Assembly (NCBI RefSeq): GCF_005860795.2
Contig: NZ_CP058350.1
Span: forward strand, 2,944,501 to 3,008,500
DNA from: Peteryoungia desertarenae
Lineage (GTDB): Bacteria; Pseudomonadota; Alphaproteobacteria; Rhizobiales; Rhizobiaceae
DNA: 64,000 nucleotides
Reading direction: 5' to 3'
In this document: one piece after another, positions 1-64,000 of the stretch
How positions within the stretch are numbered: the stretch's first letter is position 1
How the letters are laid out: each line of letters begins with the position of its first letter
Notes under the pieces: model-generated
Databases searched by the model: none
What the model saw: the letters and a program-made list of their open reading frames with translations, nothing else
Told to the model about the DNA's origin: nothing
Translations under genes and position numbers: made by a program

Positions 1-3
1 GTA

Positions 4-2862
<2,859 letters not shown>

Positions 2863-2890
2863 CACGCCAGAAAACCGACACTGAAACAGA

Positions 2891-2919
2891 CGCCGCCTCA
2901 CCCCGAGGCGGCGTTTTTT
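2891..2919 (+). terminator. Rho-independent terminator of gcvP
   Basis: A perfect 9-bp GC-rich stem (CGCCGCCTC paired with GAGGCGGCG) with a 5-nt loop is followed directly by six T residues, 28 bases after the gcvP stop. Confidence 0.93.
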
Positions 2920-3049
2920 GTGCGGGCGACGCTGTGTCATTCCGAAACGTCTGAAGCTGAGCAATCAACGGGATGTTAACCCGCAGCTTTCACCTCCCGC
3001 TAAGAGAACTCGAGTAGTCTATTGGTGAGGATATGTGAGGATTCCGGTC

Positions 3050-3376
3050 ATGACACTTTCGGTGGCTATGAGCATTTCTCTATCGGGAATGCAGGCACAG
3101 CAAAACCGTGCTGCAGCGACGGCCAAAAATGTGGCCAATGCCATGACGCCAGGCTATGACCGGCTGCAATCGAAGATGACAACCGTCGAAGGTGGTGGCG
3201 TGATAGCTCGAGTTCAGCCTTCCGGCGAAGCTGCGCTTCCGGGATCATCCAATGTCGATCTGGCTGAAGAGATGCTCAATCTGGTTGAGGCGGAAATAGG
3301 CTTCAAGGCCAACGCGTCGGCCTGGGAAACCGGGGCAGACATGTGGGATGTTCTTATCAGCATCAAGCGAGACTGA
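3050..3376 (+). CDS. Miniature flagellar rod/hook-like protein
   Basis: The 108-residue product resembles the two conserved ends of flagellar rod and hook proteins joined together. The N-terminal part (about residues 1-35) has the amphipathic helix with S-G-M-Q-A-Q and the K-N-V-A-N-A motif typical of Flg_bb_rod domains. The C-terminal part (about 65-108) has a V-D-L-A-E-E-M-L-N-L-V-E-A-E motif like the C-terminal rod domain of FlgC or FlgE. It lacks the large surface domain between them. The ATG at 3050 has a GAGG about 9 bases upstream; a GTG at 3035 is possible. No other flagellar gene is nearby, so a structural role in the rod is unproven. It converges on sufA. Confidence 0.72.
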   Translation: MTLSVAMSISLSGMQAQQNRAAATAKNVANAMTPGYDRLQSKMTTVEGGGVIARVQPSGEAALPGSSNVDLAEEMLNLVEAEIGFKANASAWETGADMWDVLISIKRD

Positions 3377-3418
3377 CCGATCCTTCAACGGGACAGGTAT
3401 CCGATATCGCCCGGGAGC

Positions 3419-3808
3419 TTAGACCGACGCAGATTCCTGCTTCTGACGCGCCAGCTCCGCCAGATCAGCAGCCTTGAGCTCAACAGATTCGCCGCATCCA
3501 CAGGCAGAAGTCTGGTTCGGGTTGTGGAAGGTGAAGCCAGAGCGAAGCGTGGTCACTTCGAAATCCATCTGGGTTCCAAGCAGATAAAGCACCGCCGCAG
3601 GATCAATCCATACGGTCGCTCCGGCATGCTCGATCCGGTCATCTTTGGGATTGGGCTCGGTCACGAGGTCGATTGTATATTCCATGCCAGCGCAGCCGCC
3701 CTTCTTGATCCCGACCCGAATGCCTTTGGCATCAGGACCTGAAGTCTGGACGATTGCGTTGACGCGGCTTGCCGCCGCATCGCTCATGGTCATCACTTGA
3801 AAGCCCAT
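3419..3808 (-). CDS. sufA: A-type Fe-S cluster assembly carrier SufA
   Basis: This 129-residue HesB/IscA-family protein carries or transfers [Fe-S] clusters assembled on SufBCD to apoproteins. The three conserved cluster-binding cysteines are visible: C39 in G-G-C-A-G and C103/C105 in the C-terminal C-G-C-G motif. The ATG at 3808 is chosen because AGGAGA lies about 7 bases before it; a longer start 18 bases upstream would put that site inside the gene. It is the last gene of the minus-strand suf cluster, separated from sufT by a ParD-like gene. Confidence 0.92.
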   Translation of the reverse strand: MGFQVMTMSDAAASRVNAIVQTSGPDAKGIRVGIKKGGCAGMEYTIDLVTEPNPKDDRIEHAGATVWIDPAAVLYLLGTQMDFEVTTLRSGFTFHNPNQTSACGCGESVELKAADLAELARQKQESASV

Positions 3809-3906
3809 TCTCATCTCCTGTCGCAACCGGGTTCAAGGTCCGGCGCTACGCACGATTTAGTTGTTCCGCGTGTCTGGATCAATAAGGTGGACCGAACCAG
3901 AACACC

Positions 3907-4179
3907 TCATCGCTTCCGCGATGCAAGATAGGATTCGAGATCAATCTCTCCAAACCCAGCTTCTCCATCAACTGGATCGCCGAGTTCAAGAACCGCTTCT
4001 GGAACGGGGTCAGGCTCTTCTTTGGCGACCCCATTCAGCAGTCTGTTGATCTGCCAGTCACCCAGCGCAGCGAGAATAACCTCCTGCGCTGAACCGAACT
4101 CGCCGGAGGCTATGGCCCCCTCAACCACCTGAAGCGCTTCAGCATCGAGATTGACAATGATTGTCGTCACCTGTGGCAT
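3907..4179 (-). CDS. Orphan ParD-like ribbon-helix-helix antitoxin-type protein
   Basis: The 90-residue product has an N-terminal ribbon-helix-helix pattern: a beta strand (T-T-I-I-V-N-L) followed by two helices around G-E-F-G-S-A-Q-E-V-I, as in ParD/CopG-type antitoxins. The C-terminal half is acidic and rich in proline and glycine, as in toxin-binding tails. The ATG at 4179 has GGAGG 11 bases upstream; a TTG at 4197 overlaps that site. No ParE/RelE toxin lies on either side: only 98 bases separate it from sufA, with no long frame. It sits on the suf strand and is probably co-transcribed. Function as an antitoxin is inferred only. Confidence 0.7.
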   Translation of the reverse strand: MPQVTTIIVNLDAEALQVVEGAIASGEFGSAQEVILAALGDWQINRLLNGVAKEEPDPVPEAVLELGDPVDGEAGFGEIDLESYLASRKR

Positions 4180-4263
4180 GCTGATCTGAACCTCCAAGAG
4201 CGCTGACCAGACTAGGAACTTCCCGAACCGGTGTCACGGCCAATCATGGGCCAATCGCCGACG

Positions 4264-4638
4264 TCAGTACCAACCAACGGCCACCTGTGCCTCTTCGGAC
4301 ATGCGGTCCGGCGTCCATGGTGGATCAAATGTCATCTCGACCTCGACGCCCGAAACGCCTTCGACCGCACCGACCGCGTTCTCGACCCAGCCAGGCATCT
4401 CGCCAGCCACCGGGCATCCAGGCGCAGTCAGCGTCATGACGATCTTGACGGTTCTGTCATCCTCAATATCGATCTTATAGATCAGGCCGAGTTCAAAGAT
4501 ATCTGCCGGAATTTCCGGATCATAAACCGTCTTCAGCGCCGCAATGATGTCGTCCGACAATCGAGCGACCTCGTCGGCAGGCAGGGCTGTCTGCACGATG
4601 CCTTCACGGACATCCGGTTTTGTATCGGTCTCAGTCAT
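4264..4638 (-). CDS. sufT: SUF-associated Fe-S maturation protein SufT (MIP18/DUF59 family)
   Basis: The 124-residue protein is a MIP18-family member that assists Fe-S protein maturation. It shows the family signature D-P-E-I-P at residues 40-44 and the conserved T-A-P-G-C with C75, followed by a W-T/P-rich C-terminus. The ATG at 4638 is preceded by TGAGGA at a normal distance, while longer versions lack a binding site. It lies 11 bases after the sufS stop, consistent with one transcript. Confidence 0.9.
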   Translation of the reverse strand: MTETDTKPDVREGIVQTALPADEVARLSDDIIAALKTVYDPEIPADIFELGLIYKIDIEDDRTVKIVMTLTAPGCPVAGEMPGWVENAVGAVEGVSGVEVEMTFDPPWTPDRMSEEAQVAVGWY

Positions 4639-4649
4639 TCTATCATTCC

Positions 4650-5894
4650 TCAGGCGAAGAAGCTTCGCGCATAGTCGAGCGCATCCGCCAGAGCGTCGAC
4701 CTCCTCGCGCGTATTGTAAAGCCCGAAAGACGCACGGCATGTTGAAGTCACGCCGAAACGGGCAAGCAGTGGCTGCGCGCAATGGGTGCCGGCCCTGACT
4801 GCAACGCCGCGGCGATCGATCAGCATGGACACGTCATGGGCATGGATGCCAGCGAGCTCGAAGGAAAATATCGCCCCCTTGCCCGGCGCGTTGCCGATGA
4901 TGCGCAGCGAATTGATCGCCGACAGACGCTCATGCGCATAGGCGCGCAGGCTTTCCTCGTGGGCTGCAATCGCCTCGCGGCCAAGGCTCTCCATATAGTC
5001 GAGCGCGTAGCCAAGGCCGATTGCCTGGACGATCGGCGGCGTGCCGGCCTCGAAGCGATGCGGCGGCTCGTTATAGGTCACGCGATCTTCGGCCACCTCG
5101 ATGATCATCTCACCGCCGCCCATGAACGGGTCCATGTCGCGCAGGCGGTCCATTTTGCCATAGAGTACGCCGATGCCTGAGGGACCATAGAGCTTGTGGC
5201 CGGTCACGGCATACCAGTCGCAACCGAGATCCTGGACGTCGACAGGCATATGCACCGCGCCCTGGCTGCCATCGACCATGACGGCGATGCCGCGCTCACG
5301 GGCAATGCGGCAGACCTCCTTGATCGGCACGACGGTACCGAGCGCGTTCGACATATGGGTGATGGCGATCAGCTTGGTACGCTCTGTGAGGCACTTTTCG
5401 AAGGCTTCCATATCGAAGGCGCCTTCGTCGGTGACCGGGGCCCAGACGAGCTTGGCACCCTTGCGTTCCCGGAGGAAATGCCAGGGCACGATGTTGGAAT
5501 GGTGCTCCATGATCGAGAGCACGATCTCGTCGCCTTCGCCGATATGCTTCATGCCCCAGCCATAGGCGACCGTGTTGATCGCCTCGGTGGAGGACTTGGT
5601 GAAGATCACCTCGTCAATCGAAGGGGCATTCAGGAAGCGACGCACCTTCTCGCGCGCCGCTTCATAGGCGTCCGTCGCGGCATTGGACAGGAAATGCAGG
5701 CCACGATGCACATTGGCATATTCGTTCGAATAGGCGTTGCTGATCGCGTCGATCACCTGCCGCGGCTTCTGGGCCGAGGCGGCATTGTCGAGATAAACCA
5801 GCGGTTTGCCATAGACCTCGCGCGACAGGATCGGGAAATCCCGTCTGACGGCTTCAACGTCGTAACCTGTCCGTGCCGCGATCGTGTCAGCCAT
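4650..5894 (-). CDS. sufS: Cysteine desulfurase SufS (group II)
   Basis: SufS takes sulfur from L-cysteine as a persulfide for cluster assembly, releasing alanine. The 414-residue protein has the PLP lysine K234 in T-G-H-K-L-Y-G-P and the catalytic cysteine C372 in R-A-G-T-H-C, the group II arrangement. The start at 5894 overlaps the last codons of sufD by 8 bases, which indicates translational coupling. No sufE or sufU sulfur acceptor is visible within the cluster. Confidence 0.95.
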   Translation of the reverse strand: MADTIAARTGYDVEAVRRDFPILSREVYGKPLVYLDNAASAQKPRQVIDAISNAYSNEYANVHRGLHFLSNAATDAYEAAREKVRRFLNAPSIDEVIFTKSSTEAINTVAYGWGMKHIGEGDEIVLSIMEHHSNIVPWHFLRERKGAKLVWAPVTDEGAFDMEAFEKCLTERTKLIAITHMSNALGTVVPIKEVCRIARERGIAVMVDGSQGAVHMPVDVQDLGCDWYAVTGHKLYGPSGIGVLYGKMDRLRDMDPFMGGGEMIIEVAEDRVTYNEPPHRFEAGTPPIVQAIGLGYALDYMESLGREAIAAHEESLRAYAHERLSAINSLRIIGNAPGKGAIFSFELAGIHAHDVSMLIDRRGVAVRAGTHCAQPLLARFGVTSTCRASFGLYNTREEVDALADALDYARSFFA

Positions 5895-7164
5895 GGTGCT
5901 CCAGCCAGTCGGTGATGATCTCTTCCAGAGCCTCGACGAGCGGCTCGTTTTCGAGCTCCTCGACGATTTCGGCAACGAAGCCATTGATTAGCAGCGCACG
6001 GGCCTTCTTTTCCGGAATGCCACGCGACATCAGGTAGTAGAGATGGCTCTTGACGATGTCGGCGACCGTCGCGCCATGGGCGCACTGCACGTCATCGGCA
6101 AAGATTTCAAGCTCCGGCTTCACCGAGAACTCGGCATCGTCAGACATCAGCAGCGTGTTGCAGGCCATGCGCGCATCGGTCTTCTGGGCATCCGGAGCAA
6201 CCCGGATCATGCCCTGGAACACACCCTTGGCGCGATCGAAGACGACATTGCGGATGATTTCTGTCGAGGTCGTGTTCGGGACGTTATGGCCGAGCGTCAT
6301 CGTGACGTCGGTATGGGTGTCACCGCCGAGCAGGTTGACGCCGCGCAGCATGAAGTCGGAGCCTTCGCCTGCCGCCTTCACATGCACTTCCTGACGGACC
6401 AGTTTGCCGCCCGCATTGACGACGAAGAGGCGGAACTTGGCGTCTGTGCCGAGTTCGGCGCGGATCTGGCCAAGATGCGTGTCGGCATCGCCTTCGCCCT
6501 GCAGGATCACCCAGGTGATCTCGGAACCCTCGCCGAGCTTCAGGTCGGCGACAACAGAGGCGAGTGCGGCCGAACCGCTCTGGCCGATATGGCGCTCGAT
6601 GACGGTGGCCTTGGAACCCTTGCCGAAGCTGGCCGGGAAGCGCAGATGCAGCTGGCCGGCGGCATGCACCGACTGCAGTTCGATCGGCGCTTCGATGTCG
6701 GCGTCTTCGGCCACGTCGAGCGTGAAGCCATCGCGCACGAAAGCGCCGTTCAGGCGGCCGATCGTGTCGTCACCGTTGAAAGCGGTCAGACCTTCAGCGG
6801 CGTCACCGTTCGTCAGCGCATCGCGATAGAGCGAAACGCCAAGGCCTTCCGGCAGCGCAGCGGGGGCCTGGGCCACGCCCTGCAGGATATTGAGCACGGT
6901 TGCGCCAGACACCAGCGGATTGACCGCCTTGGCAACCGCCTGCGGCTCGTCGGCCGGAAGGGCACGCAGCAGCGCCTTGAGGTCCGTATAGTGGAAGGTC
7001 TCGATGCGGCGCGTCGGCAGACCCTGGCGCTTCAGCGCGTCGAACAGGCCGTCACGCTTCAGAAGCACGGCGCCATCGCCGGGCAAGCTGCCGATCTGGT
7101 TGGTATAGGCGTCGATGAGCTGGGTCTCGGCTGCGGTGAGCCGGTTGGCCGCTTGCAATGTCAT
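5887..7164 (-). CDS. sufD: Fe-S cluster assembly scaffold SufD
   Basis: SufD is the SufB paralog of the SufBC2D complex, needed for iron acquisition during cluster assembly in the cytoplasm. The 425-residue product has the SufBD beta-helix core and the family C-terminus, in which an A-H-G-A-T motif precedes the Y-Y-L-M-S-R-G-I-P segment. The gene starts 30 bases after sufC and its end overlaps the sufS start. Confidence 0.94.
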   Translation of the reverse strand: MTLQAANRLTAAETQLIDAYTNQIGSLPGDGAVLLKRDGLFDALKRQGLPTRRIETFHYTDLKALLRALPADEPQAVAKAVNPLVSGATVLNILQGVAQAPAALPEGLGVSLYRDALTNGDAAEGLTAFNGDDTIGRLNGAFVRDGFTLDVAEDADIEAPIELQSVHAAGQLHLRFPASFGKGSKATVIERHIGQSGSAALASVVADLKLGEGSEITWVILQGEGDADTHLGQIRAELGTDAKFRLFVVNAGGKLVRQEVHVKAAGEGSDFMLRGVNLLGGDTHTDVTMTLGHNVPNTTSTEIIRNVVFDRAKGVFQGMIRVAPDAQKTDARMACNTLLMSDDAEFSVKPELEIFADDVQCAHGATVADIVKSHLYYLMSRGIPEKKARALLINGFVAEIVEELENEPLVEALEEIITDWLEHHG

Positions 7165-7194
7165 CGTTGCAACTCCTTCAAACTCGGCCCGAAC

Positions 7195-7950
7195 TCAGGC
7201 AGCCTGCCCCGTGATGTCGGCATAGCCGTTCGCTTCCAGATCAAGCGCCAGCGACTTGTCGCCGGACTTGATGATCTGGCCCTTGTAAAGGACGTGAACG
7301 GTGTCCGGCACGATGTAGTCGAGCAGGCGCTGATAGTGGGTGATGACAACAGTTGCGCGGTCGGGACGCTTCAGCGCGTTCACGCCATCGGCGACGATCT
7401 TGAGAGCGTCGATATCGAGGCCGCTGTCGGTTTCGTCGAGGATGCAGAGCTTCGGCTCGAGCAGCGCCATCTGCAGGATTTCGGCGCGCTTCTTCTCACC
7501 GCCGGAGAAGCCGACATTGAGCGGACGCTTGAGCATGTCCGGGTTGATCTTCAGCTCGGCAGCGGCTTCCTTGACGCGGCGCATGAAGTCCGGCGTCGTC
7601 AGCTCGTCCTCGCCACGCGCCTTGCGCTGCGAGTTCATCGCGACCTTGAGGAACTGCATGGTGGCGACGCCCGGGATTTCGACCGGGTACTGGAAGGCGA
7701 GGAAGATGCCCTTGGCGGCGCGCTCGGCCGGGTCGAGTTCCAGAATGCTCTCGCCGTTGTAGAGGATATCGCCTTCGGTAACTTCATAGTCTTCGCGGCC
7801 CGACAGGATGTAGGACAGCGTCGACTTACCCGAACCGTTCGGGCCCATGATGGCGGCGACTTCGCCGGCCTTCACGGTGAGGTTCAGGCCGCGGATGATT
7901 TCGGTGCCGTCTTCGGCGATGCGGGCATGGAGATTTCTGATTTCAAGCAT
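7195..7950 (-). CDS. sufC: SUF system ABC-type ATPase SufC
   Basis: SufC is the soluble ABC ATPase that drives conformational change of the SufBCD scaffold. In the 251-residue product the Walker A motif G-P-N-G-S-G-K-S is at residues 36-43, the signature reads F-S-G-G-E-K-K-R, and Walker B with the D-E-T-D-S-G-L-D motif follows. The ATG at 7950 is preceded by CAGGAAG. Upstream, 81 bases away, lies the left repeat of the GIY-YIG unit that separates it from sufB. Confidence 0.96.
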   Translation of the reverse strand: MLEIRNLHARIAEDGTEIIRGLNLTVKAGEVAAIMGPNGSGKSTLSYILSGREDYEVTEGDILYNGESILELDPAERAAKGIFLAFQYPVEIPGVATMQFLKVAMNSQRKARGEDELTTPDFMRRVKEAAAELKINPDMLKRPLNVGFSGGEKKRAEILQMALLEPKLCILDETDSGLDIDALKIVADGVNALKRPDRATVVITHYQRLLDYIVPDTVHVLYKGQIIKSGDKSLALDLEANGYADITGQAA

Positions 7951-8031
7951 GTCTGTCTTCCTGTCCATCGGGCGGTTCAAGGGCCGCCTGTCGTTTCCTG
8001 TTGCGCCTGGTGAAGGCACGTCTTTTCATGT

Positions 8032-8068
8032 TCGTCATCCTCGGGCTTGTCCCGAGGATCCACTGCCG
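8032..8068. repeat. Left 37-bp inverted repeat of the GIY-YIG unit
   Basis: This copy matches the reverse complement of 8429-8465 at 36 of 37 positions, differing only at 8061. Each copy contains its own perfect palindrome: here ATCCTCGGG (8037-8045), loop CTTGT, CCCGAGGAT (8051-8059). In RNA it would form a stable 9-bp hairpin. Confidence 0.95.
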
Positions 8069-8070
8069 TT

Positions 8071-8412
8071 TCAGTTATAGTCCGACCATTGCGGTGAACT
8101 CGGATGCGGTGAGTAGACGTTTTCGATCTCATAGATCCGGTCATAGAGATCGAGCCATGTCGGGTTTAGCCCTTCGATCAGCTTGATCTTCCAGTCCCGC
8201 AGATAGCGCTTCATAGACTTCTCTCGTCGGATCGCGAGGACGATGTTCGGATGCTGCTCGAACCACACCAAAAGCTTCGCATTGTATCTGGACGTAAAAC
8301 CTTCCCTCACTTCATTTCGGTGTTCCCATATGCGCCCCTGAAGGTCGCTGGTCACCCCGGTGTAAATCACGCCACGTGGCTTGTCCGACATCATGTAAAC
8401 GAAGCCGGACAT
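8071..8412 (-). CDS. Small GIY-YIG domain nuclease-like protein
   Basis: The 113-residue product is a stand-alone GIY-YIG domain. The first motif is G-F-V-Y-M-M and the second is V-I-Y-T-G-V-T, followed by L-x-x-R-I-W-E-H, and a C-terminal K-I-x-L-I-E-G-L-N-P-T-W-L-D-L-Y segment typical of the short family often misnamed UvrC-like. It has no DNA-binding extension. GIY-YIG domains cut DNA using a metal ion, but whether this one is active is unknown. It lies precisely between two inverted repeats within the suf operon. A GAGGC-like site precedes the ATG. Confidence 0.88.
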   Translation of the reverse strand: MSGFVYMMSDKPRGVIYTGVTSDLQGRIWEHRNEVREGFTSRYNAKLLVWFEQHPNIVLAIRREKSMKRYLRDWKIKLIEGLNPTWLDLYDRIYEIENVYSPHPSSPQWSDYN

Positions 8413-8428
8413 CGCGCATCAGCCTCGC

Positions 8429-8465
8429 CGGCAGTAGATCCTCGGGACAAGCCCGAGGATGACGA
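8429..8465. repeat. Right 37-bp inverted repeat of the GIY-YIG unit
   Basis: Inverted partner of 8032-8068. The inner palindrome is ATCCTCGGG (8438-8446), loop ACAAG, CCCGAGGAT (8452-8460). It ends 27 bases from the sufB stop codon, so a sufB transcript would carry this hairpin just after the gene. Confidence 0.95.
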
Positions 8466-8492
8466 CCGCAAAGGGCTGATCGCGCCGCTTCA

Positions 8493-9962
<1,470 letters not shown>

Positions 9963-10012
9963 GGTCGTTCTCCAATCTTGCCGGGCCAAATTCCGGCAGC
10001 TTGTTAACGTTG

Positions 10013-10060
10013 GGCGGTGTATCCCACCCTATGTAATGTCTGGAGGTGGTATTTCACCCC
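10013..10060 (-). promoter_or_regulatory. Tandem hairpins in the sufB leader
   Basis: In the 141 bases between the cysteine desulfurase and sufB, the minus-strand RNA can form two similar hairpins: GGGGGTG/CACCTCC (10042-10060) and GGGTGG/CCGCCC (10013-10029), each with a 6-nt loop and one G-U pair. Neither has a T-run, so they are not terminators. They could stabilise the processed sufB message or bind a regulator; this is inference. Confidence 0.4.
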
Positions 10061-10103
10061 CGGTGGCAAGGCAAATCGGCTCAATACGCCGAATTGCCTC
10101 AAT

Positions 10104-11270
10104 TTAAGCAGCCTTGCCGGAAAGCCTGCGCCTTCCTGCAATTTTGCTGAACGCAGCGATAACGGTGTCGATATCCTGAACTGTCGTCGTTGGGCCGAGC
10201 GAAATCCGCAGAGCACCTGTGGCCGCATCCTCTCCCATCGCCGTCAGCACATGGCTCGCACCCACTTTGCCAGACGAGCAAGCTGCACCGGCGGAAAGGG
10301 CAATACCTTCGATATCGAAGGCGATCTGCCCGGTCTCAGCCTTCATGCCTGGAAGGTGGAAAAAGCTCGTATTGGCAATACGAGAAACACCCCGACCATA
10401 GATCACAATGTCTGGCGCGATACGCTGAAGCGCCTCCTCCAGCCGATCCCGCTTTTGCTCAATAGCTTCGTTACGGCAAACCAGGTTTTCAGCCATCACC
10501 CTGCAAGCAGCGCCAAATCCGGCAATCGCAGCAAGGTTCTCGGTGCCCGCCCTGTGCCCCTTTTCCTGGCCACCGCCACGCACCAGCGGAGCCGGCATCA
10601 AGGTCTCACCGCGCGAAACCAGCGCCCCGGCACCCTTCGGACCACCGAGCTTATGGGCTGACAGGATCAGGAAATCTGCACCAAGCGCCTCAATGTCAAC
10701 GGCCATCCGCCCGACAGCTTGCACGGCGTCGACAACCAGCAGGCCACGGTGCTTTCGCACGATTTCAGCAATCTGCTGGATGGGTTGAATGATACCGGTT
10801 TCGTTGTTGGCGAGCATGACCGCGACCATGGGGATGCCGCTTGAAGCATCATGAGCAGACAGAGCTGCCTCAAGCGCTTCCAGATCGATCACCCCTGAAC
10901 GCTCAACACGGATCTCGCTCATCTGCTCAGGGGAAAAACGACCCCCTGTGCGGACTGCGGGATGCTCGATCGCCGAAACAAGGAGATGACCCACAGAAAT
11001 CTCCGCCCGACCCATCATATAGACCGGCGACAAAACGAGGTTGGCGGCCTCGGTGGCGCTCGCAGCAAACACCACGTTGGCGGAACGCGCCCCAATTAAA
11101 GCGGCCACCTCGCGGCGCGCCTGCTCTATGACACCGCGAGCCGCCCTCCCTTCGGCATGCACCGAAGAGGGATTGCCTGGCAGATCGAGCGCCGCGAGCA
11201 TGGCATTGCGGGCGTCGCCAAGAAGCGGCGCCGTCGCATTCCAGTCGAGGTAGATTCGCTCTTTCGCCAT
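10104..11270 (-). CDS. Cysteine desulfurase, IscS/NifS type (group I)
   Basis: A second PLP-dependent cysteine desulfurase, 388 residues, opening the suf operon. The PLP lysine is K207 in S-A-H-K-L-G-G-P, and the catalytic cysteine C331 sits in the flexible S-A-G-A-A-C-S-S-G loop, the group I (NifS/IscS) form, unlike the downstream SufS. In rhizobia such a gene heads the SUF operon and may supply sulfur for clusters or tRNA thiolation. AAGGCGGA directly precedes the ATG at 11270. No Rrf2/IscR-type regulator gene lies between it and sufB. Confidence 0.93.
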   Translation of the reverse strand: MAKERIYLDWNATAPLLGDARNAMLAALDLPGNPSSVHAEGRAARGVIEQARREVAALIGARSANVVFAASATEAANLVLSPVYMMGRAEISVGHLLVSAIEHPAVRTGGRFSPEQMSEIRVERSGVIDLEALEAALSAHDASSGIPMVAVMLANNETGIIQPIQQIAEIVRKHRGLLVVDAVQAVGRMAVDIEALGADFLILSAHKLGGPKGAGALVSRGETLMPAPLVRGGGQEKGHRAGTENLAAIAGFGAACRVMAENLVCRNEAIEQKRDRLEEALQRIAPDIVIYGRGVSRIANTSFFHLPGMKAETGQIAFDIEGIALSAGAACSSGKVGASHVLTAMGEDAATGALRISLGPTTTVQDIDTVIAAFSKIAGRRRLSGKAA

Positions 11271-11392
11271 TCCGCCTTGCTTTTCACCTGATCGACACCC
11301 GCGCATTTTCCTTGAAATTCACGTCGGGCTTGTCCTATGACACGTTCACCTCGGATGGCAGGCCATCCAGTTTCGAACGGTTCTAAACTTCG

Positions 11393-11420
11393 TTTTAGGA
11401 AAGCTGACTGATCTCGTCAA
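11393..11420 (-). promoter_or_regulatory. Candidate suf operon promoter with overlapping RirA-like (IRO) box
   Basis: On the minus strand a -35 TTGACG (11420-11415) and a -10-like CTAAAA (11398-11393) are separated by 16 bases. A TGA-N9-TCA site (11405-11419), the published form of the rhizobial iron-responsive RirA box, overlaps the -35. The surrounding bases form a 7-bp inverted repeat, GCTGACT at 11403-11409 and AGTCAGC at 11420-11426. RirA is known to repress suf genes in rhizobia when iron is sufficient; binding here is inferred from the motif. Confidence 0.5.
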
Positions 11421-11476
11421 GTCAGCACGCTAATTTGTTGTGCAGGAACCTGGAATTATTACGGACCGGAGTCTTC

Positions 11477-12154
11477 ATGCCCGAAGTCATTTTCAACGGC
11501 CCGGCGGGTCGTCTTGAAGGACGTTACCAGCCGTCCAAGGAAAAAAGCGCACCGATTGCCATCATTTTGCATCCGCATCCGCAATTCGGCGGGACGATGA
11601 ACAACCAGATCGTCTACCAGCTCTTTTACATGTTCCAGAAGCGCGGCTTCACCACCCTCCGCTTCAATTTCCGCTCGATCGGGCGCAGCCAGGGCGAGTT
11701 CGACCATGGAGCGGGTGAATTGTCCGATGCTGCTTCAGCACTCGACTGGGTTCAGAGCCTGCATCCAGACTCCAAGAGCTGCTGGGTTGCCGGCTATTCC
11801 TTCGGTGCCTGGATCGGCATGCAGCTTCTGATGCGCCGCCCTGAAATCGAAGGCTTCATGTCGATTGCGCCGCAGCCAAACATTTATGACTTCTCCTTTC
11901 TCGCTCCCTGCCCGTCGTCTGGCCTTATTATCCATGGTGACTCCGACAAGGTCGCCCCGGAAAAGGACGTCCAGGGCCTGGTTGACAAGCTGAAGACGCA
12001 GAAAGGCATTCTGATCACCCACAAGACGGTGCCGGGCGCCAACCACTTCTTCAACGGCCAAGTGGAAACGCTCATGGCCGAATGCGAAGACTATCTCGAC
12101 CGCCGCCTCGACGGCGAACTGGTCCCGGAACCGGCCGCCAAGCGGATCCGGTAG
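11477..12154 (+). CDS. Alpha/beta hydrolase
   Basis: A 225-residue cytoplasmic alpha/beta hydrolase of the dienelactone-hydrolase-like group (COG2945 type). The oxyanion region H-P-H-P-Q-F-G-G-T is at residues 32-40, the nucleophile S108 is in G-Y-S-F-G, an acidic residue is in H-G-D-S-D (153-157), and the histidine is H190 in G-A-N-H-F-F. The substrate is unknown. The ATG at 11477 follows CCGGAG. It is divergent from the suf operon and shares its regulatory region. Confidence 0.88.
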   Translation: MPEVIFNGPAGRLEGRYQPSKEKSAPIAIILHPHPQFGGTMNNQIVYQLFYMFQKRGFTTLRFNFRSIGRSQGEFDHGAGELSDAASALDWVQSLHPDSKSCWVAGYSFGAWIGMQLLMRRPEIEGFMSIAPQPNIYDFSFLAPCPSSGLIIHGDSDKVAPEKDVQGLVDKLKTQKGILITHKTVPGANHFFNGQVETLMAECEDYLDRRLDGELVPEPAAKRIR

Positions 12155-12175
12155 ATCCAACACACAAGACGGACC

Positions 12176-12207
12176 TGGCGCGGATGATTTCCGCGCCATT
12201 TGCTTTT
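12176..12207 (+). terminator. Terminator of the alpha/beta hydrolase gene
   Basis: A perfect 9-bp stem, TGGCGCGGA with TCCGCGCCA, and a 5-nt loop, followed by TTTGCTTTT, lies 22 bases after the stop. Confidence 0.85.
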
Positions 12208-12278
12208 GAGGACCAGCGGCCTTCTTAAAAGTCATCTGGTGACCTCTGAGATGCCGCGTTCATGGAGAGCTATCAACC

Positions 12279-13148
12279 ATGACCTCCCATTTCACATTTG
12301 ACGCCGTTGGTCTCGCAGGCGGTGGCAACCGCTGCTATTGGCAGAGCGGTTTCCTGAAAGCCTTCAGCGAGCACCAGCCGCTCAACCCGCGTTTTTACGT
12401 CGCCGTTTCAGCCGGCGCCTATCACGGTGCAATGTTTCTTGCCGGCGTCGGCGACCGCGTGCGCACCTCGGCCTTCGCCTTCGCCGAAAAAGGCGAGCGT
12501 GACCTCGATTGGCGTGCGCTCAAGCGGCGGGAATCACCGCTTGTGGTGGGAAATCTCTTTCGGCAATTGCTTGCCAGTGAATTCAAAGAGGGTGAGCTTG
12601 TGGCCCTGAAGGCCGCCCCACCCATGCTGATCCAGCTCTCCGGTCTGCCCGACTGGATGCCCGGTGCGCTGGGCGCGCTCGGCTCGATTGGCGCTTACCA
12701 GATCGAGAAGCTTCTGACCGACGGCACCCATTCCAAGGCGGGCCTCAGGATGAAATTGCGCCCGACCTGGATTTCGACACACAATCTCGACTATCCCGGC
12801 GAACTGGTCGATGCGCTGATGGCAACCTCGTCTGTGCCGCCCTTCATGCCGGTCGGTCGTGTCAGAGGCCGCGCCTATCTTGACGGGGGCCTCGTCGACA
12901 ATCCACCGCTGATGAAGCTCACCGAGGTCGAGAACAAAGGCTGGAAGACACTGCTCCTGACCACCCGATTTGGCCGCAAGCCACCCTCCGCCCCCCATCG
13001 CGTGGCGGTTGGCCCAAGCGAAGACATCCCGGTCAGCAAATTCGCCGTCGGCGACGCTGCCGGCATCCGGCATGCCTATGAAGTGGGATTGCGCGATGGG
13101 CTCGCCTTTGCGAAGCAGCCCCCGATGTCACCTTTGCCACGCAAATGA
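12279..13148 (+). CDS. Patatin-like phospholipase
   Basis: The 289-residue product has the patatin fold markers: the oxyanion motif G-G-G-N-R at residues 14-18, the nucleophile S44 in V-S-A-G-A, and the catalytic aspartate D202 in L-D-G-G. These enzymes use a Ser-Asp dyad to release fatty acids from lipids. No signal peptide is visible, so it probably acts on the cytoplasmic side. It stands alone between terminators. Confidence 0.9.
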   Translation: MTSHFTFDAVGLAGGGNRCYWQSGFLKAFSEHQPLNPRFYVAVSAGAYHGAMFLAGVGDRVRTSAFAFAEKGERDLDWRALKRRESPLVVGNLFRQLLASEFKEGELVALKAAPPMLIQLSGLPDWMPGALGALGSIGAYQIEKLLTDGTHSKAGLRMKLRPTWISTHNLDYPGELVDALMATSSVPPFMPVGRVRGRAYLDGGLVDNPPLMKLTEVENKGWKTLLLTTRFGRKPPSAPHRVAVGPSEDIPVSKFAVGDAAGIRHAYEVGLRDGLAFAKQPPMSPLPRK

Positions 13149-13149
13149 T

Positions 13150-13182
13150 CAGAGCCGGAACGCTTCCGTCGTTCCGGCTCTG
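13150..13182. terminator. Perfect 13-bp hairpin after the patatin gene
   Basis: CAGAGCCGGAACG pairs perfectly with CGTTCCGGCTCTG around a 7-nt loop, directly after the patatin stop and before the convergent membrane protein gene. There is no T-run, so if it terminates transcription it may need another factor. Confidence 0.6.
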
Positions 13183-13243
13183 CATTGGACGTGATGCGTG
13201 TGGACACGAAGGGTGCCGTCAGATTTTTTTGCGGCTGGGCATT

Positions 13244-13654
13244 TCAGAGGCTGGGTCCTGCATAGACCTCCATCCGTTTTTCCTGAGAACGCGGCATCAG
13301 CCAGACGAGCAGCGCAATGAAGACCGCCGCGTTGAACATCGGAAATGCGCTGGTCGCCAAGGTCACCGACCCTTCCGCGGTGTAATAGAGGCCGGCTGCC
13401 AGATCGATAACCTGGATTAGCACCATGTTGCCGAGCCAGAAGCGTGACGGCTCCTGCTGCCGAGCAAGATGCATCATGCCGAAACCATAAGCGAGGAACC
13501 GGGCGGCAAGCATTGCAATCATGTACCGGTTGTCGTCCGGCAGCGGGGCGAGCCCCATGGCCGTGAAGAACTGCTGAGGCGCCAAGAGGCACAGAAGGCC
13601 CAACACCCATTGCGAGACGGCGACGATCCACAAGACGATTTTCAAGGGCTTCAT
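13244..13654 (-). CDS. Small four-helix membrane protein
   Basis: The 136-residue product has four predicted hydrophobic segments (about residues 5-24, 47-67, 73-95 and 102-122) and no recognised catalytic motif. I do not assign a family with confidence. The ATG at 13654 is preceded by AGGAGA. It is divergent from an HxlR-type regulator, and the intergenic inverted repeat suggests that the regulator controls it. Confidence 0.82.
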   Translation of the reverse strand: MKPLKIVLWIVAVSQWVLGLLCLLAPQQFFTAMGLAPLPDDNRYMIAMLAARFLAYGFGMMHLARQQEPSRFWLGNMVLIQVIDLAAGLYYTAEGSVTLATSAFPMFNAAVFIALLVWLMPRSQEKRMEVYAGPSL

Positions 13655-13699
13655 TTTCTTTTCTCCTGCAAAAATGATTGCTAAGAGATAGCCGATGCC

Positions 13700-13734
13700 G
13701 CTATACATTCGGAAGTAGTTACCAAAAGTATAGC
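13700..13734. promoter_or_regulatory. Candidate HxlR operator
   Basis: GCTATAC (13700-13706) and its exact reverse complement GTATAGC (13728-13734) are separated by 21 bases in the divergent promoter region. HxlR regulators bind such spaced inverted repeats, usually next to the gene they control. Binding here is inferred. Confidence 0.45.
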
Positions 13735-13749
13735 TTGAAGATTTATGCC

Positions 13750-14094
13750 ATGCCCCTGAAAACAATGATGAAAATTGACGGAAACTGCGACAGTGGCTGC
13801 CCTGTGGCGGCAGCCGCCACTGTGTTCGACGGCAAGTGGACGAGCCTGATCCTCCGGGACCTGATGTCCGGCACGAAACGCTATTCCGAGCTCCAGCGCT
13901 CACTCACCGGCATCAGCCCCCGAATGCTCGCGGCCAGGCTGACAATGCTGGAGGAGAAGGGCTTGATATCGAAGACAATCTATCCAACCGTGCCGCCAAA
14001 GACCGAGTACACACTGACCGAAAGCGGTCAGCGAGCCGAAGCGGTCATTATGGCACTGGCGGCGTTCGGGGCGACCCTGGCGCGTCCGGGCTGA
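13750..14094 (+). CDS. HxlR-family winged-helix transcriptional regulator
   Basis: The 114-residue protein has the HxlR core: the W-T-S-L-I-L-R-D-L segment, G-T-K-R-Y-S-E-L for the recognition helix region, and [10 protein letters not shown] followed by the wing. Two cysteines near the N-terminus (C-D-S-G-C) could act as a redox or electrophile sensor, as in some family members. The ATG at 13750 has no strong Shine-Dalgarno sequence; a start at the later M-K-I-D is possible. Its end overlaps the convergent anmK by 47 bases. Confidence 0.88.
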
Positions 14095-15214
14095 GTGCAG
14101 CCTGCACCAGCACGCCTCCGCTAACCGGTTGCCTGACGCCTGTCGTCCCCGGAAATGTCAGCGGCAGGCCCCTTGTCGACCGAATGGCCAGATAGGCCCA
14201 GGCTTCCGCCTCCATGGAATCGCCATCAAAGCCCGCCTGCTCGGCGGTCACCACCCTTGCACCCTGTTCGCCGGCGAGGCGCACCAGATCCGCCATGATC
14301 GTCCGGTTCAGGCGGCCACCGCCGCAGATCACATAGGTTTTCGGCGGGGTCGGCAGGTGGCCTGCGGATTTGAGGATCGCCGCGGCAGAGACGAAGGCAA
14401 GCGTGCGGGCGCCGTCCGACAGTTCGGCCTCATGCCCTTCCGGTGGACGGAAGTCGTTGCGGTCGAGCGAGCGGCGGGACTGCGCCGTGAAGAAGGGATT
14501 GTCGAGATAGCGCTCGGCGAGCGCCACGATGACCGCCCCTTCAGAAGCGATGCGGCCGCCATCGTCATAGGGAATGCCGGCATGGGCCTCGACCCATTGG
14601 TCGATCAGTGTATTGCCCGGTCCGCTGTCGAAGCCGATGATCGCGCCGTCGCGGTCGAGGAAGGTGAGGTTCGAGATGCCGCCGATATTGACGAAGCAGA
14701 CCGGCCAGTCCGCTGCCGGAATCTGATGAGCGAGTGCCTGGTGATAGACCGGAACCAGCGGCGCGCCCTGCCCGCCATGGACCATGTCATTGGCGCGCAT
14801 GTCATAGACGACATCGATGCCGGTTTCGGCTGCCAGCAGCGGCCCGTCGCCAAGCTGGACGGTCAATCCCTCGTCAGGTCGATGCAACACGGTCTGGCCG
14901 TGGAAGCCGATGAGGTCGATGTCCTCGCGCTTCAGCTTCTGTTGCTGCAGGAAAAGCGCGACAGCTTCGGCATGACGTAAAGTGAGGTCCCTTTCCATAC
15001 GTGAGAGGTCACCCGGGCGCTCGTCGCGATGCTTGATTGCCTTGGCATCTTCCAGCGCCTGCTTGAGCCGGTCGCGGAAGGCCGGTTCGCAGGGCACGGA
15101 GAGAAAAGACCCACGCTCGACCACCGTCTCGCCATCGGTGCGCACCAGCGCCACATCGATGCCATCCATCGAGGTGCCGCTCATCAACCCGATCGCCGTC
15201 TTCATTTCCGCCAT
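14048..15214 (-). CDS. anmK: Anhydro-N-acetylmuramic acid kinase
   Basis: AnmK opens and phosphorylates 1,6-anhydro-MurNAc recovered from cell-wall turnover, giving MurNAc-6-phosphate. The 388-residue protein has the phosphate-binding G-T-S-M-D-G motif at residues 13-18, the G-F-H-G-Q-T motif and the F-D-S-G-P-G-N motif. The start is uncertain by a few codons (M-A-E-M-K). The C-terminal tail overlaps the HxlR gene on the other strand. It is divergent from tyrS. Confidence 0.93.
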
Positions 15215-15352
15215 TTGCCACCCGATTCGACTGCCACTCACGCCCGACATTCATGACCGAGACGGGTGCACAATTCAAAAAACAATGCTAAAGCCCGCGC
15301 GGATTTCCAAGATTGCCACCGAAAGACCAGAGAAACCGAAAGCAACAGCGTC

Positions 15353-16609
15353 ATGACGAAGTTCAAGTCCGATTTCCTCCGCATCCTCTCCGAGCGCGGC
15401 TTCATTCATCAGATGTCCGATGAAACGGGGCTCGACGACCTGCTCGCCAAGGAAAGCGTGACGGCCTATATCGGCTATGACCCAACGGCATCCTCTCTGC
15501 ATGTCGGCCACCTGATGCAGATCATGATGCTGCGCTGGTTTCAAGCAACCGGCCATCAGCCGATCTCGCTGATGGGCGGAGGTACCGGCATGGTCGGCGA
15601 CCCCTCTTTCAAGGAAGAGGCCCGCAAGCTGATGACGATCGAAACGATCGAGGAGAACATCGCCTCGATCAAGCGCTGCTTCTCGCATTATCTCGACTAC
15701 GACAAGGGCCCCAAGGGCGGCGCCCTGATGATCAACAATGCCGAATGGCTGCGCCCGCTGAACTATCTTGAGTTCCTGCGCGATGTCGGCCGGCATTTCT
15801 CGGTCAACCGCATGCTCTCCTTCGACAGCGTCAAGACGCGCCTCGACCGCGAGCAGTCGCTGTCCTTCCTCGAATTCAACTACATGATCCTGCAGGCCTA
15901 CGACTTCGTCGAGCTGAACCAGCGCTATGGTTGCCGCCTGCAGATGGGCGGCTCGGATCAGTGGGGCAACATCATCAACGGCATCGATCTCGGCCACCGC
16001 ATGGGCACGCCGCAGCTCTATGCGCTGACCGCACCGCTGCTCACCACCTCCTCCGGTGCCAAGATGGGCAAGTCGGCCTCGGGTGCTGTCTGGCTGAATG
16101 CCGACATGCTGTCGGCCTATGACTTCTGGCAGTACTGGCGCAACACCGAGGATGCCGATGTCGAGCGCTTCCTCAAGCTCTTTACCATCCTGCCGATGGA
16201 CGAGATCGCCCGTCTCGCGGCACTCGGCGGATCCGAAATCAACGAAGCCAAGAAGATCCTCGCCACGGAAGTGACGACGCTGCTGCATGGCCGCGACGCC
16301 GCCGAACAGGCTGCCGAAACGGCCCGCAAGACCTTCGAGGAAGGTGCGCTCGCCGACACGCTGCCGACCGTCGAAGTGGCAGCCGCCGAGCTTGAGGCCG
16401 GCATCGGCCTGCTCGCCCTGATCGTCAAGGCAGGCCTTGCCGCCACAAACGGCGAAGCCCGTCGCCACGTCCAGGGCGGCGCAGTGAAGATCAATGATGC
16501 CGGCGTCTCCGATGAGCGCATGGCTGTCGGTACAGCAGAGGTCACGGCGGATGGCGTGATCAAGCTGTCGCTGGGCAAGAAGAAACACATGCTGATCAAG
16601 CCGGTTTGA
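15353..16609 (+). CDS. tyrS: Tyrosyl-tRNA synthetase
   Basis: This class I aminoacyl-tRNA synthetase charges tRNA-Tyr. In the 418-residue product the HIGH-type motif is H-V-G-H at residues 50-53 and the KMSKS-type motif is K-M-G-K-S at 237-241. The C-terminal S4-like RNA-binding domain contains the [13 protein letters not shown] motif. The ATG at 15353 gives the family N-terminus; the longer frame reads through the intergenic region. Confidence 0.96.
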
Positions 16610-16644
16610 TCGCAAACATCAGCTTTCATAACCGAAATTCGGAA

Positions 16645-16678
16645 GGGCTCGCGACGCAGCGGGTCCTTTCTCTGTTTG
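16645..16678 (+). terminator. Weak terminator after tyrS
   Basis: GGGCTCGC can pair with GCGGGTCC (two G-U pairs) around a 6-nt loop, followed by a T-rich TTTCTCTGTTT, between tyrS and the convergent AsmA-like gene. Confidence 0.5.
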
Positions 16679-16682
16679 ACGG

Positions 16683-19600
16683 CTAGCGGAACTCGAAGAT
16701 CTGACGAAATACACCCGGTGCGATGATCGACAGCGGATTGATGATCAGGTTGGGGCGTTCCGTCGGTCCCGTGAGCTTGAACGTTATGCCGAGAAGGCCC
16801 CGATCACTGCCGTTGCCGAGAATGGCGCCGATGATCGGCAATTCACCGAAAAGACGATTGAGACCATAGGCTGGCATGAAGGTACCCGTCAGATCGATCC
16901 GACCGCTCGCATCCCGCACAACGCCTTGGAAAGAAGCACCTATCTGCTCGCCGCGGACGATACCATTTTCGACGCTCAATGTCCCCTCGGAGAAGAGCAA
17001 GCGGGCAAAACCGCGCTGGAAGCGGGCAGATGAAACATCAATGTCGCGCCGGACGGCGCTGTTGAGACTGCGGCCATCCTGGCCCGTTGGAGTCGAGACA
17101 ATCGACTGCAGACGCTCCTCATTGTTGATCTGGAAATTGCGCAGATCAATGTTCCCGTACCAGGAACCAGTCTGTGTCTGGTTGAGCTTCAAATTCAGCA
17201 AACCACCGAGAACCCGCGCGTAAAGATCGGCAAAACGTGACACTGCACCAGCATCACTGCTCGTCACCGACACCTGATTGAGGCCATCAACGGGTCTGAG
17301 CTTTGCGACGACGGCTTGGGAACTGCGCGTGACACCGGAGAAATCGAGGCTCGTAGGCTTTCCGCCAGTGGCGCTGTAAAGCAGCGAAACACCTGACAGG
17401 GTCTCGTCCCCAAATCCGACCACGCGATCAATTTGCGCTTCAACACGAACAGAGATGCGATCAGCTTTAGTCGCATCCTCAGAAGCCGGCCGCTTGAGCT
17501 CCTTGATCAAAGCACGGGCATCGACCTGAGCTCCGGACACGCTGATGCTGTAGGCGCCCTTGTTCTCGCGAACGGTGAGAGCAAGATTGTCACCTGGAGA
17601 GAGTTGGATCTTACCGAAATTCGCCGATTTGAGCCCATCAGGACCAACGACAAAAGCGCCCTCTCCATAGAAACCGTCGCCATCGAGTACGAAGCGATCA
17701 ATCTGGTTCTCGTCCCCACGCGTCACGACATCGAATTTTGCTTTGGCGGCAATTCCCTGCCCTTTTGACCAGCCAATCCAGGGTAGGTTCAGGTTGGCGC
17801 GCCGTAAGTCCACTTCAACCGATTGCCTCTCAGGATTGCGCCGCGTCAAGCGAACGCCAATCTCGCCATCGATCAGGTCATCAAGCCCGGGCACCAGCTT
17901 GCGTCTTTCCCGATTATCGAGCGCCATGGATACGACCCGCTCCGGCTTTGTCGCGGATTTGTCATGGACCGGCTCAACGAGAACGATATCCATGTCGATA
18001 CCGTCCACCTTCGCTGCCCCCTCAATGCGCATGGCCTCCGCATCGAGTGCAAGCTTGCCCGCAAAATCCTCCACCTTCCGTCCGTCAAATGGTTTTGCGA
18101 CATCCACGTCGTCGAGCATCAGCGATGCATTCCAGACCGTGTCCGGAGGGTTCTGGCTCTGGATGAGGCCGACACGCAACTGCGCATTGCCTCGAACCTG
18201 GCCGGTAAAGTCAGCGACAGAAAACTCCGTTCTTTCCAGGGCCGCGATGGGACGGAAGGAAGCAAGTTCGGCCACTGCATCTGCATTGCCAGCCATTGCG
18301 AGGCTGATATCGGCCATCAAGGGCTTCTGATAGACATCGTCGATCGAGAATGCTCCAGCCTCGACATTCACCACTCGGCCAGACGGGAAATAGGATGCCG
18401 CCGATTGGATGGCGACGGCCAGTTGTGCTCCGACCATGTCAAACCGCGCATTCATATCGCGCAACGGCGGAATATCGCCCGCCACATTCATACGGGCATC
18501 CTCAATCTCAAAACTGATCTTCAGCTCGTCCTCGTCAAGCTGAAGCGGTCTGGGCTCGATCGACAGTCTGTTCTGCGGGATAATGACCGAGATATTGGCG
18601 TTTTTGACCGTGCCGCCGAAAACATTTTCCAGCACCCAGTCGCGCGGCTTGTCGGCAATCCAGAATGGCCATAGCTGTTTTATGGCAACCGTTTTCATGT
18701 GCTCGATAGCAGCTTCGAACCGCACTTCCGGACCAGTCCCGCCGAAACGCATCCCGAGAAAGCCTTCCATGGTGCCATGCGGCGTCGCGACCGCAAGCTG
18801 GTCCAGGTCCAGTTGCTTCTCGTCGGCAAGATAGCGACCGAATGCCTTGAGATCGAACAGAAAAGGCTGCTCGCCCGCAGCGGGCACCGAGGCAAGTCCG
18901 CCGGTCACGAGCAGATCGATTCCAAAGCCGGGCCCCTTGCCTGCCCCTTCCGGCAGCCGGTCCAGGTCGATGAAACCGCCGCTCAAAGGCATCACCATAG
19001 GGCCGAATTCGGCAACGGAATCGCGCAGCTCCAGCGTGTTTTTCGAATAGTCATAGGACAGGCGAAGATCCGCCCGCGTGAGTTCGCTTGAATGCCCGTC
19101 AGAGTAAAACTGGGCATCTTCGCTTCGAATTTGGAATGAAAGCAGAGGTTCCTGGCCAGCCACACCCTTTTTGGCCGTTACCAGAATTTCCGCCTGCCCG
19201 TCCAATCCCTGGCGAGGATTGCCCTGACTGTCACGCCGCAGCAGGAAAGGCGTGACCCGCAGATCTGCAATCCGCATGGTCAAGGACCGGGTTTCATCCC
19301 CCACCGTCGTGCTCAGAATTGTCAGATCGGTCTGCTGGCCGTTGATCGAAACAGCGCCAAAGATGGACAGAGAACCATCGACGCCTCGTTCCATCGCAAG
19401 GTCTTCAACGCCAATCGTCAAAGGCCGACCGCTGACGCTTTTGGCCGCAATTTCAAGGCCACCAATCCGCATCCGGTCAAGTCCACGCTGACCGATGAAG
19501 TCTTTCATATCATCCAGGCTGTCAAAAGCTTCGGTCAGGAGCGCGGGAAGAGCGTCAATTCGAAATCCGGTAAGATTGAGCGGTTCACGCTCAGGGAGAA

Positions 19601-20087
19601 GGGCCGCATCAAGGGCAACACCATCCGCGACGATCTCTCTCACGGAGAAATTGCCACCCAGCAGCGCTAGAGGCTCAAGCACCAGCCGGACCGATTTCGT
19701 CACTGCAACAAGATCGTTGCTGTCATCGTTGACCAGTTGAACATCCCGTGCCTCGACGGAGATATCGAACAGGCTGGAGAACCTGATCGCCGTACTTCCG
19801 ATGTCGGCGCGAAGCCCGTCACCGACAGACGAGTTGAGGGCAACGGCCGCGCGTTCGGCCAGCGCCTTATCCAGGGCGCCGCTTTCGACAACGGCATAGA
19901 GGCCCGCGAAGGCGACCAGCCACAAGCCAAGGAACCCGACAAAAAAACGAAAAAAACGACGCGGAACCGATCGACGCGGCGGGCAATGCACGATCAGCGG
20001 ATCGTCCACCTGTGCCGACGGCAAGGCTTCCAGCGGTACTATGTCCCGCTTGCGAAACCGCAGCTTTTCGCCCCGGATCTCTGCCAT
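16683..20087 (-). CDS. Large AsmA/YhdP-like envelope protein
   Basis: A 1134-residue protein with one transmembrane helix near residues 46-66 after a basic cytoplasmic segment, then a very long periplasmic region of repeated beta-strand pattern, as in AsmA-like and DUF3971 proteins that bridge the envelope. It ends with the family-type L-T-G-T-F-M-P-A-Y-G-L-N segment. Such proteins are implicated in phospholipid transport to the outer membrane. The ATG at 20087 (M-A-E-I-R) is preferred; a start at 20183 would run almost into the divergent bcp gene. Confidence 0.86.
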   Translation of the reverse strand: MAEIRGEKLRFRKRDIVPLEALPSAQVDDPLIVHCPPRRSVPRRFFRFFVGFLGLWLVAFAGLYAVVESGALDKALAERAAVALNSSVGDGLRADIGSTAIRFSSLFDISVEARDVQLVNDDSNDLVAVTKSVRLVLEPLALLGGNFSVREIVADGVALDAALLPEREPLNLTGFRIDALPALLTEAFDSLDDMKDFIGQRGLDRMRIGGLEIAAKSVSGRPLTIGVEDLAMERGVDGSLSIFGAVSINGQQTDLTILSTTVGDETRSLTMRIADLRVTPFLLRRDSQGNPRQGLDGQAEILVTAKKGVAGQEPLLSFQIRSEDAQFYSDGHSSELTRADLRLSYDYSKNTLELRDSVAEFGPMVMPLSGGFIDLDRLPEGAGKGPGFGIDLLVTGGLASVPAAGEQPFLFDLKAFGRYLADEKQLDLDQLAVATPHGTMEGFLGMRFGGTGPEVRFEAAIEHMKTVAIKQLWPFWIADKPRDWVLENVFGGTVKNANISVIIPQNRLSIEPRPLQLDEDELKISFEIEDARMNVAGDIPPLRDMNARFDMVGAQLAVAIQSAASYFPSGRVVNVEAGAFSIDDVYQKPLMADISLAMAGNADAVAELASFRPIAALERTEFSVADFTGQVRGNAQLRVGLIQSQNPPDTVWNASLMLDDVDVAKPFDGRKVEDFAGKLALDAEAMRIEGAAKVDGIDMDIVLVEPVHDKSATKPERVVSMALDNRERRKLVPGLDDLIDGEIGVRLTRRNPERQSVEVDLRRANLNLPWIGWSKGQGIAAKAKFDVVTRGDENQIDRFVLDGDGFYGEGAFVVGPDGLKSANFGKIQLSPGDNLALTVRENKGAYSISVSGAQVDARALIKELKRPASEDATKADRISVRVEAQIDRVVGFGDETLSGVSLLYSATGGKPTSLDFSGVTRSSQAVVAKLRPVDGLNQVSVTSSDAGAVSRFADLYARVLGGLLNLKLNQTQTGSWYGNIDLRNFQINNEERLQSIVSTPTGQDGRSLNSAVRRDIDVSSARFQRGFARLLFSEGTLSVENGIVRGEQIGASFQGVVRDASGRIDLTGTFMPAYGLNRLFGELPIIGAILGNGSDRGLLGITFKLTGPTERPNLIINPLSIIAPGVFRQIFEFR

Positions 20088-20209
20088 CTGCCGGTGATTG
20101 TCTCCGTCTATCGATGCCGCTATCAAGTCGCTCTGGACGTTGTCGGAGCGGACTATATATCGATGCTGCCCAAGATCATCCACAAAACGGGCAAAAGAAA
20201 GGTTTTCCC

Positions 20210-20677
20210 ATGACCGATTTGACTGTTGGCGATCTCGCCCCTGATTTCTCCCTGCCCCGAGACGGCGGCGGCACTGTTTCTCTTGCCGATTTCGCCGGAA
20301 AGGCCGTTGTCCTCTACTTTTATCCGAAAGACGACACCAGCGGCTGCACCGTCGAGGCCAAGGACTTCACCGCGCTTGCGGATGAATTCGAGAAGGCTGG
20401 GGCGGTGGTGATCGGTTTCTCACCTGATTCGGTGAAGAGCCACGACAAGTTCATCTCCAAGCACGGCCTCAAACTCATTCTGGCCTCCGACGAGCAGCAG
20501 CAAGTCTTGCAGGCCTATGGTGTCTGGAAAGAGAAGAGCATGTACGGCAAGACATATATGGGTGTTGAACGCTCCACCTTCGTTGTCGGCCGCGATGGCA
20601 AGGTTGCCGCTGCGTGGCGCAAGGTGAAGGTGCCAGGTCATGCTGCCACAGTGCTTGAGACTGTGAAGGGCCTTTGA
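20210..20677 (+). CDS. bcp: Thioredoxin-dependent thiol peroxidase Bcp (1-Cys form)
   Basis: Bcp/PrxQ peroxiredoxins reduce hydrogen peroxide and organic peroxides. The 155-residue protein has the peroxidatic C46 in T-S-G-C-T-V-E. The position five residues later, which is the resolving cysteine in many Bcp proteins, is lysine (A-K-D-F), and C46 is the only cysteine in the protein, so an external thiol must resolve it. The ATG at 20210 follows AAAGG. Its stop overlaps the TTG start of the next gene. Confidence 0.94.
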   Translation: MTDLTVGDLAPDFSLPRDGGGTVSLADFAGKAVVLYFYPKDDTSGCTVEAKDFTALADEFEKAGAVVIGFSPDSVKSHDKFISKHGLKLILASDEQQQVLQAYGVWKEKSMYGKTYMGVERSTFVVGRDGKVAAAWRKVKVPGHAATVLETVKGL

Positions 20678-21516
20678 TCGACATGCCGTCTGAGACCGGA
20701 TCCGACCTCCTTTCCCTGCGGGGTGCGGCAACCCTTGCTATCGCCAGTGCAGATCTGGATGAAAAGACGCTTCTGGCTCAGACGGCCGCCACACGCTGGC
20801 ATCAGAGGAGACTTTCGCTTCGTTCTCCATTGGACCCCCCTCTGCCGGAACGGCCCGGAAGACCGGACAAACCTGTTCTGGTGGCACCCAAAGGCGTCGA
20901 AAAGCGCTCTTTGCATACGCTGCCAGGACGAATCGCGCTCCTCCACGCGCTTGCCCATATAGAGCTGAATGCGGTCGACCTCGCTCTTGATATCGTCGCT
21001 CGCTTCACTTCCGAACCCGTCCCGCAGTCCTTCTTTGATGGCTGGATGAAGGTGGCATATGAGGAAGCCAAACATTTCCGCCTCATTCGGGACCGCCTGC
21101 GCAGCCTGGGCGCTGACTATGGAGACATGCCCGCCCATGATGGGCTGTGGCAGGCGGCTCATTCAACGAGAAACGACCTGACGGCGCGACTGGCTGTCGT
21201 GCCTTTGATCCTTGAGGCACGAGGGCTTGATGTGACACCCTCCCTTCAGGAAAAGATGCGTGAGACAGGCGATCTTGAGAGCGCCGAGGTTCTCCGGATC
21301 ATCTATGAGGATGAGAAAGGCCATGTTGCCGTTGGCGCCAAATGGTTTCGTTTTCTTTGCGCCAGAGAGAAACGTGACCCGGCACTCACCTTCCAGGAAC
21401 TGGTACGCACCAACTTCCGCGGTTCGTTGAAACCACCCTTCAACGATCTTGCCCGCGCAGCGGCTGGACTAACACCGTCCTTCTATCGGACCCTCTCATC
21501 CAAGAATGCCTCCTGA
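20674..21516 (+). CDS. DUF455 ferritin-like protein
   Basis: The 280-residue product belongs to the DUF455 family, with a ferritin-like four-helix core. Metal-type motifs are visible: H-I-E-L-N, E-E-A-K-H-F and Y-E-D-E-K-G-H. The function of this family is not established. The TTG at 20674 overlaps the bcp stop (TTGA) and has GAAGGG just upstream; an ATG at 20683 is the alternative. The link with bcp suggests an oxidative-stress or iron-related role, which is inference. Confidence 0.87.
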   Translation: MIDMPSETGSDLLSLRGAATLAIASADLDEKTLLAQTAATRWHQRRLSLRSPLDPPLPERPGRPDKPVLVAPKGVEKRSLHTLPGRIALLHALAHIELNAVDLALDIVARFTSEPVPQSFFDGWMKVAYEEAKHFRLIRDRLRSLGADYGDMPAHDGLWQAAHSTRNDLTARLAVVPLILEARGLDVTPSLQEKMRETGDLESAEVLRIIYEDEKGHVAVGAKWFRFLCAREKRDPALTFQELVRTNFRGSLKPPFNDLARAAAGLTPSFYRTLSSKNAS

Positions 21517-21659
21517 AATCCACCCAGAAATGGCGAAAACAAGGTTTTGTTAACCCTAACAATGTCTAATGCACGGGCGTTGAAGGCGTCCGCGCCGATG
21601 CGACTAAGCAGTCTTGCAGGCAAGACTACCCGCGCCTAGACAGATCAGGGGGACAGGAC

Positions 21660-22940
21660 TTGGCTGGGAAAGCAGGCAACCAGGTTTTTGGCAAACGACC
21701 GACTCAGCATGTGGTGATACTCGCCAGTGGCGACAAAATCCGCCACATGACCGTTCGTCCCTGGATGTTTGCTGTTGCTGTCTGTTTTGTCGGCGTCATG
21801 TCGATCGGCTATCTCGGCGCCACCACCTACCTCGTGCTGCGCGACAACCTCATCGGCGCAACCATGGCACGCCAGGCGCGCATGCAGCACGAATATGAAG
21901 ATCGCATCGCAGCCCTGCGTGCGCAGGTCGACCGCGTCACCTCCAGACAGTTGCTGGACCAGCAGGTGGTGGAAGAGAAAGTCGAAAAACTGATGGAGCA
22001 GCAGATGGCGCTCGCTTTGCGCCACGGGAAGATTGACGCTCTCCTCGATGCCACAAATCCTGCGGCGAAGACACCGGACGAAGGCCCGGTACCACTGGTG
22101 CGACCAGATACCGCCGACCAGGAAGCAAGCGCGCCCAATGCCAGCAAGAGCGCCTTCGCTTCGCTCCTCGGCAAGCCAGCCGAGAAACCAGCACCGGAAC
22201 GATTGGCGCTTGGCTACGCCCCCATCACGGAAGGCAATGTCGCTGATCGGGCCGACCGCCTGTTCTCCCACATGACCTTGTCGCTGAAGGACATCGAGCG
22301 CGAACAGATGGAGCGCATCACGCGCCTCACCTTGGGCGCAAGTGAGACCGCCTCCGAGATTTCGTCAATCCTCAGACGAAACGGTATCCATGTTGATGAG
22401 CAGTCAGACGCGGTCGGTGGTCCATACGTCGCCCCCTCGAGCGCCCTCGACTTCAATGCATCGATGAACGAGCTGGATGCAGCACTTTTGCGCCTTGAAG
22501 CTATGCGCGATACTGCACGCAAACTGCCATTTGCCAATCCAGCGCCTGGCCAAGCGATCACAAGCCGCTTCGGCAATCGTCCCGATCCTTTTTTTGGCGG
22601 CCTTGCCATGCATGCCGGTCTTGATTTTCGTGCGCCGACGGGTACCCCGATCCTGTCGACCGGCGCCGGGACGGTGATCACTGCAGGCTATTCCGGTGGT
22701 TACGGCATACTCGTTGAAATCGACCATGGGCACGGCCTGGTGACCCGCTACGGGCATCTATCCAAGGCGAAGGTAAAGAAAGGCGATGCCATAACCACCG
22801 GTGACCTGATTGGTCTTTCCGGAAGCACGGGGCGGTCCACCGGTCCTCACCTTCACTACGAAGTCCGGCGAAATGGTGACGCAATCGATCCGCTTCAGTT
22901 TATCAATGCCGGCAAGAAGCTTGAGCGGCTGGTCCACTAG
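21660..22940 (+). CDS. M23-family peptidoglycan endopeptidase, membrane-anchored
   Basis: The 426-residue protein has a cytoplasmic N-terminus, one transmembrane helix near residues 33-57, a coiled-coil region (about 70-125), and a C-terminal LytM/peptidase M23 domain. Zinc ligands are present: H318 and D322 in H-A-G-L-D, and H397/H399 in H-L-H-Y. It probably cuts peptidoglycan crosslinks in the periplasm. The TTG start at 21660 has AGGGGGA upstream; the first good ATG (21747) would remove residues just before the membrane helix. Confidence 0.9.
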   Translation: MAGKAGNQVFGKRPTQHVVILASGDKIRHMTVRPWMFAVAVCFVGVMSIGYLGATTYLVLRDNLIGATMARQARMQHEYEDRIAALRAQVDRVTSRQLLDQQVVEEKVEKLMEQQMALALRHGKIDALLDATNPAAKTPDEGPVPLVRPDTADQEASAPNASKSAFASLLGKPAEKPAPERLALGYAPITEGNVADRADRLFSHMTLSLKDIEREQMERITRLTLGASETASEISSILRRNGIHVDEQSDAVGGPYVAPSSALDFNASMNELDAALLRLEAMRDTARKLPFANPAPGQAITSRFGNRPDPFFGGLAMHAGLDFRAPTGTPILSTGAGTVITAGYSGGYGILVEIDHGHGLVTRYGHLSKAKVKKGDAITTGDLIGLSGSTGRSTGPHLHYEVRRNGDAIDPLQFINAGKKLERLVH

Positions 22941-23043
22941 CCGCACCGGGTGGCAGTTTCCCCTCGTCATCACCATGGGTCGTGCGCACAGGCTTCTTAA
23001 CCGCGATTGTTAAGCCTTTATTGCTCCAATCTGCCCTGTTTCC

Positions 23044-23072
23044 TTGACTTTCCGGCGGTTTAACTCTATTCG
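23044..23072 (+). promoter_or_regulatory. Possible promoter of the DEAD-box helicase gene
   Basis: TTGACT at 23044 is followed after about 17 bases by a weak TATTCG, in the 206-base gap before the helicase. Only the -35 is convincing. Confidence 0.3.
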
Positions 23073-23146
23073 GCGCTTGCGTTTATGCCCGCGTTACTGG
23101 GCCTGACATTGTTGTTCGCAAGAACCGGAACGGAAACGACCTCCCT

Positions 23147-24628
23147 TTGACCACATTTGCTGACCTTGGCCTGAGCCAAAAAGTCCTGTCTGCCGTCACT
23201 GATGCCGGCTACATTCACCCAACGCCGATCCAGGCTGGCGCAATACCGCACGCGCTGCAACGCCGCGATATTCTGGGCATTGCGCAGACGGGTACGGGAA
23301 AGACAGCCTCTTTCGTTCTGCCAATGCTGACGCTCCTGGAGAAGGGCCGCGCACGAGCGCGGATGCCTCGCACGCTGATTCTTGAGCCGACACGAGAACT
23401 GGCTGCGCAGGTTGCCGAAAACTTCGAAAAATATGGCAAGAACCATAAGCTTAACGTCGCACTCCTGATCGGCGGCGTCTCGTTTGAAGAACAGGACCGC
23501 AAGCTTGAGCGTGGCGCCGACGTGCTGATTTGCACCCCTGGTCGCCTGCTTGACCATTGCGAGCGCGGCAAGCTCTTGATGACCGGCGTAGAGGTTCTGG
23601 TCATCGATGAAGCAGACCGCATGTTGGACATGGGCTTCATTCCCGACATCGAGCGCATTGCCAAGATGATTCCCTTCACGCGCCAGACTCTCTTCTTTTC
23701 CGCTACCATGCCGCCGGAAATACAGAAGCTGGCTGATCGCTTCCTGCAAAACCCCGAGCGCATCGAAGTGGCCAAGCCATCTTCAACTGCCTTGACGGTA
23801 ACGCAGCGCCTCGTCGCGTCTCACCACAAGGACTATGAGAAACGCGCCACGCTGCGCGACCTCATCCGCGCCCAGGCCGACCTCAAGAACGGCATCATCT
23901 TCTGCAATCGCAAAAGGGACGTTGCCGATCTTTTCCGCTCGCTGGAGCGACACGGGTTCTCCGTTGGCGCACTGCATGGGGACATGGACCAGCGTTCGCG
24001 CACCACGATGCTGGCAAATTTCAAGGACAACAACATCACCCTGCTCGTGGCGTCAGACGTGGCAGCGCGCGGCCTTGATATTCCGGATGTGAGCCACGTC
24101 TTCAATTTCGATGTTCCGATCCACGCGGAAGACTATGTTCACCGCATCGGTCGTACCGGACGTGCCGGTCGTTCTGGCGCAGCTTTTACACTCGTCACTC
24201 GAAATGACACAAAGTTTCTGGATGCGATCGAAAAGCTGACGAGCCAGAAAATCGAATGGCTGAACGGCGATTTGTCGGCGCTCCCTGCCCCAGCGGAAAG
24301 TCACGATGAAAACCGTGGAAAACGCGGACGTGACAAAGGCAAGGAGCGGCGCGGCAGTCACAAATCAGATACGCGCAGCGCATACACTCCAAAGACAGAG
24401 GAAATCGCAATCGTGGAACCGGCAAAGGTGGAAGTCGTGGCGCCTGAACGCAAGACGGACAAACGTCCGCATCAGTCCAACCGGAACAACCGCCCGAACC
24501 CGGCCAATGACGATCACCGGGAGCGCCGCCGCAACCACCATCGTGATCATGACGATGGCCCAACACCTGTTGGCTTCGGCGATGACATCCCTGCATTCAT
24601 GCTGATCGTTGCCAACGCCAAGGGCTGA
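23147..24628 (+). CDS. DEAD-box ATP-dependent RNA helicase (RhlE-like)
   Basis: The 493-residue protein has all core helicase motifs: Q motif (H-P-T-P-I-Q), motif I A-Q-T-G-T-G-K-T at residues 46-53, P-T-R-E-L, D-E-A-D, S-A-T and H-R-I-G-R-T-G-R. The tail from about residue 380 is basic and low-complexity, rich in R, H, N and D, typical of RhlE-type RNA-binding extensions. It unwinds structured RNA, for ribosome assembly or mRNA decay. A TTG at 23147 is the start that gives the family N-terminus (M-T-T-F-A-D-L). Confidence 0.94.
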   Translation: MTTFADLGLSQKVLSAVTDAGYIHPTPIQAGAIPHALQRRDILGIAQTGTGKTASFVLPMLTLLEKGRARARMPRTLILEPTRELAAQVAENFEKYGKNHKLNVALLIGGVSFEEQDRKLERGADVLICTPGRLLDHCERGKLLMTGVEVLVIDEADRMLDMGFIPDIERIAKMIPFTRQTLFFSATMPPEIQKLADRFLQNPERIEVAKPSSTALTVTQRLVASHHKDYEKRATLRDLIRAQADLKNGIIFCNRKRDVADLFRSLERHGFSVGALHGDMDQRSRTTMLANFKDNNITLLVASDVAARGLDIPDVSHVFNFDVPIHAEDYVHRIGRTGRAGRSGAAFTLVTRNDTKFLDAIEKLTSQKIEWLNGDLSALPAPAESHDENRGKRGRDKGKERRGSHKSDTRSAYTPKTEEIAIVEPAKVEVVAPERKTDKRPHQSNRNNRPNPANDDHRERRRNHHRDHDDGPTPVGFGDDIPAFMLIVANAKG

Positions 24629-24634
24629 TCAGCC

Positions 24635-25063
24635 TTGACGCGTCCAGGTATCGATTGTCCAGGCCTTGGCGTCGGTCTTGCCATCCTTCGGGATGGCAAA
24701 TTGCTTTTGTGCAAGCGTATGAAGGCTCCGGAAGCAGGATACTGGAACATTGTCGGCGGCAAGGTCGATCACATGGAACCGGCGCAGGCAGCGGCACGCC
24801 GCGAAGCGGAAGAAGAGACAGGCTTGTCGATCGGCGCTGTTCATTATGTCGGCATGACCGAACAGTTGATCGAGGCCGACGGCCAGCACTGGGTCTCCCT
24901 TCTCTATGTGAGCGACGATACCGAGGGTGAAGCAAAACTGACCGAGCCGGACAAGCTTTCGCACATAGGCTGGTTTGCGCTTGATGCTCTTCCCCAGCCG
25001 CTATCCGTCTTCACCGAGGCAATTCTGCCGCTCCTACCCGGTGCGGTTGTACGCGGCGCGTGA
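24635..25063 (+). CDS. Nudix hydrolase
   Basis: The 142-residue product has an exact Nudix box (G-x5-E-x7-R-E-A-E-E-E-T-G-L, residues about 42-64). These enzymes hydrolyse nucleoside diphosphates linked to another group; the substrate cannot be read from sequence, but the size fits MutT/house-cleaning types. The TTG at 24635 lies 6 bases after the helicase stop, with AAGGG just inside that gene, so the two are probably coupled. Confidence 0.9.
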   Translation: MTRPGIDCPGLGVGLAILRDGKLLLCKRMKAPEAGYWNIVGGKVDHMEPAQAAARREAEEETGLSIGAVHYVGMTEQLIEADGQHWVSLLYVSDDTEGEAKLTEPDKLSHIGWFALDALPQPLSVFTEAILPLLPGAVVRGA

Positions 25064-25093
25064 AGATAGAGAGCCTTTCCAGATATCGAGAGT

Positions 25094-25115
25094 GAGCCTG
25101 ATTGCCTCAGGTTTT
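25094..25115 (+). terminator. Possible terminator after the Nudix gene
   Basis: CCTGA pairs with TCAGG (extendable by weaker pairs) around a 5-nt loop and is followed by TTTT, between the convergent Nudix and TfoX genes. Confidence 0.4.
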
Positions 25116-25430
25116 CGCGGCTCTCATCGAAGCCTCGAACGCAAGCCGCGCCCATCTTGCGGAATCCTCTGGATCGTCCGCCGCATAATCGGGCACGCTC
25201 CAATAGGGCATGGAAATCGGCTTGCCTTTCTTTCCGGCATAGGCCCAGCGTTGAGCTCCAGCCGCCTCAAAGAGCGGCGCAGTCTCCGCATCGGCTTTCA
25301 ACAGGATCTCGCCGTCCACCTCGACAGCAATGATAAGTCCTTGATGGTAGACGCCGTGTCCGCCAAACATCCTCCGGACAGAGACCGACCCTAGCTCTGC
25401 AAACAGATCTTCGATCTCCGCTTTATCCAT
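25107..25430 (-). CDS. TfoX N-terminal domain protein
   Basis: A 107-residue TfoX/Sxy N-terminal domain, recognisable by V-R-R-M-F-G-G-H-G-V-Y near residues 18-28 and the K-G-K-P-I-S-M-P-Y-W segment. In gammaproteobacteria Sxy is a competence coactivator, but short alphaproteobacterial forms lack the C-terminal domain and have no known role. It is the last gene of the molybdenum-hydroxylase maturation operon, starting 2 bases after the preceding stop. Confidence 0.88.
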   Translation of the reverse strand: MDKAEIEDLFAELGSVSVRRMFGGHGVYHQGLIIAVEVDGEILLKADAETAPLFEAAGAQRWAYAGKKGKPISMPYWSVPDYAADDPEDSARWARLAFEASMRAAKT

Positions 25431-25432
25431 GG

Positions 25433-27064
25433 CTAGTCCTTGAGTACACCGCCGGCTGCAATGACAGCCTCGGGTGTATCGACATCAAGCCGTGCCGCTG
25501 CGCCGATTTCGATATCGACCACGGGCAGACCGGAGCTTTCGATGATTGGCCGTGCACCAATATCGCCTTCGATCATGCGCAGCGCTTCGAAGGTCGAACG
25601 CGGCAGAATCACAGGATTACCGCGCTGCCCATCGGCAACCGCCCGGATGACCGCCCGCCCCTGATGAAGCTTGAAGGCTTCGGCCAGCTTTTTGATATCC
25701 TCTGCAAGTACGTTCGGCATATCAGCCAGAAGCACCATCATTGCCCCGCACCCCTCATCCAGCGAAGCAAGCCCGCTCTTCAGCGAACTTGCCATTCCAC
25801 TGGGATAATCGGGATTGTTGACAAGCCGCACAGACAGTCCATCGAGTGCAGCACCGACATCCTTGCTGCGATGGCCTGTCACGACGATGACCGGACCGAG
25901 GTCTGCTTCGCTCGCCTGCCTTACGACCCGTCGCACGAGGGGCTCACCGTCAAATTCGGCAAGCAGCTTGTGGCGATCTTCGATACCCATCCGACTGGCA
26001 CGCCCCGCTGCGAGCACGACCAGAGCGATCTGCTCCTTGCGCATTGCACCGGTTGCAACAGCACGCGGCAGCGGACGGCTCGGAATTTCCATCAGCAAGC
26101 CACCGACACCCAAACCGCTCAGATCATGCGCCGTCGGAGTTTCCCCCGCCAGAAGTCGGCGCAAGACCCAGTCAAAGCCATTCTCCTTCGGTGAACGCGC
26201 ACAGCCAGGCGCACCAATGACGGCCACATCGTCAATATGCCCAAGCACCAGGAGATTTCCAGGATCGACCGGCAGGCCGACCTGATCCACAACGCCACCG
26301 GCCAATCGAATAGCCTCGGGGATCACGTCATTCGGATCACAGACTGCCGATGCGCCAAAGACCAGCAACAGCCTTGGTCGATTGCCTTGCGCGACAAGAG
26401 CTGACTGAAGGGCCTCGGCCACGGCTTCGGCTCTGTGCGCAACTCGCTGCTCGGACGCCAGAACACTGCCTGACGCGGCCAGACGCCGCCCGGTGATCTG
26501 CACGGTCTTGTCCATCACGGAGGGCTTGAGCGACGGCAACATGGTTGCCACCAGATGTACATCATGCGCCGAATAGGGCAGCAATTCAAAAGCGATGGCG
26601 CTCTCCAGCACGATCCGCGCCTCGTCGACACTTCTTTCCGACACACCAAGCGGAATGATCTTGATCGTGGCGATCAGATCGCCTTCACGAACATCGCTAT
26701 AGTCGGCAAGGCAGGCGAGCGTAATTGCCGGATCGACCCGGTTGAACGCATCGACCAGCACACGGTGTGCCCGGAACAGACCATTGGTCGTGGCGTAGAA
26801 ATTCACTCGTCCCGTTGTCGCTGGCGTTCGCCGCATTCCGGACATGGTAATCGCCTCGGCCAGCCGATGCGCGGCATCGTCCTCACCGAGATCATCTCCA
26901 TCAAGACGGCAGCCGATCACGTCCGACACACCATGATGGGCAAGGAGCTCAATGTCAGACGGCCCCAGCACCTTGCCCTTGCCGACCCGCGTTTCTCCGG
27001 CCTGGATTGAGTGAGCAAGTATGACCCCACAAGCATCCGTAAGAGCAAAAGACCCGAATTTCAT
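25433..27064 (-). CDS. Molybdopterin-binding / MobA-like nucleotidyltransferase fusion
   Basis: The 543-residue protein joins an N-terminal molybdopterin-binding (MoCF/MoeA-like) region with a C-terminal MobA-like NTP-transferase. The second domain starts near residue 346 with the nucleotide-binding L-A-A-G-R-A-S-R-M-G and K-L-L-A-E-F-D-G motifs. This domain order is that of MocA-like proteins thought to attach CMP to molybdopterin for xanthine-dehydrogenase-type enzymes. It overlaps the XdhC gene upstream by ATGA, supporting a role in cofactor delivery. Confidence 0.88.
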   Translation of the reverse strand: MKFGSFALTDACGVILAHSIQAGETRVGKGKVLGPSDIELLAHHGVSDVIGCRLDGDDLGEDDAAHRLAEAITMSGMRRTPATTGRVNFYATTNGLFRAHRVLVDAFNRVDPAITLACLADYSDVREGDLIATIKIIPLGVSERSVDEARIVLESAIAFELLPYSAHDVHLVATMLPSLKPSVMDKTVQITGRRLAASGSVLASEQRVAHRAEAVAEALQSALVAQGNRPRLLLVFGASAVCDPNDVIPEAIRLAGGVVDQVGLPVDPGNLLVLGHIDDVAVIGAPGCARSPKENGFDWVLRRLLAGETPTAHDLSGLGVGGLLMEIPSRPLPRAVATGAMRKEQIALVVLAAGRASRMGIEDRHKLLAEFDGEPLVRRVVRQASEADLGPVIVVTGHRSKDVGAALDGLSVRLVNNPDYPSGMASSLKSGLASLDEGCGAMMVLLADMPNVLAEDIKKLAEAFKLHQGRAVIRAVADGQRGNPVILPRSTFEALRMIEGDIGARPIIESSGLPVVDIEIGAAARLDVDTPEAVIAAGGVLKD

Positions 27065-27765
27065 CTCGACGCCCCTGACCGATCGAGGGCGCGCTTGCGG
27101 TAGGCCAGAATGATATCGGCAAGGACGGCGACCGCGATCTCCGCCGGCGTGGCAGCTCCGATCTCAAGCCCGATGGGCGCTGAGATCCGGGCGATATCTA
27201 CCTCGCCAAATCCCGCTTCCGTCAGGCGCTGCACCCGTTTCGCATGGGTCTTGCGGCTGCCGAGCGCGCCCACATAGAAGCAGCCGGCCTTGAGCGCCGC
27301 TTCAACCCCTGGATCATCGATCTTCGGGTCATGCGTAACCGCGACGAGCGCAGTGTAGCGGTCAAGAGGCTTGAGCGGCAAAACATCCTGTGGCCAGTCT
27401 GCGATCAAGTTGACCCCACCGAAGCGCTCTGCCGTCGCAAAGGCACTGCGCGGATCGATGATCGTCACGTCGAAATCCGTCATCTGCGCCATGGGATAGA
27501 GCGCCTGGCTGATATGCACGGCGCCGATGATGACAATGCGCGGTGGTGGGAGATGGACATTGAGGAAAAAGGACCGGCCGTCGCAGTCGACCAGTCCGGA
27601 CTTTCCGGACAGGAAGCGCGACGACACCTCTTCGCCGAGAGCGCCGGCAACCTCGTCACCTTCCAGCACCACCCGATCGCGCCCCTCCGCAAGATCAGTA
27701 ACAAGGATTGCTGCCTGCCTCGATGAACGCGCCTTGTTGAGCTTCTTCAGGCTGTGGGGATCCAT
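27061..27765 (-). CDS. XdhC-family protein, Rossmann domain part
   Basis: A 234-residue protein corresponding to the C-terminal, Rossmann-fold part of XdhC/CoxI. The nucleotide-binding strand reads R-I-V-I-I-G-A-V-H, and the family Y-V-G-A-L-G-S-R-K-T-H and P-I-G-L-E-I-G-A-A-T-P-A-E motifs are intact. XdhC binds molybdenum cofactor and protects it before insertion into the hydroxylase. The start ATG at 27765 overlaps the previous gene's TGA, with AAGG upstream. Confidence 0.92.
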   Translation of the reverse strand: MDPHSLKKLNKARSSRQAAILVTDLAEGRDRVVLEGDEVAGALGEEVSSRFLSGKSGLVDCDGRSFFLNVHLPPPRIVIIGAVHISQALYPMAQMTDFDVTIIDPRSAFATAERFGGVNLIADWPQDVLPLKPLDRYTALVAVTHDPKIDDPGVEAALKAGCFYVGALGSRKTHAKRVQRLTEAGFGEVDIARISAPIGLEIGAATPAEIAVAVLADIILAYRKRALDRSGASR

Positions 27766-28094
27766 CAACCAAGCCTTTCCACATAGACACGGATCTTCCC
27801 GCCACAGGACAGGCCCACCCTCCAGGCTGTCTCGTCTGCCACGCCGAATTCAAGCATGCGTGGTTCCCCTTCGGCGATGACCTCGATGGCCTCGGTGATG
27901 ACGGCCCCCTCCACGCAGCCTCCCGACACCGAACCTTCGAAATTTCCGTCGGCGTCAATCACAAGATGGCTGCCGACCGGTCTCGGCGCGGATCCCCAGG
28001 TCTCCATGACCGTGGCAATCGCCACGTCCCGCCCCTCTGACATCCAGCTTTCCGCAACCAACAGCGGATCGCGCATATCAATCGAAGTCATCAT
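27765..28094 (-). CDS. XdhC/CoxI N-terminal domain protein
   Basis: The 109-residue product is just the N-terminal XdhC_CoxI domain, with A-T-V-M-E-T-W-G-S-A-P-R-P-V-G and the G-S-V-S-G-G-C-V-E-G motif whose cysteine is conserved. Here the two halves of XdhC are encoded by adjacent overlapping genes, not one. The start overlaps the coxE-like stop. The ATG at 28091 is an equally good start. Confidence 0.9.
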   Translation of the reverse strand: MMTSIDMRDPLLVAESWMSEGRDVAIATVMETWGSAPRPVGSHLVIDADGNFEGSVSGGCVEGAVITEAIEVIAEGEPRMLEFGVADETAWRVGLSCGGKIRVYVERLG

Positions 28095-29350
28095 GATGCC
28101 CTTTCATCCAGCAGGAAACGGCGCGGGTCAGACGCACGACTGACCGGGGCAGACAATGCCGCCACAAGATCACCGAGAGCCTGCAGATTGTGGACGCTGC
28201 GAAGTTCGTCGACGTGTGGAAGCATGGCCCGCACCCCTCGGGCCCGCGGCTCGAAACCTTCGAAGCGCAAAAGCGGATTGAGCCAGATCAGCCGACGGCA
28301 GGAGCGATGCAGGCGGTCAGTCTCCGTCTCGAGCAAATCGATATCCTCGCGCTCCAGCCCATCGGTGATCAACAGCACGACGGCGCCCTGCCCCAATACC
28401 CGCCGCCCCCATTGGCGATTGAAGACCCTCAGCGTCTCACCGATGCGGGTACCGCCCGACCAGTCTGCAACGGCCTCTGTACATCGTGCAATCGCCTCAT
28501 CGGGATCGCGGTGGCGCAATTGCCGGGTGACATTGGTGAGCCGCGTCCCGAAAAGAAAGACATGCACCCGACGTCGCCGCTCGCTCAGCACATGGAGGAA
28601 ATGGAGGAAAATGCGGCTGTACTGGCTCATCGAACCGGAGATGTCTGCGAGCACGACAAGCGGCGGCGCCTGAACCCGAACCTCGCGAACGCGGGGTAAC
28701 ATCAAATCGCCCCCGGTGCGCAGTGAATGGCGCATGCTGGCTCGCGGATCAATCCGGCGCCCCCGGGGCGTTGGCTGATAGCGCCGCGTCTTCACAGTAT
28801 CCACAGGCAGACGGAGCCGCTCGATTTCACGGCGAGCGACAGAAAGCTCCCTTGCACTCATCTGACCGAAATCCATGCGCCTGAAGACTTCGCCTGGAGA
28901 CATGGTCAACCGGGCATCGACCTCGACTTCCGTCTCGCGCTCTTCTCGCTCCGGTCGCTGATTCTGGCCCATGAGTGCATCGCTGACGCGCGATTGGCCC
29001 GCCTTGGGCTTCTGCGTCTCTGACCGATCCGGCGAGCGCGGCGACATGAGCTGGATCATCTTGCCGACCAGGTCACGCGACTGCCAGAAGACCTCGAAGG
29101 CTTCATCGAAGACGGGTTGATCCTCATGCCGCTTGACGAAAATGGCACCAAGCGCTGCATGAAACTCGACACGGGAGCCAATGCCGAGCGCATCTACTGC
29201 CTCGATCGCATCGACAACGGCGCCGGGCCCGGGTTTTAGACCGGCCTTTCTCAGAACCCTTGCGAAATAGAGGATATTGTCTGCAAAACGCCCGTCGCCG
29301 GCAGCGATCGGCGGCACAACAATTCCGTCATTTCCGCCTGCCAGCTGCAT
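28091..29350 (-). CDS. CoxE-like VWA domain protein
   Basis: A 419-residue CoxE-type protein with a von Willebrand factor A domain in its C-terminal half. The metal-binding MIDAS motif D-I-S-G-S is at residues 236-240. Together with a CoxD-type AAA ATPase, CoxE matures the Mo-Cu or Mo cofactor site of CO-dehydrogenase/hydroxylase enzymes. It begins 3 bases after the CoxD-like gene. Arginine-rich linker sequence separates the two halves. Confidence 0.9.
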   Translation of the reverse strand: MQLAGGNDGIVVPPIAAGDGRFADNILYFARVLRKAGLKPGPGAVVDAIEAVDALGIGSRVEFHAALGAIFVKRHEDQPVFDEAFEVFWQSRDLVGKMIQLMSPRSPDRSETQKPKAGQSRVSDALMGQNQRPEREERETEVEVDARLTMSPGEVFRRMDFGQMSARELSVARREIERLRLPVDTVKTRRYQPTPRGRRIDPRASMRHSLRTGGDLMLPRVREVRVQAPPLVVLADISGSMSQYSRIFLHFLHVLSERRRRVHVFLFGTRLTNVTRQLRHRDPDEAIARCTEAVADWSGGTRIGETLRVFNRQWGRRVLGQGAVVLLITDGLEREDIDLLETETDRLHRSCRRLIWLNPLLRFEGFEPRARGVRAMLPHVDELRSVHNLQALGDLVAALSAPVSRASDPRRFLLDERAS

Positions 29351-29353
29351 GGC

Positions 29354-30283
29354 CTAACTCGCCGCCAGAAGCTCGGCCTTGACGGCCGCCAGCACAGCCT
29401 GGCCTTCGCCGCCCTGGATACGGGCAATATCTTCCTGATATTTCAGCAGCGTACCCAGAGTGTCGCCGATGGTTTCCGGATCAAGCGCCAGCCGATCCAG
29501 TTCGGTGAGCGCGGTCGCCCAGTCTATGCTTTCGGCAATACCCGGATTCTTGAAGAGGTCGATGGTCCTCAACCGCTGCACATAGGCGACAATCTGGCGC
29601 GACAGCTGTTCGTTGCAGCCCGCAACCTTGCGGCGGATGATCGCCAGTTCGTCCGCCGCACTCGGATAGTCGACCCAGTGATAGAGACATCGCCGTTTGA
29701 GGGCATCATGGACTTCTCGGGTTCGATTGCTGGTGACGATGACGATCGGCGGCTCGGCAGCCTTCACCGTACCGAATTCGGGGATCGTCACCTGAAAATC
29801 GGAGAGTACCTCCAGCAGGAAGGCCTCGAACGCTTCATCCGTGCGATCAAGCTCATCAATCAGAAAGACAGGCGCCTTGCCCGGCTCACCGCTCAGCGCC
29901 TGCAGGACGGGCCGGCGGATCAGATAGCGTTCGGAAAAAATGTCGCCTTCAAGCCGCCCACGATCTGAAACGCCGCTTGCTTCCGCCATGCGGATTTCCA
30001 GCATCTGGGCCGGATAGTTCCATTCATAGACGGCGGAGGCAACATCCAGCCCTTCATAACACTGCAATCGGATGAGAGGTCGATCCAGCGCCTTGGCCAG
30101 CACCTTGGCAACTTCGGTCTTGCCAACACCCGCCTCGCCTTCGAGAAACAGTGGTCGCTGCATGCGCAGAGCGAGAAACACGACGGTCGCAAGCGATCGC
30201 CCAGCCAGATAATCATGCTGTGACAGAAGTTCGATCACGGAATCGATCGATTCCGCCCTTGGCAGTTCGGCACTTTCCGGCAT
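29354..30283 (-). CDS. MoxR/CoxD-type AAA+ ATPase
   Basis: The 309-residue AAA+ ATPase has Walker A G-E-A-G-V-G-K-T at residues 49-56, Walker B F-L-I-D-E-L-D-R, and the sensor-type segment I-V-T-S-N-R-T-R-E. MoxR proteins paired with VWA proteins act as chaperones in metal-enzyme maturation. Its immediate partner is the CoxE-like gene 3 bases downstream. Confidence 0.92.
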   Translation of the reverse strand: MPESAELPRAESIDSVIELLSQHDYLAGRSLATVVFLALRMQRPLFLEGEAGVGKTEVAKVLAKALDRPLIRLQCYEGLDVASAVYEWNYPAQMLEIRMAEASGVSDRGRLEGDIFSERYLIRRPVLQALSGEPGKAPVFLIDELDRTDEAFEAFLLEVLSDFQVTIPEFGTVKAAEPPIVIVTSNRTREVHDALKRRCLYHWVDYPSAADELAIIRRKVAGCNEQLSRQIVAYVQRLRTIDLFKNPGIAESIDWATALTELDRLALDPETIGDTLGTLLKYQEDIARIQGGEGQAVLAAVKAELLAAS

Positions 30284-30309
30284 GTCTCCTCCCAGACGTT
30301 CGGAAAATC

Positions 30310-30837
30310 TTACAGCGTGCGAAAGCCCCGGTCCAGATAGAGCAGAGCAGGCCGGTCGGGTCCAAAGTTCACGGCCTTCACTTCACCGAATAGAACAGTA
30401 TGGGTCGCCGTGACCTTCTGGTCGACAACCAGGCAATCAAAGGAAACAATCGCATCCTCCAGAACCGGTGCGCCCGTGACAAGCGTTGTCCAACGACCAA
30501 GCGCAAAGCGTTCTTCCACCAGGAGCTTGCCGAAGCCGGCGAAGGCATTGGCAAGATCGAGATGCGGTTCAGCGAGCGTATTCAGCGCAAAATAGCCGCT
30601 TTCGAAAAAAACCGCGTTGCTCTCATTCCCGTTGTTCAGGCAGGCAAGCACCATGGGTGGACTGTCGGATACCGAGCAGGCCGCCGTAATCGTGACACCG
30701 CGTTTGATGCCAGCGTGATCGGTCGTAACCACCTGCACATGCCCCGCATAATGGCTCATCGCCTCACGATAGGTCGTGGGGTCCAGTTCCTGCCTGCTCA
30801 ACAATTCTTTCGCTCCGCGCACCGCTGATCGTGTCAT
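30310..30837 (-). CDS. Flavin reductase family protein
   Basis: A 175-residue flavin-reductase-like split-barrel protein, with G-H-V-Q-V-V-T-T, the G-V-T-I-T-A-A-C-S-V-S-D-S-P-P segment and the C-terminal L-L-Y-L-D-R-G-F motif. Such proteins supply reduced flavin to partner oxygenases using NAD(P)H. No oxygenase gene is adjacent. The start is uncertain: the ATG at 30837 has no clear Shine-Dalgarno sequence and a GTG further upstream is possible. It may head the downstream Cox/Xdh maturation operon. Confidence 0.85.
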   Translation of the reverse strand: MTRSAVRGAKELLSRQELDPTTYREAMSHYAGHVQVVTTDHAGIKRGVTITAACSVSDSPPMVLACLNNGNESNAVFFESGYFALNTLAEPHLDLANAFAGFGKLLVEERFALGRWTTLVTGAPVLEDAIVSFDCLVVDQKVTATHTVLFGEVKAVNFGPDRPALLYLDRGFRTL

Positions 30838-30971
30838 GGCGGCAATATGGGCAACAAGTTTTACATTTTCCACAACGTGGCTGAACTTTGCCCATGAAAG
30901 AGAACAGCCTATTCCATTTCCTCCAACGCCGGTTTGCCATAGGATTGGCGCAGAAAAGCCACGGAGTGAAC

Positions 30972-32060
30972 ATGCAAAGTCTTTTGGCAAGCCTGACGGC
31001 CACCCTTCTGGTGATCTCACCATGGGGCTCGATAGCCAGGGCAGACAGCCTGACAATCGCAGTTGTCGCGCCCCAGACCGGCGCCTTCTCCGTGCTGGGT
31101 GATCAGGTGCGCGCTGGTGCAGGCGTGGCGGCCAAGGGTCTCGACATAAGCCTCGTCCCCATAGACGAGAGCTGTGAAGCGGGAAGTGGCGCTTCGATCG
31201 GCGAAGCGATTCGCGATAGCGGTGCCATTGGCGCCATCGGTTTTCTCTGCAGCGAAAGCCTGGATGGCGCATTGCCCATACTGGCCGAAAAGGCAATTCC
31301 AGCCATCTCCCTGTCCGTTCGGTGGAAAGGCTTGATGGAAGATTCGCTCAAGGAGGGTTGGCCTTTCTTCCGGCTGGCGCCAACGACGACGGAGGAAAGT
31401 GCAAAACTTTCCGAAGTCATTCTTCGGGATTGGGCCGACAAGCCCGTAGCCCTGATCGAAGACGGCACGATCCGTGGACGCGAACTCTCCGAAGCAATCC
31501 GGCTTAGTCTTGAGGAGCGAGGACTGAAGCCTGTCTTCATCGACACCTTTCGTCCCGGACAGGAACAGCAGGTGGCGCTGGTCCGCCGCCTGAAGTCTGC
31601 CGGGGCGACGCATGTCTTCATCGGCGGCGACCGCAATGATGCCGCCATCATCGCCCGCGACGCTGCCGCCGAGGGTATCACTTTGACGCTGCTGGGTGGC
31701 GACACACTGTCTGCTGCCGATCAGCCTGTCCCACTCGCCGATGGTGTGCTGGCCGTCTTGCCACCCGAAAGCCTGCCGCCCACCGACCAGCCGGGTGTGG
31801 CGGAACGCTTCACGGCAGATGGCGTCGTCATGGAAGGTTACGCCCTCCCCGCCCATGCGGCAGTGACCATTCTGGCAGACGCGCATGGGATTTCCTCCGC
31901 CATGGGCCTGCCCTTGATCGATGCGCTTGTCGGAACTGCCTTTGACACGGCAATTGGCACCGTCACATTTGGCGATGATCAGGAACTGGTCGACAATCCC
32001 TATCGCCTTGGCATCTGGCAGGGCGACAGGTTCGAGACCGTTTCACCCAACAGCCAGTAA
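30972..32060 (+). CDS. Periplasmic ligand-binding protein (branched-chain amino acid ABC type)
   Basis: The 362-residue product has a signal peptide of about 24 residues ending A-R-A, then a type I periplasmic binding fold (Peripla_BP_6 type), starting with L-T-I-A-V-V-A-P-Q-T-G-A-F. It resembles LivJ-like binding proteins, but there are no permease or ATPase genes near, so the transport partner is unknown. The ATG at 30972 has GGAG 6 bases upstream; the longer frame places the signal peptide internally. Confidence 0.88.
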   Translation: MQSLLASLTATLLVISPWGSIARADSLTIAVVAPQTGAFSVLGDQVRAGAGVAAKGLDISLVPIDESCEAGSGASIGEAIRDSGAIGAIGFLCSESLDGALPILAEKAIPAISLSVRWKGLMEDSLKEGWPFFRLAPTTTEESAKLSEVILRDWADKPVALIEDGTIRGRELSEAIRLSLEERGLKPVFIDTFRPGQEQQVALVRRLKSAGATHVFIGGDRNDAAIIARDAAAEGITLTLLGGDTLSAADQPVPLADGVLAVLPPESLPPTDQPGVAERFTADGVVMEGYALPAHAAVTILADAHGISSAMGLPLIDALVGTAFDTAIGTVTFGDDQELVDNPYRLGIWQGDRFETVSPNSQ

Positions 32061-32064
32061 AACG

Positions 32065-32829
32065 TCACAGAGGATAAGGCCAGTAGGCCTGGGTGAAGAC
32101 GCCACCATCGACCCAGATGGTCTGCCCCGTGACAAAGGCGGATTGATCTCCGGCAAGGAACAGCACCGGCCCGGCGATATCCTCCGGCGTTCCAACACGC
32201 CGAAGCGGCGTTACATCGCCCCAGGTCTTGGCATAATCCGGCGCCTCGGCCTTGGTCCTCGCGGTCTCAATCGCACCCGGCGCCACGCAATTGACGCGGA
32301 TGCCATGAGGCCCGAGCTCCACTGCCGAAACCTTGGTGAACTGCTCGATACCTCCCTTGGAGGCCGTATAATCGACGAGCCGCGGAAAGGCGTGCTTGTT
32401 GCAGCCGGACCCGAGATTGATGATCGATCCGCGCTTGCCTCCAGCGATCATATGTTTCGCGACGACCTGCGTATTGACAAACGTTCCCTTGAGATTGGTG
32501 CGGATAACGGCATCCCACCGTTCCTCGGAAAGCTCCAGCAGCGGCGCCCAGGTCTGGATGCCGGCATTGTTGATCAGCACTTCCGGTGCCTCACCGGCCC
32601 AGTTCTCCGCCGACGCAACAAACTCTTCCGTCGCCAGCATGTCCGCCACGTCGCAGGACATGGCGAAGGCTCTGCCGCCTTGGGCTTCGACCTCGGCGAT
32701 CACCTCCGCCGCAGCAGCATCGTCCTGAAAGTGCCCGAAGGCCACATCATAGCCCTCGCGCGCAAAGGCTGAAACGAGATGCCGTCCGATCCCCGAACTG
32801 CCGCCTGTGATGATTGCCAGTCGTCCCAT
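32065..32829 (-). CDS. Short-chain dehydrogenase/reductase
   Basis: A 254-residue classical SDR. The cofactor motif T-G-G-S-S-G-I-G is at residues 8-15, N-N-A-G at 87-90, and the catalytic S141, Y154 and K158 (Y-T-A-S-K) are present. It resembles sugar or 3-oxoacyl dehydrogenases; the substrate is unknown. The ATG at 32829 has GGAGGAG 8 bases upstream; another ATG 6 bases earlier lies too close to it. Confidence 0.9.
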
Positions 32830-32994
32830 GTCCATCTCCTCCATTGCATGAAGAGGGATGCCTCGTGCCCTTCGCAAGGTCAAGCGGCGGATAATATCAT
32901 GCTCCACCAAGGTTTTGTTGCCGAGCTATGGGGTGAGTGTTATGGCGAGCGCAAATTAGCCCTCCAGACATCAACTACCGCAAGGAGTTCTTTC

Positions 32995-33672
32995 ATGTCG
33001 CAACCCGTTTTGATCGCCCCGTCCATACTGGCTGCAGATTTCGCCAGGCTGGGCGATGAGGTTCGTGACGTCGTCGATGCCGGCGCGGACTGGATCCATC
33101 TCGATGTTATGGATGGCCACTTCGTGCCCAACATCTCCTTCGGCCCGGCGGTGATCAAGGCTTTGCGTCCCTATACGAAAGCCGTCTTCGACTGCCATCT
33201 GATGATTGCGCCTGCTGACAATTTCCTCCCGGCATTCGCTGATGCCGGTTGCGATATCATCACTGTACATGCTGAAGCCGGACCGCATCTCCATCGCTCG
33301 CTGCAGTCGATCCGGGCGCTGGGCAAGAAGGCAGGCGTCTCGCTCAATCCGGCAACACCGCTTTCGGCGATCGAGCATGTCCTGGATGATCTCGATCTCA
33401 TCCTGATCATGAGCGTCAATCCAGGCTTCGGTGGCCAGAAATATATCCCTTCAGCAACAGACAAGATTGCAAAGACCAGAGCACTGATCGGCAATCGCCC
33501 GATCGACCTGGAAGTGGACGGAGGCATTACGCCGGAGACAGCCCCGCTTGCGACGAAAGCCGGCGCCAATGTGCTGGTTGCCGGGTCGGCAATCTACAAG
33601 GGACGGGGCGTTGACGATTATCGCAAAACGGTCGACACTCTCCGGCAGGCAGCCGAAGGAGGACGCGGTTGA
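32995..33672 (+). CDS. rpe: Ribulose-phosphate 3-epimerase
   Basis: Rpe interconverts ribulose-5-phosphate and xylulose-5-phosphate in the pentose phosphate and Calvin cycles. The 225-residue TIM barrel shows the metal-binding H35-L-D37 followed by V-M-D-G-H-F, the D-C-H-L-M motif, N-P-G-F-G-G-Q and the catalytic D-G-G-I. CAAGGAG precedes the ATG. The stop overlaps the TTG start of the next gene. Confidence 0.96.
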
Positions 33673-34397
33673 CAGCATTCGGAAGAGCCATCGCGGCGAC
33701 CGCCATACTCGCCTGGCATGCACCGGCGACAGCCGCCGACATCGCCAGTATTCGTCCGCTCGGCTTTTCTGCAAATGGTGACACCTTCGCCTTCGAACAG
33801 TTCGGCATTCAGGACGGTTCGGGTTTTCCCTATGCCGACATTTTTGTCATCGACACCATAAAGGACAAATATCTACCCGGGACACCGATCCGCGTGCGGC
33901 TGGATGACGAGACGCGCTCGCTTGCCGAAGCACGGTCGATGGCGATGGAAAAGGCAGCGCCCTTTCTAGATTCATCAAAATTTGCCGCAGATCCGGGTCA
34001 ATGGGTGGCGTTTAACCCGGTCAGCGAATTGAGCAGCCCGGCCCAAGAATTGCGTTATGTGCCCTTCCCGACTGAAAGCCAGTATGGAACGCGCTACACC
34101 CTGACGCTCGAAACATTCACTCAGCCTGCTCCGGCCTCTTGCAAGGATCGCGTCGATGAGGTTGCGGGTTTCCGTCTCCAGATCAGCGAAGACGACAAGC
34201 CCGAGACAGAACGGCTCGTCTATGAAGACAAGAGCATTCCGGGGAGCCGAAACTGTCCGAGCGGCTACCGCCTGGGTGGCGTCGTCACACATTTTCCGTT
34301 TGAAGGCCCAACCCTGCATATGGTCCTCGTCATGACCTACAGCTTCGGTTTCGAGGGTCAGGATGGTCGCTGGATCGCGATCCCTGTCCGCCCATGA
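33669..34397 (+). CDS. Predicted secreted protein, DUF2259 family
   Basis: A 242-residue protein with an N-terminal signal peptide (cleavage likely near A-T-A-A) and a body matching DUF2259 (COG5497), including the [17 protein letters not shown] start motif. The function is unknown. Its TTG start overlaps the rpe stop (TTGA), so it is likely translated by coupling. Two cysteines could form a disulfide in the periplasm. Confidence 0.83.
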
Positions 34398-34930
34398 CGG
34401 TTTTTGGCAAAGAGGACGGCTCGAGACTGGCGCGAGAGCCCTCTCGACAGCACTTTGGCGGGAGACTGCCGAAAGTATCGCTCTGGCTCGGCGGCGCGCT
34501 CGGTTGGGGCGTGGCAATGTCCCTTTCCTTCCTCGCCTCGCTCTACATCATTGGTCGACCGACCGGCAGCCATGACAGCGTCCTGCTGGTTCTCTATTTC
34601 ACGGGTGCCGTTCTTGGCTGGCTGGTCGCACTGCCCCTCTTATGGCAGGTGCCGGGACGCCGCCCGACCGAAACCAAATTTGCAGCCGGCTTTCTTCTTC
34701 TGGGGGTCGCCACGATTGCAGCAACGGCAGGCTTGTTTGCGCTGGAGTATCGTCTCTTCTATGCCCAGTGGCACGCCCCTTTCCTCTCCCGCATCTGGAT
34801 GTTCCAGTTCGTTTTCACCTCCGCCTCTGCGGTCTACCAGTTCGCCGTCCTCGGCCTGCCTCATTATCTGCCCTTCGGATTTGGTGGACTCGCAGCGGTT
34901 GCCGGTCTGCTGGCGGCCCACAGGCGTTGA
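34394..34930 (+). CDS. Membrane protein of unknown function
   Basis: The 178-residue product has four predicted transmembrane helices (about 29-53, 63-84, 96-117 and 138-174, the last region possibly two) after a basic, hydrophilic N-terminus. I recognise no family motif. It overlaps the DUF2259 gene by ATGA, forming an rpe-DUF2259-membrane protein unit. Confidence 0.75.
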   Translation: MTVFGKEDGSRLAREPSRQHFGGRLPKVSLWLGGALGWGVAMSLSFLASLYIIGRPTGSHDSVLLVLYFTGAVLGWLVALPLLWQVPGRRPTETKFAAGFLLLGVATIAATAGLFALEYRLFYAQWHAPFLSRIWMFQFVFTSASAVYQFAVLGLPHYLPFGFGGLAAVAGLLAAHRR

Positions 34931-34990
34931 GATTGCTGTCCTGCTTTGCTAAAGCGGGCCAACATTTTCAGAGCCAAGAAAGAACTTTCC

Positions 34991-36292
34991 ATGATCCCGC
35001 GCTATTCCCGACCAGAAATGGTCGCCATCTGGTCGCCCGAAACCAAGTTTCGCATCTGGTTCGAGATCGAGGCCCATGCCTGCGACGCGCTGGCCGAGCT
35101 TGGGGTTATTCCGAAGGAATCGGCACGTACGATCTGGGAAAAGGGTGGCTCAGCCGAGTTCAATGTCGCCCGGATTGACGAGATCGAAGCTGTCACCAAG
35201 CATGACGTCATCGCCTTCCTCACACACCTCGCCGAGTTCATCGGCCCGGATTCCCGTTTCGTCCACCAGGGAATGACGTCTTCCGACGTTCTCGACACAA
35301 CGCTGAACATTCAGCTGGTCCGCGCCGCCGATATCCTGATTGCCGATATGGACCGTGTGCTGGCCGCTCTGAAGGCCCGTGCCTTCGAACACAAGGATAC
35401 GGTTCGCATCGGTCGCAGCCACGGCATCCACGCCGAACCGACCACCATGGGCCTGACCTTCGCCCGCTTCTATGCGGAGATGGCGCGCAACCGCGACCGC
35501 CTGGTCAACGCCCGGGCAGAAATTGCGACAGGCGCGATTTCAGGTGCTGTCGGCACCTTTGCCAATATCGATCCGCGCGTCGAAGAGCATGTCTGCGCAA
35601 AACTCGGCCTGCAGCCAGAGCCGATTTCCACGCAGGTCATCCCGCGCGACCGTCATGCCATGTTCTTTGCAACCCTTGGCGTTATCGCATCATCGATCGA
35701 GAACGTCGCTGTCGAGATCCGGCACATGCAGCGCACAGAAGTTCTGGAAGCGGAAGAGTTCTTCTCGCCCGGCCAGAAGGGCTCGTCCGCCATGCCGCAC
35801 AAGCGCAACCCGGTTCTGACGGAAAACCTGACGGGGCTTGCGCGGCTCGTTCGCATGTCGGTCGTCCCGGCCATGGAAAACGTGGCGCTCTGGCACGAGC
35901 GCGACATCAGCCATTCGAGTGTTGAACGGGCGATCGGTCCAGACACCACAATCACACTCGACTTCGCGCTCAATCGCCTTGCCGGCGTGATCGAAAAGCT
36001 GGTGATCTATCCGGAAAATATGTTGAAGAACATGAACAAGTTCCGTGGTCTGGTGATGAGCCAGCGGGTTCTCCTGGCGCTGACCCAGGCAGGCGTGTCG
36101 CGTGAGGACAGCTATCGCCTCGTCCAGCGCAACGCCATGAAGGTCTGGGAACAGGGCAAGGACTTCCTGGAAGAGCTGCTGGCCGACGAGGAAGTGCGTG
36201 CTGCACTCTCCGAGGAGGATATCCGCGAGAAGTTCGATCTCGGCTATCACACCAAACATGTCGACACGATCTTCAAGCGCGTCTTTGGCTAA
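34991..36292 (+). CDS. purB: Adenylosuccinate lyase
   Basis: PurB cleaves SAICAR and adenylosuccinate, releasing fumarate, in purine biosynthesis. The 433-residue protein starts [10 protein letters not shown] as is usual, and carries the fumarase/lyase signature [11 protein letters not shown] and T-S-S-D-V-L-D-T. An in-frame start 45 bases upstream is not supported by the family. purC, purS, purQ and purL follow 6-9 kb further on. Confidence 0.96.
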
Positions 36293-36317
36293 AGCCGCAG
36301 CATGGCACCGCACATTG

Positions 36318-36347
36318 GTTCAGGCGCATGGAAACATGCGCCTGAAC
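36318..36347. terminator. Terminator hairpin of purB
   Basis: GTTCAGGCGCATG pairs perfectly (13 bp) with CATGCGCCTGAAC around a GAAA tetraloop, 26 bases after the purB stop, followed by TGTTTC. The convergent DUF2189 gene may use it as well. Confidence 0.7.
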
Positions 36348-36404
36348 TGTTTCAAATGCCGACTGGATGGCAGTCGACCATCCTCCAGCGGCCAAAGGCT
36401 GGAT

Positions 36405-37196
36405 CTACAGGACCATGCGGCGATAGAGGTGCCATGTGGCGTGGCCGAGAATCGGCACGATAATCACGAGCCCGACCATCAAGGTCGCCATTCCCGCAAC
36501 AAGAGCGAGTGCAACGATCAGCCCCCAGAACGCCACAGGCACCGGGTTGAGCATGGCTGCCCGTACCGATGTATGGACTGCGGACGCAGCACCGACGTCA
36601 CGATCCAGCAGAAGGGGGAAGGCGACGATGCTGATGACAAGTGCAATCAGCGCCAGTCCCAAGCCGACGAGATTGCCCCAGAAGATCAACGCCATGGCAT
36701 TGGGATGCCCAAGCACGTTCGAGGCGAAGCCAAGGAAGCTAGGGTTTGGATAATCGCCAATGAAGCCCAGATAAAGGGCGCGTGCCGCAACCAGCCAGAT
36801 CATGAAAAGTGTCAACAGATAGACGCTCATCATCAGGAGCGACGGCAAGGCCGGAGACTGTTTGAGGGCAAAAACCTGCGCCCAGCTTGCATCCTGCCCA
36901 TATTCGCGTCTTCGGCTGATTTCCATCAAGCCGATCGCAAGCAGAGGCCCGAGAAGTGCAAATCCTGACAGCAGAGGGTAGATCATTGGCAGGAGATCCA
37001 CACCGGCGCTCCAGGCAATCAGAACCATACCGGCCAGCGGATAAATCAGCCCCACAAATGCATAATGCGATGGCTTTTCACGGAAGTCCTCGACCCCCGC
37101 CCGAAGTGCATCCAGCACATCGGAGGTCGATATTCGCCTCACCTCCGGTCGCACCAGCACACCGGAAGCGCCTGTCATGACATGAAAGTTCGACAT
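36405..37196 (-). CDS. DUF2189 integral membrane protein
   Basis: A 263-residue protein with about six hydrophobic helices, matching the DUF2189 family: an N-terminal D-V-L-D-A-L-R-A-G-V-E-D-F segment, a central L-L-A-I-G-L-M-E-I-S-R-R and the C-terminal G-H-A-T-W-H-L-Y-R. The role is unknown. The ATG at 37196 has GAGGAGG 8 bases upstream. Confidence 0.86.
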   Translation of the reverse strand: MSNFHVMTGASGVLVRPEVRRISTSDVLDALRAGVEDFREKPSHYAFVGLIYPLAGMVLIAWSAGVDLLPMIYPLLSGFALLGPLLAIGLMEISRRREYGQDASWAQVFALKQSPALPSLLMMSVYLLTLFMIWLVAARALYLGFIGDYPNPSFLGFASNVLGHPNAMALIFWGNLVGLGLALIALVISIVAFPLLLDRDVGAASAVHTSVRAAMLNPVPVAFWGLIVALALVAGMATLMVGLVIIVPILGHATWHLYRRMVL

Positions 37197-37555
37197 CCTC
37201 ATTTCCTCCTCTAGCGAACAATACTGCAAGCTGTCTGTGAAACATGAGGCGGCACATCTGGTGCCGTCACGACCATCGACCGCATCTCACCCCGCTATCG
37301 AGGTCGTGGCAGGCCAGATGGCTAATCATCGTGTTCTTTGCCCATATAGAGGGCTGACCGGACAAGACTAGCAGGATCTGCAGGATAAATCCCCATACAA
37401 CCTGACGGGGAACGCAGTTGTGAACGCGACAGTGCCTGGGGAAAGCCAACCCGCCAGAGCACCGGAGGATATCAAGGGCCCGCACACCGACCATTCATGA
37501 TGGAAAAGTAGGTCGGTCCCTTGACGATCGGGCGAGGCGAAAGCAGATAGGGCGC
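37197..37555. other. 359-base gap without a convincing gene
   Basis: The gap between the divergent DUF2189 and serine hydrolase genes holds a small hairpin (CGGCAC/GTGCCG, 37250-37266, extendable to 8 pairs) and a TTGACG at 37521 that could be the -35 of the hydrolase promoter. A 75-codon minus-strand frame (37267-37494) is rich in Cys and Trp, without a binding site, and I do not call it. Confidence 0.5.
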
Positions 37556-38104
37556 ATGAAAGTCTCAGAAGCTGAAATCCTCATCGTTCCGGGCTATACC
37601 AATTCGGGTCCAGACCACTGGCAAACCCGATGGCAGGCGAAGTTGTCCACCGCGCGCCGCGTCGAGCAGGCGGAGTGGTCAAAGCCTGTGCGCGAGGACT
37701 GGATTGCCAGAGTGGTTGAAGAGGTCAATCGTGCCGAGCGACCGGTGGTCCTTGTCGCCCATTCGCTGGGTATTCCGACCGTCATCCACGCCATTCCGGA
37801 GTTCAAGCGACCCGTCGCAGGCGCCTTCCTTGTAGCCCCACCAGATGTGGCCAATCCGGCAATCCGGCCAAGGCACCTGATGACATTTGGCCCCTATCCC
37901 CGCGACCCACTGCCCTTCCCGTCAATGATGGTTGCGAGCCGCAATGACCCCTTTGGTGAATACGCGCATGCCGAAGACATGGCGAACTGCTGGGGCTCGG
38001 CCCTGGTTGATGCGGGTGAATCCGGACATATCAACGCCGAGTCCGGACATGGACCGTGGCCAGAAGGCACTTTGGTGTTTGCGCGGTTTCTGACACGGCT
38101 CTAG
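37556..38104 (+). CDS. RBBP9/YdeN-family serine hydrolase
   Basis: The 182-residue alpha/beta hydrolase matches the RBBP9/YdeN family: V-P-G-Y-T-N-S-G-P-D-H-W-Q near the N-terminus, the nucleophile in A-H-S-L-G, an S-R-N-D-P-F acidic motif, and G-H-I-N-A-E-S-G-H-G with the catalytic histidine. The natural substrate is unknown. Confidence 0.9.
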   Translation: MKVSEAEILIVPGYTNSGPDHWQTRWQAKLSTARRVEQAEWSKPVREDWIARVVEEVNRAERPVVLVAHSLGIPTVIHAIPEFKRPVAGAFLVAPPDVANPAIRPRHLMTFGPYPRDPLPFPSMMVASRNDPFGEYAHAEDMANCWGSALVDAGESGHINAESGHGPWPEGTLVFARFLTRL

Positions 38105-38247
38105 ACAAACCGCTCCGTCTCACCACGCTACACAATCAGAGATAACGTTAAAACAGCAAAAACCTCAACCGAAGATTTAATAAGGATGCGTTAAACCGCC
38201 TTTAACTGCGCGACTTCTAGCATGCCGCAGACATTGGGGCCGGATGC

Positions 38248-40737
38248 ATGTTGCGACAGACCGAGATTGCACAGGAAAACCATCAAGCACGGGGGGGGAC
38301 TGTTGCCCTGGCGGACTTGCCGCTACCTGCTGCAACCTATGATTTGCATGGCCGAAGGCTGGAAGCCAATACTCGCTTTCAAGCGATGACCTGCGATCGA
38401 TCTCTTGGTGAGCTTCTTCTCCCCGAAGATTACACCGCGCTGATGAGCGCAATCACAAGCATTGCATTGCAGCCAAATTCGGCACGCAGTCTGAATCTCA
38501 CGCTGCAAGCCGGATCGGACACGAAACGGCATGTGATTGCAACTCTGTGCGCCGCACCCGACAGCGGTACCGCGATCGTCCAACTCACCGATATCACCCC
38601 GACAATGACAGCGCTTGCTGACGTCAGCGAACGCGAAAGCCGCTGGAACAACGCCCTCGTCAGTTCGCTCTCTGGCGTCTGGGACCAATACATGGACGGG
38701 CGCCTCTATTACTCGGACATGTGGCGCAAAATTCGGGGCCTCAGGCCAGAGGACCCTGCCCCACCCAGCACCGAGGAATGGCTCGAATTCGTCCACCCAC
38801 AGGATCGCGAACGTGTGCTCCACGCCATCGCGCGCCAGAATGCCGGCGATCCAGACTTCACGGCTTTCGAATACCGCGAATGGCATCGGGATGGGTATTA
38901 TGTCTGGATCGAATGCCGAGGGGCCTGCATCGAATGGGACAACGATGGCAATCCAACCCGCATTAGCGGTACAGACACCGATATATCCCAGCGAAAGATC
39001 CAGGAAGAATCACTGGGTAAACTTTCAAAGCGCCTGCAACTCGCCCTCGAAGTATCCGGCGTGGGTGTTTTCGAAGCTGATTTTGAAGCGGGAACAACAA
39101 CCTGGGATGACGGCATGCGGCGGATCTTTGATCTGCCCGACAAGTCGGTGCAGATCGGTGGCCTCTGGGAAGAGATGCTGCATCCCGACGACAAGGCCCG
39201 GGTGATCGAAAAAGTCGAGCGCCATATCGAAACGCGAACCGCCTTCACGGACGACTACCGGGTGATCGACAAGAAGGGCCAGATCCGCCACATCCGCGCG
39301 AATACCCTGCCCTATCTGGATTATGACGGCCATCTGAAGATGATCGGCGTCAACTGGGATATGACGGAAGACCATCGACTTCGCGAAGAGCTGGAAAAGG
39401 CGAAACATCTGGCCGAGGCGCGAAACGCCGAGCTTGAAAGAACCAAGGCAACCGCCGAGCACAGCGCCCTGCATGACTACCTGACGGCCTTGCCAAATCG
39501 CCGATATCTCGAGGCTAAACTGGAGTCTTGGGAAGATGAGAAGGGCGGCGAGAGGAACGGACTGGCCGTTTTGCATGTGGACCTCGACCGGTTCAAACAT
39601 ATCAACGATACGCTTGGCCACAACGCCGGCGACGCGATGCTCCGCCACGCCGCGGAAATTCTCAAACAGACCCTGGCACCCGACGCATTTGCGGCGCGTG
39701 TTGGAGGTGACGAATTCGTCATTCTTGTCGAGTACAACGGATCGGTTGAAGCGCTTTCCCGTCTCGCAAACGGCATCATTGAAGAAATGCGCAAACCAGT
39801 CCGACATGACGGACAGACATGCCGCTTCGGCTGCAGCATCGGCATTGCATTTGCCGCCAGCAGCGTCATGGATGCACGCCAACTCGTCCAGAATGCCGAC
39901 ATCGCTCTGTACAAGGCAAAACATCGCGGCGGAAATCGCTGCGAGTTCTACTCGCATGACACGCGTCAGCTTCTGACCACCTCGCGCAAACTGTCGGATG
40001 AGATACTCGAGGCAATCGAACTTGATCTGTTCGAGCCTTACTTCCAGTTTCAGTTCAGGGCCCAGACTCAGGAGATAAGCGGAGCGGAATGCCTGGTGCG
40101 CTGGAACCACCCCGAGCGGGGAATTCTCGGACCAGACAAGTTTCTGGCGATCGCCGACGAGATCGGCGTTCTTGCCCAGATCGACAGTATCATTCTGAAG
40201 AAGGCGCTCGCGCATTTCCACAGCTGGCAGCGTGAGGGGCTGAACCTCCCGAAAATCTCGGTGAATGTCTCATCCAAAAGGCTGGATGACCCGGATCTGC
40301 CCAAAGACATTTCAGCGCTCAACATCCAACCGGGCACCGTGTCATTCGAGCTTCTCGAATCGATCTTCCTTGATCGTGAAAGCCCGATGGCAGTGAAGAA
40401 CCTTTCGCATCTGCGAAATCTGGGTATAGACATCGAAGTGGACGATTTTGGAACCGGCCACGCCTCCATTGTGGGTCTGCTCAATCTGAAGCCGCGCTCG
40501 CTCAAGATCGACCGGCAACTGATCAATGACGTCCCGTCAAGTGCCGAACAAAGAACCTTGGCAAAATCGATCATCGAGATCGCTAGATCGCTGAAAATTC
40601 AGGTCATAGCCGAAGGTGTCGAAACGCAAGATCATGCACGGATCCTGAAGCATCTGGGCTGCGACATCCTTCAGGGCTTCGGTCTTGCACGTCCGATGAG
40701 CGCAGCGAAAGCCGCAGAATTCATGCGCAAAAGATGA
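38248..40737 (+). CDS. PAS-PAS-GGDEF-EAL cyclic-di-GMP signalling protein
   Basis: A soluble 829-residue protein with a poorly defined N-terminal sensor region, two PAS domains (about 130-255 and 260-375), a GGDEF domain with intact G-G-D-E-F at 486-490, and an EAL domain. The EAL motif reads E614-C-L, keeping the metal-binding glutamate, and D-D-F-G-T-G is at 732-737. Both cyclase and phosphodiesterase activities are therefore possible. No membrane segment is seen. It is monocistronic. Confidence 0.93.
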   Translation: MLRQTEIAQENHQARGGTVALADLPLPAATYDLHGRRLEANTRFQAMTCDRSLGELLLPEDYTALMSAITSIALQPNSARSLNLTLQAGSDTKRHVIATLCAAPDSGTAIVQLTDITPTMTALADVSERESRWNNALVSSLSGVWDQYMDGRLYYSDMWRKIRGLRPEDPAPPSTEEWLEFVHPQDRERVLHAIARQNAGDPDFTAFEYREWHRDGYYVWIECRGACIEWDNDGNPTRISGTDTDISQRKIQEESLGKLSKRLQLALEVSGVGVFEADFEAGTTTWDDGMRRIFDLPDKSVQIGGLWEEMLHPDDKARVIEKVERHIETRTAFTDDYRVIDKKGQIRHIRANTLPYLDYDGHLKMIGVNWDMTEDHRLREELEKAKHLAEARNAELERTKATAEHSALHDYLTALPNRRYLEAKLESWEDEKGGERNGLAVLHVDLDRFKHINDTLGHNAGDAMLRHAAEILKQTLAPDAFAARVGGDEFVILVEYNGSVEALSRLANGIIEEMRKPVRHDGQTCRFGCSIGIAFAASSVMDARQLVQNADIALYKAKHRGGNRCEFYSHDTRQLLTTSRKLSDEILEAIELDLFEPYFQFQFRAQTQEISGAECLVRWNHPERGILGPDKFLAIADEIGVLAQIDSIILKKALAHFHSWQREGLNLPKISVNVSSKRLDDPDLPKDISALNIQPGTVSFELLESIFLDRESPMAVKNLSHLRNLGIDIEVDDFGTGHASIVGLLNLKPRSLKIDRQLINDVPSSAEQRTLAKSIIEIARSLKIQVIAEGVETQDHARILKHLGCDILQGFGLARPMSAAKAAEFMRKR

Positions 40738-40794
40738 GGCCGATCCGCCTATTGGAGGATCGGCCTCGAAAAACACACTGGCGGATTAACCGGC

Positions 40795-41109
40795 TCAGGA
40801 ATTCTGGATCTGCTCCACAGCCTGCGCCAGGAACTCGTTCATCTTGGAGCGAAGCTCTTCGTCGGTCACCGAAACACCGCCGGCGGAAAGATCATTGCGC
40901 AACTTGCGCATGACGTCTTCGTCGCCCGCCTCTTCAAAATCGGCGGCGACAACTTCCTTGGCATAGGCATCGGGATCAGCCTTGCCAAGCAAGCCTGCAG
41001 CCCATAGCCCGATCAGTTTGTTGCGCCGCGCTTCGGCCTTGAAGCGCAGTTCCTGATCATGGGCAAACTTGTTTTCGAAAGCCTTTTCGCGATCACTGAT
41101 ACCGCTCAT
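40795..41109 (-). CDS. F1-ATPase inhibitor, zeta subunit (DUF1476)
   Basis: The 104-residue protein belongs to the DUF1476 family, which in alphaproteobacteria is the zeta subunit that blocks ATP hydrolysis by F1-ATPase. The inhibitory N-terminus is present (F-E-N-K-F-A-H-D-Q-E-L-R-F-K). The ATG at 41109 (M-S-G-I-S-D-R-E) has GGGAG at proper spacing; the ATG two codons earlier is too close. It is divergent from purC, far from the ATP synthase genes. Confidence 0.92.
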   Translation of the reverse strand: MSGISDREKAFENKFAHDQELRFKAEARRNKLIGLWAAGLLGKADPDAYAKEVVAADFEEAGDEDVMRKLRNDLSAGGVSVTDEELRSKMNEFLAQAVEQIQNS

Positions 41110-41344
41110 TTGCATCTCCCAAATAGGCTACCACCCGGCAGCGTCGTGTTCCCATTAATCAAAAGCATGCCCAAAGCGCAATGCAAACTTGCGTCATGAG
41201 TTGGCCGCGAGGCCCAAGTGCGACCTTTTGGTGGGATCGAGAATCTGTTGCATTGTGAAAACCAAGCTTTTCCTTTATGGGACCGCTTCAAGCACTGATC
41301 CACTGCGGCCCGATCGAGCCGCCACCAAAAGAGAAAAAACCGCT

Positions 41345-42109
41345 ATGAACCGTCGCCGCCGTGTTTACGAGGGCAAGGCCAAGATCCTCTATGAGGGTCC
41401 AGAGCCAGGGACGCTGATCCAGTTCTTCAAGGATGATGCCACCGCCTTCAACAAGAAAAAGCATGAAGTGATCGATGGCAAAGGTGTTTTGAACAACCGG
41501 ATCTGCGAATACATCTTCACCCATCTCAACAAGATCGGCATTCCGACGCATTTCATCCGCCGGATCAACATGCGAGAACAGCTGATCAAGGAAGTCGAGA
41601 TCATCCCGCTTGAGATTGTCGTGCGCAATGTTGCTGCCGGCTCGCTGTCCAAACGTCTTGGGATCGAAGAAGGTATCGTTCTGCCGCGCTCGATCATCGA
41701 ATTCTACTACAAGTCCGATGCGCTGGCCGATCCTATGGTCTCCGAAGAGCACATCACTGCCTTCGGTTGGGCCAATCCGGCAGAGCTTGACGACATCATG
41801 GCTCTTGCCATCCGGGTCAATGACTTCCTCTCGGGGCTTTTTCTGGGCATCGGCATCCAGCTCGTTGACTTCAAGATCGAATGCGGCCGCCTTTATGAAG
41901 GCGACATGATGCGCATCATTCTTGCGGACGAAATTTCGCCCGATAGCTGCCGTCTGTGGGACATCGAGACCCGGGAGAAGTTGGACAAGGACCGCTTCCG
42001 CCACGACCTCGGCGGGCTGCTTGAGGCCTATCAGGAAGTTGCAAAGCGCCTCGGTATCATCAATGAGAACGAACCGTTGCGCGGCACCGGTCCGGTTCTG
42101 GTCAAGTAA
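41345..42109 (+). CDS. purC: SAICAR synthetase
   Basis: PurC condenses CAIR with aspartate using ATP in purine synthesis. The 254-residue product shows Y-E-G-K-A-K at its N-terminus and the signature D-F-K-I-E-C-G-R and [11 protein letters not shown] motifs. It begins the purC-purS-purQ-purL block. The ATG at 41345 is the family start; upstream in-frame codons lie in the intergenic region. Confidence 0.96.
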
Positions 42110-42127
42110 TATCTGGAGAAAACGCAA

Positions 42128-42370
42128 GTGATCAAGGCACGCGTCACCGTCACCCTCAAGAACGGCGTTCTCGACCCCCAGGGCAAAGCCATCGAAGGCG
42201 CGCTGGGCGCACTTGGCTTTGAGGGTGTCGGACAGGTCCGCCAAGGCAAGGTCTTCGATCTCGAGCTTGCCGGCGACGACAAGGCCAAGGCGGAAAGCGA
42301 CCTGAAGGCCATGTGCGAGAAGCTCCTCGCCAACACCGTCATCGAGAACTATACTATCTCCGTCGCCTGA
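42128..42370 (+). CDS. purS: Phosphoribosylformylglycinamidine synthase subunit PurS
   Basis: The 80-residue PurS links PurL and PurQ in the three-part FGAM synthase. The sequence K-A-R-V-T-V-T-L-K-N-G-V-L-D-P-Q-G-K-A is characteristic. It starts at GTG 42128, with TGGAG 11 bases upstream, 18 bases after purC. Confidence 0.95.
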   Translation: MIKARVTVTLKNGVLDPQGKAIEGALGALGFEGVGQVRQGKVFDLELAGDDKAKAESDLKAMCEKLLANTVIENYTISVA

Positions 42371-42389
42371 CGGTTGTAGGAGATGCGCG

Positions 42390-42647
42390 ATGGCTGAAGT
42401 CACCAGCGAATTGATGTTCGAGCTTCTGAAGAAGCTCCCTCAGAGATTTGACAGGGTCGATTTTGCCATAAGCGAGTTGCGCGCGGATCATCAAACAATG
42501 CGCGCACAACTGCATGCGCTGCAGGGTGACGTCAACAACCTGCGCGCAACAGTCGGACACTTCGAAAGCCGGTTAGACCGGATCGACAATCGTCTGGAAC
42601 TGCGCGAGTTCCAGGAAGCCCAATTAAGGTTCGAGCCACAGCCATGA
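42390..42647 (+). CDS. Small coiled-coil protein within the pur cluster
   Basis: The 85-residue protein is predicted to be a continuous helix with heptad hydrophobics from about residue 12 to 75 ([11 protein letters not shown], then repeats with L, V and R-L-D-R-I-D). No enzymatic motif is present. AGGAG lies 8 bases before the ATG, and the stop overlaps the purQ start as ATGA, so it is very probably expressed and coupled to purQ. Short coiled coils of this sort are annotated as hypothetical in rhizobia. A structural or regulatory role in the FGAM synthase complex is only a guess. Confidence 0.8.
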
Positions 42648-43315
42648 AATCAGCCGTCGTCCAGCTCCCAGGCCTCAACCGTGACCGCGACATGATCGCG
42701 GCCCTGACCAAGATCTCCGGCCATGCGCCCGTCACGATCTGGCAGACGGAAACCGAGATCCCCGATGTCGATCTGATCGTCATCCCCGGCGGCTTCTCCT
42801 ATGGCGACTACCTGCGCTGCGGCGCGATCGCCGCCCGCATGCCCGTGATGCAGGCGATCAAGGAAAAGGCCGAGAAGGGCGTCAAGGTCATCGGCGTGTG
42901 CAACGGCTTCCAGATCCTCATCGAAGCAGGCATGCTGCCGGGCGCGCTGATGCGCAACACCTCGCTCAAATTCGTCTGCAAGGAAATCAAGCTCGAAGTC
43001 GCAAACGCAGACACCGACTTCACACGCGCCTACGCCAAAGGCCAGATCATCCGCTGCCCGGTTGCCCATCACGACGGCAACTACTTCGCCGACGCCGAGA
43101 CGCTGAAGGCGATCGAAGGCAATGGACAGTTGGTCTTCCGCTACGCGGACGGCACCAATCCGAACGGCTCGATGAACGACATCGCCGGCGTGATCAACGC
43201 GAAGGGCAACGTGCTCGGCATGATGCCGCATCCGGAAAACCTCATCGAAGCGGCCCATGGCGGCAATGACGGTCGTGGCATCTTCGCTTCGGCTCTGGAT
43301 GTCATCGCTGCGTAA
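42644..43315 (+). CDS. purQ: FGAM synthase glutaminase subunit PurQ
   Basis: PurQ is the class I glutamine amidotransferase that feeds ammonia to PurL. In the 223-residue protein the nucleophile is C86 in G-V-C-N-G-F-Q, and the catalytic histidine and glutamate are in M-P-H-P-E-N near residue 197. It starts within the stop of the coiled-coil gene. Confidence 0.96.
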
Positions 43316-43374
43316 CGAGCGATATCAACGCAGATAACAGTCGCTATCGAGGCGGCGCAAGCGGGATTTCTGTG

Positions 43375-43764
43375 ATGCACCAGCGCGTTGGCCTTTTGCT
43401 TGTTTTATTCTCAACCGCCGCGCTTGCTGCCTGCGGGCCGACGTCGAATCGGCCATCAACGCAGGGGCAGTCGGCACTGGATGTTATGGAGCGTGTCGCG
43501 GTTGCAGCCAATTCCTGCTGGTTCAAGTCGGGCGACGCCGCGTTCCAGAGCTACCAGCTTTCCCCGGAATTAAGCTCTTTCTCGGGTCGCCCGCGTATCC
43601 TGCTCGTGCGCAAGGGATCACGCGACGACCGACCGGTGCTGGTGGTTCAGGCAGAAGGAACACCACCGCGTCTTGACGCTTTCGGCCCGTTGCTGAATGA
43701 GGATATAGCACCAAGGATCCGCGAGGACGTCGTTCGCTGGGCCAATGGCAACAAAGGCTGCTGA
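43375..43764 (+). CDS. Small lipoprotein of unknown function
   Basis: The 129-residue product has a lipoprotein signal peptide ending in the lipobox L-A-A-C (cysteine at position 20), so it should be anchored in a membrane facing the periplasm. Two further cysteines are at C48 and C129. No family is recognised. A GTG one codon earlier is an alternative start. It sits between purQ and purL. Confidence 0.8.
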
Positions 43765-43780
43765 CGCGCATTGCGAAAGC

Positions 43781-43816
43781 CATCGTGGCTGTCATGACCG
43801 CGTCGCCACGATGTTT
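43781..43816 (+). terminator. Possible terminator after the lipoprotein gene
   Basis: CATCGTGGC and GCCACGATG form a perfect 9-bp stem with a 15-nt loop followed by TTT, 17 bases after the stop. It would separate purL from purQ transcriptionally. Confidence 0.5.
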
Positions 43817-43940
43817 ACAATCCAAAAACCCGCTACAAACCCGGGGCGCCGGTCATTTTCCAGTCGCACCCGACGCAGGCATACGTTATAGCCTGCCTCG
43901 AAACCGATCTCCCACCGATCTCCATTGCCCTGAGAGCCAG

Positions 43941-46163
43941 ATGACCGTCTCCAACTCCCGTCCCATCACCGCAGAATTGATCGCAAGCCACGGCCTGAAG
44001 CCGGACGAATACGATCGCATCCTGAACCTGATCGGACGCGAGCCGACCTTCACCGAGCTCGGGATCTTCTCGGCGATGTGGAACGAGCACTGCTCCTACA
44101 AGTCGTCCAAGAAGTGGCTGAAGACGCTGCCAACCAAGGGTCCGCGCGTCATCCAGGGTCCGGGCGAAAACGCCGGCGTCGTCGACATCGATGACGGCGA
44201 TGTCGTCGTCTTCAAGATGGAGAGCCACAACCACCCGTCCTACATCGAGCCCTATCAGGGTGCGGCAACCGGCGTCGGCGGTATCCTGCGCGACGTCTTC
44301 ACCATGGGCGCCCGTCCGGTCGCGGCCATGAACGCCCTGCGCTTCGGTGCCCCTGATCATCCGAAGACCAGGCATCTGGTGGCCGGCGTCGTCGCCGGTG
44401 TCGGCGGTTACGGCAATTCTTTCGGTGTTCCCACAGTTGGCGGTGAAGTCGAATTCGACCCCCGCTACAACGGCAATATTCTCGTCAACGCCTTCGCCGC
44501 AGGCCTTGCAAAGTCTGACGGCATCTTTCTGTCGCAGGCCAAGGGCGTTGGTCTTCCGGTCGTTTATCTCGGCGCAAAGACCGGTCGCGACGGCGTCGGC
44601 GGCGCGACCATGGCGTCGGCCGAATTCGACGAGTCGATCGAAGAGAAGCGCCCGACCGTTCAGGTCGGCGACCCCTTCACCGAGAAGTGCCTGCTCGAAG
44701 CCTGCCTTGAGCTGATGAAGACCGGCGCCGTCATCGCCATTCAGGACATGGGCGCTGCCGGCCTCACCTGCTCGGCTGTCGAAATGGGCGCCAAGGGCGA
44801 CCTCGGCATCGAGCTGCATCTCGACAAGGTGCCGGTGCGCGAAGAGCGCATGACGGCATACGAAATGATGCTGTCGGAAAGCCAGGAGCGCATGCTCATG
44901 GTGCTCGAGCCCTCCAAGGAAGAGGTTGCCAAGGCGATTTTCGTCAAGTGGGGCCTCGACTTCGCCATCGTCGGCTACACCACCGACGACCTGCGCTTCC
45001 GCGTCATCCATCAGGGCGAGGAAGTCGCGAACCTGCCGATCAAGGAACTCGGCGACGAGGCTCCGGAGTATGACCGCCCCTGGATCGAGCCGAAGATCGC
45101 TGCCCCGCTGACCGAGAACGATATCCCGGCCGGCGACGTCGCAGACGCGCTCCTGAAGCTCGTCGGCTCAGCCAACAACTCCTCGCGCCGCTGGGTCTAC
45201 GAACAGTATGACACGCTGATCCAGGGCAATTCGCTGCAGCTGCCCGGCGGCGATGCCGGCGTCATCCGCGTCGAAGGCCACGCCACGAAGGCGCTCGCCT
45301 TCTCCTCCGACGTCACCCCGCGCTATGTCGAGGCCGACCCCTTCGAAGGTGGCAAACAGGCGGTCGCCGAATGCTGGCGCAACATCACGGCGACCGGCGC
45401 GCTTCCGCTGGCAGCGACCGACAACCTGAACTTCGGCAATCCCGAGCGCCCCGAGATCATGGGCCAGTTCGTCTTCGCGATCAAAGGCATCGGCGAGGCC
45501 TGCAAGGCGCTCGACTTCCCGATCGTCTCGGGCAATGTCTCGCTCTATAACGAGACCAATGGCCAGGCCATCCTGCCGACCCCGACGATTGCCGGCGTCG
45601 GCCTGATGAAGGACTGGAAGAAGATCGCCCGCATCCGCTTTGCCGCTCAGGGCGAGGCGATCCTGCTGGCCGGCGCACCCTCCGGCTGGGGCACACATCT
45701 CGGCCAGTCCGTCTATTTGCGCGACATCCACGGCCGCACCGATGGTCCGGCCCCGCATGTCGATCTCGCGCATGAAAAGAAGGTGGGCGATTTCGTCCGT
45801 GCTCTGATCCAGGACGGCCTTGCAACTGCCGTACACGACTGCTCGTCGGGCGGCCTCGGTCTTGCTGTTGCGGAAATGGCCATGGCTTCCGGCATCGGTG
45901 CGCATATCAACGCCCTGAACGATGCGAACCCCATCGCCGTCTTCTACGGCGAAGACCAGGGCCGCTATGTGCTGACCGTCAAGGAAGCCGATGTCGACCA
46001 AGTGCAGGCCCGTGCCGAAGCCGCTGGCGTCTTCTGCCCGTGGATCGGCCGCACCGGTGGCTCGAACGTCGTGCTCGGCGATGCAAAGCCGGTCGCGGTC
46101 GAGGACTTGAAGAAGGCCCACGAGGCCTGGTTCCCGGCCCTCATGGACGGCGAGATCGCCTGA
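43941..46163 (+). CDS. purL: FGAM synthase large subunit PurL
   Basis: The 740-residue small-type PurL carries the ATP-dependent amidation of FGAR and works with PurS and PurQ. Typical segments are [11 protein letters not shown] near the N-terminus, [11 protein letters not shown] and G-V-G-G-I-L-R-D-V. The ATG at 43941 matches the family; the frame is open further upstream but that part has no similarity to the family. Confidence 0.96.
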
Positions 46164-46190
46164 CCCCAATCGATCACATGCCTGTGGAGC

Positions 46191-46215
46191 ATGGGGTAGG
46201 CGCGCCCTACCCCAT
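46191..46215. terminator. Hairpin after purL
   Basis: ATGGGGTAGG pairs perfectly with CCTACCCCAT around CGCGC, 27 bases after the purL stop. There is no T-run, so its strength as a terminator is uncertain. Confidence 0.5.
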
Positions 46216-46279
46216 TGAAAGACTTCGGCGAATGGAAGATAGTCAGGCACATTGCTGATTTGCATGAGGGACCCATTAC

Positions 46280-46513
46280 ATGCCGATGAAACCAGGTGAC
46301 ATCGAAGACATGATCAAGGCCGGCATTCCGGGAGCAAAGGTCGTTATCCGCGACCTCGCCGGTGACGGAGATCACTACGCAGCCGAGGTCGTCGCCGAAG
46401 CCTTTCGCGGCAAGAGCCGGGTGCAGCAGCACCAGATGGTCTATGAGGCTCTGAAGGGCAATATGGGCGGTGTGCTGCATGCGCTGGCGCTGCAGACGAG
46501 CGTTCCGGACTGA
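46280..46513 (+). CDS. BolA-family protein (IbaG type)
   Basis: The 77-residue BolA-fold protein has the G-K-S-R-V-Q-Q-H-Q-M-V-Y helix-turn segment with the conserved histidine used for cluster binding with CGFS glutaredoxins. It has the short (IbaG-like) length. GAGGGA precedes the ATG. The partner glutaredoxin gene is 1.7 kb downstream, unusually far, with two accessory genes between. Confidence 0.93.
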   Translation: MPMKPGDIEDMIKAGIPGAKVVIRDLAGDGDHYAAEVVAEAFRGKSRVQQHQMVYEALKGNMGGVLHALALQTSVPD

Positions 46514-46541
46514 AAACCCGCGATCAGCGCTTCTTTGGAGT

Positions 46542-46572
46542 TGGCTCGCTTTCGAAAGCGGGCCATTTTTTT
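46542..46572 (+). terminator. Terminator of the bolA-family gene
   Basis: TGGCTCGCTT pairs with AAGCGGGCCA (10 bp, one G-U pair) around a TCGA loop and is followed by seven T residues. It reaches the stop codon of the convergent hydrolase gene. Confidence 0.92.
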
Positions 46573-47737
46573 ACGCAGCAATTGGCACATCGGCAGGCTG
46601 GGCGTGGGAAGCGCTCCACGCAAAGGGGCCTGCGGTCAGCATTGTGAAGTCGAAATCGGATCGCTTGTCCGGCCCCAACACATACTGCCGATGCATTCGC
46701 AAAAGGTTTCGTTTGTTCTTCCGATACCGGTCTTCGGACAATGAATGCTTGAACCGGATTGTGAGGATTGTCGGTCGCGGTGCATCGGCATGACCGCTGA
46801 GTTCAACCGTATCGCATTTGTAGAGATGGATGGGATCCGTCAGGCATTGAATATCGGTCCAATGCGTTGCGGGATGACGAGCCAGATGACCAACGCGAGC
46901 ACGCAGCGTCTTGGCACTTGAGAGCAAGCCGCATTGAAGGGCTGCTCCGCCCAAAGTGACAAAAACCAGTTTTCGCGATGAAAAGAGATCGGGGCGCAAT
47001 TCCAGTACCCGCGCCATGACGCTGATTGCAAGGCTCGCGCCCATGCTATGCGACGTCACGAGAAGCTCATCGCTTTTATCAGTCACCAGTTTTGCAATCA
47101 CCTGGGCGGCACGCTGATCAATCCATTGAGAAATTTGGGCATTGTCGTGGGCAACGGCGACTGCCATTCGCCAATCGGCAAAGAGATGGAGGACGTGGAA
47201 ACGGTCCGACATCGGCAAGAAGAGCTTGAAAAAGAACAGCAACCCCAACGGCAGGCTTAACCCATACCACCACGCAGACGCAGCAAGCATAGCCGGCAGT
47301 AAGGCAATGCCGCCGGCGACAAGCATGCCAATCAGGATGAAGAGAAACGGAAAGAGGAAGAACAGACCAAAGCGCCAGGCGTGTCTCAAAAACCGATGGG
47401 CACCGCCTTCGCGGATCACAACGGCGCCAGCGACGAAACCTTTGGCAAGTCGTCGTAACAGGTGTTCGCTCTGGAGCGTCGAAATGATGTCGTTGTGGTC
47501 CATGACCACGATCTCGCTATGCGTGCCGGCACCATCGAAGGAAGTGTCGACAGAGAATTCTGAAACGCCTCCTGTTGTTGTCAGTGGGCTGACCACCCAA
47601 TCAATGCCCCATGCACGCGCCGCCTGCGCGGCCGCGCGCTCATAGCGATCTCGGTGTTGAGTCGCACTCAGCGGTTCAAACCCAGGAAAATGAATTACAA
47701 GTCTTGTCGAAATCGGCTTCAAATCAATCACTTTCAA
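46571..47737 (-). CDS. Membrane-inserted serine-hydrolase-like protein (copy A)
   Basis: A 388-residue protein of unknown function with an alpha/beta-hydrolase pattern: V-I-H-F-P-G-F-E near the N-terminus, two transmembrane segments (about 121-146 and 148-172) inserted in the middle, then the elbow S-H-S-M-G with S231. Later segments W-T-D-I-Q-C-L-T-D-P, Y-K-C-D, F-K-H-S-L and the basic R-K-N-K-R-N-L-L-R-M-H-R-Q recur in a paralog at 52134-53339. The TTG start has GGGAG 8 bases upstream. It lies between bolA and grxD on the opposite strand. Confidence 0.8.
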   Translation of the reverse strand: MKVIDLKPISTRLVIHFPGFEPLSATQHRDRYERAAAQAARAWGIDWVVSPLTTTGGVSEFSVDTSFDGAGTHSEIVVMDHNDIISTLQSEHLLRRLAKGFVAGAVVIREGGAHRFLRHAWRFGLFFLFPFLFILIGMLVAGGIALLPAMLAASAWWYGLSLPLGLLFFFKLFLPMSDRFHVLHLFADWRMAVAVAHDNAQISQWIDQRAAQVIAKLVTDKSDELLVTSHSMGASLAISVMARVLELRPDLFSSRKLVFVTLGGAALQCGLLSSAKTLRARVGHLARHPATHWTDIQCLTDPIHLYKCDTVELSGHADAPRPTILTIRFKHSLSEDRYRKNKRNLLRMHRQYVLGPDKRSDFDFTMLTAGPFAWSASHAQPADVPIAA

Positions 47738-47842
47738 TAAGCACGCTCCCGCAGGAGACCGCGCTTGCTAGACAAGAAAATGGCAGATTAAAAGACAAAA
47801 GGTCGCAAATTCAGTAAACAAGGTCAGTGGGGAGCGAAGAAA

Positions 47843-48070
47843 ATGACAAATCTGATTAATGAGGTCGTTAGCAAGGTCGTTGAAGGCGTAATTGACGAAA
47901 TCCTGCAGAAGACGAGAGGCAAGACAACACGCAAACGCAAGCGCCAGAAACGGTCACCAACAACGGGGCGCTTCGTTAGGAAGAAAAAGACGACGGCCCG
48001 TAAGCCTGCCCGCAAACAGGTCAGTCGCCGCAGGACTGCAAATAGCCGATCACGACAGCGCCGATCCTGA
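47843..48070 (+). CDS. Small histone-like basic protein
   Basis: The 75-residue product has a hydrophobic amphipathic N-terminal helix (about residues 1-24) followed by a tail in which nearly half the residues are Lys or Arg, with T-R-K-R-K-R and S-P-T-T-G-R-F-V-R-K patches. The tail resembles histone H1-like or nucleic-acid-binding proteins, and the N-terminus could mediate oligomerisation or membrane contact. GGGAG lies about 9 bases before the ATG. No family is recognised. Confidence 0.68.
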   Translation: MTNLINEVVSKVVEGVIDEILQKTRGKTTRKRKRQKRSPTTGRFVRKKKTTARKPARKQVSRRRTANSRSRQRRS

Positions 48071-48084
48071 TTTTGCAGATACGA

Positions 48085-48108
48085 AAGAGCAGCATTCTGC
48101 CTGCTCTT
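48085..48108 (+). terminator. Hairpin after the basic protein gene
   Basis: AAGAGCAG pairs perfectly with CTGCTCTT around an 8-nt loop, 14 bases after the stop. There is no T-run. Confidence 0.4.
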
Positions 48109-48195
48109 CACTCTGGCAATATTGCCCTCCCCTTGCTATTTACAGTCAGCAGGTGACAACGGCGGACCTTGAATCCGCAGTCGAAAGGAAGCGCC

Positions 48196-48531
48196 ATGAG
48201 CGGCATAAACGAATTCATCGACAATGAAGTGAAGAGCAACGACGTCGTGCTGTTCATGAAGGGCAGCCCGCAATTCCCCCAGTGTGGCTTCTCCGGGCAA
48301 GTGGTTCAGATTCTCGATTATCTTGGTGTCGACTACAAGGGCATCAACGTACTGTCTGACATGGAAATCCGCGAGGGAATCAAGCAGTATTCCAACTGGC
48401 CGACCATTCCGCAGCTCTACATCAAGGGCGAGTTCGTCGGCGGTTGTGACATCGTCCGCGAAATGTTCCAGGCCGGAGAACTTCAGAAGCATTTCGAGGA
48501 CCAGGGCATCGCGGTTCGCGGCGCTGCCTGA
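48196..48531 (+). CDS. grxD: Monothiol CGFS glutaredoxin (Grx4/GrxD)
   Basis: The 111-residue protein has the C-G-F-S active site with C30, the W-P-T-I-P-Q-L-Y-I and G-G-C-D-I motifs for glutathione binding. These proteins hold a [2Fe-2S] cluster as a dimer or with BolA and deliver it to targets. AAAGGAAG precedes the ATG at 48196. It links functionally to the suf operon in this window and to the bolA-family gene upstream. Confidence 0.95.
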   Translation: MSGINEFIDNEVKSNDVVLFMKGSPQFPQCGFSGQVVQILDYLGVDYKGINVLSDMEIREGIKQYSNWPTIPQLYIKGEFVGGCDIVREMFQAGELQKHFEDQGIAVRGAA

Positions 48532-48619
48532 TCAGGACACCCGCCGGCATACCTGAACGCGAGTGCGACCAAGGCGCTGCAGCCCGCGGCGCCTTGCTTC
48601 CGTTTTTGAGGACATTTTC

Positions 48620-49867
48620 ATGTCAGATTCATTAGAGCCGGCACCAAGAATACTGGGTGCCATGGGGCGGGCAGAATTCATTGCGATGATGGCTTTTCTG
48701 ATGGCGTTAAACGCCCTCGCAATCGACATCATGTTGCCGGGACTGCAGGAAATCGGCGCATCGCTGAATGTCGACAACGAGAATCACAGGCAGTATGTGG
48801 TCTCGGCATACCTGATCGGCTTCGGTGTCGCGCAACTCTTCTATGGTCCAATAGCCGACCGCTTCGGCCGTAGGATGCCGATGCTCATCGGACTTTTGAT
48901 CTACATTGTTTCGTCACTGGCAGTCGTTCTCGTCCCAAGTTTCGAAATGCTTCTTGTCCTGAGATTCGTGCAGGGCATCGGCTCTGCTGCAACGCGCGTC
49001 ATCACCGTCTCGGTCGTCCGTGATGTCTATGGTGGTCGTCGCATGGCAGAAGTGATGTCGTTGATCATGATGGTATTCATGGTCATACCAGTGGTCGCAC
49101 CCGGAACCGGCCAGATCATCATGCTCTTCGGGCACTGGCACTGGATCTTTGTCTTCATGGCCGCCACTGCCGCCATTGTGGCCGTGTGGATGTATATTCG
49201 CCTACCCGAAACACTGTCCAAGCAGGATATACGCCCCTTTACGGCCGGGGCCATCCTGGAAGGTTTCCGGATCGTGCTGACGGATCGGATCGCCCTTTGC
49301 TATACCATTGCCAGCACCTTCATCTTCGGCGCCCTGTTTGGCTTCATCAACTCGGCCCAGCAGGTTTATGTCGGCATCTATCAGTTGGGGGTCTGGTTTC
49401 CGGTGGCCTTCGCAGCGGTGGCGCTTTTCATGGCGCTCTCGTCCTTCGTGAATGCGAGACTGGTCGGTCGCTTCGGTATGCGAAAACTGTCCCATGCATC
49501 CCTGCTCGGCTTCATCGCCATCAATCTTGTATGGTTTGTGGCCCAGGTGGTGGGCCCTCAGCCGATGCCGTTCCTTCTGTTCATCACCTTCTTTTCTTTA
49601 GCCATGTTCCAGTTTGGCTGGATTGGCTCGAATTTCAATGCACTGGCCATGGAGCCTCTGGGGCACGTTGCAGGCACAGCCTCGGCAGTTCTCGGTTTCA
49701 TGGGCACAGTTGGCGGGTCCATCATTGGCGCTGTCATCGGCCAGGCCTATGACGGCACAGCCCTGCCAATGGTCGCAGGATACTTCGTCGTGTCCTTGAT
49801 TGGTCTCATCTTCGTGCTGATCGCTGAGAAGGGGCGGCTTTTCCAGGCACAGAACCAACCGCTGTAA
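48620..49867 (+). CDS. Bcr/CflA-family multidrug MFS exporter
   Basis: The 415-residue protein has 12 predicted transmembrane helices. It shows the drug:H+ antiporter features of the Bcr/CflA group: A-I-D-I-M-L-P-G-L near the N-terminus, G-P-I-A-D-R-F-G-R-R (motif A, about residues 75-84) and the R-F-V-Q-G-I-G-S-A motif B. Substrates may include bicyclomycin or sulfonamide-like drugs, not certain. GAGGA lies before the ATG. Confidence 0.92.
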   Translation: MSDSLEPAPRILGAMGRAEFIAMMAFLMALNALAIDIMLPGLQEIGASLNVDNENHRQYVVSAYLIGFGVAQLFYGPIADRFGRRMPMLIGLLIYIVSSLAVVLVPSFEMLLVLRFVQGIGSAATRVITVSVVRDVYGGRRMAEVMSLIMMVFMVIPVVAPGTGQIIMLFGHWHWIFVFMAATAAIVAVWMYIRLPETLSKQDIRPFTAGAILEGFRIVLTDRIALCYTIASTFIFGALFGFINSAQQVYVGIYQLGVWFPVAFAAVALFMALSSFVNARLVGRFGMRKLSHASLLGFIAINLVWFVAQVVGPQPMPFLLFITFFSLAMFQFGWIGSNFNALAMEPLGHVAGTASAVLGFMGTVGGSIIGAVIGQAYDGTALPMVAGYFVVSLIGLIFVLIAEKGRLFQAQNQPL

Positions 49868-49881
49868 CCCTCCAACAACAA

Positions 49882-49910
49882 GGAGGAGGGGCAAGCACTA
49901 TCCCTCCTCC
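49882..49910. terminator. Bidirectional hairpin between convergent genes
   Basis: GGAGGAGGG and CCCTCCTCC form a perfect 9-bp stem with an 11-nt loop between the MFS gene and the convergent phosphatase gene. T-runs are weak on both strands. Confidence 0.45.
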
Positions 49911-49918
49911 GGAAGGTA

Positions 49919-50743
49919 TCAGACAGTAAATATCTTCTGTCGGAGTTCGTTCCAGGCATCAGAGTCTGCAGCGAGAATGAGACCACCTTCGTTATGATGT
50001 GGCTTATAGGGGGAGCCATCAAAGCGTGCGGCATAGCCCCCGGCCTCCTCGACCATCAGAGTGCCCGCCAGATGATCCCATGGCATCAGCTTGGCATACA
50101 TGGCGAAATCGACGTGCCCCTGGCAAAGAAGGCGGTACTCATGGGCAGAACAACGATAGCTGGTAAACAGGCGCACATCTGCCAGATTGTTCAGGAGCCG
50201 CCGACGCGTCTCCAGCTCGAAATAGCCTGTGTTTGCGATACCGATCATCTCGGACAGGGGTCGTGAGGGTCTGAGGAACATGCGCTCCTGCGAACCGTCC
50301 GGCTTGCAATACCAGGCCCCACTTCCTTTCTCGGCAATCGCCCAGTCATTGCCGATCGGATCATAGATGAGACCGGCGACCGTCTCTCCATCCTTGACCA
50401 CGCTTAGCATGACACCGAACAGCGCCAGGCCGGAGGCAAAATTGAAGGTGCCGTCGATAGGGTCGACAACGACCGCGAGGGCAGCACCATCAAGCTTCGA
50501 AAGCAGATCTGGATCGGCCGCAACAGCTTCTTCACCGATGAAGACGGCGTCAGGCATCAGCGTCTCGATTTCCCGGCGGATCAGACGTTCGGCGGCCTCG
50601 TCCGCCTCCGTGACGAGATCAATGGCCTCCGTTTTGATCCGTACGTCATCATTTCCAAGATTGCGAAAACGCGGGAGGATTTCCGCGATTGCCGCCTCCT
50701 GAAGAAGGTTGGCCAGCGCAGAAATGTCGATTGTCGAGGTCAT
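49919..50743 (-). CDS. Inositol monophosphatase family protein
   Basis: A 274-residue Mg2+-dependent phosphatase with the family metal sites: E71-E72 in G-E-E-A, D94-P-I-D-G-T99, and W-D-H-L-A-G near the C-terminus. The substrate may be an inositol phosphate, a sugar phosphate or 3'-phosphoadenosine 5'-phosphate; the sequence does not decide. The ATG at 50743 has GGAG 7 bases upstream. Confidence 0.92.
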   Translation of the reverse strand: MTSTIDISALANLLQEAAIAEILPRFRNLGNDDVRIKTEAIDLVTEADEAAERLIRREIETLMPDAVFIGEEAVAADPDLLSKLDGAALAVVVDPIDGTFNFASGLALFGVMLSVVKDGETVAGLIYDPIGNDWAIAEKGSGAWYCKPDGSQERMFLRPSRPLSEMIGIANTGYFELETRRRLLNNLADVRLFTSYRCSAHEYRLLCQGHVDFAMYAKLMPWDHLAGTLMVEEAGGYAARFDGSPYKPHHNEGGLILAADSDAWNELRQKIFTV

Positions 50744-50933
50744 GAGAGTCTCCAAGGGGATGGGAGGCGTCGATCCACAGGTCTACAGTCATCAGACTGA
50801 TGATTTTTGTCGCAACCGTATTGGCGGATAACCCGCTCGATGTACAGGCCAAGACCGGAAGACTTGTATTGTCTGAAACGCTAAAAGATGCATGATCCGA
50901 CGGGCAATCACTTGAACAAGGTCATACCGGCAC

Positions 50934-51542
50934 ATGATATCCCGGCGTTTTTTCGTCTCCGGCGCAACAAGCGTGGTCCTGGCAGCAGCCCTCTCTCCAA
51001 GCTCCGTGAATGCGAAAACGCCCAATGGACAGGTTTTCCTGATCCGTGGATTTGCAAACATATTTTCCACCGGCCTGGATACACTTGGCAAGGAGCTGAA
51101 GGCGCTCGGTATCAGGGCAGAAGTATTGCCTCTGCAGGAGAGAAACCGCTTCGCGAAGCGTATCGCTGACAGCTACCGACAATCGCGCCAGGGCAGACCG
51201 ATCATCCTGATTGGTCACTCCCTGGGCGCGGATGAAACCTATGCAGTGGCCCGTGAATTGCAGAAATCGAAGATCCCTGTTGCGCTGGTTGTCAGTTTCG
51301 ACCCGACAGGCAAGGGCCCCGTTCCGGGCAATGTGAAGCACGCAATCAACTTCTATACCGGCGGCGAAGCAATCTGGTCACCGGTCACGCCGGCAGCCGA
51401 GTTCAAGGGCAAGCTACAGAATGTGAACTTGCGCACCGGAGAGGATGCCATTCAGGGCGTCGGTCACTTCAACGTCGAAAAGAACAAGCATCTGCACGAC
51501 CGGACCATCCGCGAAATCAAGTCCGTCCTGCGTATCCGATAG
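50934..51542 (+). CDS. Tat-exported alpha/beta hydrolase-like protein
   Basis: The 202-residue product has a twin-arginine-type signal peptide (S-R-R-F-F-V, hydrophobic to about residue 27) and a small alpha/beta-hydrolase domain with nucleophile S96 in G-H-S-L-G, D123 in S-F-D-P-T and H178 in G-V-G-H-F. It could be a periplasmic esterase or lipase. The ATG at 50934 has no strong Shine-Dalgarno sequence. Confidence 0.8.
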   Translation: MISRRFFVSGATSVVLAAALSPSSVNAKTPNGQVFLIRGFANIFSTGLDTLGKELKALGIRAEVLPLQERNRFAKRIADSYRQSRQGRPIILIGHSLGADETYAVARELQKSKIPVALVVSFDPTGKGPVPGNVKHAINFYTGGEAIWSPVTPAAEFKGKLQNVNLRTGEDAIQGVGHFNVEKNKHLHDRTIREIKSVLRIR

Positions 51543-51552
51543 AATCGAATGC

Positions 51553-52134
51553 TCAATAGACCCCAGGGACCAACCTTTTCGTCCGCGCACAATAGTGCAC
51601 ATATTCCTGGCCGAAGGTTTCGTGCATCATCGCCTCTTCCCGCGCCTGCCTGACAATGTAGAGCAGGGACACGCTCACCAGTCCTGCAAGCCCGGCGATC
51701 CAGTTGGGTATGAGAAGGAGTTGCATGAGCCCCCACAGGAAGAACGAGGCGTACATCGGGTGCCGGACATGCGCATAGACCCCTCCCGTCACCAGCCGAT
51801 GATCTTCGCGAATCTCAAGGCTGACGGACCAGTTACGGCCCAAGTCCTTGTGACTGCGGCGGAAGAGCCAGAGGAAAGCAATGCCTGTCACCAGCCCTGC
51901 AACAATCAGAACAAGTGGCTGGCCTCGATCTCCAAGATACCCCAGCACATCAAGTCGCCAGAGCAGCGGCACAACGAAAAGCCCAAGAAAACAGAGAATC
52001 AGCAGCGAGATATCCAGCGGGGTCCGGTTATCGACCTTGGTCTTCTGCTTTCGTGCTCGGCGCATGGCAGGATAGCGCATCGCAACCCAGCCAAGCACAA
52101 TTACAAGCCAGATGCAGAAAGACGCAGTGATCAT
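51553..52134 (-). CDS. ICMT/PEMT-like membrane methyltransferase
   Basis: A 193-residue protein with about five transmembrane helices and the C-terminal S-adenosylmethionine-binding signature of isoprenylcysteine carboxyl methyltransferases and phospholipid methyltransferases: G-V-Y-A-H-V-R-H-P-M-Y, then E-E-A-M-M-H-E-T-F-G and Y-x-x-R-T-K-R-L-V-P. Bacterial members methylate small lipids or phenolics, mostly unknown. Its ATG overlaps the stop of the preceding hydrolase (TGATG), so the two are a coupled pair. Confidence 0.87.
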   Translation of the reverse strand: MITASFCIWLVIVLGWVAMRYPAMRRARKQKTKVDNRTPLDISLLILCFLGLFVVPLLWRLDVLGYLGDRGQPLVLIVAGLVTGIAFLWLFRRSHKDLGRNWSVSLEIREDHRLVTGGVYAHVRHPMYASFFLWGLMQLLLIPNWIAGLAGLVSVSLLYIVRQAREEAMMHETFGQEYVHYCARTKRLVPGVY

Positions 52135-53339
52135 CAAGCTACCTCACGCGAAATGGTGATCTGCCCGGACTCACCGCCGTTGGGATCGACAGTCACATCC
52201 TGCAATCGCTGAGGACCGCAGCAGATCATGAAGAAATCATAGAAATAGGGTCGGCTGTTTGCCGAAATGAACTGGTAGTGCACGCGAAAGAAGTTTCGCT
52301 TGATCCGCCGATAGGCGTCGGGCTCCAGCATATGCTTGAAGCGGACTTGGAACTGCCTCGGGAACGAATCTTTACGCTGATGCTCCAGTCCGGCGGCGGC
52401 ATAGGGATCGCATTTGTAGAAATTGATGATGTCCGTCAGCGCCTGAAACTCGGTCCAGCGAATGCCGGCATGGGCAGGCAAGGTCTGCAGCCTCTCGCGG
52501 GCGCGAACGGCTGCGGGATGCAGCGCCACCTTCAACGACGTGGACCCGACCGTCAACAGTTCGAAATCGACGTGACGGTCAGCCTGGCGGAGCCGTTCCG
52601 TGAGCAGATAGGCCAGATCCAGGATCAGAGCACCTCCTGTGGAATGACCAACAAGCAGAACCTCGTCATACGGGCGACCGGCAAGCCGCTCACTGATGAC
52701 TTCGGCCCATAGGTCAAGGCGTGCGTCCATGTCCTGCCGGCGGCAATGGAGATGTTCACGGCTGAACGACCAGAGATCCATCAGATGAAAGAGGAAGTAA
52801 CGACGGGAAAAGAAGCGCGCCGACATCACAACCACCGCCACTCCGACAGCCGCAGGCATAATCCAGCCACCCGGAGGATCAAACGCTCCAACGAGGCGAA
52901 AGGCGACCGTCCCAAGCCAGACAAGCGCGAGAAGCGTCAGCATTGGGTAGAGGAAATAAAGAGCGAAACGCCAATTGGCGGCAAAAAAGCGAAGCATCGT
53001 CCCGCTGAAGACATAGTCGCCAAACGCCAGGACGTAGGCGACAAGCCGCTGGTGAAGAGACCGCGCACCATCTTTTTTCACGATATCGTCGAAGGAAAGG
53101 AAGGAGAGTTCGCTTACGCATCCACTCCGCTTATCATCGAAATGGATGAAAGCGGTTGCGATATGCGCATTGGTATCGTGGTGCGGCTCTCCCATCTGCG
53201 CATCGACATTCCAACAAGTCCTGAACCGTGCAAGTTCCCGCACGATCCTTCGGAAGAACCCGGACGCATCGTTACGTTCGTAACCGCCGATCAGGAATAC
53301 CGCCCGGCTACGCACGGCAGGCTGTGATATCCCGCTCAT
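52134..53339 (-). CDS. Membrane-inserted serine-hydrolase-like protein (copy B)
   Basis: The 401-residue paralog of the protein at 46571-47737. It shares the domain order: an N-terminal strand A-V-F-L-I-G-G-Y-E, two transmembrane segments (about 122-148 and 158-175), the elbow G-H-S-T-G with S233, W-T-E-F-Q-A-L-T-D, Y-K-C-D, F-K-H-M-L and a basic K-R-N-F-F-R-V-H-Y-Q segment. The ATG at 53339 has GGGAG upstream and gives the same N-terminal length as the paralog. It is coupled to a methyltransferase gene. Confidence 0.82.
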   Translation of the reverse strand: MSGISQPAVRSRAVFLIGGYERNDASGFFRRIVRELARFRTCWNVDAQMGEPHHDTNAHIATAFIHFDDKRSGCVSELSFLSFDDIVKKDGARSLHQRLVAYVLAFGDYVFSGTMLRFFAANWRFALYFLYPMLTLLALVWLGTVAFRLVGAFDPPGGWIMPAAVGVAVVVMSARFFSRRYFLFHLMDLWSFSREHLHCRRQDMDARLDLWAEVISERLAGRPYDEVLLVGHSTGGALILDLAYLLTERLRQADRHVDFELLTVGSTSLKVALHPAAVRARERLQTLPAHAGIRWTEFQALTDIINFYKCDPYAAAGLEHQRKDSFPRQFQVRFKHMLEPDAYRRIKRNFFRVHYQFISANSRPYFYDFFMICCGPQRLQDVTVDPNGGESGQITISREVA

Positions 53340-53486
53340 ATAAACTCCCAGTGTCACGCCCGACGACGTCTCGTCACCGACCATTTCGCCCCCGCGCGTT
53401 GCAGTCTTGCGCGATCTGAAATCGTGCGTCCAGCACGAAGGGGTAACGAGCTGTAAAACAGGAGGTTTTCCAGAGGAATCTAAATT

Positions 53487-54404
53487 TTATGGCGATGATG
53501 GACCTTCGTTGCGGGTGCTGATGCCTGAGCCTTGCGAGGTCAGGTCTGTGAAATTGAAAAGCTTGGGGTCCAGGAGATGGGACGGATCAACATGGCCCAA
53601 TGCGCGAAGCATGGCGTCCTTGCGACCCGGCATTTTCGCCTCAATGCCCGCCAACATTTCCTTCATCGCATTGCGTTGAAGCCCGTCCTGGGAACCGCAG
53701 AGATCGCAAGGGATAATCGGGAAGGCCATGGCCTGAGCGAAGCGGGCCATATCCTCCTCCGCCACATAGGCAAGCGGACGAAGAACCAGCAGATCCTTGT
53801 CGTCATTCAACAGCTTCGGCGGCATGGCTGACAGGCGTCCGCCATGGAAGAAGTTCATGAAGAAGGTTTCAAGGATATCTTCGCGGTGATGACCGAGCAC
53901 CAGTGCATCGCAACCTTCCTCCCGCGCGATCCGGTAGAGATTGCCGCGCCTCAGCCGCGAGCAGAGCGAGCAATAGGTTGCGCCTGTCGGCACCTTCTCC
54001 TTCACGATCGAATAGGTGTCGCGATACTCGATCCTGTGCTTGACGCCAATCGACGCCAGATAATCCGGCAGGACGTGCTTCGGGAAGTTCGGCTGCCCCT
54101 GGTCAAGATTGCAGGCAATCAGCTCGACCGGCAGCAGACCACGCCATTGAAGGTCGAGAAGGATCGCCAACAGGCCATAACTGTCCTTGCCTCCGGAAAC
54201 CCCTATCAGCCAACGCTTCTGACCCTTCAGCATGTCGAAGTCTGTCATGGCCTGCCGAACCTGCCGGATCAGCCGCTTGCGCAGCTTGTTGAAGCTGACG
54301 GATTGCGGCGCATCACGATAGACTGTCGGCATGCTGGTTGCATCCAGCGACTCAATGCCGTCCGCATCGGTCTCCATGGCAGGGATCGGCGTCAAAAGGT
54401 TCAT
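53487..54404 (-). CDS. ttcA: tRNA 2-thiocytidine biosynthesis protein TtcA
   Basis: TtcA is the Fe-S-dependent ATP pyrophosphatase that thiolates cytidine 32 of certain tRNAs. The 305-residue protein has the PP-loop S-G-G-K-D-S at residues 70-75, the cluster ligands C145-x-x-C148, and C233-x-x-C236 followed by G-S-Q. Its cluster and sulfur needs connect it to the suf operon and cysteine desulfurase in this window. The ATG follows TGGAG by 8 bases. Confidence 0.95.
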
Positions 54405-54476
54405 TTAGGGCTCCAAAACAAGCGGATTGGTGTGGGAATGCCCGGTTCTTGGATACAGATCAAGTCTGCATCTGCC

Positions 54477-55403
54477 TCATGCGCCGAAGACAGACCAGCC
54501 AGTGCGCGTCGCCAGCATTTCAAGCGCCACCGAACCCAGCGCCGAATTGCCGACCTTGTTCAAGCCGGGTGACCAGACGGCAACGGATGCCTTGCCGGGT
54601 GCAATCGCCAGAATCCCGCCGCCGACGCCCGATTTGCCCGGAAGACCGACATGGAAAGCAAAATCACCCGATCCGTCATAGTGTCCGCAAGTGAGCATCA
54701 GTGCGTTGATGCGTCTTGCGCGCTTCGCAGACACGACGGAGTAACCGCTGATCGGGTCACGCCCCTGCGCGGCCAGAAAGAGGCCAGCCCTTGAAAGCTG
54801 GACACAATTGATCGCCAGAGCACACTGGTGGAAATAGACACCGAGGACATGATCGACGTCGTGATGAAGGTTGCCGAACGACCGCATGAAATTGGCCAGC
54901 GCCTGATTTCGGAACCCTGTCTCCGTCTCTGACTTGGCCACAGATCGGTCAATGAGCAGGCTGTCGTCATCGGCAAGCGAGCGCATGAACCGCATATACT
55001 CGCCAATCGCTTCCTTGGGCTTGTAGCTCGCCAGGACCTGATCGCAAACAACGATCGCCCCCGCATTGATGAAGGGGTTTCGCGGAATGCCGTGTTCGTG
55101 CTCGAGCTGAACGATGGAGTTGAAGGCGGACCCCGATGGCTCTCGACCAACCCGCTTCCACAGTGCTTCTCCGGCAGTGCCAAGAGCAAGCGTCAGCATG
55201 AAAACCTTGGAAATACTCTGGATGGAAAACGGCGTGGTCGCATCGCCGGCCGTGAAAACCCGCCCATCGACGGTGGTAATGGCAATGCCGAACTGCTTCG
55301 GATCGACCTTGGCAAGCTCCGGAATGTAATCGGCAACCTTGCCTTCACCGCGTCGCTCGGCGAGTTTTGCCGCGATATCATCAACGACTGCCTGCAGATC
55401 CAT
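54477..55403 (-). CDS. glsA: Glutaminase
   Basis: A 308-residue serine-dependent glutaminase that hydrolyses glutamine to glutamate and ammonia. The beta-lactamase-fold nucleophile motif S63-I-S-K66 is present, with the Y-x-x-x family blocks N-P-F-I-N-A-G-A and the C-terminal [15 protein letters not shown] precedes the ATG at 55403; the longer frame overlaps the rpsD terminator. Confidence 0.94.
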
Positions 55404-55423
55404 CTTGCGCACCTTACCCGACA

Positions 55424-55451
55424 CAAAAAAGCCGCCCACAAGGGGCGGCTT
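55424..55451 (-). terminator. Terminator of rpsD
   Basis: On the minus strand AAGCCGCCC pairs with GGGCGGCTT (9 bp) around a 5-nt loop, followed by a T-run, 23 bases after the rpsD stop. Confidence 0.93.
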
Positions 55452-55474
55452 TCGTAGATAACCGATGAGATCGA

Positions 55475-56092
55475 TTAACGCGAATAGAATTCGACGACGA
55501 GCTGCGGTTCCATGACAACTGCGTAAGGAACGTCAGACAGGCCAGGAACGCGAACGAAGGTGGCAACCATCTTGTTGTGGTCGACTTCGATGTAGTCCGG
55601 AACATCGCGCTCGGCGAGCTGAACCGATTCCAGAACCGAAACCAGCTGCTTCGACTTCTGACGAACTTCGATGACATCGCCGGCCTTGCAACGGTACGAA
55701 CCGATGTTGACCTTCACGCCGTTGACGGTGACGTGGCCATGGTTGACGAACTGACGGGCAGCAAAGACCGTCGGAACGAACTTGGCGCGATAGACGATGG
55801 CGTCCAGACGCGACTCGAGCAGACCGATCAGGTTTTCGCCGGTGTCGCCCTTGCGACGGTTGGCTTCGTCGTAGGTGGCGCGGAACTGCTTCTCGCGGAT
55901 ATCGCCGTAGTAGCCCTTCAGCTTCTGCTTGGCGCGCAGCTGAACGCCGAAGTCGGAAAGCTTGCCCTTGCGGCGCTGGCCGTGCTGGCCGGGGCCATAT
56001 TCGCGGCGGTTGACCGGGGACTTCGGACGGCCCCAGATGTTTTCGCCCATACGGCGATCGATTTTGTACTTGGAAGATGCGCGCTTGCTCAT
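55475..56092 (-). CDS. rpsD: 30S ribosomal protein S4
   Basis: S4 nucleates assembly of the 30S body. The 205-residue protein has the usual N-terminal segment with R-E-Y-G-P-G-Q-H-G and the S4 RNA-binding domain containing [12 protein letters not shown] and [13 protein letters not shown]. It stands alone here, outside the alpha operon, as is usual in rhizobia. GAAGGAA precedes the ATG. Confidence 0.97.
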
Positions 56093-56406
56093 CCGTATTT
56101 CCTTCTCAACAGGTTACAGCGGTTTGTTACCAAGCCGCTTTAAGGAAACACGCCCTCCTCTTGACCCCGGCTTTTCGAGGCCCTGACAGGCTTCTCACGT
56201 CAGCGAACGGAGAAAACCACGGGACATGTCAAAACAAACACCGGGCATTTCGGCCCGGCGTTGCGGCGTCATTAGTCAGGCCGAGCGAAAAAGTCAATCG
56301 CGCTTGCGATGTTTCTGCCCAAAGCATGGAAGGAGAGAGCGCTACTGACACAAAGGCGGATCTGCGTTATGCGGTGGTCTCCTGACAAACGGACCAGTGT
56401 ATTCGC
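56093..56406. other. 314-base gap between divergent rpsD and carboxypeptidase genes
   Basis: The gap should hold both promoters. On the minus strand a TTGACA (56232-56227) could be an rpsD -35, with no clear -10. A CCGGGC/GCCCGG hairpin lies at 56241-56258. No reading frame with a binding site was found. Confidence 0.4.
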
Positions 56407-57225
56407 ATGACAAATCTCCTCCGGCTTCGCTTTGTGGCCTTCGTTCTTGCAGTTCTCTCTTTTCCTGCCGCAACACTCGCTGACAACACGCCGGTGCATG
56501 CACATATTCTTGTCGATGCAAGGACGGGGACGATCCTGGAGAGCAAGAATGCCGACGTGATCGGCTATCCGGCATCCCTGACCAAGATGATGACGCTTTA
56601 TCTGACGTTCGAAGCGTTGAGATACGGAAAGATCCAGTGGGACCAGCGTCTGGAGATTTCGGAGAACGCGAACAGCAAGGAACCCTACAAGTTTGCCGTG
56701 GGCGCAGGAAACAAGATCACGGTGCGCGAGGCCGTGATGGGCATGGTCGTTCTCTCCACCAATGATGCGGCAACTGCAATTGCAGAGCATCTTGCCGGTT
56801 CTGAGGCTGCCTTCGGGCGCTTGATGACGGCAAAGGCGCGAGAGCTTGGAATGAACAATACTGTCTTCACCAATCCATCAGGATTGCCGGATCCGGCTCA
56901 GGTGACCACGGCAATCGATATGGCGAGGCTCGGTCTCGCGCTCATTCGTGACTATCCGGAAGAATACAAGCTGTTTTCATCCCGCGGCATGACCTTCCGT
57001 GGCATGAAGTTCCGGGGTCACAATGGCTTCCTCGTCCGCTATCCCGGCGCAGACGGCATCAAGACAGGATACACCCGCGCCTCTGGCTATAACATCGTTA
57101 CATCGGCAACGGACGGCAGGCGTCGACTGGTTGGCGTCGTCATGGGCGCCAAGAGCGGCAATGCTCGCACCGAGGAAATGATCGCCCTCTTTGATCAACA
57201 TATGAATGCCCTGTCTGGCCAGTAA
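56407..57225 (+). CDS. D-alanyl-D-alanine carboxypeptidase (S11 family), short form
   Basis: The 272-residue protein trims the terminal D-Ala from peptidoglycan stem peptides in the periplasm. It has a signal peptide (cleavage near residue 25) and the three penicillin-binding motifs: S57-L-T-K60, S117-T-N119 and K219-T-G221. It stops soon after the catalytic domain, so it lacks the C-terminal beta domain and amphipathic membrane anchor of PBP5, and should be soluble or attached otherwise. Confidence 0.93.
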   Translation: MTNLLRLRFVAFVLAVLSFPAATLADNTPVHAHILVDARTGTILESKNADVIGYPASLTKMMTLYLTFEALRYGKIQWDQRLEISENANSKEPYKFAVGAGNKITVREAVMGMVVLSTNDAATAIAEHLAGSEAAFGRLMTAKARELGMNNTVFTNPSGLPDPAQVTTAIDMARLGLALIRDYPEEYKLFSSRGMTFRGMKFRGHNGFLVRYPGADGIKTGYTRASGYNIVTSATDGRRRLVGVVMGAKSGNARTEEMIALFDQHMNALSGQ

Positions 57226-57245
57226 AAAGAGTTCTGAAAGGCACC

Positions 57246-58484
57246 ATGATGAGCGACACCGTCCTCGACCGTTTCCTCCGCTATGTCGTGATCGATACGC
57301 AGTCCGATCCGTCCTCGATGTCTCAGCCGTCTACGGAGAAGCAGAAGAACCTCGGTCGTGTACTGGTCGATGAACTGCTGGCTCTCGGCCTTGCAGATGC
57401 CCATCTGGACGAACACGGCAATGTCTATGCGACCATTCCGGCAAACACGGATAAATCGGTTCCTGCCATCTGCTTCTGCTCGCACATGGACACGGCCCCG
57501 GATTTCACCGGCACCAACGTCAAACCCCAGATCGTTCGGAATTATCAGGGTGGCGACATTGTGCTGACCGCCGACAGCAGCCAGGTCATCAAGGTGGATG
57601 CCCATCCGCAACTGAAGAACCAGATTGGCAACGACATCGTGACGACGGATGGCACCACACTGCTGGGCGCCGATGACAAAGCGGGCATTGCCGAAATCAT
57701 GACCGCAGCGGCCACCTTGATGGCCAATCCGGACATCCGCCACGGTATAGTCAAGATCCTCTTCACCACCGATGAAGAGATCGGTCGCGGTGCCGACAAG
57801 GTTGACCTCAAGAAACTCGGCGCGCAATTCGGCTATACGCTCGACGGCTCAACCGTCGGAGAGATCGAAAACGAGACCTTCTCTGCAGACGGTGTCACGA
57901 TCGAGATTACCGGTGTTGCCATGCATCCCGGCTATGCCAAGGATCGGATGGAAAATGCGATCAAAATTGCAAGCGAGATTGTCTCCCGCCTGCCGAAGAA
58001 CCTGGCTCCCGAAACGACAGAGGGCAAACAGGGCTTCATCCATCCGGTCTCGATCAGTGGCGCGATGGAAGGCGCAAGAATAGAGCTCATCATCCGGGAC
58101 TTCATCGATGAAGGGCTGGCAGAGATGGAAAAGCTGGTCGAGTCCATCGTCAAGGACGTGATGACATCTTATCCCGGCTCGACCTATCGCTTCACAGTGA
58201 AAAACCAGTATCGAAACATGAAACAGGTGCTCGATCGCCATCCGGAAGTGATGGACAACCTGGCAGAAGCCGTGAGACGCGCCGGTTTGACGCCAGTACT
58301 CCACAGCATTCGCGGCGGAACCGACGGATCAAGGCTTTCCTATATGGGCCTGCCCTGCCCCAACATCTTCACCGGCGGCCACGCCTATCACTCGCCACTC
58401 GAATGGGTCAGCGTTCAGGATATGGAAGCGTCCGTGAAGACGATCATCGAGCTGGTCAAGGTCTGGGAAGAGCGGGCAGACTGA
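57246..58484 (+). CDS. pepT: Peptidase T (tripeptide aminopeptidase)
   Basis: PepT removes the N-terminal residue from tripeptides in the cytoplasm. The 412-residue M20B metallopeptidase has H80-x-D82 in S-H-M-D-T-A-P, the bridging aspartate in G-A-D-D-K-A-G, and T-T-D-E-E-I-G-R-G. Two adjacent ATG codons at 57246 and 57249 follow AAAGGCACC; either may be used. The gene starts 20 bases after the carboxypeptidase and may be co-transcribed. Confidence 0.95.
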   Translation: MMSDTVLDRFLRYVVIDTQSDPSSMSQPSTEKQKNLGRVLVDELLALGLADAHLDEHGNVYATIPANTDKSVPAICFCSHMDTAPDFTGTNVKPQIVRNYQGGDIVLTADSSQVIKVDAHPQLKNQIGNDIVTTDGTTLLGADDKAGIAEIMTAAATLMANPDIRHGIVKILFTTDEEIGRGADKVDLKKLGAQFGYTLDGSTVGEIENETFSADGVTIEITGVAMHPGYAKDRMENAIKIASEIVSRLPKNLAPETTEGKQGFIHPVSISGAMEGARIELIIRDFIDEGLAEMEKLVESIVKDVMTSYPGSTYRFTVKNQYRNMKQVLDRHPEVMDNLAEAVRRAGLTPVLHSIRGGTDGSRLSYMGLPCPNIFTGGHAYHSPLEWVSVQDMEASVKTIIELVKVWEERAD

Positions 58485-58517
58485 ACCCGTTCTGCTTCCA
58501 TCAGAGAGCAACCACCC

Positions 58518-60044
58518 CTATTCAGCCGCCGATTGCGAAGGCCCGTCCTCTTCGATCGCATTCGGATCCCCCGGCTGCGTCTCCGCTTCAAGATCGGGAA
58601 AGGCCACGATCCGCTTGCCGGAGAAATCGGTGTGGACCACGATGAGCCCCTGCTCCTCGAAATAGCCGAGCAGGCGGCGCGCGCGCCGGGCCGAATGCGT
58701 GCCATAAGCCTTGGCAATTCGCATGTCTGAGGGGCAGGCCTCTCCGCGAATGGCAGACGTGGCGAGCAGCAGGAACACGCCCTGCAGATCATCAGAGACA
58801 CGCGCGGAGAGCTGCAGCGCCGTTTGCCATCCGTCGCTCGCAGCTGTTTCCTCGTCTACACCGGCCCTTGCAATCGCCACCCGGCGGCGGAACTCGCCCA
58901 TCGGCATCGGCGGGCCGCTGACGCGCCGCATGCGGGCGCGGACGAGAAATTCCTGATAGAGGACACTGTCTGTCCTGTAAGCTGCCTGCGGGTCAGCCAG
59001 AATTTCGGCAAGGACCGCCGAAAGACGTTCCTCGCGCTCTTCCGCAGTCAACTCGGCTGCGCGGCTGGGTGCCGGACTATCCGTTGATATGGGCGCAAGG
59101 GCAGCAGGCTGAGAGCGCGACAGTTCGGCCAGGATATCCGTTGTCGGTCTGGGCTGCGGCGGCGCGCGGCGCACGATCGGACGGGTGAATTCTTCCGGGT
59201 CCGGCGTGAAGATCAGATCTTCCACGTCCTGAGGCGCATCCGGCAGCGGCATCAGCTTTGGCGAAGAGGAACGCGCCGACGTTTCCACAGCTCCGATCAC
59301 GATCGGCAAGGGCCGGCGGGACAGCGCCGGGCCAAGCGCCACGAAATTGCCGCGCTGCAAGTCGCGGAACATCTCCGCCTGACGCCGATCCATGCCGAGC
59401 AGATCCGCCGCACGCGCCATGTCGATATCGAGGAAGGTTCGCCCCATCAGGAAGTTGGAGGCTTCAGCAGCAACATTCTTGGCGAGTTTGGCGAGACGCT
59501 GGGTCGCAATCACCCCGGCCAGGCCGCGTTTTCGTCCACGACACATCAGATTGGTCATGGCCCCGAGCGACATCTTGCGCGCATCTTCGGATACATCGCC
59601 ACCAACCGACGGGGCAAACATCTGCGCCTCATCGACAACAACGAGCACCGGGAACCAGAATTCGCGATCCGCATCAAACAGGCCGTTGAGAAAGGCGGCA
59701 GCGGCACGCATCTGCTGCTCGACGTCAAGTCCTTCCAGTGTCAACACGCAAGACACCCGATGCCGGCGAATACGGTCTGCAATGCCGGCGAGCTCCGCCT
59801 CGGTACGCTCACCATCCACGACCACATGCCCATAGCGATCCGACAGGGTGACGAAATCCCCTTCGGGATCAATGATCACCTGCTGGACCCATTGCGCCGA
59901 TTGCTCAAGCAAGCGGCGCAACAGATGAGACTTTCCGGAACCGGAATTGCCCTGAACGAGAAGACGTGTTGCAAGCAGTTCCTCGATATCAAGCTTTGCA
60001 GGCTGGCCACCCTGCACACTTCCCATATCGATACCGACTTTCAC
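58518..60044 (-). CDS. HerA-like (DUF87) ATPase
   Basis: The 508-residue protein is a FtsK/HerA-superfamily ATPase with Walker A G-N-S-G-S-G-K-S at residues 32-39 and Walker B V-L-V-V-V-D-E-A-Q. After the ATPase domain (to about residue 270) there is a proline-rich linker and a C-terminal region that looks like a winged helix (A-K-A-Y-G-T-H-S-A-R-R-A-R-R-L-L-G-Y-F-E-E-Q-G-L). HerA ATPases usually translocate DNA with a nuclease partner, but no nurA or similar gene is adjacent. GTG 60044 is chosen for the GAGGTGAG 8 bases upstream; GTG 60077 is possible. Confidence 0.85.
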   Translation of the reverse strand: MKVGIDMGSVQGGQPAKLDIEELLATRLLVQGNSGSGKSHLLRRLLEQSAQWVQQVIIDPEGDFVTLSDRYGHVVVDGERTEAELAGIADRIRRHRVSCVLTLEGLDVEQQMRAAAAFLNGLFDADREFWFPVLVVVDEAQMFAPSVGGDVSEDARKMSLGAMTNLMCRGRKRGLAGVIATQRLAKLAKNVAAEASNFLMGRTFLDIDMARAADLLGMDRRQAEMFRDLQRGNFVALGPALSRRPLPIVIGAVETSARSSSPKLMPLPDAPQDVEDLIFTPDPEEFTRPIVRRAPPQPRPTTDILAELSRSQPAALAPISTDSPAPSRAAELTAEEREERLSAVLAEILADPQAAYRTDSVLYQEFLVRARMRRVSGPPMPMGEFRRRVAIARAGVDEETAASDGWQTALQLSARVSDDLQGVFLLLATSAIRGEACPSDMRIAKAYGTHSARRARRLLGYFEEQGLIVVHTDFSGKRIVAFPDLEAETQPGDPNAIEEDGPSQSAAE

Positions 60045-60164
60045 AGAACTCACCTCGAATGCTGATACGCCCCTCACCCGCGCTCAAACGCGCGTGACGT
60101 CTTGGGCCCTTTAACAAATTTTTCACCTAAGGGCGCGGTCGAACACGCCCCCATCAACAGGGAA

Positions 60165-60803
60165 TTAGGCCGAGATCGCCCGCTTCCAGCCGACCGCCAG
60201 AAGACCAGCACCGATCATCAGCGAACCACCTGTCCGGTTGACGATGGATTGGACACGCGGTTCGCGGATTTTCTCCCGCGCGGCAGCAGCCAAAACGCCG
60301 TAAAGGGCCGCATTCAGTGTGGCGAGAACAAGGAACGTCACTTCAAAAACGACCATCTGCAGCAGAAGAGGTTCAGACGGGATTATGAATTGCGGCAGGA
60401 AGGCAACGAAAAACACGATGCTCTTCGGGTTCAGCGCAGTTACAACATAGGTGTGAAGGAAAACCCGCGTGGAATTGACGTCCATGGGGGTGTCATTGCC
60501 ATCAACGTGCGGAGCTGACACCGGTGCACGCCAGAGCTTGATCCCGAGATAGATGAGGTAGGCCGCACCGATCCACTTCAATACTGTGAAGAGCGTGGCA
60601 GAAATCGCAAGCAGAGCGCCAAGCCCGAGCATTGACACAGTCATAGCGGTAAAGTCGCCCAACGCCAAGCCACCAACCGTTGCCATCGCCACCTTTCGAC
60701 CATGACTTATGGAATAGGATACGACAAGAAGAATGGTCGGTCCCGGAATCGCAAGAATAACCGCGGAGGCGGTGGCAAAGGCGAGCCAGTTTTCGATCGA
60801 CAT
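60165..60803 (-). CDS. LysE/RhtB-family amino-acid exporter
   Basis: The 212-residue protein has about six transmembrane helices and the LysE family signature near the N-terminus (I-P-G-P-T-I-L-L-V, then G-R-K-V-A-M-A-T-V-G-G-L-A-L-G-D). It probably exports an amino acid or derivative such as homoserine or threonine; the substrate is unknown. GGGGA lies 7 bases before the ATG at 60803. Confidence 0.92.
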   Translation of the reverse strand: MSIENWLAFATASAVILAIPGPTILLVVSYSISHGRKVAMATVGGLALGDFTAMTVSMLGLGALLAISATLFTVLKWIGAAYLIYLGIKLWRAPVSAPHVDGNDTPMDVNSTRVFLHTYVVTALNPKSIVFFVAFLPQFIIPSEPLLLQMVVFEVTFLVLATLNAALYGVLAAAAREKIREPRVQSIVNRTGGSLMIGAGLLAVGWKRAISA

Positions 60804-60965
60804 CGTTGAGTCCCCTTCTGTCAGGATAGGAGCAAGCCACGCGAACAAAGGATTCGCAAGGATGATCGCATGACCGCTACTTGGAACGACCCAAGAGCAG
60901 ATCCGGCACGCGACGGGATCGCAGCGAACCGGATCAGCAGCCGGCGTCAGGCGGTTTCAGCCCCA

Positions 60966-61202
60966 TCAGAACCGAATCATCCACAGGTCAAGCTTCTCCT
61001 GGTGAGAGCGATCAGGCGCTTCGGGCAGGCCGATGTCCCGCCGCAGATGATTGGACAGGTAGCGCACCTGATTGCCGGCGCGCCTCTGCTGCCAGGCCAG
61101 ATGCAAGAGCGCAACGATGCTCCGCCACAGACCGAACTTCCGCGACAGTTCTTCAACAGCATCGTTTAATGAATCAGCAACTAAAAATTGTGCATCACGC
61201 AT
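60966..61202 (-). CDS. DUF1127 (YjiS-like) small protein
   Basis: The 78-residue product ends in a DUF1127 motif: an arginine-rich helix followed by Y-L-S-N-H-L-R-R-D-I-G-L-P. Small DUF1127 proteins in alphaproteobacteria have been linked to RNA binding and phosphate or carbon control. The ATG at 61202 is preceded by GGGCGGA. A short open frame with a strong binding site lies 160 bases upstream in the same direction. Confidence 0.8.
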   Translation of the reverse strand: MRDAQFLVADSLNDAVEELSRKFGLWRSIVALLHLAWQQRRAGNQVRYLSNHLRRDIGLPEAPDRSHQEKLDLWMIRF

Positions 61203-61608
61203 GGTGGTTCCGCCCCGGCGCACATAGCAACCAGGTCCTTTCGATGGGAATGGGACGCGCGTGGACAGAAAAACGGCGAGCGCAAGCTCGAGGGATCAGC
61301 CAGTCACGTCAAAGGTTTCAGAAAGATGCCAAAAGGCTGGGAAAACGGCGGAATCTGCCGTTCAGGAGGTGCGACCGATGATCTGCGCGCAGAGCGCCTT
61401 GGTGGCACGACCACATCCGCCAGTTCGGCGCATTTGCACGTTCAAAGTCATCATTTACGCCTCCTGTTAGTTCGAGTTGCGGACTGCGACAAACTGCCAC
61501 GATCATTTACGACAGACAAGCCTGCAATTTCGGATTGCGAAAATCCAACCAATTTTGTTGCGAAATAGCAACACAGGCTGCGGCCGCCTTCACGGCGTGG
61601 ACATGCGA
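61203..61608. other. 406-base gap between murI and the DUF1127 gene
   Basis: Apart from the short frame at 61362-61454 and a small hairpin at 61344-61362, I see no gene. The remainder should hold the promoter of the DUF1127 transcription unit and the end of the murI message. Confidence 0.5.
61362..61454 (-). CDS. Possible leader peptide upstream of the DUF1127 gene
   Basis: A 30-codon frame (M-M-T-L-N-V-Q-M-R-R, ending G-R-T-S) begins 5 bases after a perfect AGGAGG, the best Shine-Dalgarno sequence in the vicinity. It contains two cysteines and is basic. Its stop is at the foot of a small hairpin (AACGGC/GCCGTT, 61344-61362) followed by TTCCC. It could be a small protein or a regulatory leader; without conservation data both are guesses. 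Confidence 0.42.
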   Translation of the reverse strand: MMTLNVQMRRTGGCGRATKALCAQIIGRTS

Positions 61609-62427
61609 TCAGCTCGCCATGGTCTCAAGGCGAAGTCCCGCGCCCTGCAACAGGCGTATCGTGGAAAAGCCGGGACGTTTGGAGGTAAAGACTGCAAAGT
61701 CATGTCCATGTGCCCAATCCTCGTTCTCAACGAGAGGCACGATGCGACGAGCCTGTCTTGCAATCGCCTCAGCTGGATCAAGCCAGTCAACCGGCCATGG
61801 GGCAAGCCGGCGGAAGACATTGGCAAGGAAGGGATAATGGGTACAGGCGAGCACAATGATGTCGGTCCGCCGCCCCTCCTGCTCGACAAAACAGGGCTCA
61901 ATCTCGGCCAAGACAGCCGCATCATCGAGGTTTTCACCGCGAATATAGGCCTCTGCCATGCGGGCAAGATTTTCCGAGCCGACGAGCCGGACATGGCACT
62001 GGCTGGCGAAGGATTGAATGAGATCCCGCGTATAGGCGCGCTTCACGGTGCCGGGTGTGGCAAGAACGGACACCATGCCGGATCGGGTCCGCTCGGCAGC
62101 GGGTTTGATGGCCGGAACAGTCCCCACAAAATGCATGTGGGGAAATGCGGCGCGCAGATCAGCGCCGGCAAGCGTGAAGGCCGTGTTGCAGGCAACAATC
62201 ACCGCCTCCGGCTCGTATCGAACCAGAAGCTCGGCAAAGAGTGAAAGAATGCGATCCTTCAGCGGCGCTTCCGCCCAGCCGCCATAGGGAAAGCCTGCGT
62301 CATCAGCCACGTAGATGAAGCTGCGCTCCGGCATGATCAGACGTGCCTCGCGCAGGACGGTGAGCCCGCCAATGCCGGAATCAAAGACCAGGATCGGCTT
62401 CAGTTCATGCCGTCTCTGCGTTTCCAT
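61609..62427 (-). CDS. murI: Glutamate racemase
   Basis: MurI makes D-glutamate for peptidoglycan. The 272-residue protein has the substrate motif D-S-G-I-G-G near residues 16-21, and the two catalytic cysteines C80 (A-C-N-T-A) and C195 (A-C-T-H-Y-P). Its start lies inside the end of trmJ, overlapping by 23 bases. Confidence 0.95.
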
Positions 62428-63244
62428 CTGCGTCTTGCCCGTCCCCTGTCGCCGCCCCAGTTTTTACGTCCTTTGCCGCCCACCTGCGCTGAAAGCGGTC
62501 AAGCGACGACACGACACCCCTGAGCACCTTGATCTCCTGGGACGTGAATGCGCGACGGGAAAGCACCGCCCGCAGATTTTCCACCATTCTCGGCTTTTTG
62601 GAGGCTGGATGGAAATAATTTCGAGCGTCGAGTGCGTCCTCGAGATGCTCGAAGAGGCCAATCAACTCGGTTTTGGTCGCCGGCGTCTGCTCCACGGCAT
62701 CGAATGGCACAGCGGCAAGGTCCTCCATGCCGGACTTCATCCATTCATACGACATCAGCAGCACCGCCTGCGCAATGTTCAGCGATGCAAAGGCCGGATT
62801 GACCGGAAAGGTCACGATTTCGTCAGCCAACGCGACCTCTTCGTTGGAGAGGCCGGATTTTTCACGACCGAACAGGATGCCGGTTTTCTCGCCAGCAACA
62901 AACTTTTGCCTCAGCGTCTGCGAAGCTGTCACGGGCGAGCGCACGGGTTTGAAACCATCGCGGAACCGGGCTGTCGTAGCATAGACAAAATTCAGGTCGG
63001 CAATCGCATCCTCAAGCCGCTCATACACCATGACGCCGTCGATGACGTGATCAGCCTTTGAGGCCGCTGCCCTCGCCTTTTCAGATGGCCATCCGTCACG
63101 AGGGTTCACAATACGCAATTCCGCAAGACCGAAATTGGCCATCGCTCGCGCCACCATTCCGATGTTTTCGCCAAGCTGCGGCTCCACCAGAATGATCGCC
63201 GGCCCTTCGGCCAGCAGAACCTGCTCGCTGTTTGTTCCTGCCAT
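62405..63244 (-). CDS. trmJ: tRNA/rRNA methyltransferase TrmJ-like (SpoU family)
   Basis: The 279-residue SPOUT methyltransferase is of the TrmJ type, which 2'-O-methylates position 32 of tRNAs. Motifs include [34 protein letters not shown], and S-L-N-I-A-Q-A-V. The C-terminal extension (about 240-279) is low-complexity. It is upstream of and overlaps murI. Position 32 is also the target of TtcA in this window. Confidence 0.92.
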
Positions 63245-63332
63245 GGAGTACCCCTTGAAGAAATCTGAGGGTCCATGACACAGATTTCAGCCGAGGCAAA
63301 GAGCAGCTGCCCGCCTCATCCACCAGAAGGGT

Positions 63333-63926
63333 TCACCACTCGTTCGTCCGAAAGAAATCTATCTGCCCCTTGGCGAGATCGGCAAACTGGCGCTTGATCG
63401 ATGTGGCTGCATCGCCGCCATTGTATTCATCGGACCAGAAGTCATCGATGACAAAGCGGTCATCTTCGCGGATGACATGGAAAATCGTGTTCGGGGTCTT
63501 CAGATCGGGCGTCCAGCCCCAGCAGGACACCGCATCGAAATAGACCGCAACCGGAATGACCTGCCCCTTCTGCGGCAGAACCTCAAAGCGCCCGTCCTTC
63601 AACGGGCAGCTGTCCTGGCCACCGATGACGGCATCGAAACCGAGCAGGTAGCCCTGATTGTCACCCAGTTCGTCACCATATCGGGCCATCCGATAGACGT
63701 TGGCAAAGCTCTTGCTATAGACGGTCTGCAGATAGACATCGTTGAAATAGCCATCCTCGAGCGGCGGCTCGATTTTCGGATCCGTTAGTCCCGCCACCAC
63801 CATGACCTGCCTGACCGGCAAGGTCGGATCATCTGCTTTGGCAGCCTCAGGGCTCAGGAAAACAGCCGAGACAATGAAGAAAAGGGCCGCAGGAGCAATC
63901 CACGTCGTTTTGAAGCGTCTTGTCAT
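63333..63926 (-). CDS. Secreted protein of unknown function
   Basis: The 197-residue product has a signal peptide (basic start, hydrophobic core to about residue 24, cleavage near A-K-A) and a globular body with two cysteines, C106 and C134, that could pair in the periplasm. No family motif is recognised. Its ATG overlaps the stop of the truncated gene upstream (ATGA), so both belong to one transcript. Confidence 0.78.
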   Translation of the reverse strand: MTRRFKTTWIAPAALFFIVSAVFLSPEAAKADDPTLPVRQVMVVAGLTDPKIEPPLEDGYFNDVYLQTVYSKSFANVYRMARYGDELGDNQGYLLGFDAVIGGQDSCPLKDGRFEVLPQKGQVIPVAVYFDAVSCWGWTPDLKTPNTIFHVIREDDRFVIDDFWSDEYNGGDAATSIKRQFADLAKGQIDFFRTNEW

Positions 63927-64000
63927 TGGCCAGCCGTCTGCTTGAGTTCAGATTTGATCGACTTGCCAGTTTGATGGTTCTCGACCGGATAGATATCATC
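63923..64000 (-). CDS. Partial gene at the window edge (C-terminal 25 codons)
   Basis: The minus strand is open from the window edge to a TGA at 63923-63925 that overlaps the next ATG. The visible end reads D-D-I-Y-P-V-E-N-H and finishes T-A-G-Q. Too little is present to name the product. The overlap with the secreted-protein gene suggests coupling. Confidence 0.6.
   Translation of the reverse strand, partial: DDIYPVENHQTGKSIKSELKQTAGQ

Follow-up and report, generated by a model that had tools for sequence, protein, structure and literature searches.

The window, a 64,000-nt stretch of the Peteryoungia desertarenae genome (contig NZ_CP058350.1), contained a unit at positions 8032 to 8465 with the structure REP/GIY-YIG/REP, located between sufB and sufC. 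The GIY-YIG gene, sufB, and sufC are all encoded in the same direction, on the minus strand. The features, in window coordinates, were as follows.

7195 to 7950, minus strand: sufC, flanking gene (ORF 7195 to 8019, start read as 7950)
8032 to 8068, plus strand: left CGTC-REP, an arm of the inverted repeat, with exact copies elsewhere in the genome (single-stranded DNA fold, z = -3.85); composed of a TCGTC tag, a 9-bp stem, a 5-nt loop, and a CCA tail, with the tag outward, towards sufC
8071 to 8412, minus strand: GIY-YIG nuclease gene, 113 codons, PF01541
8429 to 8465, minus strand: right CGTC-REP, an arm of the inverted repeat (single-stranded DNA fold, z = -4.92); inverted relative to the left copy, with the CGTC tag outward, towards sufB, and a CTA tail
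8493 to 9989, minus strand: sufB, flanking gene (ORF; tblastn in loci L013 to L027)

A preliminary description of this DNA had placed a GIY-YIG gene of 113 codons between two 37-nt inverted repeats and had the whole separating sufB from sufC; the predicted ORFs, the PF01541 match, and the repeat search agreed with the first point, and the flanking ORFs agreed with the second. The arms (37 nt each, 97% complementary, spaced 360 nt apart) bracket the gene as described, although not exactly, with 2 nt between gene and arm on one side and 16 nt on the other. Similarly, the perfect 9-bp palindrome attributed to each repeat corresponded to a 9-bp stem that is interrupted by a 5-nt loop (TCGTC-ATCCTCGGG-CTTGT-CCCGAGGAT-tail). 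The hairpin pattern, allowing up to 3 mismatches, had 2 matches in the 64-kb window versus 0.05 expected. A 434-nt transcript of the unit had a strong predicted fold (z = -7.77), mainly because both arms pair together. Searches of the unit returned no Rfam match at the gathering score and no PADLOC match. All 60 genomes of the window's genus matched the sufC protein.

The protein was assigned to the GIY-YIG superfamily based on a Pfam match to PF01541 above the cut-off (E = 4.4e-11; 43.4 bits, cut-off 22.6) and on the presence of the catalytic residues; Y6, Y17, R27, H31, and E64 were unchanged across the rows of 52 relatives. The catalytic residues are thus kept, and nuclease activity is predicted. 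PF01541 was the only Pfam match at E values up to 1, with no Y1 HUH transposase domain, and no NCBIfam model scored above its own cut-off for the window protein. DNA is hydrolyzed by GIY-YIG enzymes, which are not known to have strand-transfer activity. The median dN/dS was 0.09 (13 genes compared in 78 pairs, with undefined values omitted), which suggests that the gene is under purifying selection. The AlphaFold2 model had a mean pLDDT of 91; Foldseek with the predicted structure returned no match at an E value of 0.001 or better, and Slx1 and 1zg2 ranked first in a fold comparison. The only solved relative found by sequence was 1zg2 (BH0048; E = 2.9e-5), for which we know of no function. Like the stand-alone prokaryotic GIY-YIG proteins (UPF0213/Slx1-like; BH0048, 1zg2), the window protein has a single domain, but unlike stand-alone 1zg2 it is tied to a REP partner. 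Public records name the family only as GIY-YIG nuclease or, misleadingly, as excinuclease ABC subunit C.

The repeats of the unit fit the CGTC-tagged REPs surveyed by Di Nocera et al. in 2013. In the portion of that survey available (PMC3733652), these elements are defined by an unpaired CGTC (or TGTC, CCTC) at one end, an 8- to 9-bp stem with an AT start, a 4- to 5-nt loop, and a short unpaired tail, mostly CCA; inverted pairs also occur, and the elements are known from all orders of Alphaproteobacteria, from Neisseria (where CGTC-1 REPs are dRS3), and from Rickettsia and Wolbachia. The tag, the AT-start 9-bp stem, the 5-nt loop, and the inverted pairing are common to those families and the unit, in which TCGTC precedes the stem (ATCCTCGGG, loop CTTGT) in both copies and the tails are CCA on one copy and CTA on the other, with mostly CTR in the sufBC subtype. 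The same portion of the survey reports no enzyme partner, whereas the unit has a GIY-YIG gene: the CGTC units are described as lacking a dedicated transposase, with no such gene between them, the mover was left open, and neither the string "GIY" nor a GIY-YIG partner is mentioned in that text. The repeats of the unit were also dispersed. Six exact copies, including the two of the unit, and 12 sites with no more than 3 mismatches, one of them probably due to chance, occurred in its own genome, so the repeat also occurs outside the unit; the genome has one GIY-YIG gene of the sufBC kind. Four other sites consisted of gene-free inverted pairs, with hairpins 31 to 65 nt apart and tags outside, and the layout of these pairs is, at the sequence level, that of the unit minus the gene. 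The remaining sites comprised one single REP and a locus (L011) resembling a chance match.

The preliminary description had presented the unit as an insertion in the suf operon, but its distribution contradicted a fresh event. The unit was found at sufB-sufC in 15 of the 60 genomes of the window's genus (one of these copies is truncated and another has an internal stop) and in 12 of 13 named subtype loci, two of the 13 being also among the 15; named carriers of the subtype include Rhizobium, Neorhizobium, Pararhizobium, and Pannonibacter. Across 27 subtype loci (two with the same gene, one outside sufBC, and with hairpins placed by best pattern match), the hairpins were on average 98% and 93% identical, compared to 42 to 51% for neighboring stretches of 20 to 25 nt and 53% for third codon positions, and both hairpins were retained in 26 of the 27. 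By its distribution, the unit at sufBC is a long-standing occupant of the site and not a recent arrival, and it looks sedentary. Selection, or homogenization against the dispersed copies, probably maintains both hairpins with the gene. The preliminary description had also proposed, as candidate roles, that the nuclease recognizes or processes the hairpin and that the hairpins may tune sufB/sufC message levels. A host function, in which the nuclease would resolve or trim REP hairpins (as DNA or RNA) or regulate the operon and the hairpins would be control sites, is consistent with the purifying selection on the gene (dN/dS, 0.09), with hairpins that have stayed 93 to 98% identical at one site despite long divergence, and with the strong fold of the 434-nt transcript (z = -7.77). 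This explanation is nevertheless considered quite unlikely, given that the sufBC subtype is patchy within the genus (15 of 60), that an Rfam match is absent, and that the fixed-site presence/absence and in-place inversion found at the loci described below look element-like.

Inspection of sufB-sufC junctions for an empty site, a check proposed initially, yielded no clean example, as junction turnover was too high; cleaner sites occurred at other loci. Among 50 sufB-sufC loci (a set with 20 loci picked as unit-free; five further carriers, L022 to L026, came from a separate comparison), 9 had the gene, 1 had a piece of it, 14 had a gap of 68 to 74 bp, 6 retained one REP but no gene, and others had small ORFs. 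The sufC-side REP was kept with no GIY-YIG gene in loci L180, L194, L196, L202, L205, and L244, mostly behind a small coiled-coil-like ORF. In relatives, the sufB-sufC junction also held small-ORF cassettes (L179 and L196). A stretch of approximately 30 nt from the 3' end of sufB was duplicated in L179, as though the cassette restored the end of the gene, with a fainter echo of this duplication in L196.

At three other loci, the variable sequence is a discrete segment bounded on both sides by its REPs; no recent event between near-identical strains and no target-site duplication was seen. Between murC and murB in Bradyrhizobium, 29 loci were comparable among the 30 nearest; 14 had a gap of 2 to 5 bp, 5 had a unit of 406 to 412 bp, 1 had a single REP, 2 had remnants, and 7 had other repeat arrays, and the GIY-YIG gene was confined to the five unit-bearing loci. 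At the junction of fnrL and a response regulator gene on Sphingobium plasmids, eight aligned sequences included four with the unit (one of the four genes carrying a 1-bp deletion), two with a single fused REP, and two that were REP free. In the fused REP, the tag and arm on the left come from the first REP of the unit, and the loop, arm, and tag that follow come from the second; one of the two fused copies has altered stem bases. Two genomes of different species (G014 and G037) had the unit at one site in opposite orientations with collinear flanks, and the unit was absent from all 27 comparable loci of 28 others. Recombination or slippage between repeats could yield both the Sphingobium single REP and the G014/G037 inversion without an enzyme. 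A plasmid search for close empty sites using Rhizobium loci returned no usable pair. The array at murC-murB in L372, L375, L376, L386, L387, L399, and L400 was composed of CCCTCCCCC..GGGGGAGGG hairpins; as it fills the same gap, the gap receives several repeat families.

A profile built from nine relatives had matches in 123 of 289 genomes sampled from the class and in 137 of 299 from a phylum sample; these samples overlap, and the matches include weak ones to other GIY-YIG families. Loci were taken as best-scoring matches with no random draw: 60 of the 100 strong matches listed entered the locus set, and the named set comprised the best 80 of 584 loci from public genomes with names. Short flanks led to the removal of 4 of 117 loci from the first set and 2 of 80 from the named set, and three genes were common to both sets. 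Hairpins were called within a 200-bp window (stem of at least 7 with one mismatch, loop of 3 to 6), and pairs were called as matched when 6 of 7 arm positions agreed; one earlier hairpin scan used a stem of 8 and a loop of 3 to 7. In the first set (113 strong loci, 200-bp flanks), 77 loci had an upstream hairpin, 88 had a downstream hairpin, and 54 had a stem-matched pair. Matched pairs occurred in approximately 0.4% of 3,516 pseudo-intervals within these loci, and swapping downstream hairpins among loci produced a mean of 8.1 and a maximum of 15 matched pairs versus the 54 observed. In the named set, 51 of 78 loci had a matched pair, versus 14 of 3,081 pseudo-intervals. Members with matched pairs in the named set included Rhizobium, Sphingomonas, Pleomorphomonas, Lysobacteraceae, Nevskia, Sideroxydans, and a deltaproteobacterial bin; four Massilia loci had a hairpin on one side only, and a Neisseria gonorrhoeae record had the gene between ATTCCCGC hairpins.

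Across both sets, 105 of the 191 GIY-YIG loci had a matched hairpin pair within 200 bp. One or more GTC-tagged hairpins were present at 145 of the 191, versus 455 of 4,086 pseudo-intervals (11%), and 46 loci had none within 200 bp. Exactly one GTC tag was carried by 187 of 210 matched hairpins versus 143 of 714 distant hairpins. Both tags were outward in 58 of the 105 matched pairs; other arrangements accounted for 14, 14, and 6, and 13 pairs were untagged or half-tagged. Because REPs are common in intergenic DNA, any small accessory gene might become flanked by hitch-hiking, and the presence of GTC-tagged hairpins within 200 bp of 11% of pseudo-intervals (455 of 4,086) is in keeping with such a background. 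Loci of ParE (PF05016), which are small, patchy toxin genes and the sole other family compared (30 best-scoring loci from 114 genomes, none cut short), nevertheless had no matched pairs (0 of 30, versus 105 of 191; Fisher's exact test, P = 5e-10) and a tagged hairpin in only 4 of 30. This result, together with an agreement between paired hairpins well in excess of that obtained by swapping, makes hitch-hiking very improbable. The one-gene, two-hairpin layout resembling RAYT/REP that was noted initially is real and widespread (105 of 191 loci; ParE, 0 of 30), and the co-occurrence of GIY-YIG gene and repeat, which had been proposed as a check, lay far above the ParE and pseudo-interval controls, with gene and repeat covarying. 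Weak GIY-YIG matches (16 loci) were also tried as a negative control; these were unfit as a clean control since they had four matched pairs with a different palindrome, and ParE was used instead.

Stems varied among genomes and among paralogues. Three different stems were found across four genes with matched pairs in G603 (5 of 8 genes examined) and across three such genes in G204 (10 of 11 examined). Protein identity was modestly correlated with stem similarity across 73 dereplicated loci (rho = 0.139; 2,000 permutations, mean 0.001, standard deviation 0.051, maximum 0.154). The correlation appears to be carried by close pairs, as the same stem was shared by 84% of 25 pairs at 70 to 85% identity versus 8% of 1,165 pairs at 40 to 50%. 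REP loop length (five or four bases) appears to follow the protein tree, with 12 changes versus a mean of 22.5 after shuffling (0 of 500 as low), on a tree built from few columns and with many unresolved forks. Two GIY-YIG types in the window's genus had the same stem with a different loop and tail: the sufBC type mostly had CTTGT with CTR and the other type CTTGA with CCA, with few exceptions. This difference is only suggestive of specificity, because most of the REPs adjoin the genes and have the same descent.

In the window's genus, genomes with the gene (presence set at E = 1e-20) had a median of 14 REPs versus 9.5 in those without (32 and 28 genomes; P = 0.002, a soft value because related genomes are not independent). 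In Bradyrhizobium, medians were 40 and 32 with and without a close gene (16 and 64 genomes; P = 0.33), and a looser split gave P = 0.12 (31 and 49 genomes). REP copy number was thus linked weakly to the gene in the window's genus and not in Bradyrhizobium, which counts against a simple model. Two REP-rich genomes, G656 (135 REP matches) and G081 (36), had no GIY-YIG match; REPs outlasting their enzyme are described for TnpA-REP systems too in the available text of PMC6006769. Gene-free, REP-rich genomes would also be expected if REPs spread otherwise and a selfish, free-standing GIY-YIG nuclease cut them and was copied in by repair, so that the gene ended up between REPs. The Sphingobium single REP can be read as the pre-insertion target of such a homing-like parasite, and GIY-YIG is a classic homing fold according to the accessible part of PMC1564403. 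Homing endonucleases such as I-TevI have in common with the window protein the catalytic fold and a possible selfish spread, but the unit has no intron, its protein has no added DNA-binding domain (113 amino acids, with the lone GIY-YIG domain as the only Pfam domain predicted), and its partner is a multicopy palindrome. Moreover, the gene-free REP pairs in the window's own genome share the loop and outward tags of the unit and thus fit unit derivatives at least as well. A homing-like origin is considered unlikely.

The reading preferred here, held with slightly better than even confidence, is that the unit is REPtron-like: a stand-alone GIY-YIG nuclease with two CGTC-REP hairpins that suit it and a putative mobilizing role. 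In REPtrons (RAYT/TnpA-REP), as in the unit, one small nuclease gene has flanking REPs, the REPs are also dispersed gene free, often as inverted pairs, as are the CGTC-REPs here, and the REP type is gene specific, a pattern with a similar counterpart in the GIY-YIG/REP units. The enzyme of a REPtron is a Y1 HUH transposase and its tag is GTAG, whereas the unit has a GIY-YIG fold and a CGTC tag; of the REPtron hallmarks, the REP-flanked gene with dispersed REPs was present, and the Y1 HUH gene and GTAG tag were absent. The layout is already known from REPtrons, and the enzyme fold and REP superfamily appear to be new to it, as far as was found. A full-text literature search assessed on titles and abstract openings, with most subscription papers and bioRxiv outside its scope, found nothing linking GIY-YIG to REPs; the accessible text of PMC9465073 contains both terms on an unrelated subject, and the available main text of a 2025 REP survey (PMC12306157) contains none of GIY, nuclease, or transposase.

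Comparison of genomes revealed the association of gene and hairpin and a specificity pattern; at fixed sites, units were present or absent, inverted in place, or reduced to a single REP, and both the gene and its hairpins are under constraint. Because the same gene-hairpin pairing recurs in many bacteria, the GIY-YIG enzyme is the foremost candidate for the so far missing enzyme behind the handling or spread of CGTC-REP hairpins. Most likely, the nuclease recognizes its own type of REP, as a hairpin or cruciform, through stem, loop, and CGTC/tail bases and would nick close to the base of the hairpin. Replication and repair by the host might subsequently remove, invert, or duplicate the unit, and the same host processes might act likewise on gene-free REP pairs across the genome. 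We infer the binding, the cutting, and the role of cutting as the driver of dispersal. Points against this reading are the absence of a tagged hairpin at 46 of 191 loci, the Bradyrhizobium counts, the REP-rich gene-free genomes, the apparently sedentary sufBC copy, the hydrolytic chemistry of GIY-YIG enzymes, and the possible origin of inverted and single-REP forms by ordinary recombination or replication slippage. A broader proposal, plausible but held at somewhat less than even confidence, is that GIY-YIG/CGTC-REP units are a separate minimal mobile-element class convergent with RAYT/REP, in which the hydrolytic nuclease would read a stem-loop-tag code in the unit's terminal hairpins and spread the unit and gene-free pairs via host repair. 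If true, two unrelated nuclease folds converged on one arrangement of one gene and two hairpins, and a common protein family so far labeled only as GIY-YIG nuclease would gain a role. Palindromes of other kinds may be served by further GIY-YIG subfamilies (Br-REP1 in Bradyrhizobium and the GCCCTTGC palindrome in the window's genus), and much of the enzyme-less intergenic palindromic DNA of Proteobacteria could then belong to the GIY-YIG/REP class. Position, covariation, and presence/absence tie a small nuclease to CGTC REPs, and the question of the mover becomes testable with one protein and one hairpin.

Additional GIY-YIG loci were observed. A second, distant subfamily in the window's genus (L161 to L168) was flanked by the palindrome TGAGGT-GCCCTTGC..GCAAGGGC-CTCGAA or variants, with a matched pair within 260 bp in 4 of 8 loci and at least one palindrome in 7 of 8. 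A GIY-YIG paralogue in L226 (G536:C22:99703-101981) was located between hairpins containing Br-REP1 (CCGGAATCTCGAGATTCCGG), a Bradyrhizobium REP with no linked enzyme described in the accessible part of PMC5082802. On plasmid p1 of Planktothrix agardhii (L360), a GIY-YIG relative without flanking REPs had a type IIL restriction-modification gene on one side and DISARM drmA on the other. On a plasmid of Rhizobium sp. CIAT894 (L363), a unit with ATCCCAGGG REPs adjoined an IS4-family transposase gene.
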